From Candidatus Poribacteria bacterium (GTDB lineage: Bacteria; Poribacteria; WGA-4E; WGA-3G), in NCBI GenBank assembly GCA_028824125.1, contig JAPPES010000006.1, positions 1 through 55,828 of the forward strand: 55,828 bases of DNA, given 5' to 3'. Shown here in pieces: positions 1-55,828 of the stretch. A program made the position numbers and the translations under genes. Below the pieces are notes generated by a model, which was not told where the DNA came from, did not search any database, and saw only the letters and a list, made by a program, of their open reading frames with translations. Positions within the stretch are counted from its first letter, which is position 1. Every line of letters begins with the position of its first letter.

Positions 1-54
1 AACCTCGCCAAATTACCGAATTAATAACTTAAACTTCATAAAGTTTGTGCTACA
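1..54. repeat. Direct repeat, copy 1 (second copy at 51495-51548)
   Basis: The first 54 bases of the window match 51495-51548 in the same orientation with about two differences. A degraded relative (CGAATT, then CTTCATA and GTTTGTG) lies near 6139-6180. The other copy is embedded in a composite inverted-repeat element, so this is probably the right part of such an element cut by the window edge. The rest of 55-181 shows only the ribosome binding site of the next gene. Confidence 0.8.
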
Positions 55-181
55 AGATAGCAAATTAAGTTATAAATAGACAGATAACAATTCTTGTTCT
101 TCTATGTACTGGAACAATTAGAGTTAGAATGGAATAGTTTTAGGTAAACTCCGTAACTATTTTAATTCAAAGGAGAATACT

Positions 182-994
182 ATGAGGTGGCGGCAAGTTT
201 TGAAAAACTTGGTTCGCACTGCAGGTGTACTGGGACAAGAACTAATAAGCGCTTATCGGGAGTTGATAAAATCTATTCGTTCCATTGACAAAGATCGGAT
301 GCCGGATCCGAGACAAGTTATTAGGGAGTTGAAAAGGATTCTACGTTCCATCATCCAGGCAGGAAAAGAGAAATTGGGAGAATTGTGGGAGGCAATCCAA
401 AATTTGAAAGATGCTATAGCAAAGATAACCAAAGCGAAGATGCCAGATATGCGTGACGTCTTCGGTTCTATAGGCGAATGGTGGTGGGACTTGAAAAGTT
501 CACTTCAGAAGTTGAAAGAGTCTATTCCTTCAATTGAAGAAGTACGCGATCTTATTGAAGAAGTAAGAAAACAAAGCAAAGATGGCATTCCGCTCGACAA
601 AGTAGCAGAAATAATTGCTGGATTGGGGGTTCCTGGACTCATATTGCTGGTTGTAATGGCTGCTTCTCCTTTTTTTGGTGCAGCTGCAATAACTGCTTCT
701 CTTGCCGCTATTGGTCCATTTGGAATGCTTGGTGGTATCGCTGCTTTACTTGTTTTGGCATTCATTGCGAGTAATCTCACAAAATTTGGCTTTGAAGAGG
801 TATTCCGGGCAGTTTTAAACGATTTAAGAAAAAAAGGGCACACTATTCAGGAAATCTTGGACAAAATAGATAGTTACCCAATTTCCAAAGAATTAAAACT
901 AAAACTAAAAGAATATATAGAAAAATATTCTGAGGAAAACGAAGAGGAGAACGATTTAGAAGATAATGAAGAGGAGGTCAGCAGTGAACAGTGA
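182..994 (+). CDS. Hypothetical helical protein with central hydrophobic region
   Basis: I do not recognise this 270-residue protein. Residues 1-145 are charged amphipathic helices punctuated by a recurring hydrophobic-proline step (MP near 40 and 87, IP near 115 and 136), most clearly the pair MPDPRQV and MPDMRDV. Residues about 148-198 are two Gly/Ala-rich hydrophobic stretches that could span or insert into a membrane. The C-terminus (about 248-268) is strongly acidic. The start is supported by AAAGGAG seven bases before the ATG. Its last 11 bases overlap the next gene, whose ribosome site lies inside this frame, so the two are probably translationally coupled. No signal peptide is evident. 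Confidence 0.8.
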   Translation: MRWRQVLKNLVRTAGVLGQELISAYRELIKSIRSIDKDRMPDPRQVIRELKRILRSIIQAGKEKLGELWEAIQNLKDAIAKITKAKMPDMRDVFGSIGEWWWDLKSSLQKLKESIPSIEEVRDLIEEVRKQSKDGIPLDKVAEIIAGLGVPGLILLVVMAASPFFGAAAITASLAAIGPFGMLGGIAALLVLAFIASNLTKFGFEEVFRAVLNDLRKKGHTIQEILDKIDSYPISKELKLKLKEYIEKYSEENEEENDLEDNEEEVSSEQ

Positions 995-1799
995 TACAGT
1001 TAGTCTAACACCAGCACAAAGGTTACATTTTGACATCTACGGTTATGTCCTATTGGAAAACGTTTTGGCTACCGATGAAATTGATCGGATGAAAGATGCG
1101 CTTTACAGGATTAAAGTTGATGAAAACCTTGATGGCACAAGAGTTTACCTCAATTGGCGAGGCGAACACCACGCGCACATGGGAAACCTTGTTGAATACG
1201 ATCCCGCGTTGTTGGGATATGCAGCACATCCCAAACTTGTTCCGCTGGTTGAGGAGGTAGTCGGTGGGGCAGTACGACTTGAGGAAACAGAGGCTATCAT
1301 CAATAAGCGAAGTGCTGATGCTGATTTAGATGATCTCAACAATCGTCGTTACAACCCAACCGGTTTTCATCGTGGCACGCAGCACGGTTGGGGGACCTAT
1401 ATGGAACAAAACAAGTTTCACTGTATTTTTGTAAAGACGCTTGCTTATCTAACCGATGTTGGTCCTGACGATGGGGGAACGTGTGTGATACCAGGGAGCC
1501 ACCGCTTGACGTGGAAACAACATGAGATGATTGACGCAGCTTTGTCCGATGACAAACTTATCTATCAAGTTGAAGCCTCAGCTGGTTCAGTATTATTATT
1601 CGCTGAAGCACTCATACATAGCACCACTGCCATCCGTAGCGACAAAGAGCGTGTTATTCTCATCGCAGGCTATACGCCTCCGATGGTTCGAGAATGGCCA
1701 GGCAACGAGGTTAGCCCAGAATTTATTGAGACGCTCCCAGAAGAAATACGTCCCCTTATCTCTGGTAGTGACAGTTGGCATTGGAGACGCCGATACTAA
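984..1799 (+). CDS. Phytanoyl-CoA dioxygenase (PhyH) family protein with HxG motif
   Basis: The protein has the PhyH double-stranded beta-helix pattern: a first iron-binding His at 129, the segment PDDGGTCVIPGSH at 161-173 typical of the family, a distal His at 212 and an Arg at 223, where the 2-oxoglutarate-binding Arg is expected. I chose GTG 984 over the upstream in-frame ATG at 966 because GAGGAGGT lies at 971-978, correctly spaced for the GTG. The usual HxD iron motif reads H129-R-G131, so the carboxylate ligand appears to be missing. In known Fe(II)/2OG enzymes Asp-to-Gly/Ala at this place is associated with halogenases, but loss of activity or a different ligand is possible. Substrate unknown. 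Confidence 0.8.
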   Translation: MNSDTVSLTPAQRLHFDIYGYVLLENVLATDEIDRMKDALYRIKVDENLDGTRVYLNWRGEHHAHMGNLVEYDPALLGYAAHPKLVPLVEEVVGGAVRLEETEAIINKRSADADLDDLNNRRYNPTGFHRGTQHGWGTYMEQNKFHCIFVKTLAYLTDVGPDDGGTCVIPGSHRLTWKQHEMIDAALSDDKLIYQVEASAGSVLLFAEALIHSTTAIRSDKERVILIAGYTPPMVREWPGNEVSPEFIETLPEEIRPLISGSDSWHWRRRY

Positions 1800-1809
1800 C
1801 CTATAGCAC

Positions 1810-1843
1810 TGTAGGAAATTGTAACGCCTGACTTATTCCTACA
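1810..1843. terminator. Hairpin between convergent genes
   Basis: TGTAGGAA (1810-1817) pairs with TTCCTACA (1836-1843) between the converging PhyH and Uma2 genes. There is no clear T-run, so a terminator role is inferred from position; it may instead be a small dispersed hairpin. Confidence 0.3.
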
Positions 1844-1873
1844 AGGAGGAATAGATTTCGCAGAAACCTATAT

Positions 1874-2605
1874 TCAACTCTCATACTTTGCCCGCAGTTG
1901 TTCAATTTCCAATAGTGCCTTGGCGAGTTCGGTTTCAACGTTTTGGCGGGAAACTGATTCCTGCTGTGCGCGTTCTTCAGCGTATTGTGCGCGTTCTTCA
2001 GCGTATTGTGCGCGTTCTTCAGCATGCTCTACCCTTTCTGGAGGGGGTTGCAACCATTGTTCAGTGTGAGGATTGTAAAGCCTTAAAACACCTCCATGTT
2101 CACCGAGTTCCAAATCCAACACGGTGGAGGGTAGACGCTCATTGACAAAATCTATCTCTTGATACACACCGTCTGTAAGTCGAAACCCGATAAAATCTGG
2201 GTGTATCTCACCGTAAGGATCGTAAATATAATATTCCTTCACCGTAAGAATCGACGCATAAAGCACCTTCTTTTTTCGTATGTCATCTCTAAAAGTACTG
2301 GGACTTGCTAATTCCAGAACAAAATCGGGCGTGTTACCTTCTTCCCACGTTAGATAGGTGCGGCGTGGTTTTTTAGAAACACCAAAAACCACGAATACAT
2401 CCGGGGCAACAGATTTCCTTGTGTTTCCCTCTTCGTAATACATCAACAGGTTTCCCGATACATAAACCGGGTCATCCCGGAAATGGTGTTGCAGCATCTG
2501 AATGAAATCCACCATTAAATCGCGATGTTTGTCTGTTTCTGCCATAGGTTTACCGTCCGATTCAGGATAGGCTATTGTCGGTGCAGACTGTATTTTTCGG
2601 TTCAT
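1874..2605 (-). CDS. Uma2 family (PD-(D/E)XK) endonuclease-like protein
   Basis: The Uma2 (DUF820) pattern is visible: YVSGNLLMYYEEG, VAPDVFVVFG, PDFVLELASPST, KKVLYASILTVKEYYIYDP. The Asp of VAPDV and the E/K residues of the last two segments match the predicted nuclease core. The C-terminus is a coiled coil made of heptads AEERAQY repeated three times, encoded by 21-bp DNA repeats. The start at 2605 is chosen over an in-frame codon 24 bases upstream because AGGAGA sits seven bases before it. A related gene lies at 39723-40457. Uma2 proteins are common in multi-copy families in cyanobacteria and related lineages; their role is poorly known. Confidence 0.85.
   Translation of the reverse strand: MNRKIQSAPTIAYPESDGKPMAETDKHRDLMVDFIQMLQHHFRDDPVYVSGNLLMYYEEGNTRKSVAPDVFVVFGVSKKPRRTYLTWEEGNTPDFVLELASPSTFRDDIRKKKVLYASILTVKEYYIYDPYGEIHPDFIGFRLTDGVYQEIDFVNERLPSTVLDLELGEHGGVLRLYNPHTEQWLQPPPERVEHAEERAQYAEERAQYAEERAQQESVSRQNVETELAKALLEIEQLRAKYES
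1967..2026. repeat. 21-bp tandem repeat inside Uma2 gene
   Basis: A unit close to GCGCGTTCTTCAGCGTATTG is repeated about three times with 21-bp period. It encodes heptads of the C-terminal coiled coil. Confidence 0.85.
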
Positions 2606-2688
2606 CGTGCCATCTCCTAAAAGTGGCAAGGATTGTAATTTAGTGCAGGTTAATATTGCCTTATAATTTATACTTTTTTATTAGAGTA

Positions 2689-2824
2689 TAACCCAAGTTG
2701 CTACCTATTTTGTAAATTCTCTTGTAGGAGGGGTTTCCAACCTCGATTTATTACAAAAGACACCATGAATCAATGAAAAACAATGTCTTTCTGTTCAAAG
2801 TTTTGTAAGTAGCAACTTGAGTTA
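2689..2824. repeat. MITE-like element, terminal repeat TAACCCAAGTTGCTAC
   Basis: TAACCCAAGTTGCTAC at 2689-2704 is the inverted complement, with one mismatch, of GTAGCAACTTGAGTTA at 2809-2824. The 136-bp element fills most of the 331-bp gap between the Uma2 and sulfatase genes and has no coding capacity. A related half-end occurs near 8543-8558. The remaining gap sequence is AT-rich with no gene seen. Confidence 0.75.
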
Positions 2825-2936
2825 GAGTATAGTATACCACACTCGCTTTGAATGTCACGTTTTTTAAATTTACAGTTGACTGCTATTAGCAGTGTGAATG
2901 TAGCATCCCGTGAATGTATTCTCCTCAATAATGTGA

Positions 2937-4448
2937 TTATGCTCCCGAAGTTCGCGGCATCCACAACGACTCTTTTCCCATTTCCGCGAACAACAGTTTC
3001 ATCACCAATTCTGCCTTTAATTCAGTGTGCTCAGATGAATTCCAAAGATTGTTGATTTCCCCTGGATCCTCGTGCATGTCAAACAACTCTCCATATTCAC
3101 GGTTGTAGTAAACAGTGAGTTTGTAACGGTCATCAACATAGGTTTTTACATGAACAGTCGCTGGTTCATGATGGTTTTCAACAATGATATGGTCACGTGC
3201 GTGTGCTTCTTGCCCGGACCAGACCGGCATCTGATCTACACCTGTCATCGGAAGTGGTATGTCAATCCCTGCTGCACTGAGAAACGAAGGTGCTAAATCA
3301 ACTAAGGTTTGCAACGCATCAGATTGTTTCCCTGCAGGGACAACCCCTGGATAACGGACGATAAATGGCACTTTTATAACATCTTCGTAGTGGAATGCTC
3401 CTTTTGCTATAAGACCGTGCTGCCCGTAAAAATGCCCGTGATCTGATGTGAAGACAACCAATGTGTTATCGGCGAGCCCGAGTTCATCAAGTTTTGCCAT
3501 GATATTGCCGATATACTTATCCATCAGACTCACCATGCCGTAATAGACAGCAATGTCTTTGGCGAGTTCATTACGATCTCGCAAATGCGACCTAAATCCG
3601 TGAACACCTTTACCGCTTTCACGCCATTCAGAGAAATCCGGTTTTTGCTGCTGCGTTAATTGAAAGTGTGGCGGGTTGTTGTCATGTTCTCCCTCTGTTA
3701 CGGATGGCACCGTCAAGGCTTCAGGGTCATACATTGTATCCCACGGTTCTGGCACAAGATATTTCGGGTGCGGATCAAAGAAACTTGCCCATAAGAAAAA
3801 GTTCTCGCCGTTCTGTTGATAGGTTTCCATCAAAGCGTTTGTGCGTTCAGCAATCCAGGTATCGTAATGATATTCTTCAGGAATCGGCCATTTTCGGTGT
3901 TGTCCCTTAGCATTTCCTGTTGGGGGTGCAAAATAATCGCGCCAATTGGTAAGTCCTTTTTCCTCCATCCAGATAGCATAGTGCTGCCCGACATGTGCTT
4001 CATCGGCATGGTTACGCGCCAGTTCAACGTGTTCAAACCCATAAAAGGGTTCATTGAAGTTTCGCCAAAAGTCTAAATCTTGTAAAATAGGATAGGATTC
4101 CAGTGATGGAAATTCGTCTGTTCCGTGCAAGGGTTGGAAGTGTGCTTTTCCGACTAAGGCAGTGCGATAGCCTGCATTTGTAAAATCTTCGCCGACGGTG
4201 TGTTCATCTTCAGAAAGTTTTGTGCCAAGTGACCATGCTCCGTGTTGACTCGGATATTTGCCTGTAATGATAGAGGCGCGTGTCGGTGTGCAGGTTGGAT
4301 TCGGGCAGTAGGCCCTATGGAAAAGTGTGCCATCCTGTGCTAAAGCATCTAAATGAGGCGTCTGAATTTCGGGGTTAAGGCAACCTAAGGTATTCCAATG
4401 TTGTTGGTCACTTGTGATAAGCAAAATATTTGGTCTGGATTTATCCAT
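2937..4448 (-). CDS. Type I sulfatase (Cys-type)
   Basis: This is an alkaline-phosphatase superfamily sulfatase of about 503 residues. The N-terminus NILLITSDQQHW carries a metal-binding Asp. The signature C53-T-P-T-R57 is the Cys-type CxPxR site whose Cys is oxidised to formylglycine. Later NTLVVFTSDHGHFYGQHG supplies further metal ligands. The start at 4448 follows AGGAGA at good spacing; an in-frame upstream ATG lacks one. There is no signal peptide, so it is probably cytoplasmic. It lies 68 bp downstream of the maturase gene on the same strand, so the pair likely forms an operon. Substrate, probably a sulfated glycan or related ester, cannot be assigned. Confidence 0.93.
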   Translation of the reverse strand: MDKSRPNILLITSDQQHWNTLGCLNPEIQTPHLDALAQDGTLFHRAYCPNPTCTPTRASIITGKYPSQHGAWSLGTKLSEDEHTVGEDFTNAGYRTALVGKAHFQPLHGTDEFPSLESYPILQDLDFWRNFNEPFYGFEHVELARNHADEAHVGQHYAIWMEEKGLTNWRDYFAPPTGNAKGQHRKWPIPEEYHYDTWIAERTNALMETYQQNGENFFLWASFFDPHPKYLVPEPWDTMYDPEALTVPSVTEGEHDNNPPHFQLTQQQKPDFSEWRESGKGVHGFRSHLRDRNELAKDIAVYYGMVSLMDKYIGNIMAKLDELGLADNTLVVFTSDHGHFYGQHGLIAKGAFHYEDVIKVPFIVRYPGVVPAGKQSDALQTLVDLAPSFLSAAGIDIPLPMTGVDQMPVWSGQEAHARDHIIVENHHEPATVHVKTYVDDRYKLTVYYNREYGELFDMHEDPGEINNLWNSSEHTELKAELVMKLLFAEMGKESLWMPRTSGA

Positions 4449-4516
4449 ATATCTCCTTTCTGTTTTTCGCAAAATCAGAAAACAGGCTCCATTTTATAAG
4501 ACGATTTATTTTAAGT

Positions 4517-5827
4517 TCATACATTCTTCCCTAAACAACACTGCTTATATTTTCGTCCACTACCACACGGGCAAGGGGAATTCCGTCCAATTTTCTGTGA
4601 CGACGTTGAAATGGTCTGAGTTTTTAGATTATTACCTTTGCCCTTTGTTTGCCGTTGTTCTCGCATTATCGGTATAATACTATTAGCAGGTTTTCCTGCT
4701 TGGAGCGCCGAAGCCATCAGTTTCATCGGTTCATCAATGTGGTTAAAAAAATGCTTATATCCTGCACAGAGGAAGTTCAAACCATCTTCTCCATCTGGCG
4801 TTTTGATAATTCGGTTTTTCGGACAGCCACCATTGCAGACGAACTTTACCTCACAATTACGGCAGTACTCCGGTAGTGTATCCCGTTTATCTGTGCCAAA
4901 TTTGCGTTGGAAAGACGAATCAACCATGTCCGCTATTGAGGTCTCTTCTATGTTGCCGATGTAGTAGTCAGGTGTAACGTAATGATCGCAGGAATAGAGA
5001 TCACCATTATGTTCAATTGCCATCGCATCACCGCAAGTCTCATTGAAAATACACAAACTCGGGTTATAGCCTAACCATGCTTCCAACGCCACATCAAAAA
5101 TCTGCACAAATATTTTACCAATATCATTTACTACCCATTCATCAAAAATCGTAGAGAGGAATTTGCCATACTGCTTTCCCGTGACCGAGCGTGGGGATAC
5201 ATTTTTCCCATCAAAATGCTCAACCGCTGGAATAAACTGCATGAACTCCGCGCCAAGTTCTTTGAAATAGTTGTATATCTCTTTCGGATATTCGGCATTA
5301 TGGTTGTTCACAACACAAAGTATGTTATAGTCAACGTTATGCTTCTGTAAAATCCGCAACCCACGAATTACCTCTTCTGATGACGGACGCCCGCGTTTGT
5401 CATAGCGGTACTTATCGTGAATTTCCGGTGGTCCATCAATACTTATCCCTATTAAAAACTTGTTCTGCTTAAAAAATTGCCCCCATTCATCATCAAGTAG
5501 CGTGGCATTCGTTTGAAAGGTATTTTGGATCGTCATGCCGGTGCGCCTATACCTCTGTTGATATCGGATTGCTTGTCGAAAAAAATCTACACCCATCAAC
5601 GTCGGTTCGCCACCTTGCCACGCAAACGTAACTTCATTAACTTGCTGTGCCTCAATGTATTGTTTGACGTAATTCTCCAAAGTTTCGTCGCCCATCCGGA
5701 AAGAGCGAGTTTCAGGGTAGAGTTTTTCTTTTTCCAAATAAAAGCAGTATTCGCAATCCAAATTGCAAATTGGCCCTATCGGTTTTGTCATCACATGAAA
5801 AGCTCGTGGGGCTTTAGGTTGAACCAT
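4517..5827 (-). CDS. Anaerobic sulfatase-maturating enzyme (radical SAM/SPASM)
   Basis: The radical SAM cluster motif C21-N-L-D-C25-E-Y-C28 is at the N-terminus. Cysteines of the SPASM/auxiliary-cluster region follow, including CGDAMAIEHNGDLYSCDHYV and YCRNCEVKFVCNGGCPKNR. Known enzymes of this family convert the active-site Cys or Ser of sulfatases to formylglycine, and the adjacent Cys-type sulfatase is the natural substrate. The last 23 residues form a SEC-C zinc motif (CPCGSGRKYKQCC), a known extra tail in some family members. AGGAGG precedes the ATG by eight bases. Confidence 0.94.
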   Translation of the reverse strand: MVQPKAPRAFHVMTKPIGPICNLDCEYCFYLEKEKLYPETRSFRMGDETLENYVKQYIEAQQVNEVTFAWQGGEPTLMGVDFFRQAIRYQQRYRRTGMTIQNTFQTNATLLDDEWGQFFKQNKFLIGISIDGPPEIHDKYRYDKRGRPSSEEVIRGLRILQKHNVDYNILCVVNNHNAEYPKEIYNYFKELGAEFMQFIPAVEHFDGKNVSPRSVTGKQYGKFLSTIFDEWVVNDIGKIFVQIFDVALEAWLGYNPSLCIFNETCGDAMAIEHNGDLYSCDHYVTPDYYIGNIEETSIADMVDSSFQRKFGTDKRDTLPEYCRNCEVKFVCNGGCPKNRIIKTPDGEDGLNFLCAGYKHFFNHIDEPMKLMASALQAGKPANSIIPIMREQRQTKGKGNNLKTQTISTSSQKIGRNSPCPCGSGRKYKQCCLGKNV

Positions 5828-5858
5828 TCGATTTTCCTCCTGCTTGAGTTTGCGTTAA

Positions 5859-5887
5859 AGTGTAGCACATACCACCTGAATCTACAA
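5859..5887 (-). promoter_or_regulatory. Candidate sigma-70 promoter of the maturase-sulfatase operon
   Basis: On the minus strand TTGTAG (5887-5882) is separated by 17 bases from TACACT (5864-5859), about 30 bases upstream of the maturase start. Inferred from consensus similarity only. Confidence 0.4.
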
Positions 5888-5907
5888 GCAAAAGTGTGCT
5901 GAACCAG

Positions 5908-5931
5908 AGTTATTTAGTTTTAAATATTTTT
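5908..5931. repeat. GGGTTATTTAGTTTTAAAA repeat, copy 1
   Basis: This carries the motif AGTTATTTAGTTTTAAA. Similar copies occur near 29464, 42400 and 45769, with an inverted copy near 15421. Four of the five lie 55-170 bp upstream of minus-strand start codons. It begins the 489-bp gap 5828-6316, which is otherwise filled by the repeats listed below. Confidence 0.65.
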
Positions 5932-6059
5932 GATGATTTTTTACCATGACGTTAATTTTATGTGTTGCGATCTTTTATGTGTCTTTAGTCTCGTGAATCA
6001 ACACCAAATACGCGTTTGGTGTTTGGCGGGGATGATATGTTTTTGCAGCACATGGCAAC

Positions 6060-6135
6060 AAACATATCGTCCCTACGGGACTAAAGAGCGTGTATGCAAC
6101 GTTTTTCTATAAACATATCGTCCCTACGGGACTAA
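6060..6135. repeat. Two direct copies of AACATATCGTCCCTACGGGACTAA
   Basis: The unit occurs at 6060-6086 and 6111-6135, 51 bp apart, and contains the small palindrome GTCCC/GGGAC. The same pair with 50-bp spacing occurs at 45927-46003. With only two units per site this is a dispersed repeat, not a CRISPR array. Confidence 0.8.
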
Positions 6136-6136
6136 G

Positions 6137-6252
6137 AAAATTACCGAATTTATTTTTTAATCTTCATACGGTTTGTGGAACAGCTTCTGTTGTCAGTTCT
6201 GTTTTCAAAACAGGTTTATCAAAGTGTCCTAATAATTTCAAAGTACACTATA
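6137..6252 (+). repeat. Dispersed element ending TTTCAAAGTACACTATA
   Basis: The segment resembles 51498-51620: TTACCGAATT, CTTCATA, GTTTGTGG, a TCTGTTTTCAAAACAGG-like middle and a right end TATCAAAGTGTCC...TTTCAAAG.ACACTATA. An inverted copy lies at 34309-34464. It ends 64 bp before the acetyltransferase start, and TTTCAA (6236-6241) with TATAAT (6260-6265) could give that gene a promoter. Confidence 0.6.
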
Positions 6253-6316
6253 CCTATGCTATAATAGGATAATCTGCAGAATGAAATGATTAGCAGAAAG
6301 TCAGAGGAATTAATAA

Positions 6317-6913
6317 ATGGCACGACAACTTAGAATGGTGCGTCCCAACCTAAAAGATTTACCGAAATTAGAACTTCCCACAGGCTACAGTTTACGGACC
6401 TACCGAGAGGGTGATGAGGTCCATTGGGCAAACATCATTAGCGATTCATTCGGTGGAAGAGAACGCACCACCCAAGATACGCGCAATGAAATTACCAGCC
6501 GAGACGTATTTGTCCCAGATGGATTCTATTTCGTAACACATCACGATATTCCTGTCGGCACAGCCTGTGCATGGCGACAATCCGTTGACGAAGCAGAGGT
6601 GGGATACGTGCACATGGTAGGTGTTTTAGGCAAACATACTGGGCAAAAACTGGGTAAATGGGTATCACTTGCTGTTCTCTACTATTTTCGCGATAATAGG
6701 TTTTCTTGTTCTATGCTCGACACAGATGATTTTCGCCTCCCTGCTATCAAAACCTATCTAAATCTCGGATTTGTGCCTGTCTACGTTGACGACACGCAAC
6801 CTGAGCGGTGGGAAAAGATATTGAAAAAATTAGAACTCCCACTTATGACTACGCAGATTGCGCAAGTGCGGGAGTCACTTTCTACTGAATTGTGGGTAAA
6901 AGTGTCGCGTTAG
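6317..6913 (+). CDS. GNAT family N-acetyltransferase
   Basis: The 198-residue protein fits a single GNAT domain: GYSLRTYREGDEVHWANII at the start of the fold, a central VGYVHMVGVLGKHTGQKLGKW segment matching the acetyl-CoA pyrophosphate loop, and AIKTYLNLGFVPVYVDD as the typical C-terminal motif. The acceptor substrate is unknown. AGAGGAA precedes the ATG. The next gene begins nine bases after the stop, so the two are likely cotranscribed. Confidence 0.85.
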   Translation: MARQLRMVRPNLKDLPKLELPTGYSLRTYREGDEVHWANIISDSFGGRERTTQDTRNEITSRDVFVPDGFYFVTHHDIPVGTACAWRQSVDEAEVGYVHMVGVLGKHTGQKLGKWVSLAVLYYFRDNRFSCSMLDTDDFRLPAIKTYLNLGFVPVYVDDTQPERWEKILKKLELPLMTTQIAQVRESLSTELWVKVSR

Positions 6914-6922
6914 CGTTGAAAA

Positions 6923-8527
6923 ATGAAATTACCGATTTCGCTAAGAAATAGCATATACAATCTCAATCTCTTGATAATGCCTATTATCCTTGCTATCGGT
7001 TTTGGACTTCGCATTCTTGGTATAGGTGTCGGTTTACCTAATACACCCGATCCTCGCGAAACCCTGATTGCACAAGACATTTTAAACCTCATTAATTTTA
7101 CTGCCCCTCCAGAAATCTACAACTGGCCCGGCACAGCATGGTTTTATTTAATTGCAGTGGTGGGCAAAGTGCTTTCTATTTTCGGATTGCCTTTGACCGA
7201 AGCGCGTGTGATCTGGATAGCACGGTTTATGAATGTCCTATTGTCAACAGGCACGATATGGTTGACGTACTGCCTTGGAACGAGAGTTCGTAACAAACGT
7301 GTAGGTCAGATTGCAGCAGGTTTCTTAGCTGTGGCAATGTTACATGCCACAAACGAATCGCGTTTCGCACTTGTTGACATTCCCGCAACCTTTTGTGTTA
7401 CCTTATTCCTTTGGTTAGCTGCACGAGATACCCACCTCATGTTCCGAACTTGCCTCTGGTTAGGTGTTATTGCAGGAATCAGTATTGCAGTTAAGTTTCC
7501 AACCGTCTTTGTTGGTTTCTCTCTTCTTATTTTTTTTAAAACCGAAAACTTTTATCAGAAATTTGTTACGATAGTTGGCGTTGCTGCTGCCACCTTTACA
7601 CTAATCTGTCCATATTGGCTGATTGATCTGATGTCATCAGAGTGGAATCTTTTTTATGATGACTTTTGGTATGAAACTATGCACTATCATCACGGGCACT
7701 TCGGGCTTTTCTCGACTGGTGAGACAGATTGGGGACATCGGTTTCTGTACTTATGGACACTCTTGAAGTGGGGAATGGGATTGCCACTTGCTCTGCTTGT
7801 AGGTTTTGGTGTAGTGTCTACACTCGTTAAGTCGATAACATCATCGGCCACAAACCTACTTACCGATGAAAAAATACAGAAGGGATTGATGATATTGGCT
7901 TTTGTTATCCCGTACCTATTGTTTATTGGGACGTTCAAAGTGTCCTTCACGCGCCACCTACTGCTTCTCTATCCTGCGCTTACAGTTCTTGTTGCCGCAT
8001 TTCTTGTCGTACTTGACAAGCGGCTTAGTATCCTCTTCGGAAGTGCAGTTTGGCTCTATTCTTATGTTTACACTGCTGCATTTGCCGCTGTAATGTTATC
8101 CCAACCTACTATTCAAGAAGCATCTGAATGGATATCAGCAAACATCCCACACGACAGTTCAATTGCCCGCGCCCCAGAAATCTTATTTGATTGGCTTATA
8201 CCTGAATTAGATAGGGATATGGTCCATCCAGATGAGGAATCGGAATGGGTTGTGATTATCCAACCGAATAGGGAAGTCTTTGAAAAATATGAGCAGAATC
8301 CGAAAGCTTATGAAGAGGTTGATTGGTATCCGCTGAAAGAAATTGAAATCGAGGAGACGCTGGAATTTTACAGAAGGATTTTTGGTGAAGACACCCGCTA
8401 CGAATTACGTAAAACATTTCAACACACTCCACAATTTCTTGGAATCCAAATATCCGATAATGGGGCACCTTTTCCAATGCGAGCACTTATGCATCCAGAA
8501 ATACGTTTATATCGCCAGATTAAATAA
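6923..8527 (+). CDS. Putative GT39-like membrane glycosyltransferase
   Basis: This 534-residue polytopic protein has about ten hydrophobic segments up to residue 390, then a soluble C-terminal region rich in acidic residues. The first extracytoplasmic loop carries PNTPDPRET, in the place of the catalytic acidic residue of ArnT/PMT-type (GT39/GT83) enzymes, and INFTAPPEIYNWPGTAWFYL follows as in that superfamily. The natural sugar donor and acceptor cannot be inferred. A second protein of the same general type is at 24732-26426, but the two are not close paralogs by eye. Confidence 0.7.
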   Translation: MKLPISLRNSIYNLNLLIMPIILAIGFGLRILGIGVGLPNTPDPRETLIAQDILNLINFTAPPEIYNWPGTAWFYLIAVVGKVLSIFGLPLTEARVIWIARFMNVLLSTGTIWLTYCLGTRVRNKRVGQIAAGFLAVAMLHATNESRFALVDIPATFCVTLFLWLAARDTHLMFRTCLWLGVIAGISIAVKFPTVFVGFSLLIFFKTENFYQKFVTIVGVAAATFTLICPYWLIDLMSSEWNLFYDDFWYETMHYHHGHFGLFSTGETDWGHRFLYLWTLLKWGMGLPLALLVGFGVVSTLVKSITSSATNLLTDEKIQKGLMILAFVIPYLLFIGTFKVSFTRHLLLLYPALTVLVAAFLVVLDKRLSILFGSAVWLYSYVYTAAFAAVMLSQPTIQEASEWISANIPHDSSIARAPEILFDWLIPELDRDMVHPDEESEWVVIIQPNREVFEKYEQNPKAYEEVDWYPLKEIEIEETLEFYRRIFGEDTRYELRKTFQHTPQFLGIQISDNGAPFPMRALMHPEIRLYRQIK

Positions 8528-8693
8528 TACTATTTCTATATGATAACCTAAGTTGCCACATAGTAGCACAAACTGTTAGATTGTGCATCCGTGAACGCAA
8601 ACTAACAGTTGCGCACAAAAATTGATCATGCCGAGCTCACGCTAATATAAACTATCAGTAACACCCAATAACTGATAATTCTTAAACTAAATC

Positions 8694-8822
8694 AGGACTT
8701 ACGCATTTTCTCTTAAAGTCCCACTGATAAGGGGGATTTAGGGGGTTAAATCACTGAAATATCATTGAATAACGACTTTTTAACCCCCCTACCCCCTTAT
8801 CAAGGGGCAATGCGTAAGTCCT
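8694..8822. repeat. MITE-like element, terminal repeat AGGACTTACGCATT, copy 1
   Basis: AGGACTTACGCATT (8694-8707) and AATGCGTAAGTCCT (8809-8822) are perfect 14-bp inverted repeats. The inner arms CTGATAAGGGGGATTTAGGG and the pyrimidine-rich CCCCCTTATCAAGGGG extend the palindrome. A second, diverged copy is at 35397-35540. It lies in the 370-bp gap 8528-8897; 8560-8615 also holds a CAAACTGTTAG/CTAACAGTTGCG inverted repeat. Confidence 0.9.
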
Positions 8823-8835
8823 ATAAATTTTACAG

Positions 8836-8864
8836 TTGACACAAAAGGGGATTTAATGTATAAT
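8836..8864 (+). promoter_or_regulatory. Consensus sigma-70 promoter
   Basis: TTGACA (8836-8841) and TATAAT (8859-8864) are both perfect consensus hexamers with a 17-bp spacer. They end 33 bp before the ATG of the next gene, just right of a MITE-like element. Confidence 0.85.
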
Positions 8865-8897
8865 TGCGCAAAATCTCTAAGAGTAGGGAGAAAAATT

Positions 8898-9266
8898 ATG
8901 GAAAAAAAAGTATTCCACGCTGGTGGTGTTGAATTCCACGTGGATAACCGCAATTTCGGTGAAGATGGCGGGCCTTCAGTGCGTGTTTTCGGGGAAGCAG
9001 ATGGCAAAAACATTCAACTACTACGTTTTGACTGCTTCCGCAAAAACCCACACTATCATTACGACCCTTCTGGTAAAAATGACCATCGAAATCTTGATAA
9101 AGCAGAAGTGCCAGATTCGGTTGCGTGGACAATTGAACAGCTCGGACAAAATCTCGCTGAGATGATAGATACTGCAGGTTATGGGAGTATCGCTGAACAG
9201 GTAGACCCAGCTGCGGTGGCAGAAGTCCTACCTGAAATAGAATCTCTCATGCGGGGAGAAAGTTAA
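8898..9266 (+). CDS. Conserved-looking hypothetical protein, 122 residues
   Basis: I do not recognise a family with confidence. The soluble protein opens with MEKKVFHAGGVEFHV and has a beta-rich N-terminal half ending in FRKNPHYHYDPSGKNDHRNLD, which holds four His within about 17 residues. The helical C-terminal half includes AWTIEQLGQNLAEMIDTAG. The start at 8898 is preferred over an upstream in-frame codon at 8856 because TAGGGAG lies nine bases before it, and because a start at 8856 would fall inside the promoter. The next gene follows after 29 bp with its own strong ribosome site. Confidence 0.85.
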   Translation: MEKKVFHAGGVEFHVDNRNFGEDGGPSVRVFGEADGKNIQLLRFDCFRKNPHYHYDPSGKNDHRNLDKAEVPDSVAWTIEQLGQNLAEMIDTAGYGSIAEQVDPAAVAEVLPEIESLMRGES

Positions 9267-9295
9267 TCATATAAAGCGTAAAAGGAGGAATTTAC

Positions 9296-9961
9296 GTGTA
9301 CAAAGTTACTGTTATAAATGTTGTCTTAATGACGATGCTAATAGGTTTTAGTGCTTTTGCAGGAACTCCACAAGAAGTAGGCAAGTGGAAAGAGGGAGAA
9401 CTACTCCTTGAAAACCATAGTTTTGAAGATGATTTAGCCGCCTGGGAATTAGAGGATGGCACATGTTGTGATCGTGGTGGAGAGTATAAGATGGAAATTG
9501 ACAGGAAAAATCCACAGCACGGAAACAAATGTTTAAAAGTCATCGGTATTAAAGCCACCGGCACAAATTGGCACGCAAAGGTTAAGCAACGGAATGTCTC
9601 AATGAAAGCGGGTGAAACATACACCGTCATCTTTTGGGCACGTTCCGAAAAACCACGTCAGGTGAGTTTAAATATTCAAGAGCAACAGGACCCGTGGACA
9701 TTCTGGCAAGGTGGCGATATCAACCTTACAGGCCCAGAATGGGCAGAATACTTTGTCACCTTCACAGCAAAAGAAACTGTTGCCAGAAACATGTGGGTAG
9801 GTTTATCTATTGCGCAATCGGATGTTGATTTCTGGATTGATAATTTCCGCTATTTTGAAGGCGAACCTGAAGACGATTTGTCGCGTGATGAACCGTTTCC
9901 CGTTGATGCAAAGGAAAAATTGGCTACGCAATGGGCATCTGTTAAGACGAACCGATTCTAA
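9296..9961 (+). CDS. Secreted carbohydrate-binding-module-like protein
   Basis: A signal peptide (about residues 1-22, ending SAFAG) is followed by a single beta-sandwich domain resembling CBM4/9-type modules: LLLENHSFEDDLAAWELED, then KCLKVIGIKATGTNWHAKVKQRNVSMKAGETYTVIFWARS, and the closing strand DVDFWIDNFRYFEG. The GTG start is supported by AAAGGAGG. The C-terminal tail VDAKEKLATQWASVKTNRF resembles the tails of two LamG proteins at 26488 and 49240, which suggests a shared targeting or anchoring tail. No catalytic residues are evident. Confidence 0.8.
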   Translation: MYKVTVINVVLMTMLIGFSAFAGTPQEVGKWKEGELLLENHSFEDDLAAWELEDGTCCDRGGEYKMEIDRKNPQHGNKCLKVIGIKATGTNWHAKVKQRNVSMKAGETYTVIFWARSEKPRQVSLNIQEQQDPWTFWQGGDINLTGPEWAEYFVTFTAKETVARNMWVGLSIAQSDVDFWIDNFRYFEGEPEDDLSRDEPFPVDAKEKLATQWASVKTNRF

Positions 9962-9977
9962 CTACCCTCGTTTTATA

Positions 9978-10001
9978 CGGCGCGGTCTCCTGACCGTGCC
10001 G
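9978..10001. terminator. Hairpin between convergent genes
   Basis: CGGCGCGGTC (9978-9987) pairs with GACCGTGCCG (9992-10001), one mismatch, four-base loop, midway between converging genes. No T-run follows, so a terminator role is positional inference. Confidence 0.4.
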
Positions 10002-10025
10002 CATTCCCACCAAAGCATTTCAGAA

Positions 10026-10664
10026 TCATTCTATAATCACTTTTCTAAACGTTAAAGAGACACGCCGCTCCCGTTCATGTTTTTGACTACCCCACACATC
10101 TGATTTTCTGGCGGCAATACCATGCAACCACTTATACCTCGCTTCATCACTTAGAACAACAAGACTCCTTGGTGCCAACCATACCGGAATTTTTTGTGTC
10201 TTATCATCTTTGTTTGTGAAATCCATTACACAACCCGAACCTAAACTCAAAGAAACAATTGTATCTCTAAAACATGGCTCACAATCAATGTGTCCCGCTA
10301 TGCCTTGCCCTGGCGCGTATTCATTGATTATAACTTGATCCGCTATTACTGGCATGTGTCCATCTTTGTGTAATTTATTGCTCAACCTTTTCAACCACTC
10401 TGGTAACTTACCAATACGCATATCAAGGTTGACTTTACGTGCTTTGTAGTCATACTTAAAACCGTAATGTTGAACTCTACGTTTTAGGTCGTTAAGCCAT
10501 TCATGTTTGTCAATCTCTGTTAATAACCAATTATGTCGGTCATTATCGATATAGTTTTCTATATACTGCAACCCGCGGATTTTATAAATCGCTTCCTCAT
10601 TTTTGGACAGTGGTTCTTGTGGGCAAGATTGCTGATCTGGGTCAAATAACGATAGTTGTTCCAT
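10026..10664 (-). CDS. AlkB-like 2OG-Fe(II) oxygenase (paralog 1)
   Basis: This is an AlkB-superfamily dioxygenase of 212 residues. NEYAPGQGIAGHIDCEPCF supplies the substrate-lid motif and the HxD iron ligands. The distal His is in YKWLHGIAARKSD, and RERRVSLTFR provides the Arg pair for 2-oxoglutarate. Related family members repair alkylated bases or demethylate nucleic acids or proteins; the substrate here is unknown. It is about 60 percent identical by eye to the protein at 11725-12375. GGAGAG precedes the start. A methyltransferase-like gene lies immediately upstream on the same strand. Confidence 0.9.
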   Translation of the reverse strand: MEQLSLFDPDQQSCPQEPLSKNEEAIYKIRGLQYIENYIDNDRHNWLLTEIDKHEWLNDLKRRVQHYGFKYDYKARKVNLDMRIGKLPEWLKRLSNKLHKDGHMPVIADQVIINEYAPGQGIAGHIDCEPCFRDTIVSLSLGSGCVMDFTNKDDKTQKIPVWLAPRSLVVLSDEARYKWLHGIAARKSDVWGSQKHERERRVSLTFRKVIIE

Positions 10665-10692
10665 GGTTAACTCTCCATTGAAAAGTCATTTA

Positions 10693-11607
10693 TTAGGAAT
10701 AATTCTCAAAGAAAGAAAAGTTATTAAAGCTATCATAAGACACATCAACCGGATTTTGTTCTCCCCATAAAGTATCATACTTTATCTCCACTACTTGCGT
10801 GGGGTCATGCCCCGTAAAACCTGACACATCATACATTGAATGATATGTTATTACCCAACTTTTTAGATTATGCCACCTTCCTTGAAATTCATCTTTCACA
10901 GGATCCTGATACACCATACACACTTTAGTATCAATGTCCGCTTCATGGAGTACATTGCCTAATTTTTCAATTTCTGATGGAGACTCTAATGTTTTGGTTT
11001 GAAGGAAGTAACAAAAGTTAAATATAACCAGAGTGTCAGCAGGATTATGTAATTTGATTTCATTGGATAAAAATCGGGGCAATCCGTTGTAGTCACGACC
11101 CAAGATGAAATCGTTATAAAAATTTTCACTACTTCCATAGGGTCCATATTCGTTAATTCTTTTCGCCATATTTCGCATTTTTTCAGACTTATCAATACCT
11201 ATATAGGTAATGTTGCCCTGTCCTGCAAATGCAGCCCAAAATGCAATGCCTGATGTCAACGGACCGCAACCAAAATCAATGAACACAATCTTTTCACTTA
11301 TGGATGGAAGATAATTCTTAAAGATGTGATAAGAACTGAAAAGGTGCATAGGCATGTAATTGTAACAGTAAAATAAGACTTTGTCTTCCGGGGAAAAATC
11401 TTCAGATGGTTCATCAAAATCTGCAAGTCCTGATTCAAGGATCTCATGACGAAGATTCTTAATATTTTGCCAATTATTTGCCCTGAAGAACTCTACTACG
11501 GTTGGCTTAGCACGTTCAAATGGGCGTATAACTTGCGACTCAAACAAACCTTGTAGATTTTTACTTGGGGTATAATAGTTACCACCGGAACAGTGTATAT
11601 AGGACAT
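10693..11607 (-). CDS. Putative SAM-dependent methyltransferase
   Basis: The 304-residue protein contains a class I SAM-binding motif, FIDFGCGPLTSG at residues 109-120, followed by an acidic-ended second strand YIGIDKS at 135-141. The strand LVIFNFCYFLQT could be motif IV. I cannot name the subfamily. It sits between two AlkB-like genes on the same strand, 28 bp before one and 117 bp after the other. A modification/demodification pairing is possible but unproven. The AAGGAGA box is about 18 bases from the ATG, rather far. Confidence 0.65.
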   Translation of the reverse strand: MSYIHCSGGNYYTPSKNLQGLFESQVIRPFERAKPTVVEFFRANNWQNIKNLRHEILESGLADFDEPSEDFSPEDKVLFYCYNYMPMHLFSSYHIFKNYLPSISEKIVFIDFGCGPLTSGIAFWAAFAGQGNITYIGIDKSEKMRNMAKRINEYGPYGSSENFYNDFILGRDYNGLPRFLSNEIKLHNPADTLVIFNFCYFLQTKTLESPSEIEKLGNVLHEADIDTKVCMVYQDPVKDEFQGRWHNLKSWVITYHSMYDVSGFTGHDPTQVVEIKYDTLWGEQNPVDVSYDSFNNFSFFENYS

Positions 11608-11724
11608 GTTTTAGGACCTTTCTCCTTGGCAGGCATCACTAAGTTTGATTATGGTAAACCCACATCGGGACATGTTAATATTTATTATTATACTCTACAA
11701 TATTAGTCCCGTCAAGAAAATTAG

Positions 11725-12375
11725 TCATCCATTATATTCTATTATCGCCCGTCTAAACGTCAGCGATATTCTTCGCTGACGTGGAAACTTCCTGCCATCC
11801 CACACATCCGATTTTCTGGCAGGAATACCGTGCATCCACGTATACCTCGCTGCTTCCCTCAGGACAGCAACACTTCGCCGCGCAAGCCAAACCGGAACCT
11901 TTTTCGTTTTGTTGTATCGGTTTGTGAATTCCATAATACAACTCGATCCCAAACTCAAATTGACAATCGTATCCTTGAACCAAGGTTCTTTATCAATATG
12001 CCCGCCAATGCCTTGTCCAGGTTCATATTCATTGATAAGCACCTGATTTGGCACCTCTGGTATGTGTCCATCTCTGTGTAATTTGTTCGCAAGTCTTTTT
12101 AGCCATTCCGGTAAATCGCTCATCTGCATATCATCTTTCAACTTTCCCGTTTCGTAGTCAAACTTAGGTCCGTAATGTTGATAGCGGCGCTTGGAAAAGT
12201 AGCGCCACTCTTGTTTGTCAATCTGATCTAACAACCAATCATGTTGGAACTCATTGATATAATTGGATATATATCGTAACCCGCGGATTTTGTTCACTGC
12301 TTCCTCGTTTTTCGGCGGCGGTTGGGGTTGCGAAAATTGCTGTTCTAATAAAGGAAATAAGGCTAACTGCTTCAT
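11725..12375 (-). CDS. AlkB-like 2OG-Fe(II) oxygenase (paralog 2)
   Basis: A 216-residue paralog of the AlkB-like protein at 10026-10664, with the same landmarks: NEYEPGQGIGGHIDKEPWF (HxD), YTWMHGIPARKSD (distal His) and RQRRISLTFRR (2OG Arg). All expected iron and cofactor ligands are present, so it is probably active. It starts 21 bp after the stop of the MFS transporter gene on the same strand and has no convincing ribosome site, suggesting coupling to that gene. Substrate unknown. Confidence 0.9.
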   Translation of the reverse strand: MKQLALFPLLEQQFSQPQPPPKNEEAVNKIRGLRYISNYINEFQHDWLLDQIDKQEWRYFSKRRYQHYGPKFDYETGKLKDDMQMSDLPEWLKRLANKLHRDGHIPEVPNQVLINEYEPGQGIGGHIDKEPWFKDTIVNLSLGSSCIMEFTNRYNKTKKVPVWLARRSVAVLREAARYTWMHGIPARKSDVWDGRKFPRQRRISLTFRRAIIEYNG

Positions 12376-12396
12376 TGATAATTTCGGAAAGCGGAA

Positions 12397-13644
12397 TTAC
12401 TCTGGACTATATGAGGGATCTGCTTCCAATTCACTGTGATAGGCGAGAAGAATTACTACTGCAATACACGTCCCCACAATACCTACTGGAGAGAAGTTTC
12501 CGACACTGTCTACTAACCATCCGAGCAGCGGCGCAAGTAGAATTGTTGCTAACGATTTAGCTTGTGCTTCGATAGATAGGACCGTAGCGCCCATGTCTGG
12601 CGTAGACTGTGCATCGAACCTACTAATCAAACCAGGTCTCCAGAAATTCTGGAGAATTGCCAATCCGACAAAAAGTGCTATAATTGCGGGGTACCAGCCG
12701 AACCAAAGTGCTGGAATTAAGAGCGCAAAAAGTGCTAAATCTATCCACCACATAAATTGTGCTGCTCCTTCATCTCCGCCTCGCCAATCTGAGACTCGAT
12801 GGGAATTTCGCGAAGCAAAAGACGATAGGAAATAGAGCACAAAATAGACACTTCCCACGAGCAATGCTGACCGCTTCGATTCACCCCATGTTACAAGAAA
12901 GGGTAATGCAAGAGCAGTTTGTTTGAGTATCGGTTGCAGATAGTCTTTACTTGCTTTATACATTCCCTCAAACCCCATACCTTCAAAAACTAAGCGGCGG
13001 AGTGGAGGAAATTGCACTGACCGTTTCAAGGCGCTACCGAGGAGACGGGCAACTGCTTTGAGTGAAAATTCACTTTGTCTATTTCCATCCAACTGCGGTG
13101 GATAACCGAGGAAATTGATGATGTTCAACAAATAGGGGATAATTGAAAACCAGAAGATGTCTGTAAAATTGCCTCGATAAAATACTAAAACACCTGCTAT
13201 AAGAACGGAGACTGCTGACCCCATCTGTGACCATGAACGGGTAAAGCCATAAACTTTCGTCTTCTCGTCTAATCTGTCCTGCAGTCGCAGCCAGTCAAAA
13301 ATCATTGCCTTGTGTGTACCAGTGCGGAACGCATCGCCCAAACCAAAGAAGAACATAGCACCGAACAGCATCGGCAGCGATTTACTGACAGCAAATGTGG
13401 CAAAAGAGGCAATATAAGCACAGAACGAAAAAATCATGGCTCGCCGTCTACCGTAAAGGTCAGCGAGCGCGCCAGAGGGGATTTCAAATAGATTGGTGCA
13501 AATCTCTCGAAATCCGTACAGGATTCCAATTTGGAAGAAGGACAAACCTTTTTCCCGAAACGCTAAAATCAGAAACGGATCGTAGTAGCGTTGATTTTTT
13601 AGGAATCCGTAGAGCGAAAAACGGAAAAGCATCGGTATGCGCAT
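12397..13644 (-). CDS. Major facilitator superfamily transporter
   Basis: A 415-residue integral membrane protein with about twelve hydrophobic segments. GIPSGALADLYGRRRAMIFSF-type loop 2-3 residues (ALADLYGRRRAM) are the classic MFS signature, and the second half has the corresponding WLVDSVG segment. Substrate cannot be predicted. It begins 18 bp after the lipoprotein gene stop and is followed after 21 bp by an AlkB-like gene, so these probably form one transcription unit. No strong ribosome site is visible. Confidence 0.88.
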   Translation of the reverse strand: MRIPMLFRFSLYGFLKNQRYYDPFLILAFREKGLSFFQIGILYGFREICTNLFEIPSGALADLYGRRRAMIFSFCAYIASFATFAVSKSLPMLFGAMFFFGLGDAFRTGTHKAMIFDWLRLQDRLDEKTKVYGFTRSWSQMGSAVSVLIAGVLVFYRGNFTDIFWFSIIPYLLNIINFLGYPPQLDGNRQSEFSLKAVARLLGSALKRSVQFPPLRRLVFEGMGFEGMYKASKDYLQPILKQTALALPFLVTWGESKRSALLVGSVYFVLYFLSSFASRNSHRVSDWRGGDEGAAQFMWWIDLALFALLIPALWFGWYPAIIALFVGLAILQNFWRPGLISRFDAQSTPDMGATVLSIEAQAKSLATILLAPLLGWLVDSVGNFSPVGIVGTCIAVVILLAYHSELEADPSYSPE

Positions 13645-13662
13645 AGGTTAACTGGCGTAATT

Positions 13663-14172
13663 TCACTGTTTCTCCCAGATTTGCACGTTATGCCGCGGCA
13701 AATCAAAAGGATATTCACCGTATTCAAGGATTGGGATTCCGTTATCATCTACGGTGACAATAGCGTGGAGTTGGTGGGGAGAAACACTTGTGTCTACACG
13801 TTCAAGGAATTGCCACTTATCTCCTCCAGCGGTTATAAGCCTTATTTTCGTCCAGAGGATACCTTCACCATCAGTGTATGTTCCATCTGATGTTTGTAGA
13901 ATAGGTTGAGGATCTGCTGGTAAGGTAAAACTTTCACCGATTGTGGATGTAGAATTTAAGTGGGTATGTGATACCAACACCCATGTCCCTGGCACTGGCA
14001 CCTCAACACCGTTCTGGTCAACAGGCCACACATGGTCGCGTTCTTCAATCGGAGTAGGGGTTTTTGATTGAGAATCTAATACTTGTGGGATTCGTTCACA
14101 GCTGGAAAACCCGATAGCTAAAACAGTAATTGCGAATATAAACGTAAGTTTTGTGATTGTTTTCATAAGCAC
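13663..14172 (-). CDS. Predicted lipoprotein
   Basis: The N-terminus is a lipoprotein signal: MKTITKLTFIF then hydrophobic residues to the lipobox AIGFSSC, so the mature protein would start with Cys. The remaining 140 residues look beta-rich (GTWVLVSHTHLN, DKWQFLERVD, NVQIWEK) and carry no motif I recognise; the alternating strands resemble small lipocalin-like lipoproteins. The GTG at 14172 is best spaced from AAAGGA; an ATG two codons later is an alternative. Confidence 0.8.
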   Translation of the reverse strand: MLMKTITKLTFIFAITVLAIGFSSCERIPQVLDSQSKTPTPIEERDHVWPVDQNGVEVPVPGTWVLVSHTHLNSTSTIGESFTLPADPQPILQTSDGTYTDGEGILWTKIRLITAGGDKWQFLERVDTSVSPHQLHAIVTVDDNGIPILEYGEYPFDLPRHNVQIWEKQ

Positions 14173-14232
14173 GTTGAATTCCTTTGTTTTTGAATAATTA
14201 TAGTGGTTGGTAGGATATGTCCATTTGAGAAT

Positions 14233-14445
14233 TTATAAATTTGTTGTAGAATTTTCATTTGCATACGCAAGGCATGCTCGGATGTCAGTCTCAGTTAAAT
14301 AGGGAAAATCATCAAGAATTTCGTCTACTGTCATGCCCGAAGCAAGATAGTCTAAGACATCAAAAACGGTGATTCGCATTCCTCTAATACAAGGTTTTCC
14401 CCCACGTTTTCCAGGTTCAATGGTAATAATGTCTCGGTAATTCAT
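14233..14445 (-). CDS. DUF433 protein (orphan antitoxin-like)
   Basis: The 70-residue sequence matches the DUF433 helix-turn-helix family: ITIEPGKRGGKPCIRGMRITVFDVL, then LASGMTVDEILDDFPYLTETDIRACLAYA. GGGAGG precedes the start. In other genomes such proteins are often paired with a PIN/DUF5615 toxin gene directly downstream; here the next gene is a lipoprotein, so no toxin partner is visible. Confidence 0.9.
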   Translation of the reverse strand: MNYRDIITIEPGKRGGKPCIRGMRITVFDVLDYLASGMTVDEILDDFPYLTETDIRACLAYANENSTTNL

Positions 14446-14533
14446 CTATACACCTCCCAAGTAGTTTTACAATTCCAAGTTTATGTCGTTCTATATTTCC
14501 CGCGATCAATTTTATCGTAAAATATACAATTAA

Positions 14534-14929
14534 TCAGTCATCTTCAAGACTCCTGAACAATTCGCGATATACCGGTAAGGCAAGCTTCAGTTTTAATGCT
14601 TCCTCGATTTCAAACCAACCGATCATTGAGTGTTCTTCTGGTTGTAGGCACTGTAGTTCGCCTCTCCAATCCGTTACCACAAATACGTGATAAGTGTGAT
14701 CGTTATTGGAGTCAAAAAGGGTTTCAATGTGTTTAAATTGAACGGGTGTAACACCGATCTCTTCTTGCAACTCTCTTGTGAGGGTCTGTATTAGTGTTTC
14801 ACCATTTTCGCAATGTCCACCAATCATATCCCAGACGTTCGGATAAGAGGTTCGGTGTTTAGCCCTTTTGCCTAACAGAATCTCTCCGTTCCTAAACAAG
14901 ATTCCGAGCGCGCAAACTTTTAATTCCAT
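14534..14929 (-). CDS. Nudix hydrolase
   Basis: The Nudix box is complete: G-x5-E-x7-REL-x-EE-x-GV within GHCENGE...RELQEEIGV. The family hydrolyses nucleoside diphosphates linked to another moiety. The 131-residue length is that of a stand-alone MutT-like domain, and the exact substrate is unknown. It stands alone, with 88 bp to the DUF433 gene and a long repeat-containing gap upstream. Confidence 0.93.
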   Translation of the reverse strand: MELKVCALGILFRNGEILLGKRAKHRTSYPNVWDMIGGHCENGETLIQTLTRELQEEIGVTPVQFKHIETLFDSNNDHTYHVFVVTDWRGELQCLQPEEHSMIGWFEIEEALKLKLALPVYRELFRSLEDD

Positions 14930-15124
14930 GGTTTGTTCCTACATAGAGAATAATCTGGAACACAATAGATTTCATAATATATCCACGTTTCGCACCGCTG
15001 GCGCTTGTGTTTGGTAGATGTCCACATCTATACACCTTTCGTCCCGCTGGGACTTGAATAAACCGATGAAATGAATTGCTTCTCTTCAGCCAACACATAA
15101 AGGTTTCAACATCTCTCTACCCAT

Positions 15125-15339
15125 AACTGTCAATTTAAGGAATGTTATCTGTCCTTTGGATGTGTTCAACCTCAGGAATTAACGTCAAATGTGCGTTTGG
15201 GCATCTCTTATATTCTGTAGGAGCGAGCTGTGCTCGCGACCGTTCGTCCGATGTCGCGAGCACAGCTCGCTCCTACAGGCAGATAATCGGACAGACAAGG
15301 TTTCCCTCAACAAGAGGATATACCCTTAAGTTGACAGTT
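15125..15339. repeat. MITE-like element, terminal repeat AACTGTCAATTTAAGG
   Basis: AACTGTCAATTTAAGG (15125-15140) pairs with CCTTAAGTTGACAGTT (15324-15339), one mismatch. Imperfect direct repeats flank it (GGTTTCAACATCTCTCTACCC before, GGTTTCAGCACCACTCTACCC after). Inside is a 26-bp perfect hairpin. It belongs to the 684-bp gap 14930-15613; 14985-15060 has a GTCCCGCTGGGAC palindrome, and 15364-15613 is AT-rich with no gene, apart from an inverted AAAACTAAATAACCC repeat at 15421. Confidence 0.75.
15215..15278. repeat. 26-bp perfect inverted repeat starting CTGTAGGAGCGAGCTG
   Basis: Arms 15215-15240 and 15253-15278 are perfectly complementary around a 12-base loop. Related shorter hairpins starting CTGTAGGAGCGA are at 38299-38376. 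It is nested in the larger element at 15125-15339. Confidence 0.9.
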
Positions 15340-15613
15340 TTGGTTTCAGCACCACTCTACCCGATGGACGATACTACTATAAAACATTAACTTTTGTCAT
15401 AGAGGACATAAGAAAAATCGAAAACTAAATAACCCATCCAAATTAACTATTTATTCTACAATTTAGAGACATTGCCTTACTACGATGATATTTGAAATCT
15501 TACATCTAACTTACGTTATATTATATCACAATTTTCGCATATTGTAAAATTTATTTAATCATTTGTTTAAATTATACTTTTGCTATCCACAAAAAGTAGC
15601 AAGTCAATCACGT

Positions 15614-15979
15614 TTAGCCGACAGTCTTATCCTTTCGCTGGTGTATAATGACATGATTGCCATCGGGATCTGCGACAATTGCCCAAAAACATACTGCAGA
15701 TTCCCCCAAAGGTGAATGTATATGGATTCCTGTTTGTTCTAATTCTTCTATGGAAGCCTTTACGTCTTCAACAGCAAGTGCGACTGTCCCACCACCGGGA
15801 GACGTAAAATCATAACCTTGTCCTAATACAAGTGTACCGGGATTTATCTCAAATTCTGCCCATGTCCCTTCATGCACTAAACATGACAGTGGAATCCCAA
15901 GTACATCACGGTAAAAAGCAAGCGATTTCTGCATATCGCTCACTCCAAAGAAAGTAAAGTCAATACCTAATACATTCAT
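15614..15979 (-). CDS. VOC family (glyoxalase-like) protein, copy 2
   Basis: A 121-residue single vicinal-oxygen-chelate domain: FTFFGVSDMQKSLAFYRDVLGIP at the start, GGTVALAVEDVKASIEELEQTG in the middle and VADPDGNHVIIHQRKDKTVG at the end. ATG 15979 lies two bases after the stop of its near-identical upstream neighbour, so they are a recent tandem duplication and probably coupled. Enzymatic role (glyoxalase, dioxygenase or resistance protein) cannot be told from one domain. Confidence 0.88.
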   Translation of the reverse strand: MNVLGIDFTFFGVSDMQKSLAFYRDVLGIPLSCLVHEGTWAEFEINPGTLVLGQGYDFTSPGGGTVALAVEDVKASIEELEQTGIHIHSPLGESAVCFWAIVADPDGNHVIIHQRKDKTVG

Positions 15980-15981
15980 AT

Positions 15982-16347
15982 TCAACCGACAGTCTTATCC
16001 TTTCGCTGGTGAATGATAACACGATTACCATCCGGGTCTTCAACAATCGCCAAGAAACACACTGGGGTTTCTTCCAGAGACCAGTATACAGGTACGTCTG
16101 CTTGCTTCAATTCTTCTACGGCAGCTTTCGCGTCCTCAACAGCAAGCGCGACCATTCCGTGACCTGGATCCGTAAAACTGTCGCCTTGTCCCAATATCAG
16201 CGTGCCGGGGTTTATCTCAAATTCTGCCCATGTATCCTCAAGGATCAACCTTGCTAATGGAATTCCAAGCAAATCGCGATAAAAGGCGATCGATTTCTGC
16301 ATATCATTTACCCCAAAGAAGGTAAAGTCAATACCTAATACATTCAT
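15982..16347 (-). CDS. VOC family (glyoxalase-like) protein, copy 1
   Basis: A paralog of the adjacent gene with the same first 13 residues and the same C-terminal VIIHQRKDKTVG. The variable part is the central strand (VPVYWSLEETPVC against IHIHSPLGESAVC). GAGGAGG precedes its ATG. That ribosome-site region is itself repeated at 16565-16585 on the other side of an inverted-repeat element, which suggests insertion directly 5' of this gene. Confidence 0.88.
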   Translation of the reverse strand: MNVLGIDFTFFGVNDMQKSIAFYRDLLGIPLARLILEDTWAEFEINPGTLILGQGDSFTDPGHGMVALAVEDAKAAVEELKQADVPVYWSLEETPVCFLAIVEDPDGNRVIIHQRKDKTVG

Positions 16348-16585
16348 GGTTATAACCTCCTCAACACCATAAGCGTCAATTTAAGAACACGTCTCTTGTA
16401 GGAGGACTTTGTCCGCCCGATATATTTCTAAAATCCAAATCAACGATGAATGCGTTTATGGCATTCATCGGGGTTGAAAACCCCTCCAACAAGAAAGGAT
16501 CGCGCTCAGGAAACTACTTGTTTTCGGTATTGTACCTAACTTTACACGTTAAATTGACGCATAAGGTTATAACCTCCTCGACACC
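16348..16585. repeat. Inverted-repeat element flanked by 21-bp direct repeats
   Basis: GGTTATAACCTCCTC.ACACC occurs at 16348-16368 and 16565-16585 (20 of 21 identical). Between them is an element with ends AAGCGTCAATTTAAG (16371-16385) and GTTAAATTGACGCAT (16548-16562), related to the element at 15125-15339. The flanking copies include the VOC gene's ribosome site, so they look like a target duplication. Confidence 0.75.
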
Positions 16586-16600
16586 AACTCAAATGATAGG

Positions 16601-17554
16601 TTAAGCGGCAAGGGTTTGGATAGGGTATTCGCTATCGGATTCGGGGGCTGTCCAGAACGGACTCCAATCTGTGGCTCGCTCCTTTCCGATATAAAGCGTC
16701 TTTCCGATAACTGCCCATGCTGTTCCTTCGGATGTAAACGCTATACAGCCCGTGCGAATCCGATCGGTGGATTCTGTGAGTTGACCGTTGAGTTGTGTCC
16801 ACGTCGCGCCTCCATTTTCCGAACGACAGAGCCAAGCACCACCGCCTCTCGGTCCGTTTTGGACTGTAGCAATCATTAAGTCTGGGTCTGCTGGATGTAC
16901 AGCAATACCAGTGCCGTAGCGCACCGGCAACCCTTCAATCCTGTTTACCCACGAGTCCCCTCGGTCTGGACTGACATAGACACCGTTTTGAGTATTCGCA
17001 TAAACTTGATGATCGTCTGCGGGACACGTAGCGACCTGATGGACATCTTTGTTGAGGTCTGGCGTGACGGGTTCCCACGAAATTCCTTCATCAGGGGAAC
17101 GCATGATACTCCCAACATGGATATCTGCGTAACAAAAACCATCTTGGGTTTTGGCAAAAGTCCGCACGGCTGGTGGACCACCCCATGGCGTATACCAATC
17201 TTTTCGACATTCTAATTCGTCAAACGACTTAACCCGTTCAGCCGGACCTTTTTCTCCAACGAGGCGATAGACATAAGCCCCCTCATCCGTTCCGATGAGC
17301 AGTGTCAACGGATCCTCACGAATAACGAGCAACGAAGCGATTGGATCCTCTATGCCTGTTGGAATTCGTTTTTTATCATTCTCTGATAAAACCAGTAGCG
17401 TTCCATCCGACAAGGCAGACACCACAGCTTGACCGTTTGACAGTGAAACCATTGCGCTGTATTCTTGATGATCTGTTCCTTTGTAAACTTGGACAGGTTC
17501 ACCGTTTCCATTATCTTCAACTGCATAGATAGCGTTGTAAGTTGCAAAAAACAT
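16601..17554 (-). CDS. Asp-box (BNR) beta-propeller protein
   Basis: This 317-residue protein is made of beta-propeller blades. Three Asp-box motifs are visible: SPDEGISWEPV, SPDRGDSWVNRI and SENGGATWTQL, as in sialidases and Vps10/YCF48-like propellers. No sialidase catalytic residues can be identified, so a binding role is as likely. The ATG at 17554 shares a base with the stop of the upstream caspase-like gene (TAATG) and follows AGGAGA, so the two are translationally coupled. There is no signal peptide. A broken copy of its first 30 bases is found at 18234-18264. Confidence 0.82.
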   Translation of the reverse strand: MFFATYNAIYAVEDNGNGEPVQVYKGTDHQEYSAMVSLSNGQAVVSALSDGTLLVLSENDKKRIPTGIEDPIASLLVIREDPLTLLIGTDEGAYVYRLVGEKGPAERVKSFDELECRKDWYTPWGGPPAVRTFAKTQDGFCYADIHVGSIMRSPDEGISWEPVTPDLNKDVHQVATCPADDHQVYANTQNGVYVSPDRGDSWVNRIEGLPVRYGTGIAVHPADPDLMIATVQNGPRGGGAWLCRSENGGATWTQLNGQLTESTDRIRTGCIAFTSEGTAWAVIGKTLYIGKERATDWSPFWTAPESDSEYPIQTLAA

Positions 17555-18177
17555 TATGTATTCTCCTTTGTCGTGTAATATCGGAATAACTTTGTGCCGT
17601 AACAAAAATCTGGATCGAGTTGAGACGCTTTCTCAACAGCTTCTTTTTCGGTATAGATTGTTGTCGCATAATCACGATCTTCTGCCATTAGATAGTAGAA
17701 TAAGTTGACGACAAAAACCAATGCCGAACCAGCATTAACAAATGTTTCAGTAGGCGCTATGTAGGTTTGATAGCCGGACTTCAGAAACGCATGAGCTAAT
17801 GGTTTTCTCCCAGAGCCACACGCTATAGAAATCAGGGTGCCACCTCGATTTTGTAAGTGTTCTGCAATCTTTGTTGGGGTAAGTTCAATAGTCACTGAGT
17901 CCCAACCTTCGGGACTATCATAATCTCCTGATTCCTGATCAACGACCTCAAATCTTAGGTTCATATCCTCTGCTGTTTCACCTGTGCCGTGGCAAATGAT
18001 AATCGTGTACGCATAGTTATTTGGTTGAGCAAAGAAGTCAAACACCTGCGGTTTCTGGAGAAAATGGTAGAAATCAACCCGTAACCTAAAACTTTCAAGC
18101 ATTCCGCGCAGGGCGGAAGCATCATCAACCATCGTATGGTCACAGACAATTGCGACCGGTGTAAATAATCTTAACAT
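17554..18177 (-). CDS. Caspase-like (clan CD) protein, copy B
   Basis: The 207-residue protein has the landmarks of a minimal caspase/CHAT-like fold: strand YTIIICHGTGE with a candidate catalytic His63, then strand TLISIACGSGR with a candidate catalytic Cys120, then GYQTYIAPTE. The N-terminal half is alpha/beta (FTPVAIVCD, RVDFYHFL). No p10-type second domain is obvious. It is about 70 percent identical to copy A and is fused by a TAATG overlap to the propeller gene. Protease activity is inference from motif order; a structural comparison is needed to exclude an unrelated hydrolase. Confidence 0.7.
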   Translation of the reverse strand: MLRLFTPVAIVCDHTMVDDASALRGMLESFRLRVDFYHFLQKPQVFDFFAQPNNYAYTIIICHGTGETAEDMNLRFEVVDQESGDYDSPEGWDSVTIELTPTKIAEHLQNRGGTLISIACGSGRKPLAHAFLKSGYQTYIAPTETFVNAGSALVFVVNLFYYLMAEDRDYATTIYTEKEAVEKASQLDPDFCYGTKLFRYYTTKENT

Positions 18178-18233
18178 GTAAATTTTCCTTATAACAATTT
18201 ACCATGTTGGGTATATTAAAAGTGAATTCATTG

Positions 18234-18264
18234 GCATAGATAGCGTTGTAAGTTGCAAAAACAT
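18234..18264 (-). pseudogene. Truncated 5' end of the Asp-box propeller gene
   Basis: The bases after the copy A stop repeat the first about 30 bases of the propeller gene, including the TAATG overlap, but with one T missing so the frame is lost at once. It marks the edge of a tandem duplication whose unit was caspase-like gene plus start of propeller gene. Confidence 0.8.
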
Positions 18265-18914
18265 TATGTATTCACCTTTTCTGTATAGCGTTTGAATATC
18301 TTCGTACCGAAGCGAAAATGTGGATCAAGTTGTGCCGCTTTTTCGACAGCCTCTTGTTCCGTATAGGTAGTTGTTGAATAATCTCGGTCCACCCCGTCCA
18401 TCAGATAATAGAAAAAACTGGTGAAAAAGACTAATGATGAATCAAGATCAACATATATTTCCTTTAGGTCATCGGGATGAAAAGGTGCAATATAGGATTG
18501 ATAGCCAGATTTTAGAAATGCCTCTGCTATCGGTTCTCTTCCTGAACCACACGCTGTAGAAAGCAGCGTGCCCTCCCTATTTTGGACGTATTCGGTAATT
18601 TTCGTAGGTGTCAGTTCAACAACGATATGATCCCATCCTTCGTCCCCAGGGGTATCGTAATCCCCATCTTCCTGATCAACGACCTCAAGTCGTAGGTGCA
18701 TATCTTCTGCTGTTTCACCTGAGCCGTGACAAAAGATAATTGTATATGCATAGTTGCGTTGTTGTGAAAAGAAATCAAGAATTTGACGTTTTTGGACAAA
18801 ATAGTGGAAATCTACCTGTAACCTGAAACTTTCAAGCACGCCGCGGAGTGCGTCTGCTTCCCGAAGCATCGTGCGATCACAGACAATTGCGACCGGTGTA
18901 AATAATCTTAACAT
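18264..18914 (-). CDS. Caspase-like (clan CD) protein, copy A
   Basis: A 216-residue tandem paralog of 17554-18177. Candidate dyad residues are His63 in TIIFCHGSGE and Cys122 in TLLSTACGSGR. It differs mainly by a nine-residue insertion after YIAP (FHPDDLKEI). Both copies share the same 5' context (ACATGTAAATTTTCCTT on the plus strand), which confirms duplication. It lies 54 bp downstream of the beta-helix gene on the same strand. Confidence 0.7.
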   Translation of the reverse strand: MLRLFTPVAIVCDRTMLREADALRGVLESFRLQVDFHYFVQKRQILDFFSQQRNYAYTIIFCHGSGETAEDMHLRLEVVDQEDGDYDTPGDEGWDHIVVELTPTKITEYVQNREGTLLSTACGSGREPIAEAFLKSGYQSYIAPFHPDDLKEIYVDLDSSLVFFTSFFYYLMDGVDRDYSTTTYTEQEAVEKAAQLDPHFRFGTKIFKRYTEKVNT

Positions 18915-18968
18915 GTAAATTTTCCTTCATTACAATTTACAATGTTGTGCAAATTAAAAGTGAATCTA

Positions 18969-20684
18969 TTAATCCGAATTGTTCCCATCTGGGCAATTCC
19001 ATTTTTCGTTATCAATCAGGCGATAGTGTTTAAACAGGTCACCAGATTTATAAGTTTCAACCTTATCTGGTGTAATCTCATCCTCGGTGACAGCAATTTG
19101 CCACGGATCAATGTAGATTTTCTTGTCCTCAGAGATTTTTGTGGGGTCTACAAAATAGATATAAATCGTTTCATTTGGCTGAAACTGCTCCGGATTTTCA
19201 AAGGAAATGGTGCGTTCTGTCAAATCTATATTAGAAGTCCCCGGTGGACGTGCCGCGCAAGCCAATGCGAAGAGAAAGTCAGGGGTGAGATAGATCGCTT
19301 CCAAAGCTTCTTCCGGAGGTCTCCCAGGCGGCGCGTGAGCTTTGCGTTTTCTCAATTTTGGAAAAGACTGCTTGCTTCCGTGGTATAAATACGCCGTTTG
19401 TTCTCCAAGGCTTTCGTACCCATGATATTCTTTGACAACCAACGCAAGTTTTTCCCTATCTTTACCTAATTCAGCACGGACACCGTTCGGATTCAACACC
19501 GTGATTGTCCCTGTGACATCCTGAAGCGGTAAATCACTGTCTTGTTGCGTATAGGCAACAGCAGGACGATCATAATTGTCCTCAACGAAACAATTGATGA
19601 AATCAATACCGCCCATGGACTGCACTATGTTCGTTTGCGGTAAAGATAACGAAATCGGAGACCATTCACCACCGAACTCTCGATCAGTCGCAGCGTTGAT
19701 CACAGCGCAATCCGTAAACGTCACGCGCGCACCATTAACTGATTTTTCCTGAACCTTAATGCCGTAAGTAATGGTATTTTCAACGGTGCAGTTATTAAAT
19801 TCGATGTGTCCACCCGGACCGTTGTCTCTGATTTTGGATACGCGGATACCCGCTCCATGCTGACTGCTAATGTAGCAATTGTCAAAACGTATTGACACAT
19901 CTTCAGACTCATCTGTGGTATGTGCCAAGAAGATTTCAATTCCGTCACCAGCGTTGTCAACGAACTGGCAACCGGAGAATTGCACATTTTTGATCCGCTG
20001 ATCGCTTAAGTCGGGTTCAATGTCTACACCGGATGATGGCGGTGTTCCCCACGTATTTGAAAACGTGCAGTTTTCAACTGTCAGGTTTTCAGCACTAATA
20101 ACGCTGATTCCCTGCCGATAATGGTTTTCACAGACGATGTCGCGTAGCAGCACATTTTCAGAGTGCCTGAGTTCCTTACTCCCATTAACATAAATCCCAT
20201 CTCCGCCGCTATCTTCGAGCGTCAAACCAAAGACCTGGACGTTTTTTGAGCCGCGAATAGATAAGGTCATTCGCCACTCTGCCTTTGGATACTGTCCATA
20301 CCACCGATGCCATCCCATCTGTTCCAGCACAAGTCCCGTGATATAATCCTGTTTCCACATACGAAAGGTTGCCCCATATCCGCGTATGGTAAGGTTCTCT
20401 ACATCTTGTGCGGTGAACATTGAATCACCTTTGCCTCGATATTCACCCCGTTTTGCTGAGACGACTGTCCCACGCTCAAAAATCAGTTCCTGATTGCTTG
20501 CAAGTTTAATCGGTCGAATTATCCAATCGGCACGCATATTTGGGATAATCAACCGTCGCGCGCCAGAATCAATTGCAGCCTGCAATCCTTCTGTCGCATC
20601 CTCTGGATTGAATCCCCACCACGCGGCATTTGCATCTGTCCTTTTCCCTGATTGAACGTCTGCAATCGCCTCAAGATTTTTCAT
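18969..20684 (-). CDS. Right-handed beta-helix (pectate-lyase-like) protein
   Basis: The 571-residue protein starts with a GH28/pectate-lyase-type N-terminal cap (ATEGLQAAIDSGARRLIIPNM and FTAQDVENLTIRGYGATFRMW). At least eight beta-helix turns follow with NVxVxNCxF-like steps such as NLTVENCTFSNTWGTPPSSGVDIEP and NVQFSGCQFVDNAGDGIEIF. The repeated asparagine-ladder pattern indicates a parallel beta-helix, probably polysaccharide-acting, but catalytic residues are not assignable. No signal peptide was seen. The start at 20684 has GGAG ten bases upstream; an in-frame codon 27 bases earlier lacks support. Confidence 0.82.
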   Translation of the reverse strand: MKNLEAIADVQSGKRTDANAAWWGFNPEDATEGLQAAIDSGARRLIIPNMRADWIIRPIKLASNQELIFERGTVVSAKRGEYRGKGDSMFTAQDVENLTIRGYGATFRMWKQDYITGLVLEQMGWHRWYGQYPKAEWRMTLSIRGSKNVQVFGLTLEDSGGDGIYVNGSKELRHSENVLLRDIVCENHYRQGISVISAENLTVENCTFSNTWGTPPSSGVDIEPDLSDQRIKNVQFSGCQFVDNAGDGIEIFLAHTTDESEDVSIRFDNCYISSQHGAGIRVSKIRDNGPGGHIEFNNCTVENTITYGIKVQEKSVNGARVTFTDCAVINAATDREFGGEWSPISLSLPQTNIVQSMGGIDFINCFVEDNYDRPAVAYTQQDSDLPLQDVTGTITVLNPNGVRAELGKDREKLALVVKEYHGYESLGEQTAYLYHGSKQSFPKLRKRKAHAPPGRPPEEALEAIYLTPDFLFALACAARPPGTSNIDLTERTISFENPEQFQPNETIYIYFVDPTKISEDKKIYIDPWQIAVTEDEITPDKVETYKSGDLFKHYRLIDNEKWNCPDGNNSD

Positions 20685-20717
20685 AATTATGCTCCACAAC
20701 GGATAGTCCAAAAACCT

Positions 20718-22001
20718 CTACAACGCAAACGTCTTCTCATCATCAAGATCAATAGCGGCGAACAAAGTCCTGATTTCCGAAGGGTCTGCATCAAGTTTTT
20801 TAAGTCTTTCCGCCATCCTCGCTTTTTGCCGTTCGGTTTCAGGCACCATTTGTGTCATCTTTTCATTAAATGCTTTGATGTCTGCCTCGCTCTTTGGATA
20901 GTTCTCTTTCAACCATGCCTCGACTTCCGCATCAGTTGGCAAAGCCTTTAATACTTCAGTAAAATCAGCTGGGGATACTCCCAAAAATCCGAGCGTCATC
21001 CTGTCAAGTCCCGACTCCTCTCCATAGAAATAAGACCCCAAGGTATTGCCAATAAATGCCCTACCTTTGTCTATCAATCGTGCAAGTTGAACCATTCCGT
21101 AGACATCGGTATTGTAAGGGCTGCGGGGTGCGCGGCGTTGCAGGTCTACTATGCCGAAACTCAACTCGTCATCTAAATCTTGGAGTGCTACCCATGTGGT
21201 AATGTCGGTTCGGGTCGCGTCTACTTCTTGTCGGCGTGCTTCAAAACGTTCCCGCGAAGTTTCATCAGGACCACGATTGACCATAGCATGATTAAATGCA
21301 TGAATCTCTTCCTGTGATTTATTACAGTTTTCCTGCACCCACTCACCTATCTCAATATCATTCGGATTGTTGACCGCCGCTTCCTGAAACTCATCCGCAG
21401 AAATACCAAGGAACGTCAAAATGCGTACATCTTGTCCGGAAATATCGCCATATTTATAGTCACCGATTTTTCCTGCGCGTTCCGCGCGTGCTTTATCTGC
21501 CATCCGTGCCACACCGCAGATACCAGCAACGTCTCTTGCACGTGCACTGCGTGGTGGGCGTGCGGTAAGATCCACTTGCCAGAAACATCCCCAATCATCC
21601 AACTCAATAGACTGCAGCACTGTCTTAATATCGGTGCGATCTGGGGCAAACTTTGCAAGCCTTTCTTTTAGAAGTTGTTGATGTTTTCTGTCAGTTGGTA
21701 GCCGTTCCAGTTCAGTTTGGTTAAATGCTGCAATTTCTTCATCTGCCTTTTTGCCTTGTTCAAGCATCCACGCACTGAGTGCAGCATCATCGGCCTCGTC
21801 AGCTGCCTCCGCAAATGCGTCTGCTGAAATATCCAAAAATGCTAATATGCGCCGATCTAAACCTGAATGGTCTCCATAGACAAAATCGCCGAGGGTTTCC
21901 TCGTTATGTGCGCGTGCTTTGTCTGTCATGCGTGCCGCACCGACAATCCCGGCAACACCGAGATTTGATGGGCGACGCGGTGGTTGACGTGTCAAATCCA
22001 T
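20718..22001 (-). CDS. Triple DUF5069 protein
   Basis: Three tandem copies of a roughly 142-residue domain begin at residues 1, 143 and 285 with DLTRQPPRRPS, DLTARPPRSAR and DLQRRAPRSPY. Each continues with (A/L)ARM.DK(A/G)RA, a G-(D/S)-(F/Y)-x-YG segment, LDR-x-L-x-FL(D/G)(I/V)-(S/P) and a C-terminal helix containing (A/K)-AFN. This is the DUF5069 pattern, which usually occurs once per protein. Function is unknown. AAAGGAAA precedes the ATG. It heads a same-strand run leading to the beta-helix and caspase-like genes. Confidence 0.85.
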   Translation of the reverse strand: MDLTRQPPRRPSNLGVAGIVGAARMTDKARAHNEETLGDFVYGDHSGLDRRILAFLDISADAFAEAADEADDAALSAWMLEQGKKADEEIAAFNQTELERLPTDRKHQQLLKERLAKFAPDRTDIKTVLQSIELDDWGCFWQVDLTARPPRSARARDVAGICGVARMADKARAERAGKIGDYKYGDISGQDVRILTFLGISADEFQEAAVNNPNDIEIGEWVQENCNKSQEEIHAFNHAMVNRGPDETSRERFEARRQEVDATRTDITTWVALQDLDDELSFGIVDLQRRAPRSPYNTDVYGMVQLARLIDKGRAFIGNTLGSYFYGEESGLDRMTLGFLGVSPADFTEVLKALPTDAEVEAWLKENYPKSEADIKAFNEKMTQMVPETERQKARMAERLKKLDADPSEIRTLFAAIDLDDEKTFAL

Positions 22002-22029
22002 AATTCGTTTCCTTTCAATTTATTTAAAA

Positions 22030-22070
22030 ACGTGGTATCATATCTCCAAATGATATTGTATCATATTTAG
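22030..22070. promoter_or_regulatory. Possible operator in divergent promoter region
   Basis: TATCATAT occurs at 22036-22043 and 22059-22066 with the inverted form ATGATAT between them, in the 105-bp gap between divergent genes. Symmetry suggests a regulator site; this is weak evidence in AT-rich DNA. Confidence 0.25.
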
Positions 22071-22106
22071 AGTACGTGTCAAACGAAAACAGGAAATTCA
22101 CATCTT

Positions 22107-24731
22107 ATGAAATACAGCCTCAAATCTTTATTGATAGGACTGATAACCTTAACGTTTATCCTATCATGTGCGCAGGCACCCCAGCAGGTTGCCGAAAACA
22201 CCTTAGCACCAACAGAAAACTTAGCAATAAAAAAAGCAGAAGGATCTACAGTCCTATTGGTGAGCAGAAATGGTAAATCCGAACCGCTTGGTAGTGGCTT
22301 TTTTGTAGATAAGGACAAGATTGCAACGAATATTCATGTTGTCGCACAGCCCGGACCGATTTTCGCCAAACTAAGCGATAAAGAGCAAACTATATCAATT
22401 GAAGGTGTTGTGGCGTATGACGTGAAAAACAATCTCGTTATTTTAAAACTTTCTGGTGAGGGAATTCCGCTTCCTCTTGGGGACAGTGACACAATTCAAA
22501 GAGGCGACTCTGTCTTTATTGTAGGATATCCTTACGGAAAATATAATGTTACAAAAAGATCCATAGACAGCATTCACAAAAGCAACAAATGGTTTTGGAT
22601 GAAGGCTTTTACCGCTAAAGGGGTTAGTGGAGGCGCAGCGTTAAACGCAAAAGGAGAAGTCACCGGAGTTTACGTGGGGTATGGTAACGATTCTCACAGC
22701 TACATTATTCCCTCAAACATCCTTAAAGCATTACTTACCAAGTCTGCGCTAATAGAGTCATTGGTGGAGTGGCGAAAGCGAGAATCTATCCGTTCCTATG
22801 CCTACTTTGTGCAGGGATACAGAAAGTACGAAGCAGATCATTATGATGAAGCGATATCCGATTTAAATAGAGTTATACAACTAACCCCTGAGTTTCCCGC
22901 TGCCTACTTTAAGCGAGCACTCGTCTATGCTGAACGTAAGGATTACGAGAAGGCGATAGTTGATTATACTAAAGTAATTGAACTAAACCCTGAAGATACT
23001 ATTGCCTACCAAAAGAGAGGGCGCGTAAAACGTCGTCTTGGCTCATCCAAAAGTGATATCGTCCAAAAACTTGATTTGTTTTCTGCAGCAATTGATGACT
23101 ATACGCATGCTATTCGATTATACCCCCAATATGTAATTGCTTACAATAATCGGGGATGGGTGAAGTATCTCATTGGAAAATATGGAGCGGATGTAACCAA
23201 AGCACGGCAACTGTATGAATCAGCGATAGATGATTACACACAAGCCATCAAGATTGACCCTAAATATATGCCTGCTCATAAGAATCGAGGACGTGCGAAA
23301 GCAGCAGTTGGAGACATAGAATCTGCAAACGGAAATCCAAAAGCCGCTCGAATCTTATATAAGGAAGGGATTGCTGAATATTACAAATCTGCAGATGTTG
23401 GTTTACAGAAAACGCAATTGGAATCTGTAAAAGGTAGAGAATCTACGGTACGTGTCATGTGTTGGGCTGGGACCTCAAGTGGATTTTCCTATGGTAGTGG
23501 CTTTTTTGTAGATTACAACAAGATTGTAACGAATATTCATGTTGTTGACAAGTCGGGGCCTGTTTTCGTCAAGTTACTTGACGAAAACACAATCTGGGCA
23601 GTTGAAGGTGTTATTGCTTTTGATGTGGAAAACGACCTTGTTGTCCTAAAAATTGAAGGCGAAGGTTCACCACTCATCTTGGGGGACAGTGATGTGGTTG
23701 AAATCGGTGAGTCTGTTATTTCTGTGGGATATCCTGGTAGAAGATATGAGGTTTTGGCAGGAACGGTACACGGGACGAAAAATGGAGGCAAACTTTTACT
23801 TACAACGATAGATTCTTCTCCCGGAAGCAGCGGTGGTCCTGTCTTAAACAGTAAGAATGAAGTTGTCGGGATTCATGTAAGGAGTGACAATTTCACCAGT
23901 TCCGCTATTCCTTCAAACGCACTTAAACACCTGCTTAACCAGTCTGAACTCATGGAGCCTTTGGAAGAGTGGCAGAAGCTCGATAGTATACTTGCCTATG
24001 TTTACTTCGGGAAAGGAAAAAACAGATCCAACGCAAAAGAGTACAAGCAGGCAATAATTGACTTCAATAAAGCCATCCAACTTAACCCTGAATATACTCG
24101 CGCCTATTTTGAACGTGGGTTTGCCAAGTATAAGATTAGAGACTATATAGGATCGATAGACGATTACACGCAAGCAATTAAATTTAACCCGCAGTATGCT
24201 ATGGCATACAGCAATCGCGGGAATCGGATACGCAGCCTTGCCACATCTAAAGCAGATCAAGGGAATATAGCGGAAGCACACGAAATGTATGAAGCAGCAA
24301 TTGAAGACTATACCCGTGCGATACAATCATACCCTAAGTATGCGAAAGCGTACAACAATATGGGAAGGTGTAGATATTTCTTTGGCAAATCTAAAGAAGA
24401 TCAAGGCAATGTCGCAGAAGCACAACGACTCTATGAAGCAGCTATTGATGATTATACACACGCAATCAACATTAACCCGGAATATACCACTGCCTATTTC
24501 AATCGCGGTATTCAGAGACGACGTCTTGGCGCATCTAAAGCAGACCAAGGAAATATAACAGAAGCACAGCAACTCTATCAAGCAGCTATTGATGATTATA
24601 CACAAGCAATCGAGATTGACCCGAAGCATGTGCTTGCTCATTATAATCGCGGGAATGCAAAGAAAGCACTTGGGCAACATGAGGCGGCAGAAAAAGATTT
24701 TGTGAAGGCAAAAGAGCTTGAATCTAAATAA
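22107..24731 (+). CDS. Lipoprotein with two trypsin-like domains and TPR repeats
   Basis: An 874-residue chimera. The lipobox FILSC places the acylated Cys at 21. Trypsin domain 1 (about 45-215) has His77 (TNIHVV) and Ser174 (GVSGG), but the catalytic Asp position reads Asn109 (VKNNLVIL). Then come TPR units (about 230-435). Trypsin domain 2 (about 445-620) has a complete triad His478, Asp510 and Ser575 (GSSGG). A second TPR array (about 630-870) ends the protein. The layout is an internal duplication of protease plus TPR. Domain 1 may be a pseudoprotease. No PDZ domain was seen, so it is not DegP. Envelope-anchored location is inferred. Confidence 0.9.
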   Translation: MKYSLKSLLIGLITLTFILSCAQAPQQVAENTLAPTENLAIKKAEGSTVLLVSRNGKSEPLGSGFFVDKDKIATNIHVVAQPGPIFAKLSDKEQTISIEGVVAYDVKNNLVILKLSGEGIPLPLGDSDTIQRGDSVFIVGYPYGKYNVTKRSIDSIHKSNKWFWMKAFTAKGVSGGAALNAKGEVTGVYVGYGNDSHSYIIPSNILKALLTKSALIESLVEWRKRESIRSYAYFVQGYRKYEADHYDEAISDLNRVIQLTPEFPAAYFKRALVYAERKDYEKAIVDYTKVIELNPEDTIAYQKRGRVKRRLGSSKSDIVQKLDLFSAAIDDYTHAIRLYPQYVIAYNNRGWVKYLIGKYGADVTKARQLYESAIDDYTQAIKIDPKYMPAHKNRGRAKAAVGDIESANGNPKAARILYKEGIAEYYKSADVGLQKTQLESVKGRESTVRVMCWAGTSSGFSYGSGFFVDYNKIVTNIHVVDKSGPVFVKLLDENTIWAVEGVIAFDVENDLVVLKIEGEGSPLILGDSDVVEIGESVISVGYPGRRYEVLAGTVHGTKNGGKLLLTTIDSSPGSSGGPVLNSKNEVVGIHVRSDNFTSSAIPSNALKHLLNQSELMEPLEEWQKLDSILAYVYFGKGKNRSNAKEYKQAIIDFNKAIQLNPEYTRAYFERGFAKYKIRDYIGSIDDYTQAIKFNPQYAMAYSNRGNRIRSLATSKADQGNIAEAHEMYEAAIEDYTRAIQSYPKYAKAYNNMGRCRYFFGKSKEDQGNVAEAQRLYEAAIDDYTHAININPEYTTAYFNRGIQRRRLGASKADQGNITEAQQLYQAAIDDYTQAIEIDPKHVLAHYNRGNAKKALGQHEAAEKDFVKAKELESK

Positions 24732-26426
24732 ATGGATACCACACATGAATGCCTACAAGCAGGTATAAATACACATAACATGAAAAACAAAGCTATTCTG
24801 ATTATCTCCATCCTCGGTGTTCTATTGTCAATAATCCTAAGCGGCATATACCTCAACTTTTCCTATTTTGAACCCGACACCGTATCGTATTTATTTCAGG
24901 CGAAGTTGTTTGCTGAAGGCAAAATCTCAATGCCTGAACCACCCGAATATGGGTTCTCGTCTTCACCGCATATTAATATCTTAAACGGTAAATGGTATTC
25001 CAAATATCCATTTGGCAACGCCTTGATGCTGATGTTTGGCGTGTTTGTGAACGCGCCGTGGCTTATTCCTGCGCTCGCGACAGGGGGTGCGCTGTTCCTG
25101 CTCTTTCTCCTTGTGAGAGAAACCTACGGCAAACCGATTGCGCTTGTTGCTGCTGTGATCGCGCTTATATCACCAGCAACTGCAGGCATGGGATCCACAT
25201 GGTTTAGCGAACCGGTAAGTCGATTTTACCTTACCCTTTATCTATTTGCACTGGTTCGCACTTTAAACGGCGCGGGGAATATTATCTATCCGCTTCTCTC
25301 TGGATTTGCTTTGGGGTATGCTTTTAATACGAGACCACTCTCTGCGATTGTGTTCGGTGTTGTCGGCGCAGGCTTCGCACTTTATCATCTGTACAAACCC
25401 AAGATGACAGGTGAGTTCAGTGAAACGGAAGCACAGAATCAGAACAATCCACCTACACGCAAGCAATTGATTTCTCGGTTAGGAATTTTCTTGATTCCGT
25501 TTGCTGTCATGATCTTCGTATGTATGGCGTGGAACCATCATTTTACAGGAAATCCCTTCACATTTACGCATACCGCTGCGCAACCCTACGATAAAATTGG
25601 GTTCGGTAAACGCACGGAAGGCTACGAACCAAACCTTGAGCATGCCTTTGATTTTAAACCTGAATGGGCAATAGAAAGGACATGGCGACACATTCTCCCA
25701 TGTATCAGTTTCAATGCATTTGGATGGGGTAATTATCATCACAGAATCCTTGAAAAACCTAAAGTGTCTTTACGTTTCATAATTGACTTTCTGCCGCTAC
25801 TGCTACCGTGGTTTTTTATTCTCATACCATTTTTCCATGCATCACGAAACAGATATGATGTGTTATGTATTGCTTTTATTGTGGGGAGTTTGTTGCTTTA
25901 CGCCTTCTTCTATTTTGAAGGGTCAACATGGGGATTTACACCTGTCAATGCTCGCTACTACACAGAGGCAATATTCCTCGGTTTCATTCCACTTGCGGCG
26001 AAAGGAATGTTTATCCTTTACGAGCGGTTCAAATTGCCTCAGAGGCGCGGACTTTCGATTGCTGTTGGAGTATGCCTTCTGCTACTCAGTGTGAACACTG
26101 TGTGGAGTTTTGTACGCATCGGAAAAGTGTATCAGAATTGGGGTCATGTCTACCAGAAGCTGCCACCAATGGTAGCTGAAGAAAACATCCACAATGCCGT
26201 TATTTTCGTATCTCGACACCGAGGCGCGCCGATAGGCGATTATCCGTTTAAGAGTTTGGAAGAAGCGGATATTATTTACTTTAAACTCGGTCCTGCACCA
26301 CGGTGGCGGTTGACAAATAGCGACTGGAAAGCGGTTTACGCGGAGTATTTTGCAAACAGTGGTAGAGAAGCGTATCTGTATGAACCGGGACAGAATGAAC
26401 TAAAGTCTTTGTCTCTTGATCCGTAG
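24732..26426 (+). CDS. Putative GT39-like membrane glycosyltransferase
   Basis: A polytopic protein of up to 564 residues with about ten hydrophobic helices. The first luminal loop has YFEPDTVSYLFQAKLFAEGK, with an Asp at the catalytic position of the PMT/ArnT superfamily, and GKWYSKYPFGNALMLMFG as in many GT39-like bacterial proteins. The ATG directly abuts the stop of the preceding gene; an internal ATG at 24780 fits the signal-anchor better and is an alternative start. Donor and acceptor are unknown. Confidence 0.72.
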   Translation: MDTTHECLQAGINTHNMKNKAILIISILGVLLSIILSGIYLNFSYFEPDTVSYLFQAKLFAEGKISMPEPPEYGFSSSPHINILNGKWYSKYPFGNALMLMFGVFVNAPWLIPALATGGALFLLFLLVRETYGKPIALVAAVIALISPATAGMGSTWFSEPVSRFYLTLYLFALVRTLNGAGNIIYPLLSGFALGYAFNTRPLSAIVFGVVGAGFALYHLYKPKMTGEFSETEAQNQNNPPTRKQLISRLGIFLIPFAVMIFVCMAWNHHFTGNPFTFTHTAAQPYDKIGFGKRTEGYEPNLEHAFDFKPEWAIERTWRHILPCISFNAFGWGNYHHRILEKPKVSLRFIIDFLPLLLPWFFILIPFFHASRNRYDVLCIAFIVGSLLLYAFFYFEGSTWGFTPVNARYYTEAIFLGFIPLAAKGMFILYERFKLPQRRGLSIAVGVCLLLLSVNTVWSFVRIGKVYQNWGHVYQKLPPMVAEENIHNAVIFVSRHRGAPIGDYPFKSLEEADIIYFKLGPAPRWRLTNSDWKAVYAEYFANSGREAYLYEPGQNELKSLSLDP

Positions 26427-26487
26427 TGAAGGGTTTTCGGAAAAGAAATGATCTGATTGAAACTTAATTTCGAAAGTATTGATGACT

Positions 26488-27381
26488 CTAACGACGCATC
26501 TTCAGCGAACCCCAGACCGTAGACAACTTGTGACCTGCCTCCACACTCAGAACAATATCATAATTGCGGGTTACTTCTTCATGAGTAAGTGCGCGATCGT
26601 ATATCCGCACTTCATCAAAAACACCATTGAAAAACCCTAATGCTTTACCATCATCGTTTATAGCACCCAAATAAATAGATTCTGTATAGGAACGGAGGGG
26701 ACCGGATGTACAACCAACTCCCTCAGCAATTGGTACATTATCAATATAAGTTCTCTGCGTTGAGCATATACCCCTAGCTCCAAATCTTAACAGAGCCAGT
26801 TCTTCATCTGTAGGTGCGCGTGTTGTATAAACAACTTGGTGCCACTCACCATCTGAAACACGATACTCCCTTGTAGAAGAACCGCCAGCACAACCACCCT
26901 CACCCACTTTGTTAGTCCGTTGAATAAGAATTGAATCCTTTTTAGTCACAATAATATTATCCCAACCATCATCCCACGCAGCATTGATTAAAATTCCGTA
27001 ACCACGGTTATGTCTGACACAAGGTGGTTCATTGACTTGATAGATCGCACTCCAACTGTTTTGGGTGGTCTTGAACCACGCTTCAAAAGTATATGAACCA
27101 ATACGACTTCCAAAATTACTAATGTTAGGTAGTCTTACATAATCTCCAATTCCATCTAATCTGATTCCTCTCTTAACGGATCCCTTTGTGAGTGTTGGAT
27201 TACCCACAATCGTCGCGTCGTTTTCACCCCAAACATCTTGAACGGTGCCATTATTTATCGTGTTTCTATCAAAAGTCCAATAACTCACCAAACCGTCTGT
27301 TACAATAGTATCTGCAAACGCATTGATAAGTAATATAAGAGTTGTCACAGTATAGGTTAGTAGCAACATTATCTTTCTCAT
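26488..27381 (-). CDS. Secreted LamG-domain protein
   Basis: A signal peptide (1-24, ending NAFAD) is followed by one concanavalin-A-like LamG jelly-roll domain: LVSYWTFDRNTINNGTVQDVWG, GIRLDGIGDYVRLPN, SYTFEAWFKTTQ, RTYIDNVPIAEG and FFNGVFDEVRIYDRALTHEEV. The C-terminal tail VEAGHKLSTVWGSLKMRR resembles those of the proteins at 9296 and 49240. AAAGGAG precedes the start. It is probably carbohydrate- or protein-binding on the cell surface. Confidence 0.88.
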   Translation of the reverse strand: MRKIMLLLTYTVTTLILLINAFADTIVTDGLVSYWTFDRNTINNGTVQDVWGENDATIVGNPTLTKGSVKRGIRLDGIGDYVRLPNISNFGSRIGSYTFEAWFKTTQNSWSAIYQVNEPPCVRHNRGYGILINAAWDDGWDNIIVTKKDSILIQRTNKVGEGGCAGGSSTREYRVSDGEWHQVVYTTRAPTDEELALLRFGARGICSTQRTYIDNVPIAEGVGCTSGPLRSYTESIYLGAINDDGKALGFFNGVFDEVRIYDRALTHEEVTRNYDIVLSVEAGHKLSTVWGSLKMRR

Positions 27382-27475
27382 AGGTTTTCTCCTTTATTAT
27401 TAGGATATGTTTATAAAAGCGCAGATCGTCTTAACTTGTAGTTTGTTGAGTGTGTCTTTTCCGATTCCCACCCAG

Positions 27476-28255
27476 TCAATGATTATTTTGTATCATCTCT
27501 CGGAATTTCTGAGTAAATTCGCAACTACGTTTGATACTTGCTACATCTTCCATCTTATATTGAACGACAAGCGGTCCCGAAAAATTAATCTCCTTCAAAG
27601 CCTTCGCAAAAGTCTCAAAATCGAAGACGCCGCCACCCGGTTCCCCGCGATTGCTTCCTGACACATGCACATCGCCTAAACATTCTTTCATCGCAAGTGC
27701 TGCCGTGTATGGGTCCGCACCATCGTTGTTAAGATGATAGGTATCGCATGTCAAATAAACAGGCAATCCTGTGTCCGAGATAAATTCTACACCTTCGCGA
27801 TAGTTATCAAGTGGGCACCCCTTTTCAAATTCAAGAGCGATTTTTATATCGTGTTCCTGACAAGCAGGTATCATCTGAGAGAGGTTTTCGGCAAGTGCGT
27901 CCAGAGAATCTTGGCGCGACACATCTGCAGACGGGTTCACCCAAACTCCGATAAACTCTGCATCAAATTGGCGTGCAACTTCAAGCACAATCTCAAAGTG
28001 CTGTAACGCTTCATCTTTTCGGGTAGGGGTTGTCAATATGTGGTTGCCGAAACCGATTGTTGGTGCAACAAGATTGTGCTTATCAGCAAGTTTTACGGCA
28101 TCCTCTATTTCTGCAGTTGAAAGTTCGCCGAGAAAAGCGGAATTCACGGGAATGTTGATGCCTTCGTAACCTGCTTCGGTGACAAGGTCGAAGATTTCGG
28201 CACGGGTAAATCTTCCCAATGTGCCAGCGTAGGGATCGTAACAAATTGTTAACAT
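27476..28255 (-). CDS. Sugar phosphate isomerase/epimerase family protein
   Basis: A 259-residue xylose-isomerase-like TIM barrel (AP_endonuc_2 fold). YEGINIPVNSAF, IALEFEKG (metal-binding Glu), YLTCDTYHLNNDGAD (Asp-x-x-His) and DVHVSGSNRGEPGGGVFDF match the metal-site order of the family. It lies 70 bp downstream of the Gfo/Idh/MocA oxidoreductase gene on the same strand, a common pairing in carbohydrate or inositol catabolism. Substrate not assignable. Confidence 0.87.
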   Translation of the reverse strand: MLTICYDPYAGTLGRFTRAEIFDLVTEAGYEGINIPVNSAFLGELSTAEIEDAVKLADKHNLVAPTIGFGNHILTTPTRKDEALQHFEIVLEVARQFDAEFIGVWVNPSADVSRQDSLDALAENLSQMIPACQEHDIKIALEFEKGCPLDNYREGVEFISDTGLPVYLTCDTYHLNNDGADPYTAALAMKECLGDVHVSGSNRGEPGGGVFDFETFAKALKEINFSGPLVVQYKMEDVASIKRSCEFTQKFREMIQNNH

Positions 28256-28325
28256 AGTGCTTTATCCAGTCTAATTTGTGGTTACAAGTCGCGATTCGGA
28301 GATCGCTCCTACAATGTGTATGGTG

Positions 28326-29366
28326 TTAATATAAAACGCCTATCTCTTCACGCCAAGTGTCTAATAGCTGCATGTTACCGAGTGTATCGTCCCACGACAT
28401 CGCGGGTGCTTGTCGATCAGCAATATGATTTGCTACCATATCTGCTTCGTAGGTAAAGAGATCGCGGTCTGCTTCAACGGTTATTTCGGATGTTTCACTG
28501 TTTTGATAGGAATTAAGCACGATTTGACTCGGTGGAATAGGTGTGTCAGGCGATATCGGTGTTCTGACACCACGACAGGGTGATGAGGGCAGCCAAGGAC
28601 TCGGAATCGTTATAATCCCGCCAGACCCGTAGATAGTGACACTACTCCCAATGTTACACTCAACTGCACATGTTATCTGCGCAACGATATCGTTTTCAAA
28701 TTTGAGTGTTGCCGCAGCGATATGGTCAACACCTGTTGGTCCCACTTTTCCGTTCGCCTTTACAGAAATTGGATCTAAGAAAAGTTTGCCGGCAGCAGCA
28801 CCTGCCACTTTGCGTGCCATTGAAGCAGTATAACACCCAATATCAAGGATACCACCACCGCCCATTTCACGGTTGAAAAGTCGGCTCTGCGGATTGAAAT
28901 TTGATTGAAAACCGAACGTTGTATGAATGAAACGCACCTCACCAATTTCACCATCCTGTATCAAATCGACCATTTTCTGTATCTGTGGATGGCAACGGTA
29001 CATAAACGCTTCCATCAGAAACACATCGTTTTCGCGTGCTGCTTCCACCATTGCTGCAGCTTCAGCATAATTCATGCTTATCGGTTTCTCAACCAGAATA
29101 TGTTTCTTTGCCTCAGCGGCTTTTATTGCCCACTCTGCATGAAATGGATGAATTGTCGCGATATAGACAGCATCAATATCATCGTCTGCCAACAGTTCTT
29201 CATACCTACTGTATTGGCGTGGAATTTCAAAATCGTTAACAAACCTATCTGCTTTTGATTTGGTGCGGCTGGCAATAGCAAAAATCTGCCCTGTATCTGT
29301 AAAACGCATTCCGTTGCAAAATACATAGGCGATGCCACCAGCACCGATAACGCCCCAATTTAACAT
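28326..29366 (-). CDS. Gfo/Idh/MocA family oxidoreductase
   Basis: The N-terminal Rossmann motif is VIGAGGIAYVF, and the family EKP motif is in HILVEKPISMNYAEA. The C-terminal substrate domain includes GGGILDIGCYTASMARKVAG, where the Asp-Ile-Gly-Cys-Tyr segment is typical of the trans-dihydrodiol dehydrogenase-like branch. The enzyme should oxidise a cyclic sugar or polyol with NAD(P). The start has AAGGAGA about 14 bases upstream. The cluster with the sugar isomerase suggests a shared catabolic role. Confidence 0.9.
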   Translation of the reverse strand: MLNWGVIGAGGIAYVFCNGMRFTDTGQIFAIASRTKSKADRFVNDFEIPRQYSRYEELLADDDIDAVYIATIHPFHAEWAIKAAEAKKHILVEKPISMNYAEAAAMVEAARENDVFLMEAFMYRCHPQIQKMVDLIQDGEIGEVRFIHTTFGFQSNFNPQSRLFNREMGGGGILDIGCYTASMARKVAGAAAGKLFLDPISVKANGKVGPTGVDHIAAATLKFENDIVAQITCAVECNIGSSVTIYGSGGIITIPSPWLPSSPCRGVRTPISPDTPIPPSQIVLNSYQNSETSEITVEADRDLFTYEADMVANHIADRQAPAMSWDDTLGNMQLLDTWREEIGVLY

Positions 29367-29463
29367 CTGTTGTTCTTTATCTCCTTCTAATAAATTTGTC
29401 CTCTTACGACCTCAATTTATCATAATCCTCATTTTTTAGCAATAGTCAACCTTTTCGGTCCCA

Positions 29464-29490
29464 GGGTTATTTAGTTTTAAGAGTTTTTCG
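29464..29490. repeat. GGGTTATTTAGTTTTAA repeat, copy 2
   Basis: Same motif as 5908, 42400 and 45769; it lies 98 bp upstream of the oxidoreductase start. It and the following palindromic repeat fill the 483-bp gap 29367-29849, with no gene seen. Confidence 0.65.
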
Positions 29491-29577
29491 TTAATGAGGT
29501 AGGACTGATAGTTCATGTCGTCCATCGGGCTTCGCTTTTGCTCTCTCCTTATGTGTCAACTTAACGTTGATTTAAAG

Positions 29578-29722
29578 GTAGCAGGCACGCTCTGCGGGGA
29601 ATCATGGCGAATACCATACGGGGAATCATGCAGAATGCCACACGCGCATTCTGCCACGCGCATTCATACCGTTGATTTGGCGTATTCGCCATGATTCATA
29701 CCGTTGATTTGGTGCCGTCCGC
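29578..29722 (-). repeat. ATTCATACCGTTGATTTGG repeat array, copy 1
   Basis: Contains GTAGCAGGCACGCTCTGCGG, CATACGGGGAATCATGCAGA and two units of ATTCATACCGTTGATTTGG. The same sequence, inverted and with three units, is at 42465-42649. A fragment (AATCAACGGTATGAATGCG) is at 51417-51452. Confidence 0.9.
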
Positions 29723-29849
29723 TTTACATTTTTGAGTGGACGGCACACGGAGTGTGCCTACTATTTTGCATACATACCAGGGCAATTTGTAGGAATGGTA
29801 TAAGAATGGGCAGGTACAGGGACCTGCCCATAAAGGTAGGAAAAAAGTA

Positions 29850-32800
29850 TTATGCACGAAGAGCGTTAAATGCACCTGATGCGATAAGACTTTCAATGAC
29901 CTGTTCGTCTATCTCTGTTGAATTAAAACGATTACGGAAGTCTTGAATAGATGTGAAGGAACCGCTTTGATTTCTTTCCGCAAGGAGTAAATCTATCACT
30001 TCATCACTCACGCCTTTGAGTGCAACAAACCCGAAACGGATATCGTTCCCATCTACAGTGAAGTCTTGTTCACTCGCGTTGATATCAATCGGTAACAGAT
30101 TTATTTCCACATCCAAGAAATCAGCAAGTTTCTCACATTCAGTTTGGTAACGCTTGATTTTTTCCTTATCCGCTGACTCCCCAGTCATCATCGCCGCCAT
30201 AAATTCATGGGGATAATGTGTTTTCAGATATGCCATACGGTAGGCTAATAGAGAATAAGTGATAGAGTGCGATTTGTTGAAAGCATATCTCCCAAACTGT
30301 TCAAGAAGGTCATATACCTCCTCTGCTTCTTTAGGGGAGATTCCCTTTTCAACTGCACTATTTATGAATTTCGGGCGTTGTTTTTCAAGCACGTCTACTT
30401 TCCTTTTTCCCATTGCATCACGGAGGATATCTGCCTCACCAAGCGTGAACCCGGCAACATCGCACGCCATCTGCATCACTTGTTCTTGATAGATACAGAC
30501 ACCAAAAGTACTTTTGAGCGCATTTTCAAGTAAGGGATGGCTATATTCTATCGGTTGTACCCCGTTTTTTCGATCAATGAACTGCTGCATATCACCGTTT
30601 TCCAACGGACCCGGACGATAAAGAGCTGGAATCGCTGAAAATACTTCAAAGTTTTCCGCCTTGAGTTCGGTAACTACCTTAAACATACCGTGAGAGGTTT
30701 CGAGTTGAAATAAACCAGCAATCAATCCTTCACTGATGAGTGAATAAGTCGGTTTATCGTCAAATGGGATATCTTCAAGTGCAATCTTGCGACCATGGTT
30801 TTCCCAAATCATACTGAGGCAGTCCGCAGTCTCTGAAAGACTTCGCACACCGAGCGTATCAAATTTAATAATGCCGACATCTTCGACCGTTTTTCCTTCA
30901 AACTGTGTTGCGATTTGTCCACGTATATCCTTAAAAAGTGGGGCGTAATTGCTAAGCGGTCCCTTTGAAACCACTATTGCAGATGCATGACATGAAACAT
31001 GTCGTATCATACCTTCTACTGCTTTGCTCATTTCTATCAATTCTTTATTTTCAGGGAGTTCAGCAAGTTTCTGAAATTCTGGAATTTGCTCCAAAGCATC
31101 ATCAAGTGTAATACCCGGATAAAATGGAATAAGTTTTCCCAACTTTTGAATGTTATCAATGGGAATTTCAAGTGCGCGCCCAACATCTTTGATAGCAGTT
31201 TTTGCCCTCAACGTGGCAAAGGTAGCAACTTTACCGACAGAATCATGACCGTATTTTCTCACAAGGTAATCAATCACATCGTCACGGGCATGATCGGCGA
31301 AATCTATATCAATATCCGGAGGATTCATTCTGTCAAGGTTTAAAAACCTTTCGAACAGACATCCATAATCCATCGGATTGAAACTGATTACACCGAGAGC
31401 GTAAAGCACAAGGCTACTTGCAGCAGAACCGCGAGCAGAGAGTAAATAGTCCTGTTGGTTCGCGTAGTTGACGTAATCCGCTACAATCAGGAAATAATTT
31501 GCGTACCCAGTTTGTTGGATAATGTCCAGTTCATATTCCAATCGTTTTTGAATCGATTCGGAGAGATGTCCTCCAAATTTCTGACGCAAACCTTCGTAGC
31601 ACTGTTCTTTCAGATAACTGTCCTGTGTCCGTCCTTCGGGAATCTCAAATATCGGCATCGCATTTTTGTCGTAGTCCAGTTTCAGATTACACCGATTGGC
31701 AATTTCAACTGTATTGATAATCGCTTCAGGTGGATAATCCTTTAGTGCTTCCTGCATTTCGTCAACATTCTTAAAGTAAAAGTGATTGTTAAATCGAATC
31801 CTTTTTGGATCGTTAACAGTCTTTCTTGTTTGGATACAGAGCCGAATATCATGCATTCGGTGATCAGATTTTCGGAGGTAGTGACAATCATTTGTGCCGA
31901 CGATGGGGAGATTGTACTCATTTGCGAATTCAACCATTACCGGATATGCCGCTAACTCCTCATCAATGTAGTGGTTTTGAAGTTCGACAAAGAGATTGTC
32001 TGGTCCCATGATGTCTCTCAATTCTAACAAATTTCGGACCGCTTCATCTCTTTGATTTGAACAGATTAACTTCGGTACTATCCCATTAATGCACCCTGTC
32101 AATGCTATTATACCATCATGATATTCACGTAGCATTTCCATGTTGATGCGCGGTTTTCTATCGAAACCTTGCGTATACCCAAGTGATACTAATTCCAAAA
32201 GATTATGATAGCCTACAGCATCTTCTGCAAGCAGTGTAAGATGGGACGGTGAACATTGAGAATTATCTTCTGTTTTTGCGTTTTCTGTTTCAACATATAC
32301 CTCACATCCGACAATGGGATTAACTCCGGCTGCTTTTGCAGTGTTGTAAAATTCCCATGCACCGAACATGTTGCCGTGGTCTGTAAGTGCAACAGCAGGC
32401 GAACTGTTTTCAATTGCCCACTGCACCATATCCGGAATCCGACAAGCACCATCCAGCAGGCTATATTCACTGTGATTGTGCAGATGAACAAATTCTGAAC
32501 CGCTTGAAGGTGAAATAACACTGTCTTGTGTGGTAGTGCCGATGCCCTCGCTGGAAGTAGTCGGTCGAGTCTGATCACTTTGTGAATCAAGTCCGCTTGC
32601 TATTACAGTCACCAACACTTCATCATTCGCTTCCAACTCATCCTTGTAGACTAATCCGAAGATAGGTCGGGCATTTTCACATGTTTCGACAATTACTTTC
32701 ATGGCTTGGTCCAATTCATGCATCGTGAAATTCGGTGGAGAAGCGATATTAACAATCATCACTGCGTCTCCTGCGATGTTGTTTTCTTCAAGCAAAGGCG

Positions 32801-34178
32801 AGGTAATTGCGTTTTCTGCAGCGATCTTTGCACGATTTTCACCTTCCGCTTTTCCGATACCCATTAGGACAGTCCCTTGGTCGCGCAACGTTTCCTGTAT
32901 ATCATCAAAGTCAATGTTTATTTCGCCAGTTTTTACAAGTATTTCTGCAATTGCATTAACGCCTTGGACCAGGATTTCATCGCTTTTTTGATACGCTTCG
33001 GGCATTGATAACTCTTGGTCAACCAATTCCAGTATACGCTGATTCGGCACAACGATAACTGCATCCGACTGAGGTTGTAAACCGCCCTGCAGTTGTTGTA
33101 GTCCATATTCAGCTTTTTCAGCTCGGTGTTCGCCTTCAGAATCGAAGGGGCGTGTTACAAAGCAGACTGTTAATGCGCCGTGTTCTCGTGCAAGAGATGC
33201 AAGCACTGGAGCGACACAAGTACCCGTTCCACCGCTCATACCAGCGATAACGATAACCATCTTGGCGTCTGAGACAATAGATCGGAGCGCATCTATACTT
33301 TCCGCAGCCGCTCTTTTTCCCAGTTCCAGACTCTCCTCCGTACTTTGTCCTTGAACGGTGTTAATGCCAATTTGCACATGTGTTGCACCGTTGCATGTGT
33401 TAAGTGTGTTTATATCGGTATCAACAACACAGAATTCAATGTCTGTTGTGGCTTCTCCAAAATCAATAACACAGAATCCAATGTCTGTCGACGCCTCTTC
33501 AATCATTCGTTTTATAACATTGCAACCCGCTTCACCGACTCCAATAACTTTAAATTTGGTTCGTAAACTTTCAGATTTTTCCTGTTTCTGTGACATCGTT
33601 TTCCCCCTTGTAGGTTCTATCTCAAACTCTTGACGTAAAAGGCGTCTGATTTCACTTAGCTTCGTCTTGACTGTGCCGATTGCTAAGTCGAGTTCTTCTG
33701 CAATTTCTTTTACATTCCACAATTCGAGATAGTACAATATTGCTACAGAACGCACCCTTTGTGGAAGGTTATGCACAGCTTCCCTTGCTTCTGATAGAAG
33801 ACTTGCATCTTGAAAACGTTGCTCTGCTTCTCTATCAATCTGCAAAGCTAAATCTTCGTAACTCAGTATAATTTCACTATGCCGATGCAAGTTAGAGGCA
33901 TAGTATCTGTTGCAAGCGGTGAAAGCAATTCGCCGCAACCATCCACCAAAACTTTCTGCTTTTCGTAACCCGATTATGTTTTCCCAAACAGCCAACCAAA
34001 CATCCATTAAAATCTCTTCTGCATCCCGTCTTTGTCTTGAATTTTCAACAACGATGTTCCAAATTCGGGGACTATAACGAGATACCAATTCCGCAAAAGC
34101 TGATTCATCACGTGCTTGAACAAGCCGAACCAATTCTGCATCTGTTAGGTTGTTTGGGATGACAAAATTGTAGTGCAT
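29850..34178 (-). CDS. Sigma factor-FtsZ-like GTPase-DNA polymerase III alpha fusion
   Basis: One open frame of 1442 codons joins three modules. Residues 1-190 are an ECF sigma factor: region 2 (DESAFAELVSRYSPRIW to CNRYY) and region 4 (LPQRVRSVAILYYLELW, NVKEIAEELDLAIGTVKTKL). Residues 207-530 are an FtsZ/tubulin GTPase: GVGEAGCN, NTLNTC, the signature GMSGGTGT (313-320) and the complete C-terminal subdomain. A Ser/Thr-rich linker (531-562) leads to DnaE: PHP motif HLHNHSEYSLLDGA, catalytic Asp residues in PDIDIDF (954-960) and KFDTLG (1105-1110), ending after the helix-hairpin-helix region without the OB-fold and tau-binding end. Met195 has an AAGGGGG box and could start an FtsZ-DnaE product. 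Function of the combination is unknown. Confidence 0.88.
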   Translation of the reverse strand: MHYNFVIPNNLTDAELVRLVQARDESAFAELVSRYSPRIWNIVVENSRQRRDAEEILMDVWLAVWENIIGLRKAESFGGWLRRIAFTACNRYYASNLHRHSEIILSYEDLALQIDREAEQRFQDASLLSEAREAVHNLPQRVRSVAILYYLELWNVKEIAEELDLAIGTVKTKLSEIRRLLRQEFEIEPTRGKTMSQKQEKSESLRTKFKVIGVGEAGCNVIKRMIEEASTDIGFCVIDFGEATTDIEFCVVDTDINTLNTCNGATHVQIGINTVQGQSTEESLELGKRAAAESIDALRSIVSDAKMVIVIAGMSGGTGTCVAPVLASLAREHGALTVCFVTRPFDSEGEHRAEKAEYGLQQLQGGLQPQSDAVIVVPNQRILELVDQELSMPEAYQKSDEILVQGVNAIAEILVKTGEINIDFDDIQETLRDQGTVLMGIGKAEGENRAKIAAENAITSPLLEENNIAGDAVMIVNIASPPNFTMHELDQAMKVIVETCENARPIFGLVYKDELEANDEVLVTVIASGLDSQSDQTRPTTSSEGIGTTTQDSVISPSSGSEFVHLHNHSEYSLLDGACRIPDMVQWAIENSSPAVALTDHGNMFGAWEFYNTAKAAGVNPIVGCEVYVETENAKTEDNSQCSPSHLTLLAEDAVGYHNLLELVSLGYTQGFDRKPRINMEMLREYHDGIIALTGCINGIVPKLICSNQRDEAVRNLLELRDIMGPDNLFVELQNHYIDEELAAYPVMVEFANEYNLPIVGTNDCHYLRKSDHRMHDIRLCIQTRKTVNDPKRIRFNNHFYFKNVDEMQEALKDYPPEAIINTVEIANRCNLKLDYDKNAMPIFEIPEGRTQDSYLKEQCYEGLRQKFGGHLSESIQKRLEYELDIIQQTGYANYFLIVADYVNYANQQDYLLSARGSAASSLVLYALGVISFNPMDYGCLFERFLNLDRMNPPDIDIDFADHARDDVIDYLVRKYGHDSVGKVATFATLRAKTAIKDVGRALEIPIDNIQKLGKLIPFYPGITLDDALEQIPEFQKLAELPENKELIEMSKAVEGMIRHVSCHASAIVVSKGPLSNYAPLFKDIRGQIATQFEGKTVEDVGIIKFDTLGVRSLSETADCLSMIWENHGRKIALEDIPFDDKPTYSLISEGLIAGLFQLETSHGMFKVVTELKAENFEVFSAIPALYRPGPLENGDMQQFIDRKNGVQPIEYSHPLLENALKSTFGVCIYQEQVMQMACDVAGFTLGEADILRDAMGKRKVDVLEKQRPKFINSAVEKGISPKEAEEVYDLLEQFGRYAFNKSHSITYSLLAYRMAYLKTHYPHEFMAAMMTGESADKEKIKRYQTECEKLADFLDVEINLLPIDINASEQDFTVDGNDIRFGFVALKGVSDEVIDLLLAERNQSGSFTSIQDFRNRFNSTEIDEQVIESLIASGAFNALRA
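33420..33497. repeat. 42-bp tandem duplication in the FtsZ module
   Basis: TCAACAACACAGAATTCAAT (from 33421) recurs as TCAATAACACAGAATCCAAT (from 33463), period 42. It encodes TTDIEFCVVDTDIN and STDIGFCVIDFGEA, a doubling of the strand and loop before the nucleotide-binding T2 region. Confidence 0.9.
33594..33610 (-). promoter_or_regulatory. Internal ribosome site and ATG before the FtsZ module
   Basis: On the minus strand AAGGGGGAAAACG leads to ATG at 33596, which is codon 195 of the fusion. It could give independent translation of the FtsZ-DnaE part. Confidence 0.5.
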
Positions 34179-34308
34179 AAGTAGATTCCCAAATAGATTT
34201 GCTTATAAAGAGGGGGAATTTTTGAGAAACGGTTTAAAAAATATAGAAAAATCGTAGTTGAGGTATTTATTATCGCAATGAGTAGTTTTAGACTTGCAAA
34301 AGTCATTT

Positions 34309-34464
34309 TATAGTGAACTTTGAAATTATTGAGGTACTTTGATAACCTATTATGGAACATAATGGACAATAGAAGTGGTAGCATAAACTTCCAGTTTGTG
34401 CCACAAACCGCAATCTTCCAGATTGCGGTACAGAAGTGTCCCATTAATTGTAAGTTTCACTATA
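34309..34464. repeat. MITE-like element, ends TATAGTGAACTT/AAGTTTCACTATA
   Basis: TATAGTGAACTTTGAAATTA at the left is the imperfect inverted partner of AATTGTAAGTTTCACTATA at the right (about 33 bp related). Related ends are at 6252 and 51620. It is in the 616-bp gap 34179-34794 upstream of the fusion gene. The rest of that gap holds ACCAG/GGTAGAG-type fragments and AT-rich sequence with no gene seen. Confidence 0.7.
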
Positions 34465-34794
34465 AATTTTCCTGCCTAAAAAACTTGACAACATCCCAAA
34501 TAATAAAGTATACTTAAAATGTCACGAACTCGGTAGAGAATACCAGCCGCGTCGCAAGGCGCGGTCTCTACCGATAACAGACTGGTATCTGGGGGTTCGT
34601 GATGCATGGTTCGTGAACCATATTGTTTAACATATCTAATAAGTTATAAAGTGTCAAAACCTCTTTGTATTTAAGGAGTTCTGAAGCTATGTACTTGTTT
34701 TGTTCTAAAAACTTGGACTCTATCTCTATTGAGTTCGTGACTCGTGAGGGGGAATCCCCTCACACAAAATCTATAAACATTCAAAGGAAACAAA

Positions 34795-35172
34795 ATGATT
34801 GGAAAATTAAGGGCTACCATTTTAAGTTTAACGATATTATCACTAATAAGTATTATCGGGTGCAGCTCTAAATATGCAGTGAAAACTAATAACGAAAAAG
34901 ATTTATCTGCAGACTTACAAAAATTAATTGTTCAGACAGACTTAGATAGTCACACAGACTTAGACACATTCCAATTTATTATCACTTTTTCATCTGACAA
35001 TATTTTACTATTAAGAGAAGCCTCAATCAAATATAACCAAAAAGCTGATTCAATTCGACGCACTGATAAGCAGTATTATAGTAATGTTCTCTATAAACGT
35101 TATAGAGAATGGTCAACCTTATTAAACCAGAAAGCTAATATGGTTGAAATGGGACATCTCAACCCTAGATAG
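34795..35172 (+). CDS. Small predicted lipoprotein
   Basis: The 125-residue protein has a lipoprotein signal (LISIIGC) with the modified Cys near 23, then a mostly helical region (SDNILLLREASIKYNQKADSIRR, YYSNVLYKRYREWSTLLNQKAN) of unknown family. AAAGGAAA precedes the ATG. A small membrane-protein gene follows after 37 bp and is probably cotranscribed. Confidence 0.8.
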   Translation: MIGKLRATILSLTILSLISIIGCSSKYAVKTNNEKDLSADLQKLIVQTDLDSHTDLDTFQFIITFSSDNILLLREASIKYNQKADSIRRTDKQYYSNVLYKRYREWSTLLNQKANMVEMGHLNPR

Positions 35173-35209
35173 TAAATTCATATTAGCAAAATACCAAAAG
35201 GAAATAACA

Positions 35210-35494
35210 ATGGCATCTAAAGATATAGATAAGGATATAAAATCTGATAGAAGGTTCGCATTAACAAACACTTATCTAAATGTATCCTTTTTAATCGTAT
35301 GGTTAATCTTGTTTTCTATCTGTATCATAGAGAAAATTGATGGTGGTATAATTATCAGCTTTATCGGCATAATAACAAGCTCAATTTTTATAAATCAGGA
35401 CTTACGTAATGTATTCAAAAGTCCCCTTGATAAGGGAGACTTAGGGGGCGGGCCCCATAGCGATAGCGTCCGGGGAGATAAATCACTGAAATAA
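35210..35494 (+). CDS. Small membrane protein with repeat-derived C-terminus
   Basis: The start at 35210 follows AAAAGGAAA; longer in-frame starts lack one. Residues 1-18 are charged, and 22-41 and 46-61 form two transmembrane helices with a short loop. From residue 63 onward the reading frame runs into the MITE-like element at 35397, so about 32 residues (DLRNVFKSPLDKG onward) and the stop codon come from the repeat. The original protein probably ended elsewhere. Function unknown. Confidence 0.7.
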   Translation: MASKDIDKDIKSDRRFALTNTYLNVSFLIVWLILFSICIIEKIDGGIIISFIGIITSSIFINQDLRNVFKSPLDKGDLGGGPHSDSVRGDKSLK

Positions 35495-35540
35495 CGACTT
35501 TTTACCCGCTCCGCCTTATCAAGGGGAATGCATAAGTCCT
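35397..35540. repeat. MITE-like element, terminal repeat AGGACTTACG, copy 2
   Basis: AGGACTTACGTAAT (35397-35410) and AATGCATAAGTCCT (35527-35540) are the ends, matching 8694-8822. The inner region repeats AAGTCCCCTTGATAAGGG and TTATCAAGGGGAA. It overlaps the 3' end of the small membrane-protein gene. Confidence 0.9.
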
Positions 35541-35581
35541 GAAAGTGTTGGTATCTGAAAACTAATTGAAGGAAAAAGAAA

Positions 35582-36688
35582 TCATTTTCGCGATGCCATA
35601 TCAAAACCAACGGCTGCAATCAGTACAACACCTTTGATGACATCCTGCCACGCAATGTCCATGTTTGCCAATTCCATTCCACTGCTAAGGCTTGCCATCA
35701 CGAACGCACCTAAGATGGCACCAAAAATAGTGCCGCGTCCGCCCATTAAGCTGGCACCACCGATCACACAAGCAGCTATTGCTTCTAACTCAAGCAGACC
35801 GCCCGCTTTTGAAGTAGCACTCCCCGCGCGTGCTGTCATAACAATACCTGCTATCGCCATTAATGCCCCCATTATTGCAAATACCCGTAATGTGATGCTC
35901 CGCACGTTAATCCCGGAGAGATAGGCTGCTTCGGCATTGCCACCGACAGCGTAAACATATCTTCCGAAACGGGTGCGGTTTGCGATGAAGTGAAACACAA
36001 ATACCAATCCAAATAAAATGCATGCTGAAAAGGGAATTCCTTTGTAATTATTCATCACAGCAACAAAGGCAATAATACAACCCCACGTGCCAACAATTTT
36101 TAAAATTGTGGGTAGATATGCTCTTTCAGTGCGCGTCGCCTGTGAAGTTGAGAGTTGTCGAAAAAATACATATCCACTTACCCCAAGTCCAATTAACATT
36201 ATAGTCCATCCAATAGCACGTGGAAGGTAGGCGTTGCCAATAGCTTTTAGCCAATTATCGTGCAAAAGGATCGTTTTACCTTTTGTAAATGCTAACATCA
36301 GTCCTCGAAATACCAAAAATCCGCCAAGTGTGACGATAAACGCTGGGATGTGCTGATATGCTACGAGGTAACCTTGCATCAAGCCTATCAGAATTCCGAG
36401 GCAGATTACAATGAATAGTGTTAAGATTATTGGTTGTCCCAATTGAACATGCAGGATTGCAGTGATAGCACCAAGCAAACCAGCACCAAAACCGACAGAT
36501 AGGTCAATGTTAGCAGAGACGATGACAAACGTCATCCCGATTGCAAGAATGGCTGTTACTGTTGCGCGGCGGGAGAGATTGGAAAGGTTTCGTGAGCTAA
36601 GGAAGGTGCCTTCTAACAGTGAAAATATGATCCAGATACAGACAAGAGCAATTACCATCACATACGTGCGAAGATTCAGATGCTTCAT
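35582..36688 (-). CDS. Sugar ABC transporter permease (XylH/RbsC type)
   Basis: The 368-residue protein has about ten membrane helices and the family blocks SANIDLSVGFGAGLLGAI, HIPAFIVTLGGFLVFRGLML, RFGRYVYAVGGNAEAAYLSGI and GGASLMGGRGTIFGAILGA. The extra mid-protein segment and length fit the xylose-permease-like subgroup. Neither an ATPase nor a binding-protein gene is adjacent: upstream are TatD and SDR genes on the same strand with 20-bp spacings. The remaining transporter parts must lie elsewhere. Confidence 0.9.
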   Translation of the reverse strand: MKHLNLRTYVMVIALVCIWIIFSLLEGTFLSSRNLSNLSRRATVTAILAIGMTFVIVSANIDLSVGFGAGLLGAITAILHVQLGQPIILTLFIVICLGILIGLMQGYLVAYQHIPAFIVTLGGFLVFRGLMLAFTKGKTILLHDNWLKAIGNAYLPRAIGWTIMLIGLGVSGYVFFRQLSTSQATRTERAYLPTILKIVGTWGCIIAFVAVMNNYKGIPFSACILFGLVFVFHFIANRTRFGRYVYAVGGNAEAAYLSGINVRSITLRVFAIMGALMAIAGIVMTARAGSATSKAGGLLELEAIAACVIGGASLMGGRGTIFGAILGAFVMASLSSGMELANMDIAWQDVIKGVVLIAAVGFDMASRK

Positions 36689-36708
36689 ACCTGATGTTTG
36701 TCCTTCTG

Positions 36709-37473
36709 CTAATGAGTTTTGAATAGCGAATTGAAATTTTTTGTTGTGATTTCACCAATTGTCCCTACGGAAGTCTCGCGAAGTTCTGCGATTTTTTCTG
36801 CCACAGCACGTACATACGCTGGCTCATTCCGTTTACCGCGCCAAGATTGCGGTGCCAACCACGGACAATCGGTTTCTATCAATAATCGTTCTAACGGTAC
36901 TTCCCTTGCCACGGCTTGCACATCTTTAGCATTTGGGTATGTCACTATACCACCGATACCGATATGGAATCCGATTTCAATACTCCTATGCATCAATTCA
37001 ACATCACCAGTGAAGCAGTGTAGGACACCTTGGATTTGTCCACGTCGTGCCTCTAAGATGGGAAGGATGTCCATATACGCGTCGCGGTTATGGACAATTA
37101 TCGGCATTCCCATCTCTTCGGCAAGGTCTAATTGTTTTTCAAACGCATCTTTTTGCACAGCATGTGGTGAGAGGTTTCGATAGTAATCCAATCCTATTTC
37201 ACCGAGGGCAATTACCTTCGGATGATTTAAAAGCTCACGAAAAGTTTTTAGCACATCGGGGGTTAAGTCTTTTGCATCGTGCGGATGCATGCCTACCGTA
37301 GCAAATAGATTTTCATGTTTCTCTGCAAGCTCAACCGCACCGAGACTGGTTTCTAAATCAAATCCGATAACAAGGATAGTTGAGACTCCAGCTTCTAATG
37401 CACGTTTTAGGACAGCATCTCGATCAGGATCAAATTGTGAGATCTGAATATGTGTGTGTGAATCGATAAACAT
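36709..37473 (-). CDS. tatD: TatD family metal-dependent hydrolase
   Basis: The 254-residue TIM-barrel protein has all TatD metal-site motifs in order: FIDSHTHIQ (HxH), GEIGLDYYR (Glu), IIVHNRDAY (His), VLHCFTG (His) and LLIETDCPWLAP (Asp). Family members are Mg-dependent 3'-5' DNA exonucleases or other phosphoesterases. It starts 21 bp after the SDR gene stop and ends 20 bp before the permease start. Confidence 0.92.
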   Translation of the reverse strand: MFIDSHTHIQISQFDPDRDAVLKRALEAGVSTILVIGFDLETSLGAVELAEKHENLFATVGMHPHDAKDLTPDVLKTFRELLNHPKVIALGEIGLDYYRNLSPHAVQKDAFEKQLDLAEEMGMPIIVHNRDAYMDILPILEARRGQIQGVLHCFTGDVELMHRSIEIGFHIGIGGIVTYPNAKDVQAVAREVPLERLLIETDCPWLAPQSWRGKRNEPAYVRAVAEKIAELRETSVGTIGEITTKNFNSLFKTH

Positions 37474-37494
37474 GTTTCGTATATGCTGAACAAG

Positions 37495-38205
37495 CTACAT
37501 TAACGGGGTTCGGATAACAGTTTCGAGCGTATGTGCGCGGGGAGATTGCGATACAAGGAAAAGAATCAAGTCAGCGACATCTTCTGGTAGTGTTAGATGC
37601 TCAATTACATCGTCAGGGTGATTATCGCGGCGCATCTTCGTATCAACTGGACCGGGACAGACAACCGAGGCTTTTACACCATGAGGTCTGCCTTCATTGT
37701 TCGTTGTTTCAGTGAAACCGACAACAGCGAATTTGGAAGCGCAATACGCACCGCCGTTGACATGACCATATTTGCCCGATACCGAGGAGACATTGACGAT
37801 ATGACCATATTTCTGTTCGCACATGTGACTAAAAACGGCTTGTGTACACAGAAAAACACCTTTCAGGTTCACCGCCATTGTCAAATCCCAATCCTCTTCG
37901 CGTATCTTTGGAATCGGATTATGAACAGCCACACCTGCATTATTGACGAGAATGTCTACCTTACCAAAGGTCTCAAGTGTTTGTGCAACCATCGCATCCA
38001 CTTCGGTTTTCTGTTGTACATCAGTTTTGATAGGGAGTGCACGTCTGCCGAGTTGTTTCACCTCATCGGCAACTGTAGTAATCTCATTTTCAGTTCGCGC
38101 AGCCAGAACGATATTTGCTCCTTCATTGGCAAACGCTAAGGCAGTCGCACGTCCAATGCCGCGTCCGCCACCTGTAATAATAGCGATACAATTTTCAAGT
38201 TTCAT
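37495..38205 (-). CDS. Short-chain dehydrogenase/reductase
   Basis: A classical SDR of 236 residues: cofactor loop TGGGRGIG, NNAGV strand, catalytic Ser in VNVSSVSGKYG and the YxxxK motif in YCASK. NAD(P)-dependent oxidation of an alcohol is expected; substrate unknown. The start at 38205 has GAGGGA six bases upstream, while the longer in-frame start lacks a site. It heads the TatD-permease run. Confidence 0.92.
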   Translation of the reverse strand: MKLENCIAIITGGGRGIGRATALAFANEGANIVLAARTENEITTVADEVKQLGRRALPIKTDVQQKTEVDAMVAQTLETFGKVDILVNNAGVAVHNPIPKIREEDWDLTMAVNLKGVFLCTQAVFSHMCEQKYGHIVNVSSVSGKYGHVNGGAYCASKFAVVGFTETTNNEGRPHGVKASVVCPGPVDTKMRRDNHPDDVIEHLTLPEDVADLILFLVSQSPRAHTLETVIRTPLM

Positions 38206-38298
38206 GGGTTCCCTCATAGTAGTAGGCACACTCCGTGTGCCGTTTACAACAAGTATTATACCATTTCTAATATATAATGTGTCATTTGCTGGGATTTC

Positions 38299-38376
38299 CT
38301 GTAGGAGCGACCTCGAATCAACGCCAAATGCGCCTTTGGCATTTGTCGGGTCGCGACCAGGAGGTCGCTCCTACAG
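38299..38376. repeat. Hairpin starting CTGTAGGAGCGACCTC
   Basis: CTGTAGGAGCGACCTC (38299-38314) and GAGGTCGCTCCTACAG (38361-38376) are perfect inverted repeats, with a nested CAAATGC/GCATTTG stem. It is in the 442-bp gap 38206-38647, related to 15215-15278. Confidence 0.88.
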
Positions 38377-38484
38377 AAGAAAGGTCCCTTCAGCAAACAA
38401 TAAATGTTGAATCTCTTAATGAAATAATATTTATTAGAATTGGTATTATATAGCGTTATATCGTAGGTCGGTAGAGTGCTGCGA

Positions 38485-38600
38485 AACCCATAACTGTCAA
38501 TTTAGCGGTTCGCCACACCAGTAGACGCGTTTTGTAAACGCGCCCGATCTCAGTCCTTAGACGCTATAAACGGCGCATTTACAAAACGCGCCTACCTTTG
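38485..38600. repeat. 24-bp inverted repeat with AACTGTCAATTTAG end
   Basis: GTAGACGCGTTTTGTAAACG (38521) to 38544 pairs with 38572-38595 (GGCGCATTTACAAAACGCGC and on), two mismatches. ATAACTGTCAATTTAG at 38489-38504 resembles the end of the 15125-15339 element. No gene is seen in the rest of the gap. Confidence 0.75.
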
Positions 38601-38647
38601 TAATAAATTGGGCGGACAATGCCCTCCCACAAGAACGGAAATCGGGT

Positions 38648-39733
38648 TTACGATATTTGATATTGCTTCAATTTTTCTTTATCAAACAAAATGCCGTGCC
38701 CCGGACGATCAGGTGGAGAAAAATGCCCACCTTTGAGTGTCAAGGTATCGCTCAGCACCGGATCAAGCGATGGAATATACTCTACGAAGAGTGAATGCGG
38801 CACTGCAGCAGAGAGATGAACGTGCAAATCCATCAGAAAGTGGGGCGAGACAGAAAGACCGAAACATTCAGCGGTATGTGCCACCTTCATCCATTCAGAA
38901 ATACCACCTACTCTAACTGCATCGGGTTGTAAGATGTCAGCTGCACCTTGTGCAATGTATTCCTTAAACACAAATTTATTGTAGATCGTTTCACCGATTG
39001 CGATTGGAATGGTAGTTTTTTCTCGGAGTGCAACGTGGCTTTCAACATCATCCGCCTCAATCGGTTCTTCAAACCAGAAAAGGTCTGCTGCTTCCACACG
39101 GCAAGCAAGTTGAATAGCCTCTCGCGCGTTCCATTTCATATTTGCATCAATCATGAGATAAGGTTCTTGTCCAATTGCTTTTCTGACAGCAAATATCCGC
39201 GCTATGTCTTCGTGTAGACTGTCGCGTCCTACCTTGATTTTTATCCCTTTAAAACCTTGCTCCACAAATTCTGCGGATTGTCTCACAAGTTCGTCTTCTG
39301 ACAGGTGTAGCCAACCACCATCAGTGTTATACACAGGAACAGCAGCTCTTGCACCACCGAGTAGTTGATAGAGGGGTAATTCGGCACGTTTTGCCATAAG
39401 GTCCCACAGCGCGATATCCACAGCCGCCATTCCCAATCCGACAATTCCACCTCTACCGACCCAGTGCGTCTCCATCCACATCCGATTCCAGATACGGTCA
39501 ATATTGGCAGCATCTTCTTCAAGAAGGATAGGCGTGAGATAGGCATCTATAATCTGTTTAATCGCTTCACCACCTTTGCCGATAGTATAAGAAAAACCGG
39601 TGCCTATCACACCATCTGAATCTTCAATTTCGATGAACGGAAATTCCATAGAGACAAATGCCTGAATGGCATCGGTGCGTTCGACTTGTGGTGGAATGTC
39701 GTAAAGCGAGGTGCGAACTGCTTTAATTTTCAT
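38648..39733 (-). CDS. Enolase-superfamily acid-sugar dehydratase-like protein
   Basis: This mandelate racemase/muconate lactonizing family protein of 361 residues shows the Lys in GIKIKVG, three metal ligands (Asp of LMIDANMKWN, Glu of FEEPIEADD, Glu of IAIGETIYN), the DAVRVGGISE Asp and the SPHFLMDLHVHL His. That His/Lys arrangement suits sugar-acid dehydratases or racemases. It overlaps the upstream Uma2 gene by 11 bp (AAATATGAAAATTAA), so translation may be coupled. Substrate cannot be assigned. Confidence 0.9.
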   Translation of the reverse strand: MKIKAVRTSLYDIPPQVERTDAIQAFVSMEFPFIEIEDSDGVIGTGFSYTIGKGGEAIKQIIDAYLTPILLEEDAANIDRIWNRMWMETHWVGRGGIVGLGMAAVDIALWDLMAKRAELPLYQLLGGARAAVPVYNTDGGWLHLSEDELVRQSAEFVEQGFKGIKIKVGRDSLHEDIARIFAVRKAIGQEPYLMIDANMKWNAREAIQLACRVEAADLFWFEEPIEADDVESHVALREKTTIPIAIGETIYNKFVFKEYIAQGAADILQPDAVRVGGISEWMKVAHTAECFGLSVSPHFLMDLHVHLSAAVPHSLFVEYIPSLDPVLSDTLTLKGGHFSPPDRPGHGILFDKEKLKQYQIS

Positions 39734-40457
39734 ATTTCTGCTGTTCCTCTTTCAACCGCTCTATTTCAGCTCGGAGGCGTGCGACTTCTGCTTCAGCTCG
39801 CTGCCTTGCTTGTGCTTCTTGCTGCCTTGCTTGTGCTTCTTGCTGTGCTTTCTCAGCAGGTGTTTGCAGCCACTGTTCTGAAGTCGGAACGTAAAGCCCC
39901 ACATCATCACCTTGAATGCTAAACTCTATTCCCAGCACAGCAGAGAGTATCCCGTTATCTTGCGAAGATGGAATTGCATCATATTTTCCATCTTCATTTA
40001 GCCGAAAACCGATCAATGAATCAGATAAATAAGATCGCTCCGGATCGTAGAGAAAATATTCCCGAACACCGATGTGAGCATATCGGGTTTTCTTCTTTCT
40101 CAGATCATTTTTATAGGTGCTTCTGCTGGTAACCTCCATTACGAAGTCCGGTGCTTTCCCTTCCTCCCAAATTTTATAGGTGCGGCGCCTCTTTTTTTCT
40201 ATGCCGAACACAACCATCACATCAGGCGAAATGGAACGCCGCGTTTTACCGGGCACATCATAAATTAGCAGGTTTCCAGAAACATATACATCGTCTCTAT
40301 CTTCATAGTATGCTTCAAGTTTCTGATAGGTGTTGACAATTACGATGCGATGTAGGTCTGTTTCCGCAAGCGGTTTTCCATCAGATTCGGGGTAATAAAT
40401 ACCTTCGTCATCTGTTGGGGCATATTGAATGGGTTTTGTGGATTTATCGGATGCCAT
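39723..40457 (-). CDS. Uma2 family endonuclease-like protein
   Basis: A 244-residue protein with Uma2 landmarks YVSGNLLIYDVPG, ISPDVMVVFGIEKK, PDFVMEVTSRST and KKTRYAHIGVREYFLYDP. The C-terminus is a long coiled coil (AEKAQQEAQARQQEAQARQRAEAEVARLRAE) encoded partly by 21-bp tandem repeats. TAGGAG precedes the start. It is similar in layout to the gene at 1874-2605, including the heptad-repeat tail. Confidence 0.87.
   Translation of the reverse strand: MASDKSTKPIQYAPTDDEGIYYPESDGKPLAETDLHRIVIVNTYQKLEAYYEDRDDVYVSGNLLIYDVPGKTRRSISPDVMVVFGIEKKRRRTYKIWEEGKAPDFVMEVTSRSTYKNDLRKKKTRYAHIGVREYFLYDPERSYLSDSLIGFRLNEDGKYDAIPSSQDNGILSAVLGIEFSIQGDDVGLYVPTSEQWLQTPAEKAQQEAQARQQEAQARQRAEAEVARLRAEIERLKEEQQKYEN
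39801..39842. repeat. 21-bp tandem repeat in Uma2 gene
   Basis: CTGCCTTGCTTGTGCTTCTT occurs twice in tandem with 21-bp period, encoding heptads of the coiled-coil tail. Confidence 0.85.
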
Positions 40458-40583
40458 AATGAACTCCTATCGGGATTGAAAATCCCTCCTACAAGAGAGC
40501 GTCCCACACAAATGTAAGAGGCGCAATAAATTGCGCGACTACAATCGCTGCAAATTCTAAGCGAATGTATAGATATTTTAGAT

Positions 40584-41453
40584 TCACTTTATTTTTTTGA
40601 TCATAGCCTGCAATTTTTGGATACAGATACGCGAGGCTTCCTCACCTGCTTCAGAAAAGGCTTTTCCCCCGGGTTTATTCAGCAGATCATCGTCAATTTT
40701 GAGTGAAGGTCTCCAGTGTGTTTCAAGACAGAGATGTCCTTCATATCCTTCGTCAACGAAGGCTTGCAGCTGCCCTTGCCAATCGATAATTCCATCACCC
40801 ACAGGGACAGATTCCATTTCACCAGTATCCGGATTTGGCGCTGCATCCTTGAGGTGCGCATGTATCATTGTCGGTTTCATCTGATTATATGCTTCAGGAA
40901 AAGGTGTTACACCGTTTTTTGCATGTGCTTCATTGGCAGGGTCCCAAATACCGCGGATGTTTGGAGAATCAATTTCTTCAATGAATTGTGCCGTAAGTTT
41001 TGCAGTGCTCAGAGATGTCGTAGATTCGTTTTCCATGCCGAGCACAATGCCTTCACCTTCAATTATTTGGCGCGGTTCATCGTAAGCAGCAATAATTTCG
41101 TCCCAACGTTCTTCAGTCTTTCCTGTATCCCAAAAAACGAAGGTGCGGATCAGATTAGTGTCAAATGCTTTTGCTGTGCGGATACACCCTCGCAAAATGT
41201 CAAGATGTTCTCTGCGTTCTTCTGCGTTGTCCATATCGCATTTGAAAAACGGGGATGCGACACCGATAATCTCTATATCTGTGCCATCAAGTAGACGTTT
41301 CATCTCGTCTATGTCAGTGTCGGTGAGTTGATGTGGTAGTTTATCCCATACTGAACGAATTTCAATGGAATCCAAGTTGTATTCTTGGACAAAATTGACA
41401 ACGGTGGCGAAGTCCTGTGAGACCTCGTCTCCGATAACGCCGATTTTAAACAT
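40584..41453 (-). CDS. Sugar phosphate isomerase/epimerase family protein
   Basis: A 289-residue xylose-isomerase-like TIM barrel: IEIRSVWDKLP near the start, VLGMENESTTSLSTAKLTAQFI with the metal-site Glu, GIWDPANEAHAKNG with Asp and His, MIHAHLKDA with the next His and CLETHWRP with the last Glu. AAAGGAGA precedes the start. Substrate unknown; it lies 126 bp upstream of the Uma2-dehydratase pair on the same strand, which suits a sugar-catabolic cluster. Confidence 0.9.
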   Translation of the reverse strand: MFKIGVIGDEVSQDFATVVNFVQEYNLDSIEIRSVWDKLPHQLTDTDIDEMKRLLDGTDIEIIGVASPFFKCDMDNAEERREHLDILRGCIRTAKAFDTNLIRTFVFWDTGKTEERWDEIIAAYDEPRQIIEGEGIVLGMENESTTSLSTAKLTAQFIEEIDSPNIRGIWDPANEAHAKNGVTPFPEAYNQMKPTMIHAHLKDAAPNPDTGEMESVPVGDGIIDWQGQLQAFVDEGYEGHLCLETHWRPSLKIDDDLLNKPGGKAFSEAGEEASRICIQKLQAMIKKIK

Positions 41454-41578
41454 ATTTTATGTCTCCTTTAGAACTTTTATGACATATTAGCATAGGAGAG
41501 CATAATTCGCAAGCGGGATTTTTTGGGGGTGTCTGAATCGCGGATTATTACATGTTTTGGATTTTACCAGAATAAAAA

Positions 41579-41608
41579 ATGTTACACTTTTGTCCTAAAG
41601 TGTAACAT
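41579..41608 (-). terminator. Rho-independent terminator of the toxin-antitoxin operon
   Basis: ATGTTACACTTT (41579-41590) and AAAGTGTAACAT (41597-41608) form a perfect 12-bp stem with a six-base loop. On the minus strand the stem is followed by a T-run, as expected for transcription from the toxin-antitoxin pair 130 bp upstream. Confidence 0.8.
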
Positions 41609-41735
41609 CAAATTACGGCTTATTTTGTCCATCTACTCGTTGCTGGTCTATATTTTCGGTTTTGACTTTCGTGAAGAAATAGGATTATTATGGTGTGACA
41701 CAATGGTGGTTTACCATGTTCAACCATCTACGCAC

Positions 41736-42344
<609 letters not shown>

Positions 42345-42399
42345 AACCGTGTACTGCTTAAAGTATTACATATATTTCTATAAAAATCAAGTTTTTTCA

Positions 42400-42421
42400 G
42401 GGTTATTTAGTTTTAAAAATT
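42400..42421. repeat. GGGTTATTTAGTTTTAAAA repeat, copy 3
   Basis: Same motif as at 5908, 29464 and 45769. Confidence 0.7.
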
Positions 42422-42464
42422 TTCAATAATTTAGTGAGTTGACTAAATAGACATTATGAAAGAG

Positions 42465-42649
42465 GCGGACGGCACCAAATCAACGGTATGAATGCCATTT
42501 AGGCGAATACGCCAAATCAACGGTATGAATGCCGTTGGCAGAATGCGCCAAATCAACGGTATGAATGCCTGTTGGCATTCCCCGTGTGGCATTCTGCATG
42601 ATTCCCCGTATGGTATTCGCCATGATTCCCCGCAGAGCGTGCCTGCTAC
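42465..42649 (+). repeat. CCAAATCAACGGTATGAATGCC repeat array, copy 2
   Basis: Three units of CCAAATCAACGGTATGAATG followed by CATGATTCCCCG and GCAGAGCGTGCCTGCTAC. It is the inverted counterpart of 29578-29722. The adjoining restriction-methylase gene's stop codon lies at its outer edge. Confidence 0.9.
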
Positions 42650-45600
42650 TTTGCATCCAAGTCTGGCAATCCATTCACAATCTCAACCGTCTGTAAACTC
42701 ACAGAGATAACCCGCCCAATCAAATCCACGATATACCGCTGTTGAGGCTCCGCACGATTTGGATCGTTGACAATACTGCTCCGCTTGTCAACCTTAACAC
42801 GATATTGGTCAATCACCCACTCCAACGCAGAACGTGTGCCGAGTCGATAGTCATAAACCTCCGCAGGGATATCTTCTATTGTGAGGAAATCGTTGTATAC
42901 CAACTGCGTTTTGTCTCTGGACAATTTCATTTTCTCTACGCGCCAATCTATCGGTACGTCAGGCGTTTCTATGTATTTCAGACCGTCATATTTCGGTTGC
43001 GATTCATAGTTAACGTGGATGTCCGCTAACTGCGCGCCAGCGTTGGCAAATCCCCAGAAATCTTCTGCAAACGGGATATGCGGCAAGTCGCGCTTGAGAT
43101 TCGCCTGATACTTCTCACGATACTCTGGATGGTGCAGGATGCCGTAGGTGTAGTGGAAGATGTCCCACTTGCTGATGGACTGATCGCCGTAGTGTTTGCG
43201 GAATTCTGATAACGCCCAATCGGTGATGTTCTCTTGGCGGTTTGTGCCGTCTTCGTTGTAGGTGTAGAAGGGGAAGCATTGTGAACCACTTTGTGGTAGT
43301 AAGTCGGGGATTTGGTTGGTCATCAAAGTAAACATTGGCCAGTCTCGACCGACTTTAAGCCATATCACTTGATTTTCAGTTTCCGTTTCTGATGTGGGAA
43401 AGATAGATGGAAACACACCTACCACATCATTCATCGTCCGATCAAAGTAAAGGTTTGATTTCGTAAATGGACGATAAATGGCTGTTCTCAAATTATTTTC
43501 AGTATATTCTGCTATTTTTCCACGTTTTAATTTCACCTTTAAGTCTCGGCTCCAACTGATTTTTTTGTTGTCATATCCTACAAAATCGTCAACATCCACA
43601 TCGCGATTCGCCCGTTGTAACCATTGAGAAGTTTCTGCATTATAAGTTTGAATTATCCGCTGAATGTTCTGAATAAGCGCGTTTTGATTGAAGTTGTAAG
43701 TCCAAGCATCACGTCCAGTACTAATACCGTGACTGAAAGTTTTATATAAAACATCTTTTGCTGCGCCTTTTTCTGCTTTTGCTGTCTTAGTACCCATTGG
43801 GATAAAAGTATAAAATTCTACATGGAGTCCTTCGGTAAGCCATGTATGCCGAATATCAGGTTGAATCGGTTGCCACTCAGTACCGCCTATGTGTTGACAT
43901 TCGTTCAAAAAATCGAATTTCCGATTTTTGTTCCATAGATCATCGGTTCTGTGATAAAAGATACGCGGTGTCTCTGATGGATTTTGCTTTGTTTTGACAA
44001 AAAAGTTGATACTCACACCGACACGAATTCCGAATACATTTGCATCGGATACCTTCAATCCCTTTCTCGCGTTGCCTCCCAAATCCAAAATATAAATAGT
44101 GTCAAAATCATTAGCAAGATGTTTCCGCATACCGTCAAATGCTAAACCGTCTGTAAAACCGTTATTTGTTACGAATGCAACAACTCCTTCTTCACTTATC
44201 CTATCCGATGCCCATCGAATCGCCTTGATATAAGGATCATAGAGTGCCGATCTCAATGTGGCTGTAGAATCGGCAGCGTAAGTGTCCCGTATTAGAGAAT
44301 CCATCATTTCATACTTGCGATTTTTGTTATTGTCATTTTCATTCACCTGTCCCACATTGTAAGGCGGATTACCAATAACGACAAACATATCTGCTGCCTT
44401 CTGCCGTTCCACGCGTTCTGTGTTTTCCTGTGTAAAAAGTGGCATTTGGCGATCTTCAAGCAGTTCAAAGGTATCCGCAAGTGCGATGCCCTCAAACGGC
44501 AGGTAGGTGTGCGTGCGTTCAAAGTATTCGTGTTCAATGTTCATGCTGGCGATGTAGTATGGCAACAGCAGAATCTCATTGCAATGCAGTTCGTTGCGAT
44601 ACTTCTGCTCTAAAGCAGCACCCGAAATGTCACGCATCAGTCGGACGATGAAGTTGCCCGTGCCAACAAACGGGTCAATGATATGCACGCCTGTCCCCGA
44701 AATGGAACGGTTGAACTCGGTTTTGAGGATGTGTTCCACGCTATTCACCATGAAATCCACAATCGGTTGTGGCGTGTAAACGATGCCGTGTGTATCTGCT
44801 ACCTCTACCGAAAATCCCTGAAAAAACTGCTCATAGACGGTGTTGAGAAAGTTCTGTTTTTGTGAGAAATCTTTGCAGAGGGTTGCGGCGTGTTCTATTG
44901 CCTCGTAGAACGGGTTTAGTGGTTCAAGGAAATCGTCACGACTGAACGCTTGCCGTATCAGTGCGTCAATCACATTTTCAATCTCGCGTGCGATGATATT
45001 TCGGCGTGTGAAGTCGGGGTTGTCGAACACGGTGCGGAAGATACGTTCTGTGAGCAGGTGCTGGATAAGCATCTCTTCAACGGCGGCTTGAGAGAGGTTC
45101 GGATTGATCGCTTCTCGGCACTGCTGATAAAAAGTTGTGAAAGCCGAATCAAATTGTGGGTTCATTTCGTGCTGTTCTGCTATCAGTTCAGCGAGTTTTT
45201 TACCTAATGCGGGGACCTTCTCTTTGAATTCGGTGACAGCCGATTGCCATTTTTTGACTGCATCCAGTGGTGGATCGAAAAGATGTTGCAGTGCGGTTAT
45301 CAACCGTGTCGGATCGGTGATGTCTATGTTAAAGACTTTCTGTCCGTTCTGGTACAAGATGCCATGTTCTGGATTTTGAAAGAGGATATTGTCAAGTGGA
45401 TAGCCCGCGTTGCGTTTGTCCTGCACCGCTGTGTGTAGGTTATCGTCCATATCCTTTGCTTCCCAGTAGGCGATGGGGAGGCTGGATTGGTTGAGTATTG
45501 CACCATCAAGGATGATGCGGTTACCTGCTGCGGTGCGCATCGCGTATTGTGGGACGAGGGTGGCATTGACCTGTTTTGCGCAGGTGTCCAGTAAAAAAGC

Positions 45601-45714
45601 GAACGGGTTGCTGACTGCGCCTTCGTGCGTAATGTCGTGTTGTTCGTATTGCTGCAGTGAGGCGTAGTAGTCGCGTATCGGTTTATGGGTCGGTTTGAGG
45701 TTGAGTTGCGGCAT
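42646..45714 (-). CDS. Single-chain restriction-modification enzyme (type IIG/ISP-like)
   Basis: A 1022-residue chain. An N-terminal PD-(D/E)XK-type nuclease is suggested by D70 and E85-A-K87 (ILDGAIL, YWEAKD). The methyltransferase part has motif I DPFVGTGNF (347-355) and motif IV NPPY (449-452), which is the gamma-class N6-adenine type. The C-terminal 400 residues, with the KKISWSRDLKVKLKRGK segment, resemble the target-recognition region of type ISP enzymes. The helicase module that separates nuclease and methylase in LlaGI-type ISP enzymes is absent, so a type IIG-like layout fits better. No separate methylase or specificity gene is nearby. Confidence 0.87.
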   Translation of the reverse strand: MPQLNLKPTHKPIRDYYASLQQYEQHDITHEGAVSNPFAFLLDTCAKQVNATLVPQYAMRTAAGNRIILDGAILNQSSLPIAYWEAKDMDDNLHTAVQDKRNAGYPLDNILFQNPEHGILYQNGQKVFNIDITDPTRLITALQHLFDPPLDAVKKWQSAVTEFKEKVPALGKKLAELIAEQHEMNPQFDSAFTTFYQQCREAINPNLSQAAVEEMLIQHLLTERIFRTVFDNPDFTRRNIIAREIENVIDALIRQAFSRDDFLEPLNPFYEAIEHAATLCKDFSQKQNFLNTVYEQFFQGFSVEVADTHGIVYTPQPIVDFMVNSVEHILKTEFNRSISGTGVHIIDPFVGTGNFIVRLMRDISGAALEQKYRNELHCNEILLLPYYIASMNIEHEYFERTHTYLPFEGIALADTFELLEDRQMPLFTQENTERVERQKAADMFVVIGNPPYNVGQVNENDNNKNRKYEMMDSLIRDTYAADSTATLRSALYDPYIKAIRWASDRISEEGVVAFVTNNGFTDGLAFDGMRKHLANDFDTIYILDLGGNARKGLKVSDANVFGIRVGVSINFFVKTKQNPSETPRIFYHRTDDLWNKNRKFDFLNECQHIGGTEWQPIQPDIRHTWLTEGLHVEFYTFIPMGTKTAKAEKGAAKDVLYKTFSHGISTGRDAWTYNFNQNALIQNIQRIIQTYNAETSQWLQRANRDVDVDDFVGYDNKKISWSRDLKVKLKRGKIAEYTENNLRTAIYRPFTKSNLYFDRTMNDVVGVFPSIFPTSETETENQVIWLKVGRDWPMFTLMTNQIPDLLPQSGSQCFPFYTYNEDGTNRQENITDWALSEFRKHYGDQSISKWDIFHYTYGILHHPEYREKYQANLKRDLPHIPFAEDFWGFANAGAQLADIHVNYESQPKYDGLKYIETPDVPIDWRVEKMKLSRDKTQLVYNDFLTIEDIPAEVYDYRLGTRSALEWVIDQYRVKVDKRSSIVNDPNRAEPQQRYIVDLIGRVISVSLQTVEIVNGLPDLDAK

Positions 45715-45720
45715 GGGAGT

Positions 45721-45749
45721 ATGTTAGCAGGTGTGAGGGTTGTTGTCAA
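45721..45749 (-). promoter_or_regulatory. Promoter giving a leaderless restriction-methylase transcript
   Basis: On the minus strand TTGACA (45749-45744) and TAACAT (45726-45721) have a 17-bp spacer. The -10 box ends six bases before the ATG, which puts the expected +1 at the initiation codon. No ribosome site exists in that interval. Confidence 0.7.
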
Positions 45750-45768
45750 GGGAAATTGTCTGAACATA

Positions 45769-45795
45769 GGGTTATTTAGTTTTCAAAATTTTCGA
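45769..45795. repeat. GGGTTATTTAGTTTTCAAAA repeat, copy 4
   Basis: Same family as 5908, 29464 and 42400. It is part of the 389-bp gap 45715-46103. Confidence 0.65.
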
Positions 45796-45843
45796 TGTTT
45801 TCTGACTATTCCGTTAACGTTATATAATAGCCTCTTGTCCGTG

Positions 45844-46003
45844 TCTTTAGTCCCGTAGGGACGCAATGTTTATAGAAAAATGTTGTCTGTTCCCTCTTGA
45901 GTTCCGTAGGAACGGCATTGAAAGATAAACATATCGTCCCTACGGGACTAAAGAGGAGTTGTTCAACGTTTTCTATAAACATATCGTCCCTACGGGACTA
46001 AAG
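45844..46003. repeat. AACATATCGTCCCTACGGGACTAAAG repeats
   Basis: Direct copies are at 45927-45953 and 45977-46003, with an inverted copy at about 45844-45876 (CTTTAGTCCCGTAGGGAC). The arrangement equals that at 6060-6135. The remaining 46004-46103 is AT-rich, ending in a CTTCATAGAGATTGTGCTACAA fragment, with no gene seen. Confidence 0.85.
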
Positions 46004-46103
46004 AATGAATCAACTAACGATAAAAACTAACAAAACGTCCTGTAATTGTGAAATAATATTTTACAAAAAGTTATTTAACACAACTCGTTAAATTAATTAA
46101 TCT

Positions 46104-46847
46104 TCATAGAGATTGTGCTACAAGTGATGCAGACCCCGCATCAAGATATGCTGTACAATCCGGATGCCTTTGTAAAATAGAGGCAGGATGTATCGGTGTT
46201 ATCTCACCTTGTAAACAATTCCGGACCGCCTCCGCTTTGCGTTCATCTGGCACTGTGCAGATAATTGTTTTTGCCTTCATAATCTGACGTATAGACATTG
46301 AGATCGCGTGAGTTGGCACATCATCTAATCCGTTGAACCATCCTTCCCCAACCTGCTGCAGCCGACATGCTTCATCTAATTCAACCACAATATAAGGGTC
46401 TTCTGTCTCAAAATCCGCGGGCGGATCGTTGAATGCAAGGTGCCCATTTTCGCCGATACCCACAAATGCCACATCTATTAGGTGTTGTGAGATAATCTGA
46501 TTGAGTCTATTACATTCAGCTTGGAGATCGTCAGCTTCGCCGTTCAGAAAATGCACCCTTCCCGGTTGAACAATGTCCACTAACCGCTCCTGTAGATATT
46601 TGCAAAAACTTGCAGGATGTGTATCTGAAATCCCAATATATTCGTCCAAGTGAAACATCGTGGTTTTTGCCCAGTCAATTTTAGTATCAGCGGTTAATGC
46701 ACTGAGAAAATCGAATTGCGATGCACCCGTTGCCACAATGAAACGCGCATGCCCATTGGTAGTAATTGCCTCGCGCAACTTCGCGCTTGCGGCTTCCGCT
46801 GCTGCTCTACTTGTTTCCTTTTTCGTATCTGCTTTGTATATATTCAT
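46104..46847 (-). CDS. nagB: Glucosamine-6-phosphate deaminase
   Basis: A 247-residue NagB/6-phosphogluconolactonase family protein. [16 protein letters not shown] (phosphate loop), [11 protein letters not shown] with the catalytic Asp-Glu, [16 protein letters not shown] (the deaminase signature) and the THAISMSI strand are all present and favour deaminase. It would convert glucosamine-6-phosphate to fructose-6-phosphate. TAGAGAA precedes the ATG, which comes four bases after the MOSC gene stop. Confidence 0.92.
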
Positions 46848-46851
46848 TTCT

Positions 46852-47508
46852 CTATATCAAGTTTTTCGCCTGTAAAATGCGGTTAAAATCTTTTTTCCAA
46901 CTCGGTGAGAGGGCAGGTAGTTCCCTTGCCTTTGCTATCTTTTCGTGGTTGTTTGTATCAAAATAGCGTAGATTGAGAATCTCTTTGACGCTCATCGGTT
47001 CCAATGCGACTTCAATTCGGGAAATTGTATCGCCAGCGGTAATTTCGCCTTCTGCAAGTACGCGAAAATAGAAACCGACTCGCTGACTCTCCAAAAACTG
47101 TTTTGGAAACTCTGGTAGTCCCATTTTATATCCCAATTTGAAGCACGGAACACGCGGTTGTGTAATTTGAAGTTGGACTGTTGCCCCTATCTGAAACACA
47201 TCCCCAATATGTACTTCATCTTCCAGCATCCCTTCAACAGTGAGATTTTCACCGAATTGTCCGTACGATAAGTCATCTCTGTTTAATTCCTGTTGCCAGT
47301 GCGAATAGTGCTCAATCGGGTAGCCGTATATTGCTTTATAGGTGCCGCCATGCACCTTCAAATCGCCTTGACCGTCGCCATCAATGTTCTTTTCTCTAAG
47401 CATAACATTGCCAGAAATCGGTTCTTTAAAAATCCCCGTTTGAATAATTTTACCGTTGTATGTGATAGGTTTCGGCTTCGAAACGTTAATGGATAAGAGT
47501 TTCATCAT
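46852..47508 (-). CDS. MOSC domain protein (YiiM-like)
   Basis: The MOSC fold is evident: [48 protein letters not shown] and [16 protein letters not shown] with the conserved Cys. YiiM-type proteins bind molybdenum cofactor; the family reduces N-hydroxylated compounds. The start at 47508 (ATGATGAAACTC) is chosen because the known N-terminal strand ([14 protein letters not shown]) begins there, although no strong ribosome site is visible. nagB follows directly. Confidence 0.9.
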
Positions 47509-47672
47509 GCGGTTTAATATATATTTTTCCAGAGCTTCTGTCAAGGAAATTTCGTTTAGATTTTACAACATCATCTTAAGAATTTACAAAATTCACCAAT
47601 TATCTCTATAGTTGTGCTAAAATATAGATAAAGTACAAGCATCCCATAAACAAAAACCCAAAGGAGTACAAC

Positions 47673-48512
47673 ATGAACGAACTACTCTTTATCAGCCAAG
47701 AATTTACACCCGTCAACGGATTTACGTCTGGAATTGAAGGACCTGCTTGCGATGCCGATGGCAACTTATATGCCGTTAACTTTGAACGCCAACACACTAT
47801 AGGAAAGGTAACACCTGATGGTGAAGCAAGCGTGTTTGTTGAGCTACCAACTGGCAGCATCGGCAACGGCATCCGTTTCAACAGTGAAGGCTATATGTTC
47901 ATCGCAGACTACACGAACCATAATGTCCTCAAAGTGGATATGCAAACACGCGAAATCAGCGTACACGCACACGAACCGACACTGAATCAGCCGAATGATC
48001 TCGCTATTGGTGCAAATGATATTCTCTATGCAAGCGATCCGAATTGGGGTGAGTCAACCGGACAGATTTGGCGAGTGGGGACCGATGGGCAAGTTACGCT
48101 ATTAGAAGCGGACATGGGCACTACAAACGGCATTGAAGTCAGCCCCGATGAAAAGGTGCTTTATGTTAACGAATCGGCACAGCGGAACGTTTGGGCTTAT
48201 GACTTGTCACCTGAAGGAGAGATTAGCAATAAGCGGTTATTAATTCAGTTTCCAGATTTCGGTATGGACGGCATGCGGTGCGATATTGAAGGAAATTTGT
48301 ATATTACTCGGCACGGCAAAGGGACTGTAGCAAAACTTTCACCAGAAGGAGAAGTACTATTAGAGGTTGAATTAACTGGCAAACATTGCACCAATATTGC
48401 TTTCGGCGGTGCTGATGGGTGTACCTGCTACGTCACAATGGCGGATCGAGGTAACGTAGAGGTGTTTCGTGCTGATATCCCTGGTAGAAGTTGGCAGCTA
48501 TTCCAACGATAA
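47673..48512 (+). CDS. SMP-30/gluconolactonase-like beta-propeller protein
   Basis: The 279-residue protein has the SMP-30 propeller pattern: GIEGPACDADGNLYAVNF, GNGIRFNSEGYMFIADYTNHNVLKVDM, LNQPNDLAIGANDILYASDP, GTTNGIEVSPDEKVLYVNES and FGMDGMRCDIEGNLYITRHG. The paired Glu, Asn and Asp metal ligands are in these segments. AAAGGAG precedes the ATG. A sugar-lactone hydrolase role is likely for the family; the actual lactone is unknown. Confidence 0.9.
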   Translation: MNELLFISQEFTPVNGFTSGIEGPACDADGNLYAVNFERQHTIGKVTPDGEASVFVELPTGSIGNGIRFNSEGYMFIADYTNHNVLKVDMQTREISVHAHEPTLNQPNDLAIGANDILYASDPNWGESTGQIWRVGTDGQVTLLEADMGTTNGIEVSPDEKVLYVNESAQRNVWAYDLSPEGEISNKRLLIQFPDFGMDGMRCDIEGNLYITRHGKGTVAKLSPEGEVLLEVELTGKHCTNIAFGGADGCTCYVTMADRGNVEVFRADIPGRSWQLFQR

Positions 48513-48544
48513 ACTCCTTGACAGATGATAGAGTCCATGATATT

Positions 48545-49138
48545 ATGCCTACATTATCAATAGCATGGGCGGTATCCAATCTGGTAATGGAAAAATACAG
48601 ACCTATTTTAAAACGACTTGAAAAAACCGCAAAACAGTATACCAATATTGCACCTGAAAATGGAGAATTCCTCTCTATTCTCATTCGGGCAATTCAGGCA
48701 GAAAATGTCCTTGAAGTCGGGACAAGTAATGGTTACTCCACAATATGGCTTGCTGCTGCACTGAAGGAAACTGGCGGCAAACTCATCACATTAGAGTTTG
48801 ATCCAAAACGCGCAACTGAGGCACAAGCACATCTCAAAGAAGTTCAGTTAGACGATATTGTTGAAGTCCGGGTTGGAAACGCACTTGACGAAATCCCAAA
48901 GTGTGATGCTATTTTTGATCTTGTATTCCTTGACGCTGATAAAGGCGAGTATAGGCGATATTTAGAATTAGCGTTGCCCAACATCCGTACGGGTGGTTTA
49001 ATCGTGGCTGATGATACCGTGACGATGCGCGATGAGATGTTAGATTATGTGGAATTCGTTTTTAACACACCGTTATTGAATTCTGTTGACATTCCTTTAG
49101 ACGATGGTATAATTTTAAGTTATAGAACTGAAGTGTAG
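48545..49138 (+). CDS. Class I SAM-dependent O-methyltransferase
   Basis: A CCoAOMT-like domain: NVLEVGTSNGYSTIWLAAAL (SAM-binding motif I), KLITLEFDPKRA (acidic strand 2), FDLVFLDADKGEYRRYLELA (motif IV Asp) and GGLIVADDTV. It methylates a hydroxyl of an unknown acceptor. The ATG at 48545 is used; an in-frame TTG at 48491 would overlap the previous gene's end and has a better upstream GGTAGAAG, so the start is uncertain. Confidence 0.88.
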   Translation: MPTLSIAWAVSNLVMEKYRPILKRLEKTAKQYTNIAPENGEFLSILIRAIQAENVLEVGTSNGYSTIWLAAALKETGGKLITLEFDPKRATEAQAHLKEVQLDDIVEVRVGNALDEIPKCDAIFDLVFLDADKGEYRRYLELALPNIRTGGLIVADDTVTMRDEMLDYVEFVFNTPLLNSVDIPLDDGIILSYRTEV

Positions 49139-49239
49139 AATGTTGACGACACATTTTTATGACGATCTGCGATACAATCGAATTCGTGGATTTACCAAGT
49201 TTTTAGAAATTTATAACCGACAACTTAAGGAGGAACATA

Positions 49240-50028
49240 ATGGGACGCTTAACAATTAGTTTTATAACTTTATGTTTCATGCTTGTACAACTCAGCATCG
49301 CTGAAATTGATCCGAATACTATTGTCGGTGCGTGGTTGTTTGATGAAACAGGTGGAAAAGTCGCTGCAGATTCATCCGACAATGGCAATGATGGCAACCT
49401 TGTTGGCGGCGCGAAATGGGTAGAGGGAAAATTTGGCAATGCTATTGAACTCAATGGCACAGACGCTTGGGTCACCGTTCCAGCGATCGGGCCGCTAAAA
49501 GAATTTACACTGCTAAAGTGGTTCAATTCGACAGGTAGGGTTGGGGCGTGGAGATGCTTTTTTAACCGTGATGGTTGGGATCGAGGGTTCGTCCATTACC
49601 AATTTCGTCCGGACAATAAGATGGAATTCGGTATTCATTCCAACAATCCTGTGCGACACCCAGGGTGGCAGGAATCAGATTTCACAGCAGACCAAAACAT
49701 CTTGAATAAATGGATCCATCTTGCAGTTGCATACAGCAGTACCGAAAAATCGATTCGTGTCTACTTTGATGGGAAACTTGATGCTGAAGGGAATTGGGCG
49801 GAGGCTCTGCCCGGTGAATTTGGACCTGGCCGCATCGGTTCATGGTCTAACGGTGGCAGAGAGTGGCAAGGGATGTTCGATGAAATGCTGCTCTTCAATG
49901 TCTCATTAGAGGAAGACGACATTAAAATGTTAATGGAAAATGGCTTAGAAGGAGCACTCGCGGTTGAAGCAGCGAACAAAGCTGCGACCATTTGGGGAAA
50001 AATTAAGGTAGGATATACGGAAAATTGA
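49240..50028 (+). CDS. Secreted LamG-domain protein
   Basis: A signal peptide (1-21, ending LSIAEI) is followed by one LamG jelly-roll domain: TIVGAWLFDETGGKVAADSSDNGNDG, GNAIELNGTDAWVTVP, WIHLAVAYSSTEKSIRVYFDG and WQGMFDEMLLFNVSLEEDDI. The tail VEAANKAATIWGKIKVGYTEN resembles the tails of the proteins at 9296 and 26488. AAGGAGG precedes the ATG. Likely a surface glycan- or protein-binding module. Confidence 0.9.
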   Translation: MGRLTISFITLCFMLVQLSIAEIDPNTIVGAWLFDETGGKVAADSSDNGNDGNLVGGAKWVEGKFGNAIELNGTDAWVTVPAIGPLKEFTLLKWFNSTGRVGAWRCFFNRDGWDRGFVHYQFRPDNKMEFGIHSNNPVRHPGWQESDFTADQNILNKWIHLAVAYSSTEKSIRVYFDGKLDAEGNWAEALPGEFGPGRIGSWSNGGREWQGMFDEMLLFNVSLEEDDIKMLMENGLEGALAVEAANKAATIWGKIKVGYTEN

Positions 50029-50099
50029 TAGTCGTGAACCGAAATAGACACGCTCGATAAGCATTTTGCGAGGGTTATTTATAGATTCCACATAGTGAC

Positions 50100-51293
50100 A
50101 TGTCCCTTCAATCCAAACTCTCAGACAAATCCACCCGTTTCACAGAATCTGTTATCCGTGGCATGACGCAGTTATGCTTACGCTACAATGCGATTAATCT
50201 GTCGCAAGGCACACCTGCCTATCAACCGCCAGAGGTTGTCAAAGCAGCAGCTGTTGAAGCAATTCAAGAAGGGTATAACCAATATAGCATTACCTGGGGA
50301 GCACCTGATTTTCGCGAAGCAATCGCACATAAAATGACGACTTTCAACCACATTCCTACCGATGCTGCTAAAAATATTACTGTTACTTGTGGTTCAACGG
50401 AAGGCATGCTGTCCGCGCTGCTCGCGATTATCAACCCTGGTGATGAGGTAATCATCTTTGAACCCTTTTATGAAAACTATGGACCGGATACCATTATCTC
50501 AGGTGCGAAGCCTGTCTATGTCGCACTACATGAGACACAATCTGCAGATGGCGTAATGCGGTTTAGCTACGATCCAACTGAACTCCGAAATGCTTTCTCT
50601 CTCAACACAAAGGCGATAATTATAAACACTCCCAACAATCCGCTTGGCAAGGTCTTTACGAAAGACGAACTCCAACAGATAGCTGATCTCTGTTGTGAAT
50701 ATGACTGCCTTGCTGTAACGGATGAGATATATGAGCACATGATCTATGACGACAAATCGCATCTTAGCCTCGGATCATTGCCGCAGATGCGGGATCGGAC
50801 GATTACTGTATCAGGATTGAGCAAAACGTATTCCATGACAGGATGGCGTTTAGGATATGTCGTGGCTCCAGAAGTCTTAACAGATGCAATCCGAAAAATG
50901 CACGACTTCTTAACAGTTGGTGCGCCGCATCCGTTACAACGTGCAGGTATCGCTGCACTCAACTTGCCACCAAGTTACTACCAAGCGTTAGTGGAAAAAT
51001 ATGACCGAAATCGCAAAAGACTCGTTAATACACTTAGAGAGGCAGGATTCCGATGTCATCCGCCAGAGGCTGCCTATTATATTATGACAGACATTACCGA
51101 TTTTGGCTTCCCCGATGACACAGTATTTGCGCATTGGTTAGTAAAAGAAATTGGTGTTGGCGGTGTGCCGGGTTCCAGTTTCTACAGTCGTCCACACCTT
51201 GGCAAAACAAAGTTCAGATTTATGTTTAGCATGGCAGATGATATACTTGTGGAGGCGGGTGAACGGTTGATGAGGATAAAATCAAAAATCTGA
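50100..51293 (+). CDS. PLP-dependent aminotransferase (class I/II)
   Basis: A 397-residue fold-type I aminotransferase: INLSQGTPAYQPPEVVKAAAV, VTCGSTEGMLSALLAI, IIINTPNNPLGKVFTKDEL with the PLP-contact Asn, and VSGLSKTYSMTGWRLGYVV with the Schiff-base Lys. It belongs to the aspartate/kynurenine aminotransferase-like group, which acts on aspartate, aromatic or related amino acids. No strong ribosome site is visible upstream of the ATG. It is followed by a composite repeat region. Confidence 0.92.
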   Translation: MSLQSKLSDKSTRFTESVIRGMTQLCLRYNAINLSQGTPAYQPPEVVKAAAVEAIQEGYNQYSITWGAPDFREAIAHKMTTFNHIPTDAAKNITVTCGSTEGMLSALLAIINPGDEVIIFEPFYENYGPDTIISGAKPVYVALHETQSADGVMRFSYDPTELRNAFSLNTKAIIINTPNNPLGKVFTKDELQQIADLCCEYDCLAVTDEIYEHMIYDDKSHLSLGSLPQMRDRTITVSGLSKTYSMTGWRLGYVVAPEVLTDAIRKMHDFLTVGAPHPLQRAGIAALNLPPSYYQALVEKYDRNRKRLVNTLREAGFRCHPPEAAYYIMTDITDFGFPDDTVFAHWLVKEIGVGGVPGSSFYSRPHLGKTKFRFMFSMADDILVEAGERLMRIKSKI

Positions 51294-51299
51294 CTTACA

Positions 51300-51620
51300 G
51301 TAAACCTATAATTAATGGGACACTTCTGTAGCGCAAACTGTTAGTTTGCGTCTTTTAGGGCACAAACTAAATGAAGATTAAAAAATAAATTGGGTAGTTT
51401 AGCGAGGTTAGGAAGAAATCAACGGTATGAATGCGCGTATGGCATTCCCCGCCTCGCCAGCGGAAATGTACACCTGCTGCTGGCGAGGTTTCCTAACCTC
51501 GCCAAATTACCGAATTAATAACTTAAACTTCATACAGTTTGTGTTACAACTTCCATTGTCCGTTATGTTTCCAAAACAGATTTATCAAAATGTTCCAATA
51601 CTTTCAAAGTTCACTATATA
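51300..51620. repeat. Composite inverted-repeat element upstream of the ATPase operon
   Basis: Left end ATAATTAATGGGACACTTCT (51309 onward) and right end TTTCAAAGTTCACTATA (51603-51619) are related inverted ends of the family at 34309-34464. Inside are a 13-bp perfect inverted repeat (GCGAGGTTAGGAA at 51402-51414, TTCCTAACCTCGC at 51490-51502), an AATCAACGGTATGAATGC fragment and the direct repeat of window bases 1-54. It fills most of the 366-bp gap 51294-51659. Confidence 0.75.
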
Positions 51621-51659
51621 GGAACGGGTTTGGAGCGAAAAATTCACAAGGATAAAAGT

Positions 51660-51866
51660 ATGGATACTGTTCTTGAAAATGAAACACGAGAAATCTATAA
51701 AGCAGAAATAGAAGCGATCATCCAACACGACCCGAAATATATTACCCTTGGTCCTGATGAGTTTGAAGCAATTGTGAGTGCCTTTGAATTCACTCTGAAA
51801 AATGGGCGTGAGAAGGTCAGAGCGCAAATGATATATGACCTCATCCAAGAGAAACGAGATAATTAA
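51660..51866 (+). CDS. Small hypothetical partner of Rad50-like ATPase
   Basis: A 68-residue mostly helical, acidic protein (YKAEIEAIIQHDPKYITLGPDEFEAIVSAFEFTLKNG). No family recognised. The ATG at 51660 follows AAGGATAAAAGT; a TTG at 51630 is less likely. It ends one base before the ATG of the ATPase gene, so tight translational coupling suggests a functional partnership with it. Confidence 0.78.
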   Translation: MDTVLENETREIYKAEIEAIIQHDPKYITLGPDEFEAIVSAFEFTLKNGREKVRAQMIYDLIQEKRDN

Positions 51867-51867
51867 T

Positions 51868-53751
51868 ATGCGGTTAGAGCGGCTTCGCCTCAAGACATTC
51901 GGTTGTTTTCAACAGCAAGATTTTGAACTTTCTGATGGCATCAATCTCATTTTTGGCCCCAACTTCAGCGGTAAAAGCACGCTTGTCAACGCCATCTTTT
52001 TCACTTTAACTGGTAAACCAATCGTGCCACGGGTTGATGCTGCAGCAATAAAAAGTGCAAAATCGTATAGTGGAACAGCTGGGCTTCAATTTGTAGAAGA
52101 TGGCGAACGTTACATGCTCTTTCGTGGAACAGGTAAACGTTTCCAACTCAGGCAGGAAAAAGAGGGTGAATGGCATATTGTCTTTGATGAGAAACGTATC
52201 ACAGTCGTTGAAGCGACACTAAAGGATAAGTTTGGGATTATGCATGACCGACTTGCTTTGACAACATTCCTACGCGAAGGTGAGATTTTTGAATTTCTTG
52301 CCCGACAACCCGCAACCCGCCGTGATATCTTATTCGCGCTCCTCGGTATTGACAGATTGATTGAAGTCCGTGAACGATTCATTGACGCACGTCGTCTTGC
52401 AAAACGCGAACGGAGTAGGATTCAAGCACATCAAAATAGTCTGCGGTTTAGCGCACAGAACGCACACAAAACAGAAATTGAAAAAATAGAAGCAAAATTG
52501 AAAGAACTTGAAACGGCGGACAGCATGGAAACAGGAGATGCAGAATTAATCGCTGAATGGAAACAGAATCGCGAACAGACACAGACACAATTAAATAATC
52601 TAACGCAAGAACGCACAGAAACATTGAGCGGTTTTAACAATATTTCCCACCTACGTGAAATGATGACTACCATTGAAACAGCAGTTAAAGAAGCCGTTGG
52701 ATTAGAAAAGGAACGTGAAGAACTTATCCAAACGATAGGTAGTATGGATTCTCAAATTGCAGCATTAACGAAGGTCCGCGACACGCTGCGTACACTAATT
52801 GAGAATGGCGATGGACACTGTCCCACCTGCCATCAGAAGATCGAACAAGAAATCGTTCAGAAGATTATTGAAGAAAAGGAGACCGAAAAATCGCAACTAT
52901 CTACAGAATTAGATGTCCATAAGAAAACGTTAACCGAAAAAACTGACAATTTAGAAAGTCGGCAGGAACTTGAACAGCGGCTACGAACCCTGCAGACGAA
53001 AGCGACTCGGTTAGAACAACTTGAGCAGGATATTGCTAAAGTCCAAGCTGAGCTTGACACGATTAAAACACGGTTAAGTGAGAAAGGTGTATCAGAAGGG
53101 GACAAAACAGATGAATCATTCACTAACGATGTGCAATCTGCAGAATCTATCACCGAAAATTTAGACAAACGTCAATTGAAAGCGCAAATCGCCAGTGAAC
53201 GCAAAAAACTTGAAAAACTTAAGCAGGAAGAAGCAGTGCAATTAGATAGACTTGAGCGACTTCAGAAGGTAAATGCTGAAGCAGAACAGGTTGAAAGAAC
53301 AACACTCAGTCTTGAACTCGCTTGCGCTGGGGTTGACAAAACCATAGAAACACTTCAACGCCAAATTCTTAAACCTGCGGAGGAGGAGCTTCATCGTCGA
53401 CTCGAACAGATGGAACTTTTTGGACGAACCCGTATTGACTTACAGAAACAACATCTGCTTCCTTCGGTTAAAATTGATGGAGTAGATCGGAGTTTGATGT
53501 TGCTCAGTGGTAGTGAAAAAATGTTCCTCTATCTCTGTTTTAAGGTGGCACTCGCCAAAGTTTTAGGCAACCCCGGTTTCTTTGTATTTGATGATCCAAC
53601 GCTTCATTTAGATGAGCAACGAAAAACGTTGATGGTAGACTTTATCAGACAACTTGCTGAAGACCACCAAGTCGTCGTGACAAGTTACGATGAAGAGGTG
53701 CGTGCCGGGTTCGAAGGTGCGCATTTAATTGAGATGAAGCGGGAACAATAA
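51868..53751 (+). CDS. Rad50/SbcC-like coiled-coil ATPase
   Basis: A 627-residue SMC-type ATPase: Walker A GPNFSGKST (30-38), a long coiled coil (about 180-320 and 325-500) with a single CPTC zinc-hook-like motif (318-321) at its apex, ABC signature LSGSEK (546-551) and Walker B FFVFDDP (571-577), then HLDEQRK. It is shorter than SbcC or Rad50. No Mre11/SbcD nuclease gene is adjacent; the only partner is the tiny upstream gene. DNA-end or phage-defence-type ATPases of this shape are known, but function here is unassigned. Confidence 0.9.
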   Translation: MRLERLRLKTFGCFQQQDFELSDGINLIFGPNFSGKSTLVNAIFFTLTGKPIVPRVDAAAIKSAKSYSGTAGLQFVEDGERYMLFRGTGKRFQLRQEKEGEWHIVFDEKRITVVEATLKDKFGIMHDRLALTTFLREGEIFEFLARQPATRRDILFALLGIDRLIEVRERFIDARRLAKRERSRIQAHQNSLRFSAQNAHKTEIEKIEAKLKELETADSMETGDAELIAEWKQNREQTQTQLNNLTQERTETLSGFNNISHLREMMTTIETAVKEAVGLEKEREELIQTIGSMDSQIAALTKVRDTLRTLIENGDGHCPTCHQKIEQEIVQKIIEEKETEKSQLSTELDVHKKTLTEKTDNLESRQELEQRLRTLQTKATRLEQLEQDIAKVQAELDTIKTRLSEKGVSEGDKTDESFTNDVQSAESITENLDKRQLKAQIASERKKLEKLKQEEAVQLDRLERLQKVNAEAEQVERTTLSLELACAGVDKTIETLQRQILKPAEEELHRRLEQMELFGRTRIDLQKQHLLPSVKIDGVDRSLMLLSGSEKMFLYLCFKVALAKVLGNPGFFVFDDPTLHLDEQRKTLMVDFIRQLAEDHQVVVTSYDEEVRAGFEGAHLIEMKREQ

Positions 53752-53829
53752 CAACGTTTGACTCCAAACTCTTCTTACATAACAGTGCCCCACGACATCA
53801 CTGAAATCAAAAAGATTGAAAGAACTTTT

Positions 53830-55828
53830 ATGAAAACACAATTTACAAATCATAAATTTTTTGTTTTTACTTCACTCATCATTTTAATAGTCTTAGGCAT
53901 ACATGGGATTAGTTATGGACAGAATTTGAATGTAGGCGAACCCCGTACCGTGCGGATGATCTACTTTCTACCCGACGACCTTCCATTTCGCGCCGACGTG
54001 GTTCAGAAGATGAAAGATGTTATCCACACTGTTCAAAATTTTTATGCGGAACAGATGCAAGCACACGGCTACGGTAACAAAACTTTCCAATTTGAAACTG
54101 AGGACCAAGGTGAACCGAAGGTGCATCGTGTGAATGGGAAACATCCCTTTAGTTATTATGACAACACCCTTGGCAATGCTGTGATTGCCGAGCTTGAACA
54201 AACCTTTGATCTTGATGCGAACATCTACTTTATTGTACTTGGTGCAGATGCACTTCGTCAGGGTAATGGGCTGCCTGCGGGAGGTGTGGGAAGCAATCGA
54301 GGGAAAAATGGTGGACATCTGGTGGTTCCTAATGGGTTTGGATGGTTGACGCTGGCACATGAACTGGGGCATACTTTCGGATTACTACACGATTTCAGAG
54401 ATAATTCGTATATCATGTCGTATGGCAGTCGTCAAAATCCTTCTCTATCTGCTTGTGCTGCCGAATTTTTGTCCCTGCACTCGTACTTTAATCCTCATAT
54501 TCCGACTGCAGAGGCACCACCACCAACTGTTGAACTCATTTCCTCGTCCACATATCCGGTAGGTTCAAAAAGCATAACAGTACGGCTCAAAGTCAAAGAC
54601 GCAGACGGAATTCATCAAGTCCAACTACATGCTTGGGGTGGACTACAGGAATGCCGTGGATTGGCAGGGGAAAAAGAGGCTATTGTTAAATTTGAGTATG
54701 GTGGTCGTATTAGTAGTTTGGATTTTACGACTCTTTCCGACGCTGCGGTACATAATATTTTTATCATAGCGGTTAATACAGATGGAAATATAGGCACCGC
54801 ACTTTTTAAACTTGCCGAAATGTCGCCATACAATATCACTACCCTTGAGAAACATACGGAGAGCGTTCGGTCATTAGCGTTTTCACCCAATGGACAGATT
54901 CTCGCCTCTGGGTCTTTTGATAACACGGTTAAACTGTGGAACGTGACAACAAAAGAAAACGTTGACACCTTCAGGCATACGCGTCGGGTTAAATCTGTAG
55001 CGTTTTCACCCGATGGGACGATCCTCGCATCCGGAGGAAATGATGGGATTAATCTGTGGGATATGACAACAAGAGAAAAAATTACTACGCTAAGGCATGG
55101 GGATTTTGTCAACTCTATGTCGTTTTCACGTGATGGAACAACCCTCGCCTCTGGTGGTGATGATCATACAGTCAAGTTGTGGAACGTAGCAACAAGAAAA
55201 AATATCGCAACGCTACGGCACGGATATTATGTCAAGTCTGTATCATTTTCACGTGATGGAACAATCCTCGTCTCTTGTGCGTGGGACGGCACTATCAAAC
55301 TTTGGGATGTCCAGGCAGAAACTGAGATCGTAACTTTAGAGAATCTGGGTGGTATTAACGCTGTGTTATTTTCACCTAATGGGACAACCTTCGTCTCTGC
55401 ATCGACACATGGCACTATCAAGATTTGGGATGCCCAGGATGTCCAGGCAGAAACTGAGATCGCAACTTTAGAGCATCCAGGTAGTTTTCCTTCTATAGCG
55501 TTTTCACATGATGGGGCAACTCTTGCATCCGGGACGTTGAATGGTTCTATTAAACTGTGGGACATTGAAAAAGAAACTGAGATTGCAACTTTCGGATATC
55601 CGAGTGGTATCACATCGTTAGCGTTTTCACACGATGGGACAACCCTTGCTACTGGGACGGAGTTTGGCAAGGTCGAACTATGGGATGTCACTTTGCCAGA
55701 TCGGGATGTCGTAATTTCAATACCGGATCCAAATTTGGCATCAGAGATTAGAAAAAACCTCGGTGTACCATCTGGTGTTGCTATCACACGATTAGATATG
55801 CTCAAGTTAAAAGTTGCCCATTTCACCA
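53830..55828 (+). CDS. Metzincin protease with WD40 repeats (partial)
   Basis: This frame starts at ATG 53830 and is still open at the window end (666 codons). A signal peptide (about 1-31) leads to a zinc metalloprotease domain: HExxHxxGxxHD at H177-E178...H187-D188 with Met-turn IMSYG at 195-199, the metzincin arrangement. An Ig-like region (about 215-330) follows, then about eight WD40 blades from 340, each with SVAFSPDGTILASG and (V/I)KLWD(V/I)-like steps. The last residues (IPDPNLASEIRKNLG, AITRLDMLKLK) look like the cap of a leucine-rich repeat domain that would continue outside. It is probably secreted or surface-attached. Confidence 0.88.
   Translation, partial: MKTQFTNHKFFVFTSLIILIVLGIHGISYGQNLNVGEPRTVRMIYFLPDDLPFRADVVQKMKDVIHTVQNFYAEQMQAHGYGNKTFQFETEDQGEPKVHRVNGKHPFSYYDNTLGNAVIAELEQTFDLDANIYFIVLGADALRQGNGLPAGGVGSNRGKNGGHLVVPNGFGWLTLAHELGHTFGLLHDFRDNSYIMSYGSRQNPSLSACAAEFLSLHSYFNPHIPTAEAPPPTVELISSSTYPVGSKSITVRLKVKDADGIHQVQLHAWGGLQECRGLAGEKEAIVKFEYGGRISSLDFTTLSDAAVHNIFIIAVNTDGNIGTALFKLAEMSPYNITTLEKHTESVRSLAFSPNGQILASGSFDNTVKLWNVTTKENVDTFRHTRRVKSVAFSPDGTILASGGNDGINLWDMTTREKITTLRHGDFVNSMSFSRDGTTLASGGDDHTVKLWNVATRKNIATLRHGYYVKSVSFSRDGTILVSCAWDGTIKLWDVQAETEIVTLENLGGINAVLFSPNGTTFVSASTHGTIKIWDAQDVQAETEIATLEHPGSFPSIAFSHDGATLASGTLNGSIKLWDIEKETEIATFGYPSGITSLAFSHDGTTLATGTEFGKVELWDVTLPDRDVVISIPDPNLASEIRKNLGVPSGVAITRLDMLKLKVAHFT

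What the first reader, a model, noticed from the sequence alone, without database searches (positions are those of the whole stretch)
29850..34178. One frame joins ECF sigma factor, FtsZ-like GTPase and DNA polymerase III alpha
The frame is open for 1442 codons with all hallmark motifs of three normally unrelated machines: sigma regions 2 and 4, the complete FtsZ GTPase signature GMSGGTGT with its C-terminal subdomain, and DnaE PHP and catalytic Asp motifs. I know of no family with this architecture. It could couple transcription, polymer formation and DNA synthesis, or be a read-through concatenation.
Basis: partly seen in the sequence, partly recalled or inferred. Interest (0 to 1): 0.95.

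Follow-up and report, generated by a model that had tools for sequence, protein, structure and literature searches.

The report
Sigma factor–FtsZ–DNA polymerase fusion protein
In Poribacteria, a group known from marine sponges, one gene joins a transcription initiation (sigma) factor, a copy of the cell-division protein FtsZ and a shortened copy of the replication polymerase DnaE; the same gene sits in many related species, and its division and polymerase parts likely act as the sigma factor's built-in sensor of division and replication.

Summary
The minus-strand ORF 29850-34178 (1442 aa) joins an ECF sigma factor, FtsZ and a DnaE that stops after its HhH motif; the genome also has separate dnaE and ftsZ genes. 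Of 58 family genomes, 29 carry the triple fusion in one frame, two of them single-contig; 12 keep only ECF-FtsZ, and 7 of 10 such tails tested retain a worn DnaE start. All three parts are under purifying selection; PHP and polymerase residues are nearly always kept, FtsZ motifs mostly. The FtsZ part lacks the C-terminal anchoring peptide. A promoter-like motif precedes 40 of 41 orthologs; in ten genomes 24 of 25 exact copies lie before this gene or sibling ECF fusions, so the sigma factor probably drives its own gene. At the ECF|FtsZ junction 39 of 39 orthologs keep a start codon behind a purine-rich stretch, so FtsZ-DnaE is likely also made alone. Siblings carry half an FtsZ, DnaN, DnaE, PurC or WD40 repeats. 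Best reading (inferred): an autoregulated ECF factor whose C-terminal regulatory domain is a captured FtsZ-DnaE. Rivals: a sigma-driven division/replication brake, or co-expression without protein coupling. The literature listings seen show no description of it.

The parts
29850..34178 (-). whole ORF, 1442 aa: ECF sigma - FtsZ - truncated DnaE
34206..34238 (-). predicted ECF-type autoregulatory promoter TTTAAACC-N18-CTCTTTA, upstream of the start codon
   Evidence: function inferred
33894..34088 (-). sigma-70 region 2 (residues 31-95)
   Evidence: PF04542
33636..33788 (-). sigma-70 region 4 (residues 131-181)
   Evidence: PF08281
33603..33609 (-). AAGGGGG, ribosome-binding-site-like, at the ECF|FtsZ junction
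   Evidence: use inferred
33594..33596 (-). conserved internal start codon (Met195): ATG in 37 and GTG in 2 of 39 orthologs
   Evidence: use inferred
33021..33551 (-). FtsZ GTPase subdomain (residues 210-386)
32586..32876 (-). FtsZ C-terminal subdomain (residues 435-531); no C-terminal tail follows
31971..32486 (-). DnaE PHP domain (residues 565-736), nine metal-ligand positions kept
30849..31619 (-). DnaE polymerase core with PDIDIDF and KFD motifs (residues 854-1110)
30342..30824 (-). DnaE finger domain (residues 1119-1279)
29859..30104 (-). helix-hairpin-helix (residues 1359-1440), last element before the stop
35582..36688 (-). upstream neighbour: ABC permease (BPD_transp_2), in front of the fusion gene in 18 of 19 loci compared
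36709..37473 (-). upstream neighbour: TatD-type DNase, in 18 of 19 loci compared

Best explanation
The gene joins an ECF sigma factor to an FtsZ that keeps its GTP-signature and T7 motifs and to a shortened DnaE, and the sigma factor likely switches on its own gene while the FtsZ-DnaE part would act as its built-in regulatory domain. Shown: the architecture; its conservation at one chromosomal locus; purifying selection on all three parts; retained PHP and polymerase residues; loss of the FtsZ anchoring peptide and of the DnaE tail; the shared upstream motif; the conserved start codon behind a purine-rich stretch at the ECF|FtsZ junction. Inferred: (1) the upstream motif is the promoter read by this sigma group, giving positive autoregulation; (2) FtsZ-DnaE still assembles with, or binds the same ligands as, the cell's own FtsZ and primer-template DNA but cannot be anchored to the membrane or join the polymerase III holoenzyme; (3) its bound or unbound state controls whether the attached sigma domain can reach RNA polymerase, as C-terminal extensions do in ECF41 and are proposed to do in ECF42 and ECF57; (4) the internal start supplies free FtsZ-DnaE that tunes the same equilibrium. 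Sibling genes with half an FtsZ, DnaN or DnaE in the same position would be further inputs to the same promoter.
For: Domains. One frame in 29 of 58 family genomes; 72 of 120 protein clusters returned by a capped search, the window's own included, carry sigma, FtsZ and DnaE domains together. Triple and double fusions lie behind the same permease in 18 of 19 stretches compared. Selection over 7 ortholog pairs: omega ECF 0.04-0.13, FtsZ 0.13-0.37, DnaE 0.09-0.18; canonical dnaE in 4 pairs 0.07-0.09. Nine PHP ligand positions kept in 29 of 30 triple fusions, the Asp motif PDIDID in 28 of 30. Upstream motif in 40 of 41 locus orthologs, 8 of 8 half-FtsZ siblings and 14 of 17 other siblings; spacer 18 bases in 60 of 64 matches. 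Exact copies: 4 in the own genome, before this gene and three siblings, and 21 in 8 of 9 relatives with 0 for the reversed control, 20 before ECF fusions and 1 before a transposase-like frame. Constant sigma module, changing partner: DnaN, DnaE, PurC, half FtsZ, WD40. No anti-sigma domain among the 12 neighbouring frames scanned. Precedent: ECF41 has a fused regulatory domain and few targets (PMC3426412, abstract and outline; PMC8999054, passages).
Against: DnaE is constrained almost as strongly as the canonical enzyme, more than a mere docking part needs. DnaE has been lost repeatedly (12 of 58 genomes have ECF-FtsZ only; the double-fusion label needs 5 changes on the FtsZ tree, at least 3 forced by well-supported branches), so it is not essential to the sigma function; 2 of 30 triples have lost one catalytic Asp. 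FtsZ is not fully canonical: the third Gly of the first nucleotide loop is Asp, Asn or Glu in 23 of 29 triples, this one included, and the T7 Asn is replaced in 4 of 30, so GTP turnover is uncertain. ECF-PurC (G070, apparently its only purC) does not fit a replication/division sensor. The predicted regulon holds only the fusion genes themselves, which suits the partner as effector as well. With one mismatch the motif is no commoner in the own genome than its reversed control (6 and 6). No expression, binding or activity data exist here; the arrangement of sigma against FtsZ in the model was not assessed (pLDDT 69).
Confidence: 0.42

Rival explanations
1. Self-amplifying brake: the sigma factor turns on its own gene under a particular condition and the product, or the free FtsZ-DnaE from the internal start, acts as a defective subunit that stalls division and replication. 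FtsZ without its anchoring peptide, half FtsZ, T7-degraded FtsZ and DnaE without clamp and tau contacts would all be of that type.
For: Conserved FtsZ C-terminal peptide in 21 of 21 canonical but 0 of 39 fused proteins (residues 500-640 searched); T7 Asp lost in 6 of 12 DnaE-less fusions; altered first nucleotide loop in 23 of 29 triples; half-FtsZ siblings; DnaE tail missing; predicted targets are only the fusion genes; internal start.
Against: PHP and polymerase residues of DnaE and the T7 Asp of FtsZ are kept in nearly all triple fusions; a pure poison need not keep them. ECF-PurC does not fit.
Confidence: 0.25
2. Co-expression without protein-level coupling: genes lying behind the sigma gene were joined to it by loss of stop codons, and each partner is made mainly from its own internal start under the sigma factor's promoter.
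For: Start codon kept at the ECF|FtsZ junction in 39 of 39 orthologs, AGG in 37 of 45 junction Arg codons against 8% elsewhere, Met to Val only as GTG; DnaN fusions have a strong site before DnaN's own Met; in G073 the frame runs on into further coding sequence.
Against: In-frame joining is kept across two genera although a stop codon at the junction would be neutral under this reading; the ECF domain is the most constrained part; the window's FtsZ-DnaE linker has no ATG, GTG or TTG codon, so those two at least are one product.
Confidence: 0.2
3. Bait: the fused FtsZ, DnaE or DnaN copy senses inhibitors or toxins aimed at the real protein and releases the sigma factor to mount a defence.
For: DnaE is a known antibiotic target (nargenicin and DnaE1, PMC8922275, abstract in the listing); FtsZ and DnaN likewise (recalled).
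Against: In the ten genomes searched no exact copy of the motif lies before any gene other than ECF fusions, save one before a transposase-like frame; no other common antibiotic target was seen among the 120 listed of 170 ECF fusions; PurC is not a typical target.
Confidence: 0.08
4. Assembly artefact or decaying pseudogene.
For: Two genomes (G062, G067) show the gene split by a frameshift; two lineages lost one catalytic Asp.
Against: 29 single-frame orthologs, two of them in single-contig genomes; omega far below 1 in the ECF, FtsZ and DnaE parts.
Confidence: 0.02

Closest known systems
ECF sigma factors with a C-terminal regulatory extension (ECF41; also ECF42 with TPR and ECF57 with WD40-like repeats)
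   Same: sigma2-sigma4 module, large C-terminal domain, no anti-sigma gene found beside it, conserved upstream motif, few predicted targets; the WD40 siblings resemble ECF57
   Different: the extension is FtsZ plus a polymerase core instead of SnoaL, TPR or WD40; a start codon with a purine-rich stretch is conserved at the junction; the group number of this ECF was not assigned here
FtsZ
   Different: no C-terminal anchoring peptide, altered first nucleotide loop, fused at both ends, a second copy beside canonical ftsZ
DnaE (DNA polymerase III alpha)
   Same: PHP with nine ligand positions, palm, fingers, HhH; scores above the PRK05673 cut-off
   Different: stops before the region that carries the clamp site, OB fold and tau-binding domain (recalled); a second copy beside canonical dnaE; trimmed further or lost in relatives
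Sibling ECF-DnaN, ECF-DnaE and ECF-half-FtsZ proteins of Poribacteria (database names include DNA polymerase III subunit beta, DNA polymerase III subunit alpha, cell division protein FtsZ, sigma-70 family sigma factor)
   Same: same ECF subgroup and, where examined, mostly the same upstream motif
   Different: other partner; in the listings I saw, not described as sigma fusions

Membership tests
ECF sigma factor | sigma region 2 and region 4 in one short module, about 190 aa | tested here: met
   PF04542, PF08281 above cut-off; TIGR02937 65.5 bits against cut-off 42.9
ECF sigma factor | conserved promoter-like motif upstream of its own gene | tested here: met
   TTAAACC, 17-19 bases, CTC in 40 of 41 locus orthologs; exact form 21 against 0 for the control in nine relatives; transcription not measured
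ECF sigma factor | binds RNA polymerase and directs transcription | not testable with these tools
   needs in vitro or reporter assay
ECF with C-terminal regulatory extension (ECF41-like behaviour) | large C-terminal domain beyond sigma4 | tested here: met
ECF with C-terminal regulatory extension (ECF41-like behaviour) | no anti-sigma factor gene next to it | tested here: met
   12 neighbouring frames scanned against Pfam, none with an anti-sigma domain; three short ones had no match at all
ECF with C-terminal regulatory extension (ECF41-like behaviour) | extension controls sigma activity | not testable with these tools
   inference only
ECF41 proper | SnoaL-like extension | tested here: not met
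   no SnoaL match at E up to 1
FtsZ (cell division equivalog) | score above the TIGR00065 cut-off | tested here: not met
   270.3 bits against 295.2
FtsZ (cell division equivalog) | GTP signature and T7 catalytic loop | tested here: met
   GMSGGTGT and NIDFDD in the window; GM[GS]GGTGT in 30 of 30 and T7 Asp in 29 of 30 triples; but first nucleotide loop altered in 23 of 29
FtsZ (cell division equivalog) | C-terminal conserved peptide | tested here: not met
   0 of 39 fused, 21 of 21 canonical
DnaE replicase | PHP, palm with three Asp, fingers, HhH | tested here: met
   PRK05673 1042 bits against cut-off 1002
DnaE replicase | C-terminal region of the family profile (clamp, OB and tau contacts, recalled) | tested here: not met
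   match ends at 884 of 1146 profile positions; no tail in the downstream frames

The most novel reading that the evidence does not exclude
Poribacteria have turned copies of their own replication and division machines (FtsZ, DnaE, DnaN) into sensor-effector domains of a self-activating sigma factor family, so that the state of the Z-ring and replication fork is read directly by RNA polymerase, with a nested internal gene supplying the sensor alone.
Probability: 0.3. Interest if true: 0.95.

Novelty: new variant of a known kind. Interest (0 to 1): 0.85.

Why it matters
I recall no described protein that joins a transcription factor to both a division GTPase and a replicative polymerase. Here such proteins form a conserved family, so a direct physical link between gene expression and the division/replication apparatus becomes testable. 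It also warns that some database entries name these proteins plainly DNA polymerase III alpha, beta or FtsZ, and it offers an example of in-frame fusion that keeps the downstream gene's own start signal.

Tried and rejected
Artefact or missed stop: rejected. Lost dnaE tail in another frame downstream: none seen. Only copy of dnaE or ftsZ in the genome: rejected, separate copies exist. A first promoter pattern with a wrong spacer found nothing; comparing the upstream sequences showed the 18-base spacer. With one mismatch allowed the corrected pattern gave 6 hits in the own genome and its reversed control also 6, so only exact matches are used (21 against 0). Bait/antibiotic-sensor idea: looked at only through partners and motif sites, no support. 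Full-length structure not attempted (limit 1200 aa); the sigma half of the model has low to middling confidence and the structure searches listed only FtsZ, so the sigma fold rests on sequence profiles. The ECF reclassification paper is not held, so the ECF group was not assigned. Literature searches (listings; the long ones show only their top rows) showed no paper on this fusion; most subscription journals are not in that library. The metaproteome paper PMC6081418 (passages) reports only six poribacterial proteins, all with putative oxidoreductase activity, so it gives no expression evidence. The internal-start scan of the genome's other ECF fusions takes the best of several codons and some rows are anchored on a second, wrong match, so it is only a lead.
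Full report
WHAT IS THERE. The ORF runs from 34178 down to 29850 on the minus strand, 1442 codons, without a stop. Pfam and NCBIfam place an ECF sigma factor at about residues 10-186, FtsZ at 196-542 and DnaE at 561-1440. The DnaE part matches E. coli DnaE chains up to residue 891 and ends there; none of the three downstream frames continues it. The genome (G000, 5.59 Mb, 162 contigs, 94% complete) carries a separate dnaE in a 1196-aa frame and a separate ftsZ in a 452-aa frame, plus 70 other ECF matches, 41 of them in frames of 800 codons or more (counted). Relatives that carry the same gene are named Candidatus Poribacteria.

IS IT REAL. Over 58 genomes of the family: 29 have the triple fusion in one open frame, 2 have it split by a frameshift (G062, G067), 2 have pieces cut by contig ends (G010, G025), 12 have ECF-FtsZ without DnaE, and 13 have neither (several of those genomes are incomplete). 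Two single-contig genomes, G079 and G080, are among the carriers. In the protein collection, 72 of the 120 clusters returned, the window's own included, hold sigma, FtsZ and DnaE domains together (only part of the candidates was scored). In 18 of 19 stretches compared the gene lies behind the same permease and TatD genes, triple and double fusions alike; in the exception, G004, only the downstream neighbour is shared with the window. So the locus is old and vertically kept.

HOW IT EVOLVED. In the DnaE tree (quick method, 63 rows) the 31 fused sequences and one ECF-DnaE protein of G011 form one side of a well-supported branch against the canonical enzymes; the G011 row is long and its place unsure, and canonical enzymes of other families fall on the canonical side, so the age of the duplication is open. 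In the FtsZ tree the fused copies of both genera lie apart from the canonical and half-FtsZ clades (branch 98/91), and the double-fusion label needs 5 changes, at least 3 forced by starred branches. Seven of ten double-fusion tails tested (of 12) align with the start of the PHP domain better than all of 300 shuffles; two were borderline (6 and 7 of 300) and one showed nothing. The seven belong to the window's genus and are related to each other. The simplest reading is one ancient triple fusion with repeated loss of DnaE. Where DnaE is kept it ends after or just before HhH.

CONTROL SIGNALS. Upstream of 40 of 41 locus orthologs lies TTAAACC, 17-19 bases, CTC. The exception, in G070, sits directly behind an ECF-PurC gene that has the motif. 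It is also found at 8 of 8 half-FtsZ siblings and 14 of 17 other sibling genes; the spacer is 18 in 60 of 64 matches. Of ten own-genome upstreams in that scan only two had it, but that set mixes in another ECF group and wrongly anchored rows. The exact pattern TTTAAACC-N18-CTCTWTA occurs four times in the own genome, before this gene and before three siblings (compared), and 21 times in eight of nine relatives with none for the reversed control; G019, which has no member of this ECF subgroup at the threshold used, has none. Twenty of the 21 precede ECF fusions (two of them the same gene in G023); one precedes a transposase-like frame (identification recalled). With one mismatch allowed, hits and control are equal in the own genome (6 and 6). 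At the ECF|FtsZ junction 37 orthologs have ATG and two have GTG behind a purine-rich stretch, weak in G033 and G034. The mean pairing energy is -8.5 over 38 rows (one anchored on the wrong codon) against -2.2 kcal/mol for 1128 other internal ATGs, and the junction is the best ATG of its gene in 29 of 38; Arg is AGG in 37 of 45 junction codons against 8% elsewhere. The sequences are related, so these counts are not independent, but 27 distinct junction sequences were seen among 39, and a Met-to-Val change that keeps a start codon is hard to explain by protein selection. One database protein (P0075, 1230 aa) begins at exactly this point. There is no ATG, GTG or TTG codon in the FtsZ-DnaE linker of the window.

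SIBLINGS. The same ECF subgroup is joined to half an FtsZ (about 410 aa), to DnaN (37 of the 120 clusters listed of 170; in G023 at the very locus of our gene), to DnaE without FtsZ, to PurC and to WD40 repeats. The eight genomes examined with a DnaN fusion, one of them internally deleted, also have separate DnaN genes. In G070 the fused purC is the only one found (84% complete genome).

WORKING MODEL. The constant part is the sigma module and its motif; the changing part is the partner. That is the pattern of ECF factors with C-terminal regulatory extensions. In ECF41 the extension is fused, the promoter motif is conserved and targets are few (PMC3426412, abstract and outline); ECF42 and ECF57 are proposed to be switched by protein contacts of TPR or WD40 extensions (PMC8999054, passages). 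I therefore think it most likely that FtsZ-DnaE is the regulatory part of an autoregulated sigma factor and reports on division and replication, with free FtsZ-DnaE from the internal start as a second product. Steps 1-4 of the statement are inferred. The strongest rival is that the partner is the effector: a copy without anchoring or holoenzyme contacts, made in bursts by a self-activating sigma factor, would act as a brake. The third is simple co-expression. The data do not separate these three cleanly.

NOVELTY. No paper in the listings named under Tried and rejected describes it. I rate it a new variant of a known kind (ECF with fused regulatory domain) because that is the behaviour I infer; the domain combination itself is, as far as I know, without precedent.

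Noticed in passing
L225:1504-3243 (G023): At the syntenic locus of our gene this genome has an ECF sigma factor fused to a complete DnaN (beta clamp), with two copies of the upstream motif in front.
   Followed up: partly
L230:2857-4347 and 1022-2683 (G070): Tandem ECF-PurC and ECF-FtsZ; the fused purC seems to be the only copy in that 84% complete genome. Only the first gene has the promoter motif.
   Followed up: partly
L213 (G073): The fusion frame runs on into further coding sequence, giving a 1758-codon frame; a database cluster of similar length (P0050, 1743 aa) exists.
   Followed up: no
L150-L167 (own genome): A second, larger group of ECF fusions also has AAGGAGG-like start signals just after the sigma domain; 26 of 37 scanned rows had a site of -8 kcal/mol or better, but the best of several codons was taken and some rows were wrongly anchored.
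   Followed up: partly
window 33420-33502: A 42-base tandem duplication lengthens the FtsZ part by about 14 residues in this species and G004; the model has low confidence there.
   Followed up: partly
L025 (G002): A tandem duplication of about 37 residues lies in the finger region of its fused DnaE.
   Followed up: no
G000 against G004: Synonymous divergence is 0.39 in the DnaE part but about 0.10 in the ECF and FtsZ parts of the same gene, which hints at recombination inside the fusion gene.
   Followed up: no
L139, L142, L147: ECF-half-FtsZ siblings stop after the GTPase subdomain and lie some 40-66 kb from canonical ftsZ in at least seven genomes; without the T7 face they could, by inference, only cap one end of an FtsZ filament.
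   Followed up: partly
L272 (G080): An orphan copy of the promoter motif is followed by a transposase-like frame, perhaps a disrupted sibling gene.
   Followed up: no
window 39723-40457: A Uma2-type putative nuclease gene lies in the upstream gene row; related frames appear in only some of the compared loci.
   Followed up: no
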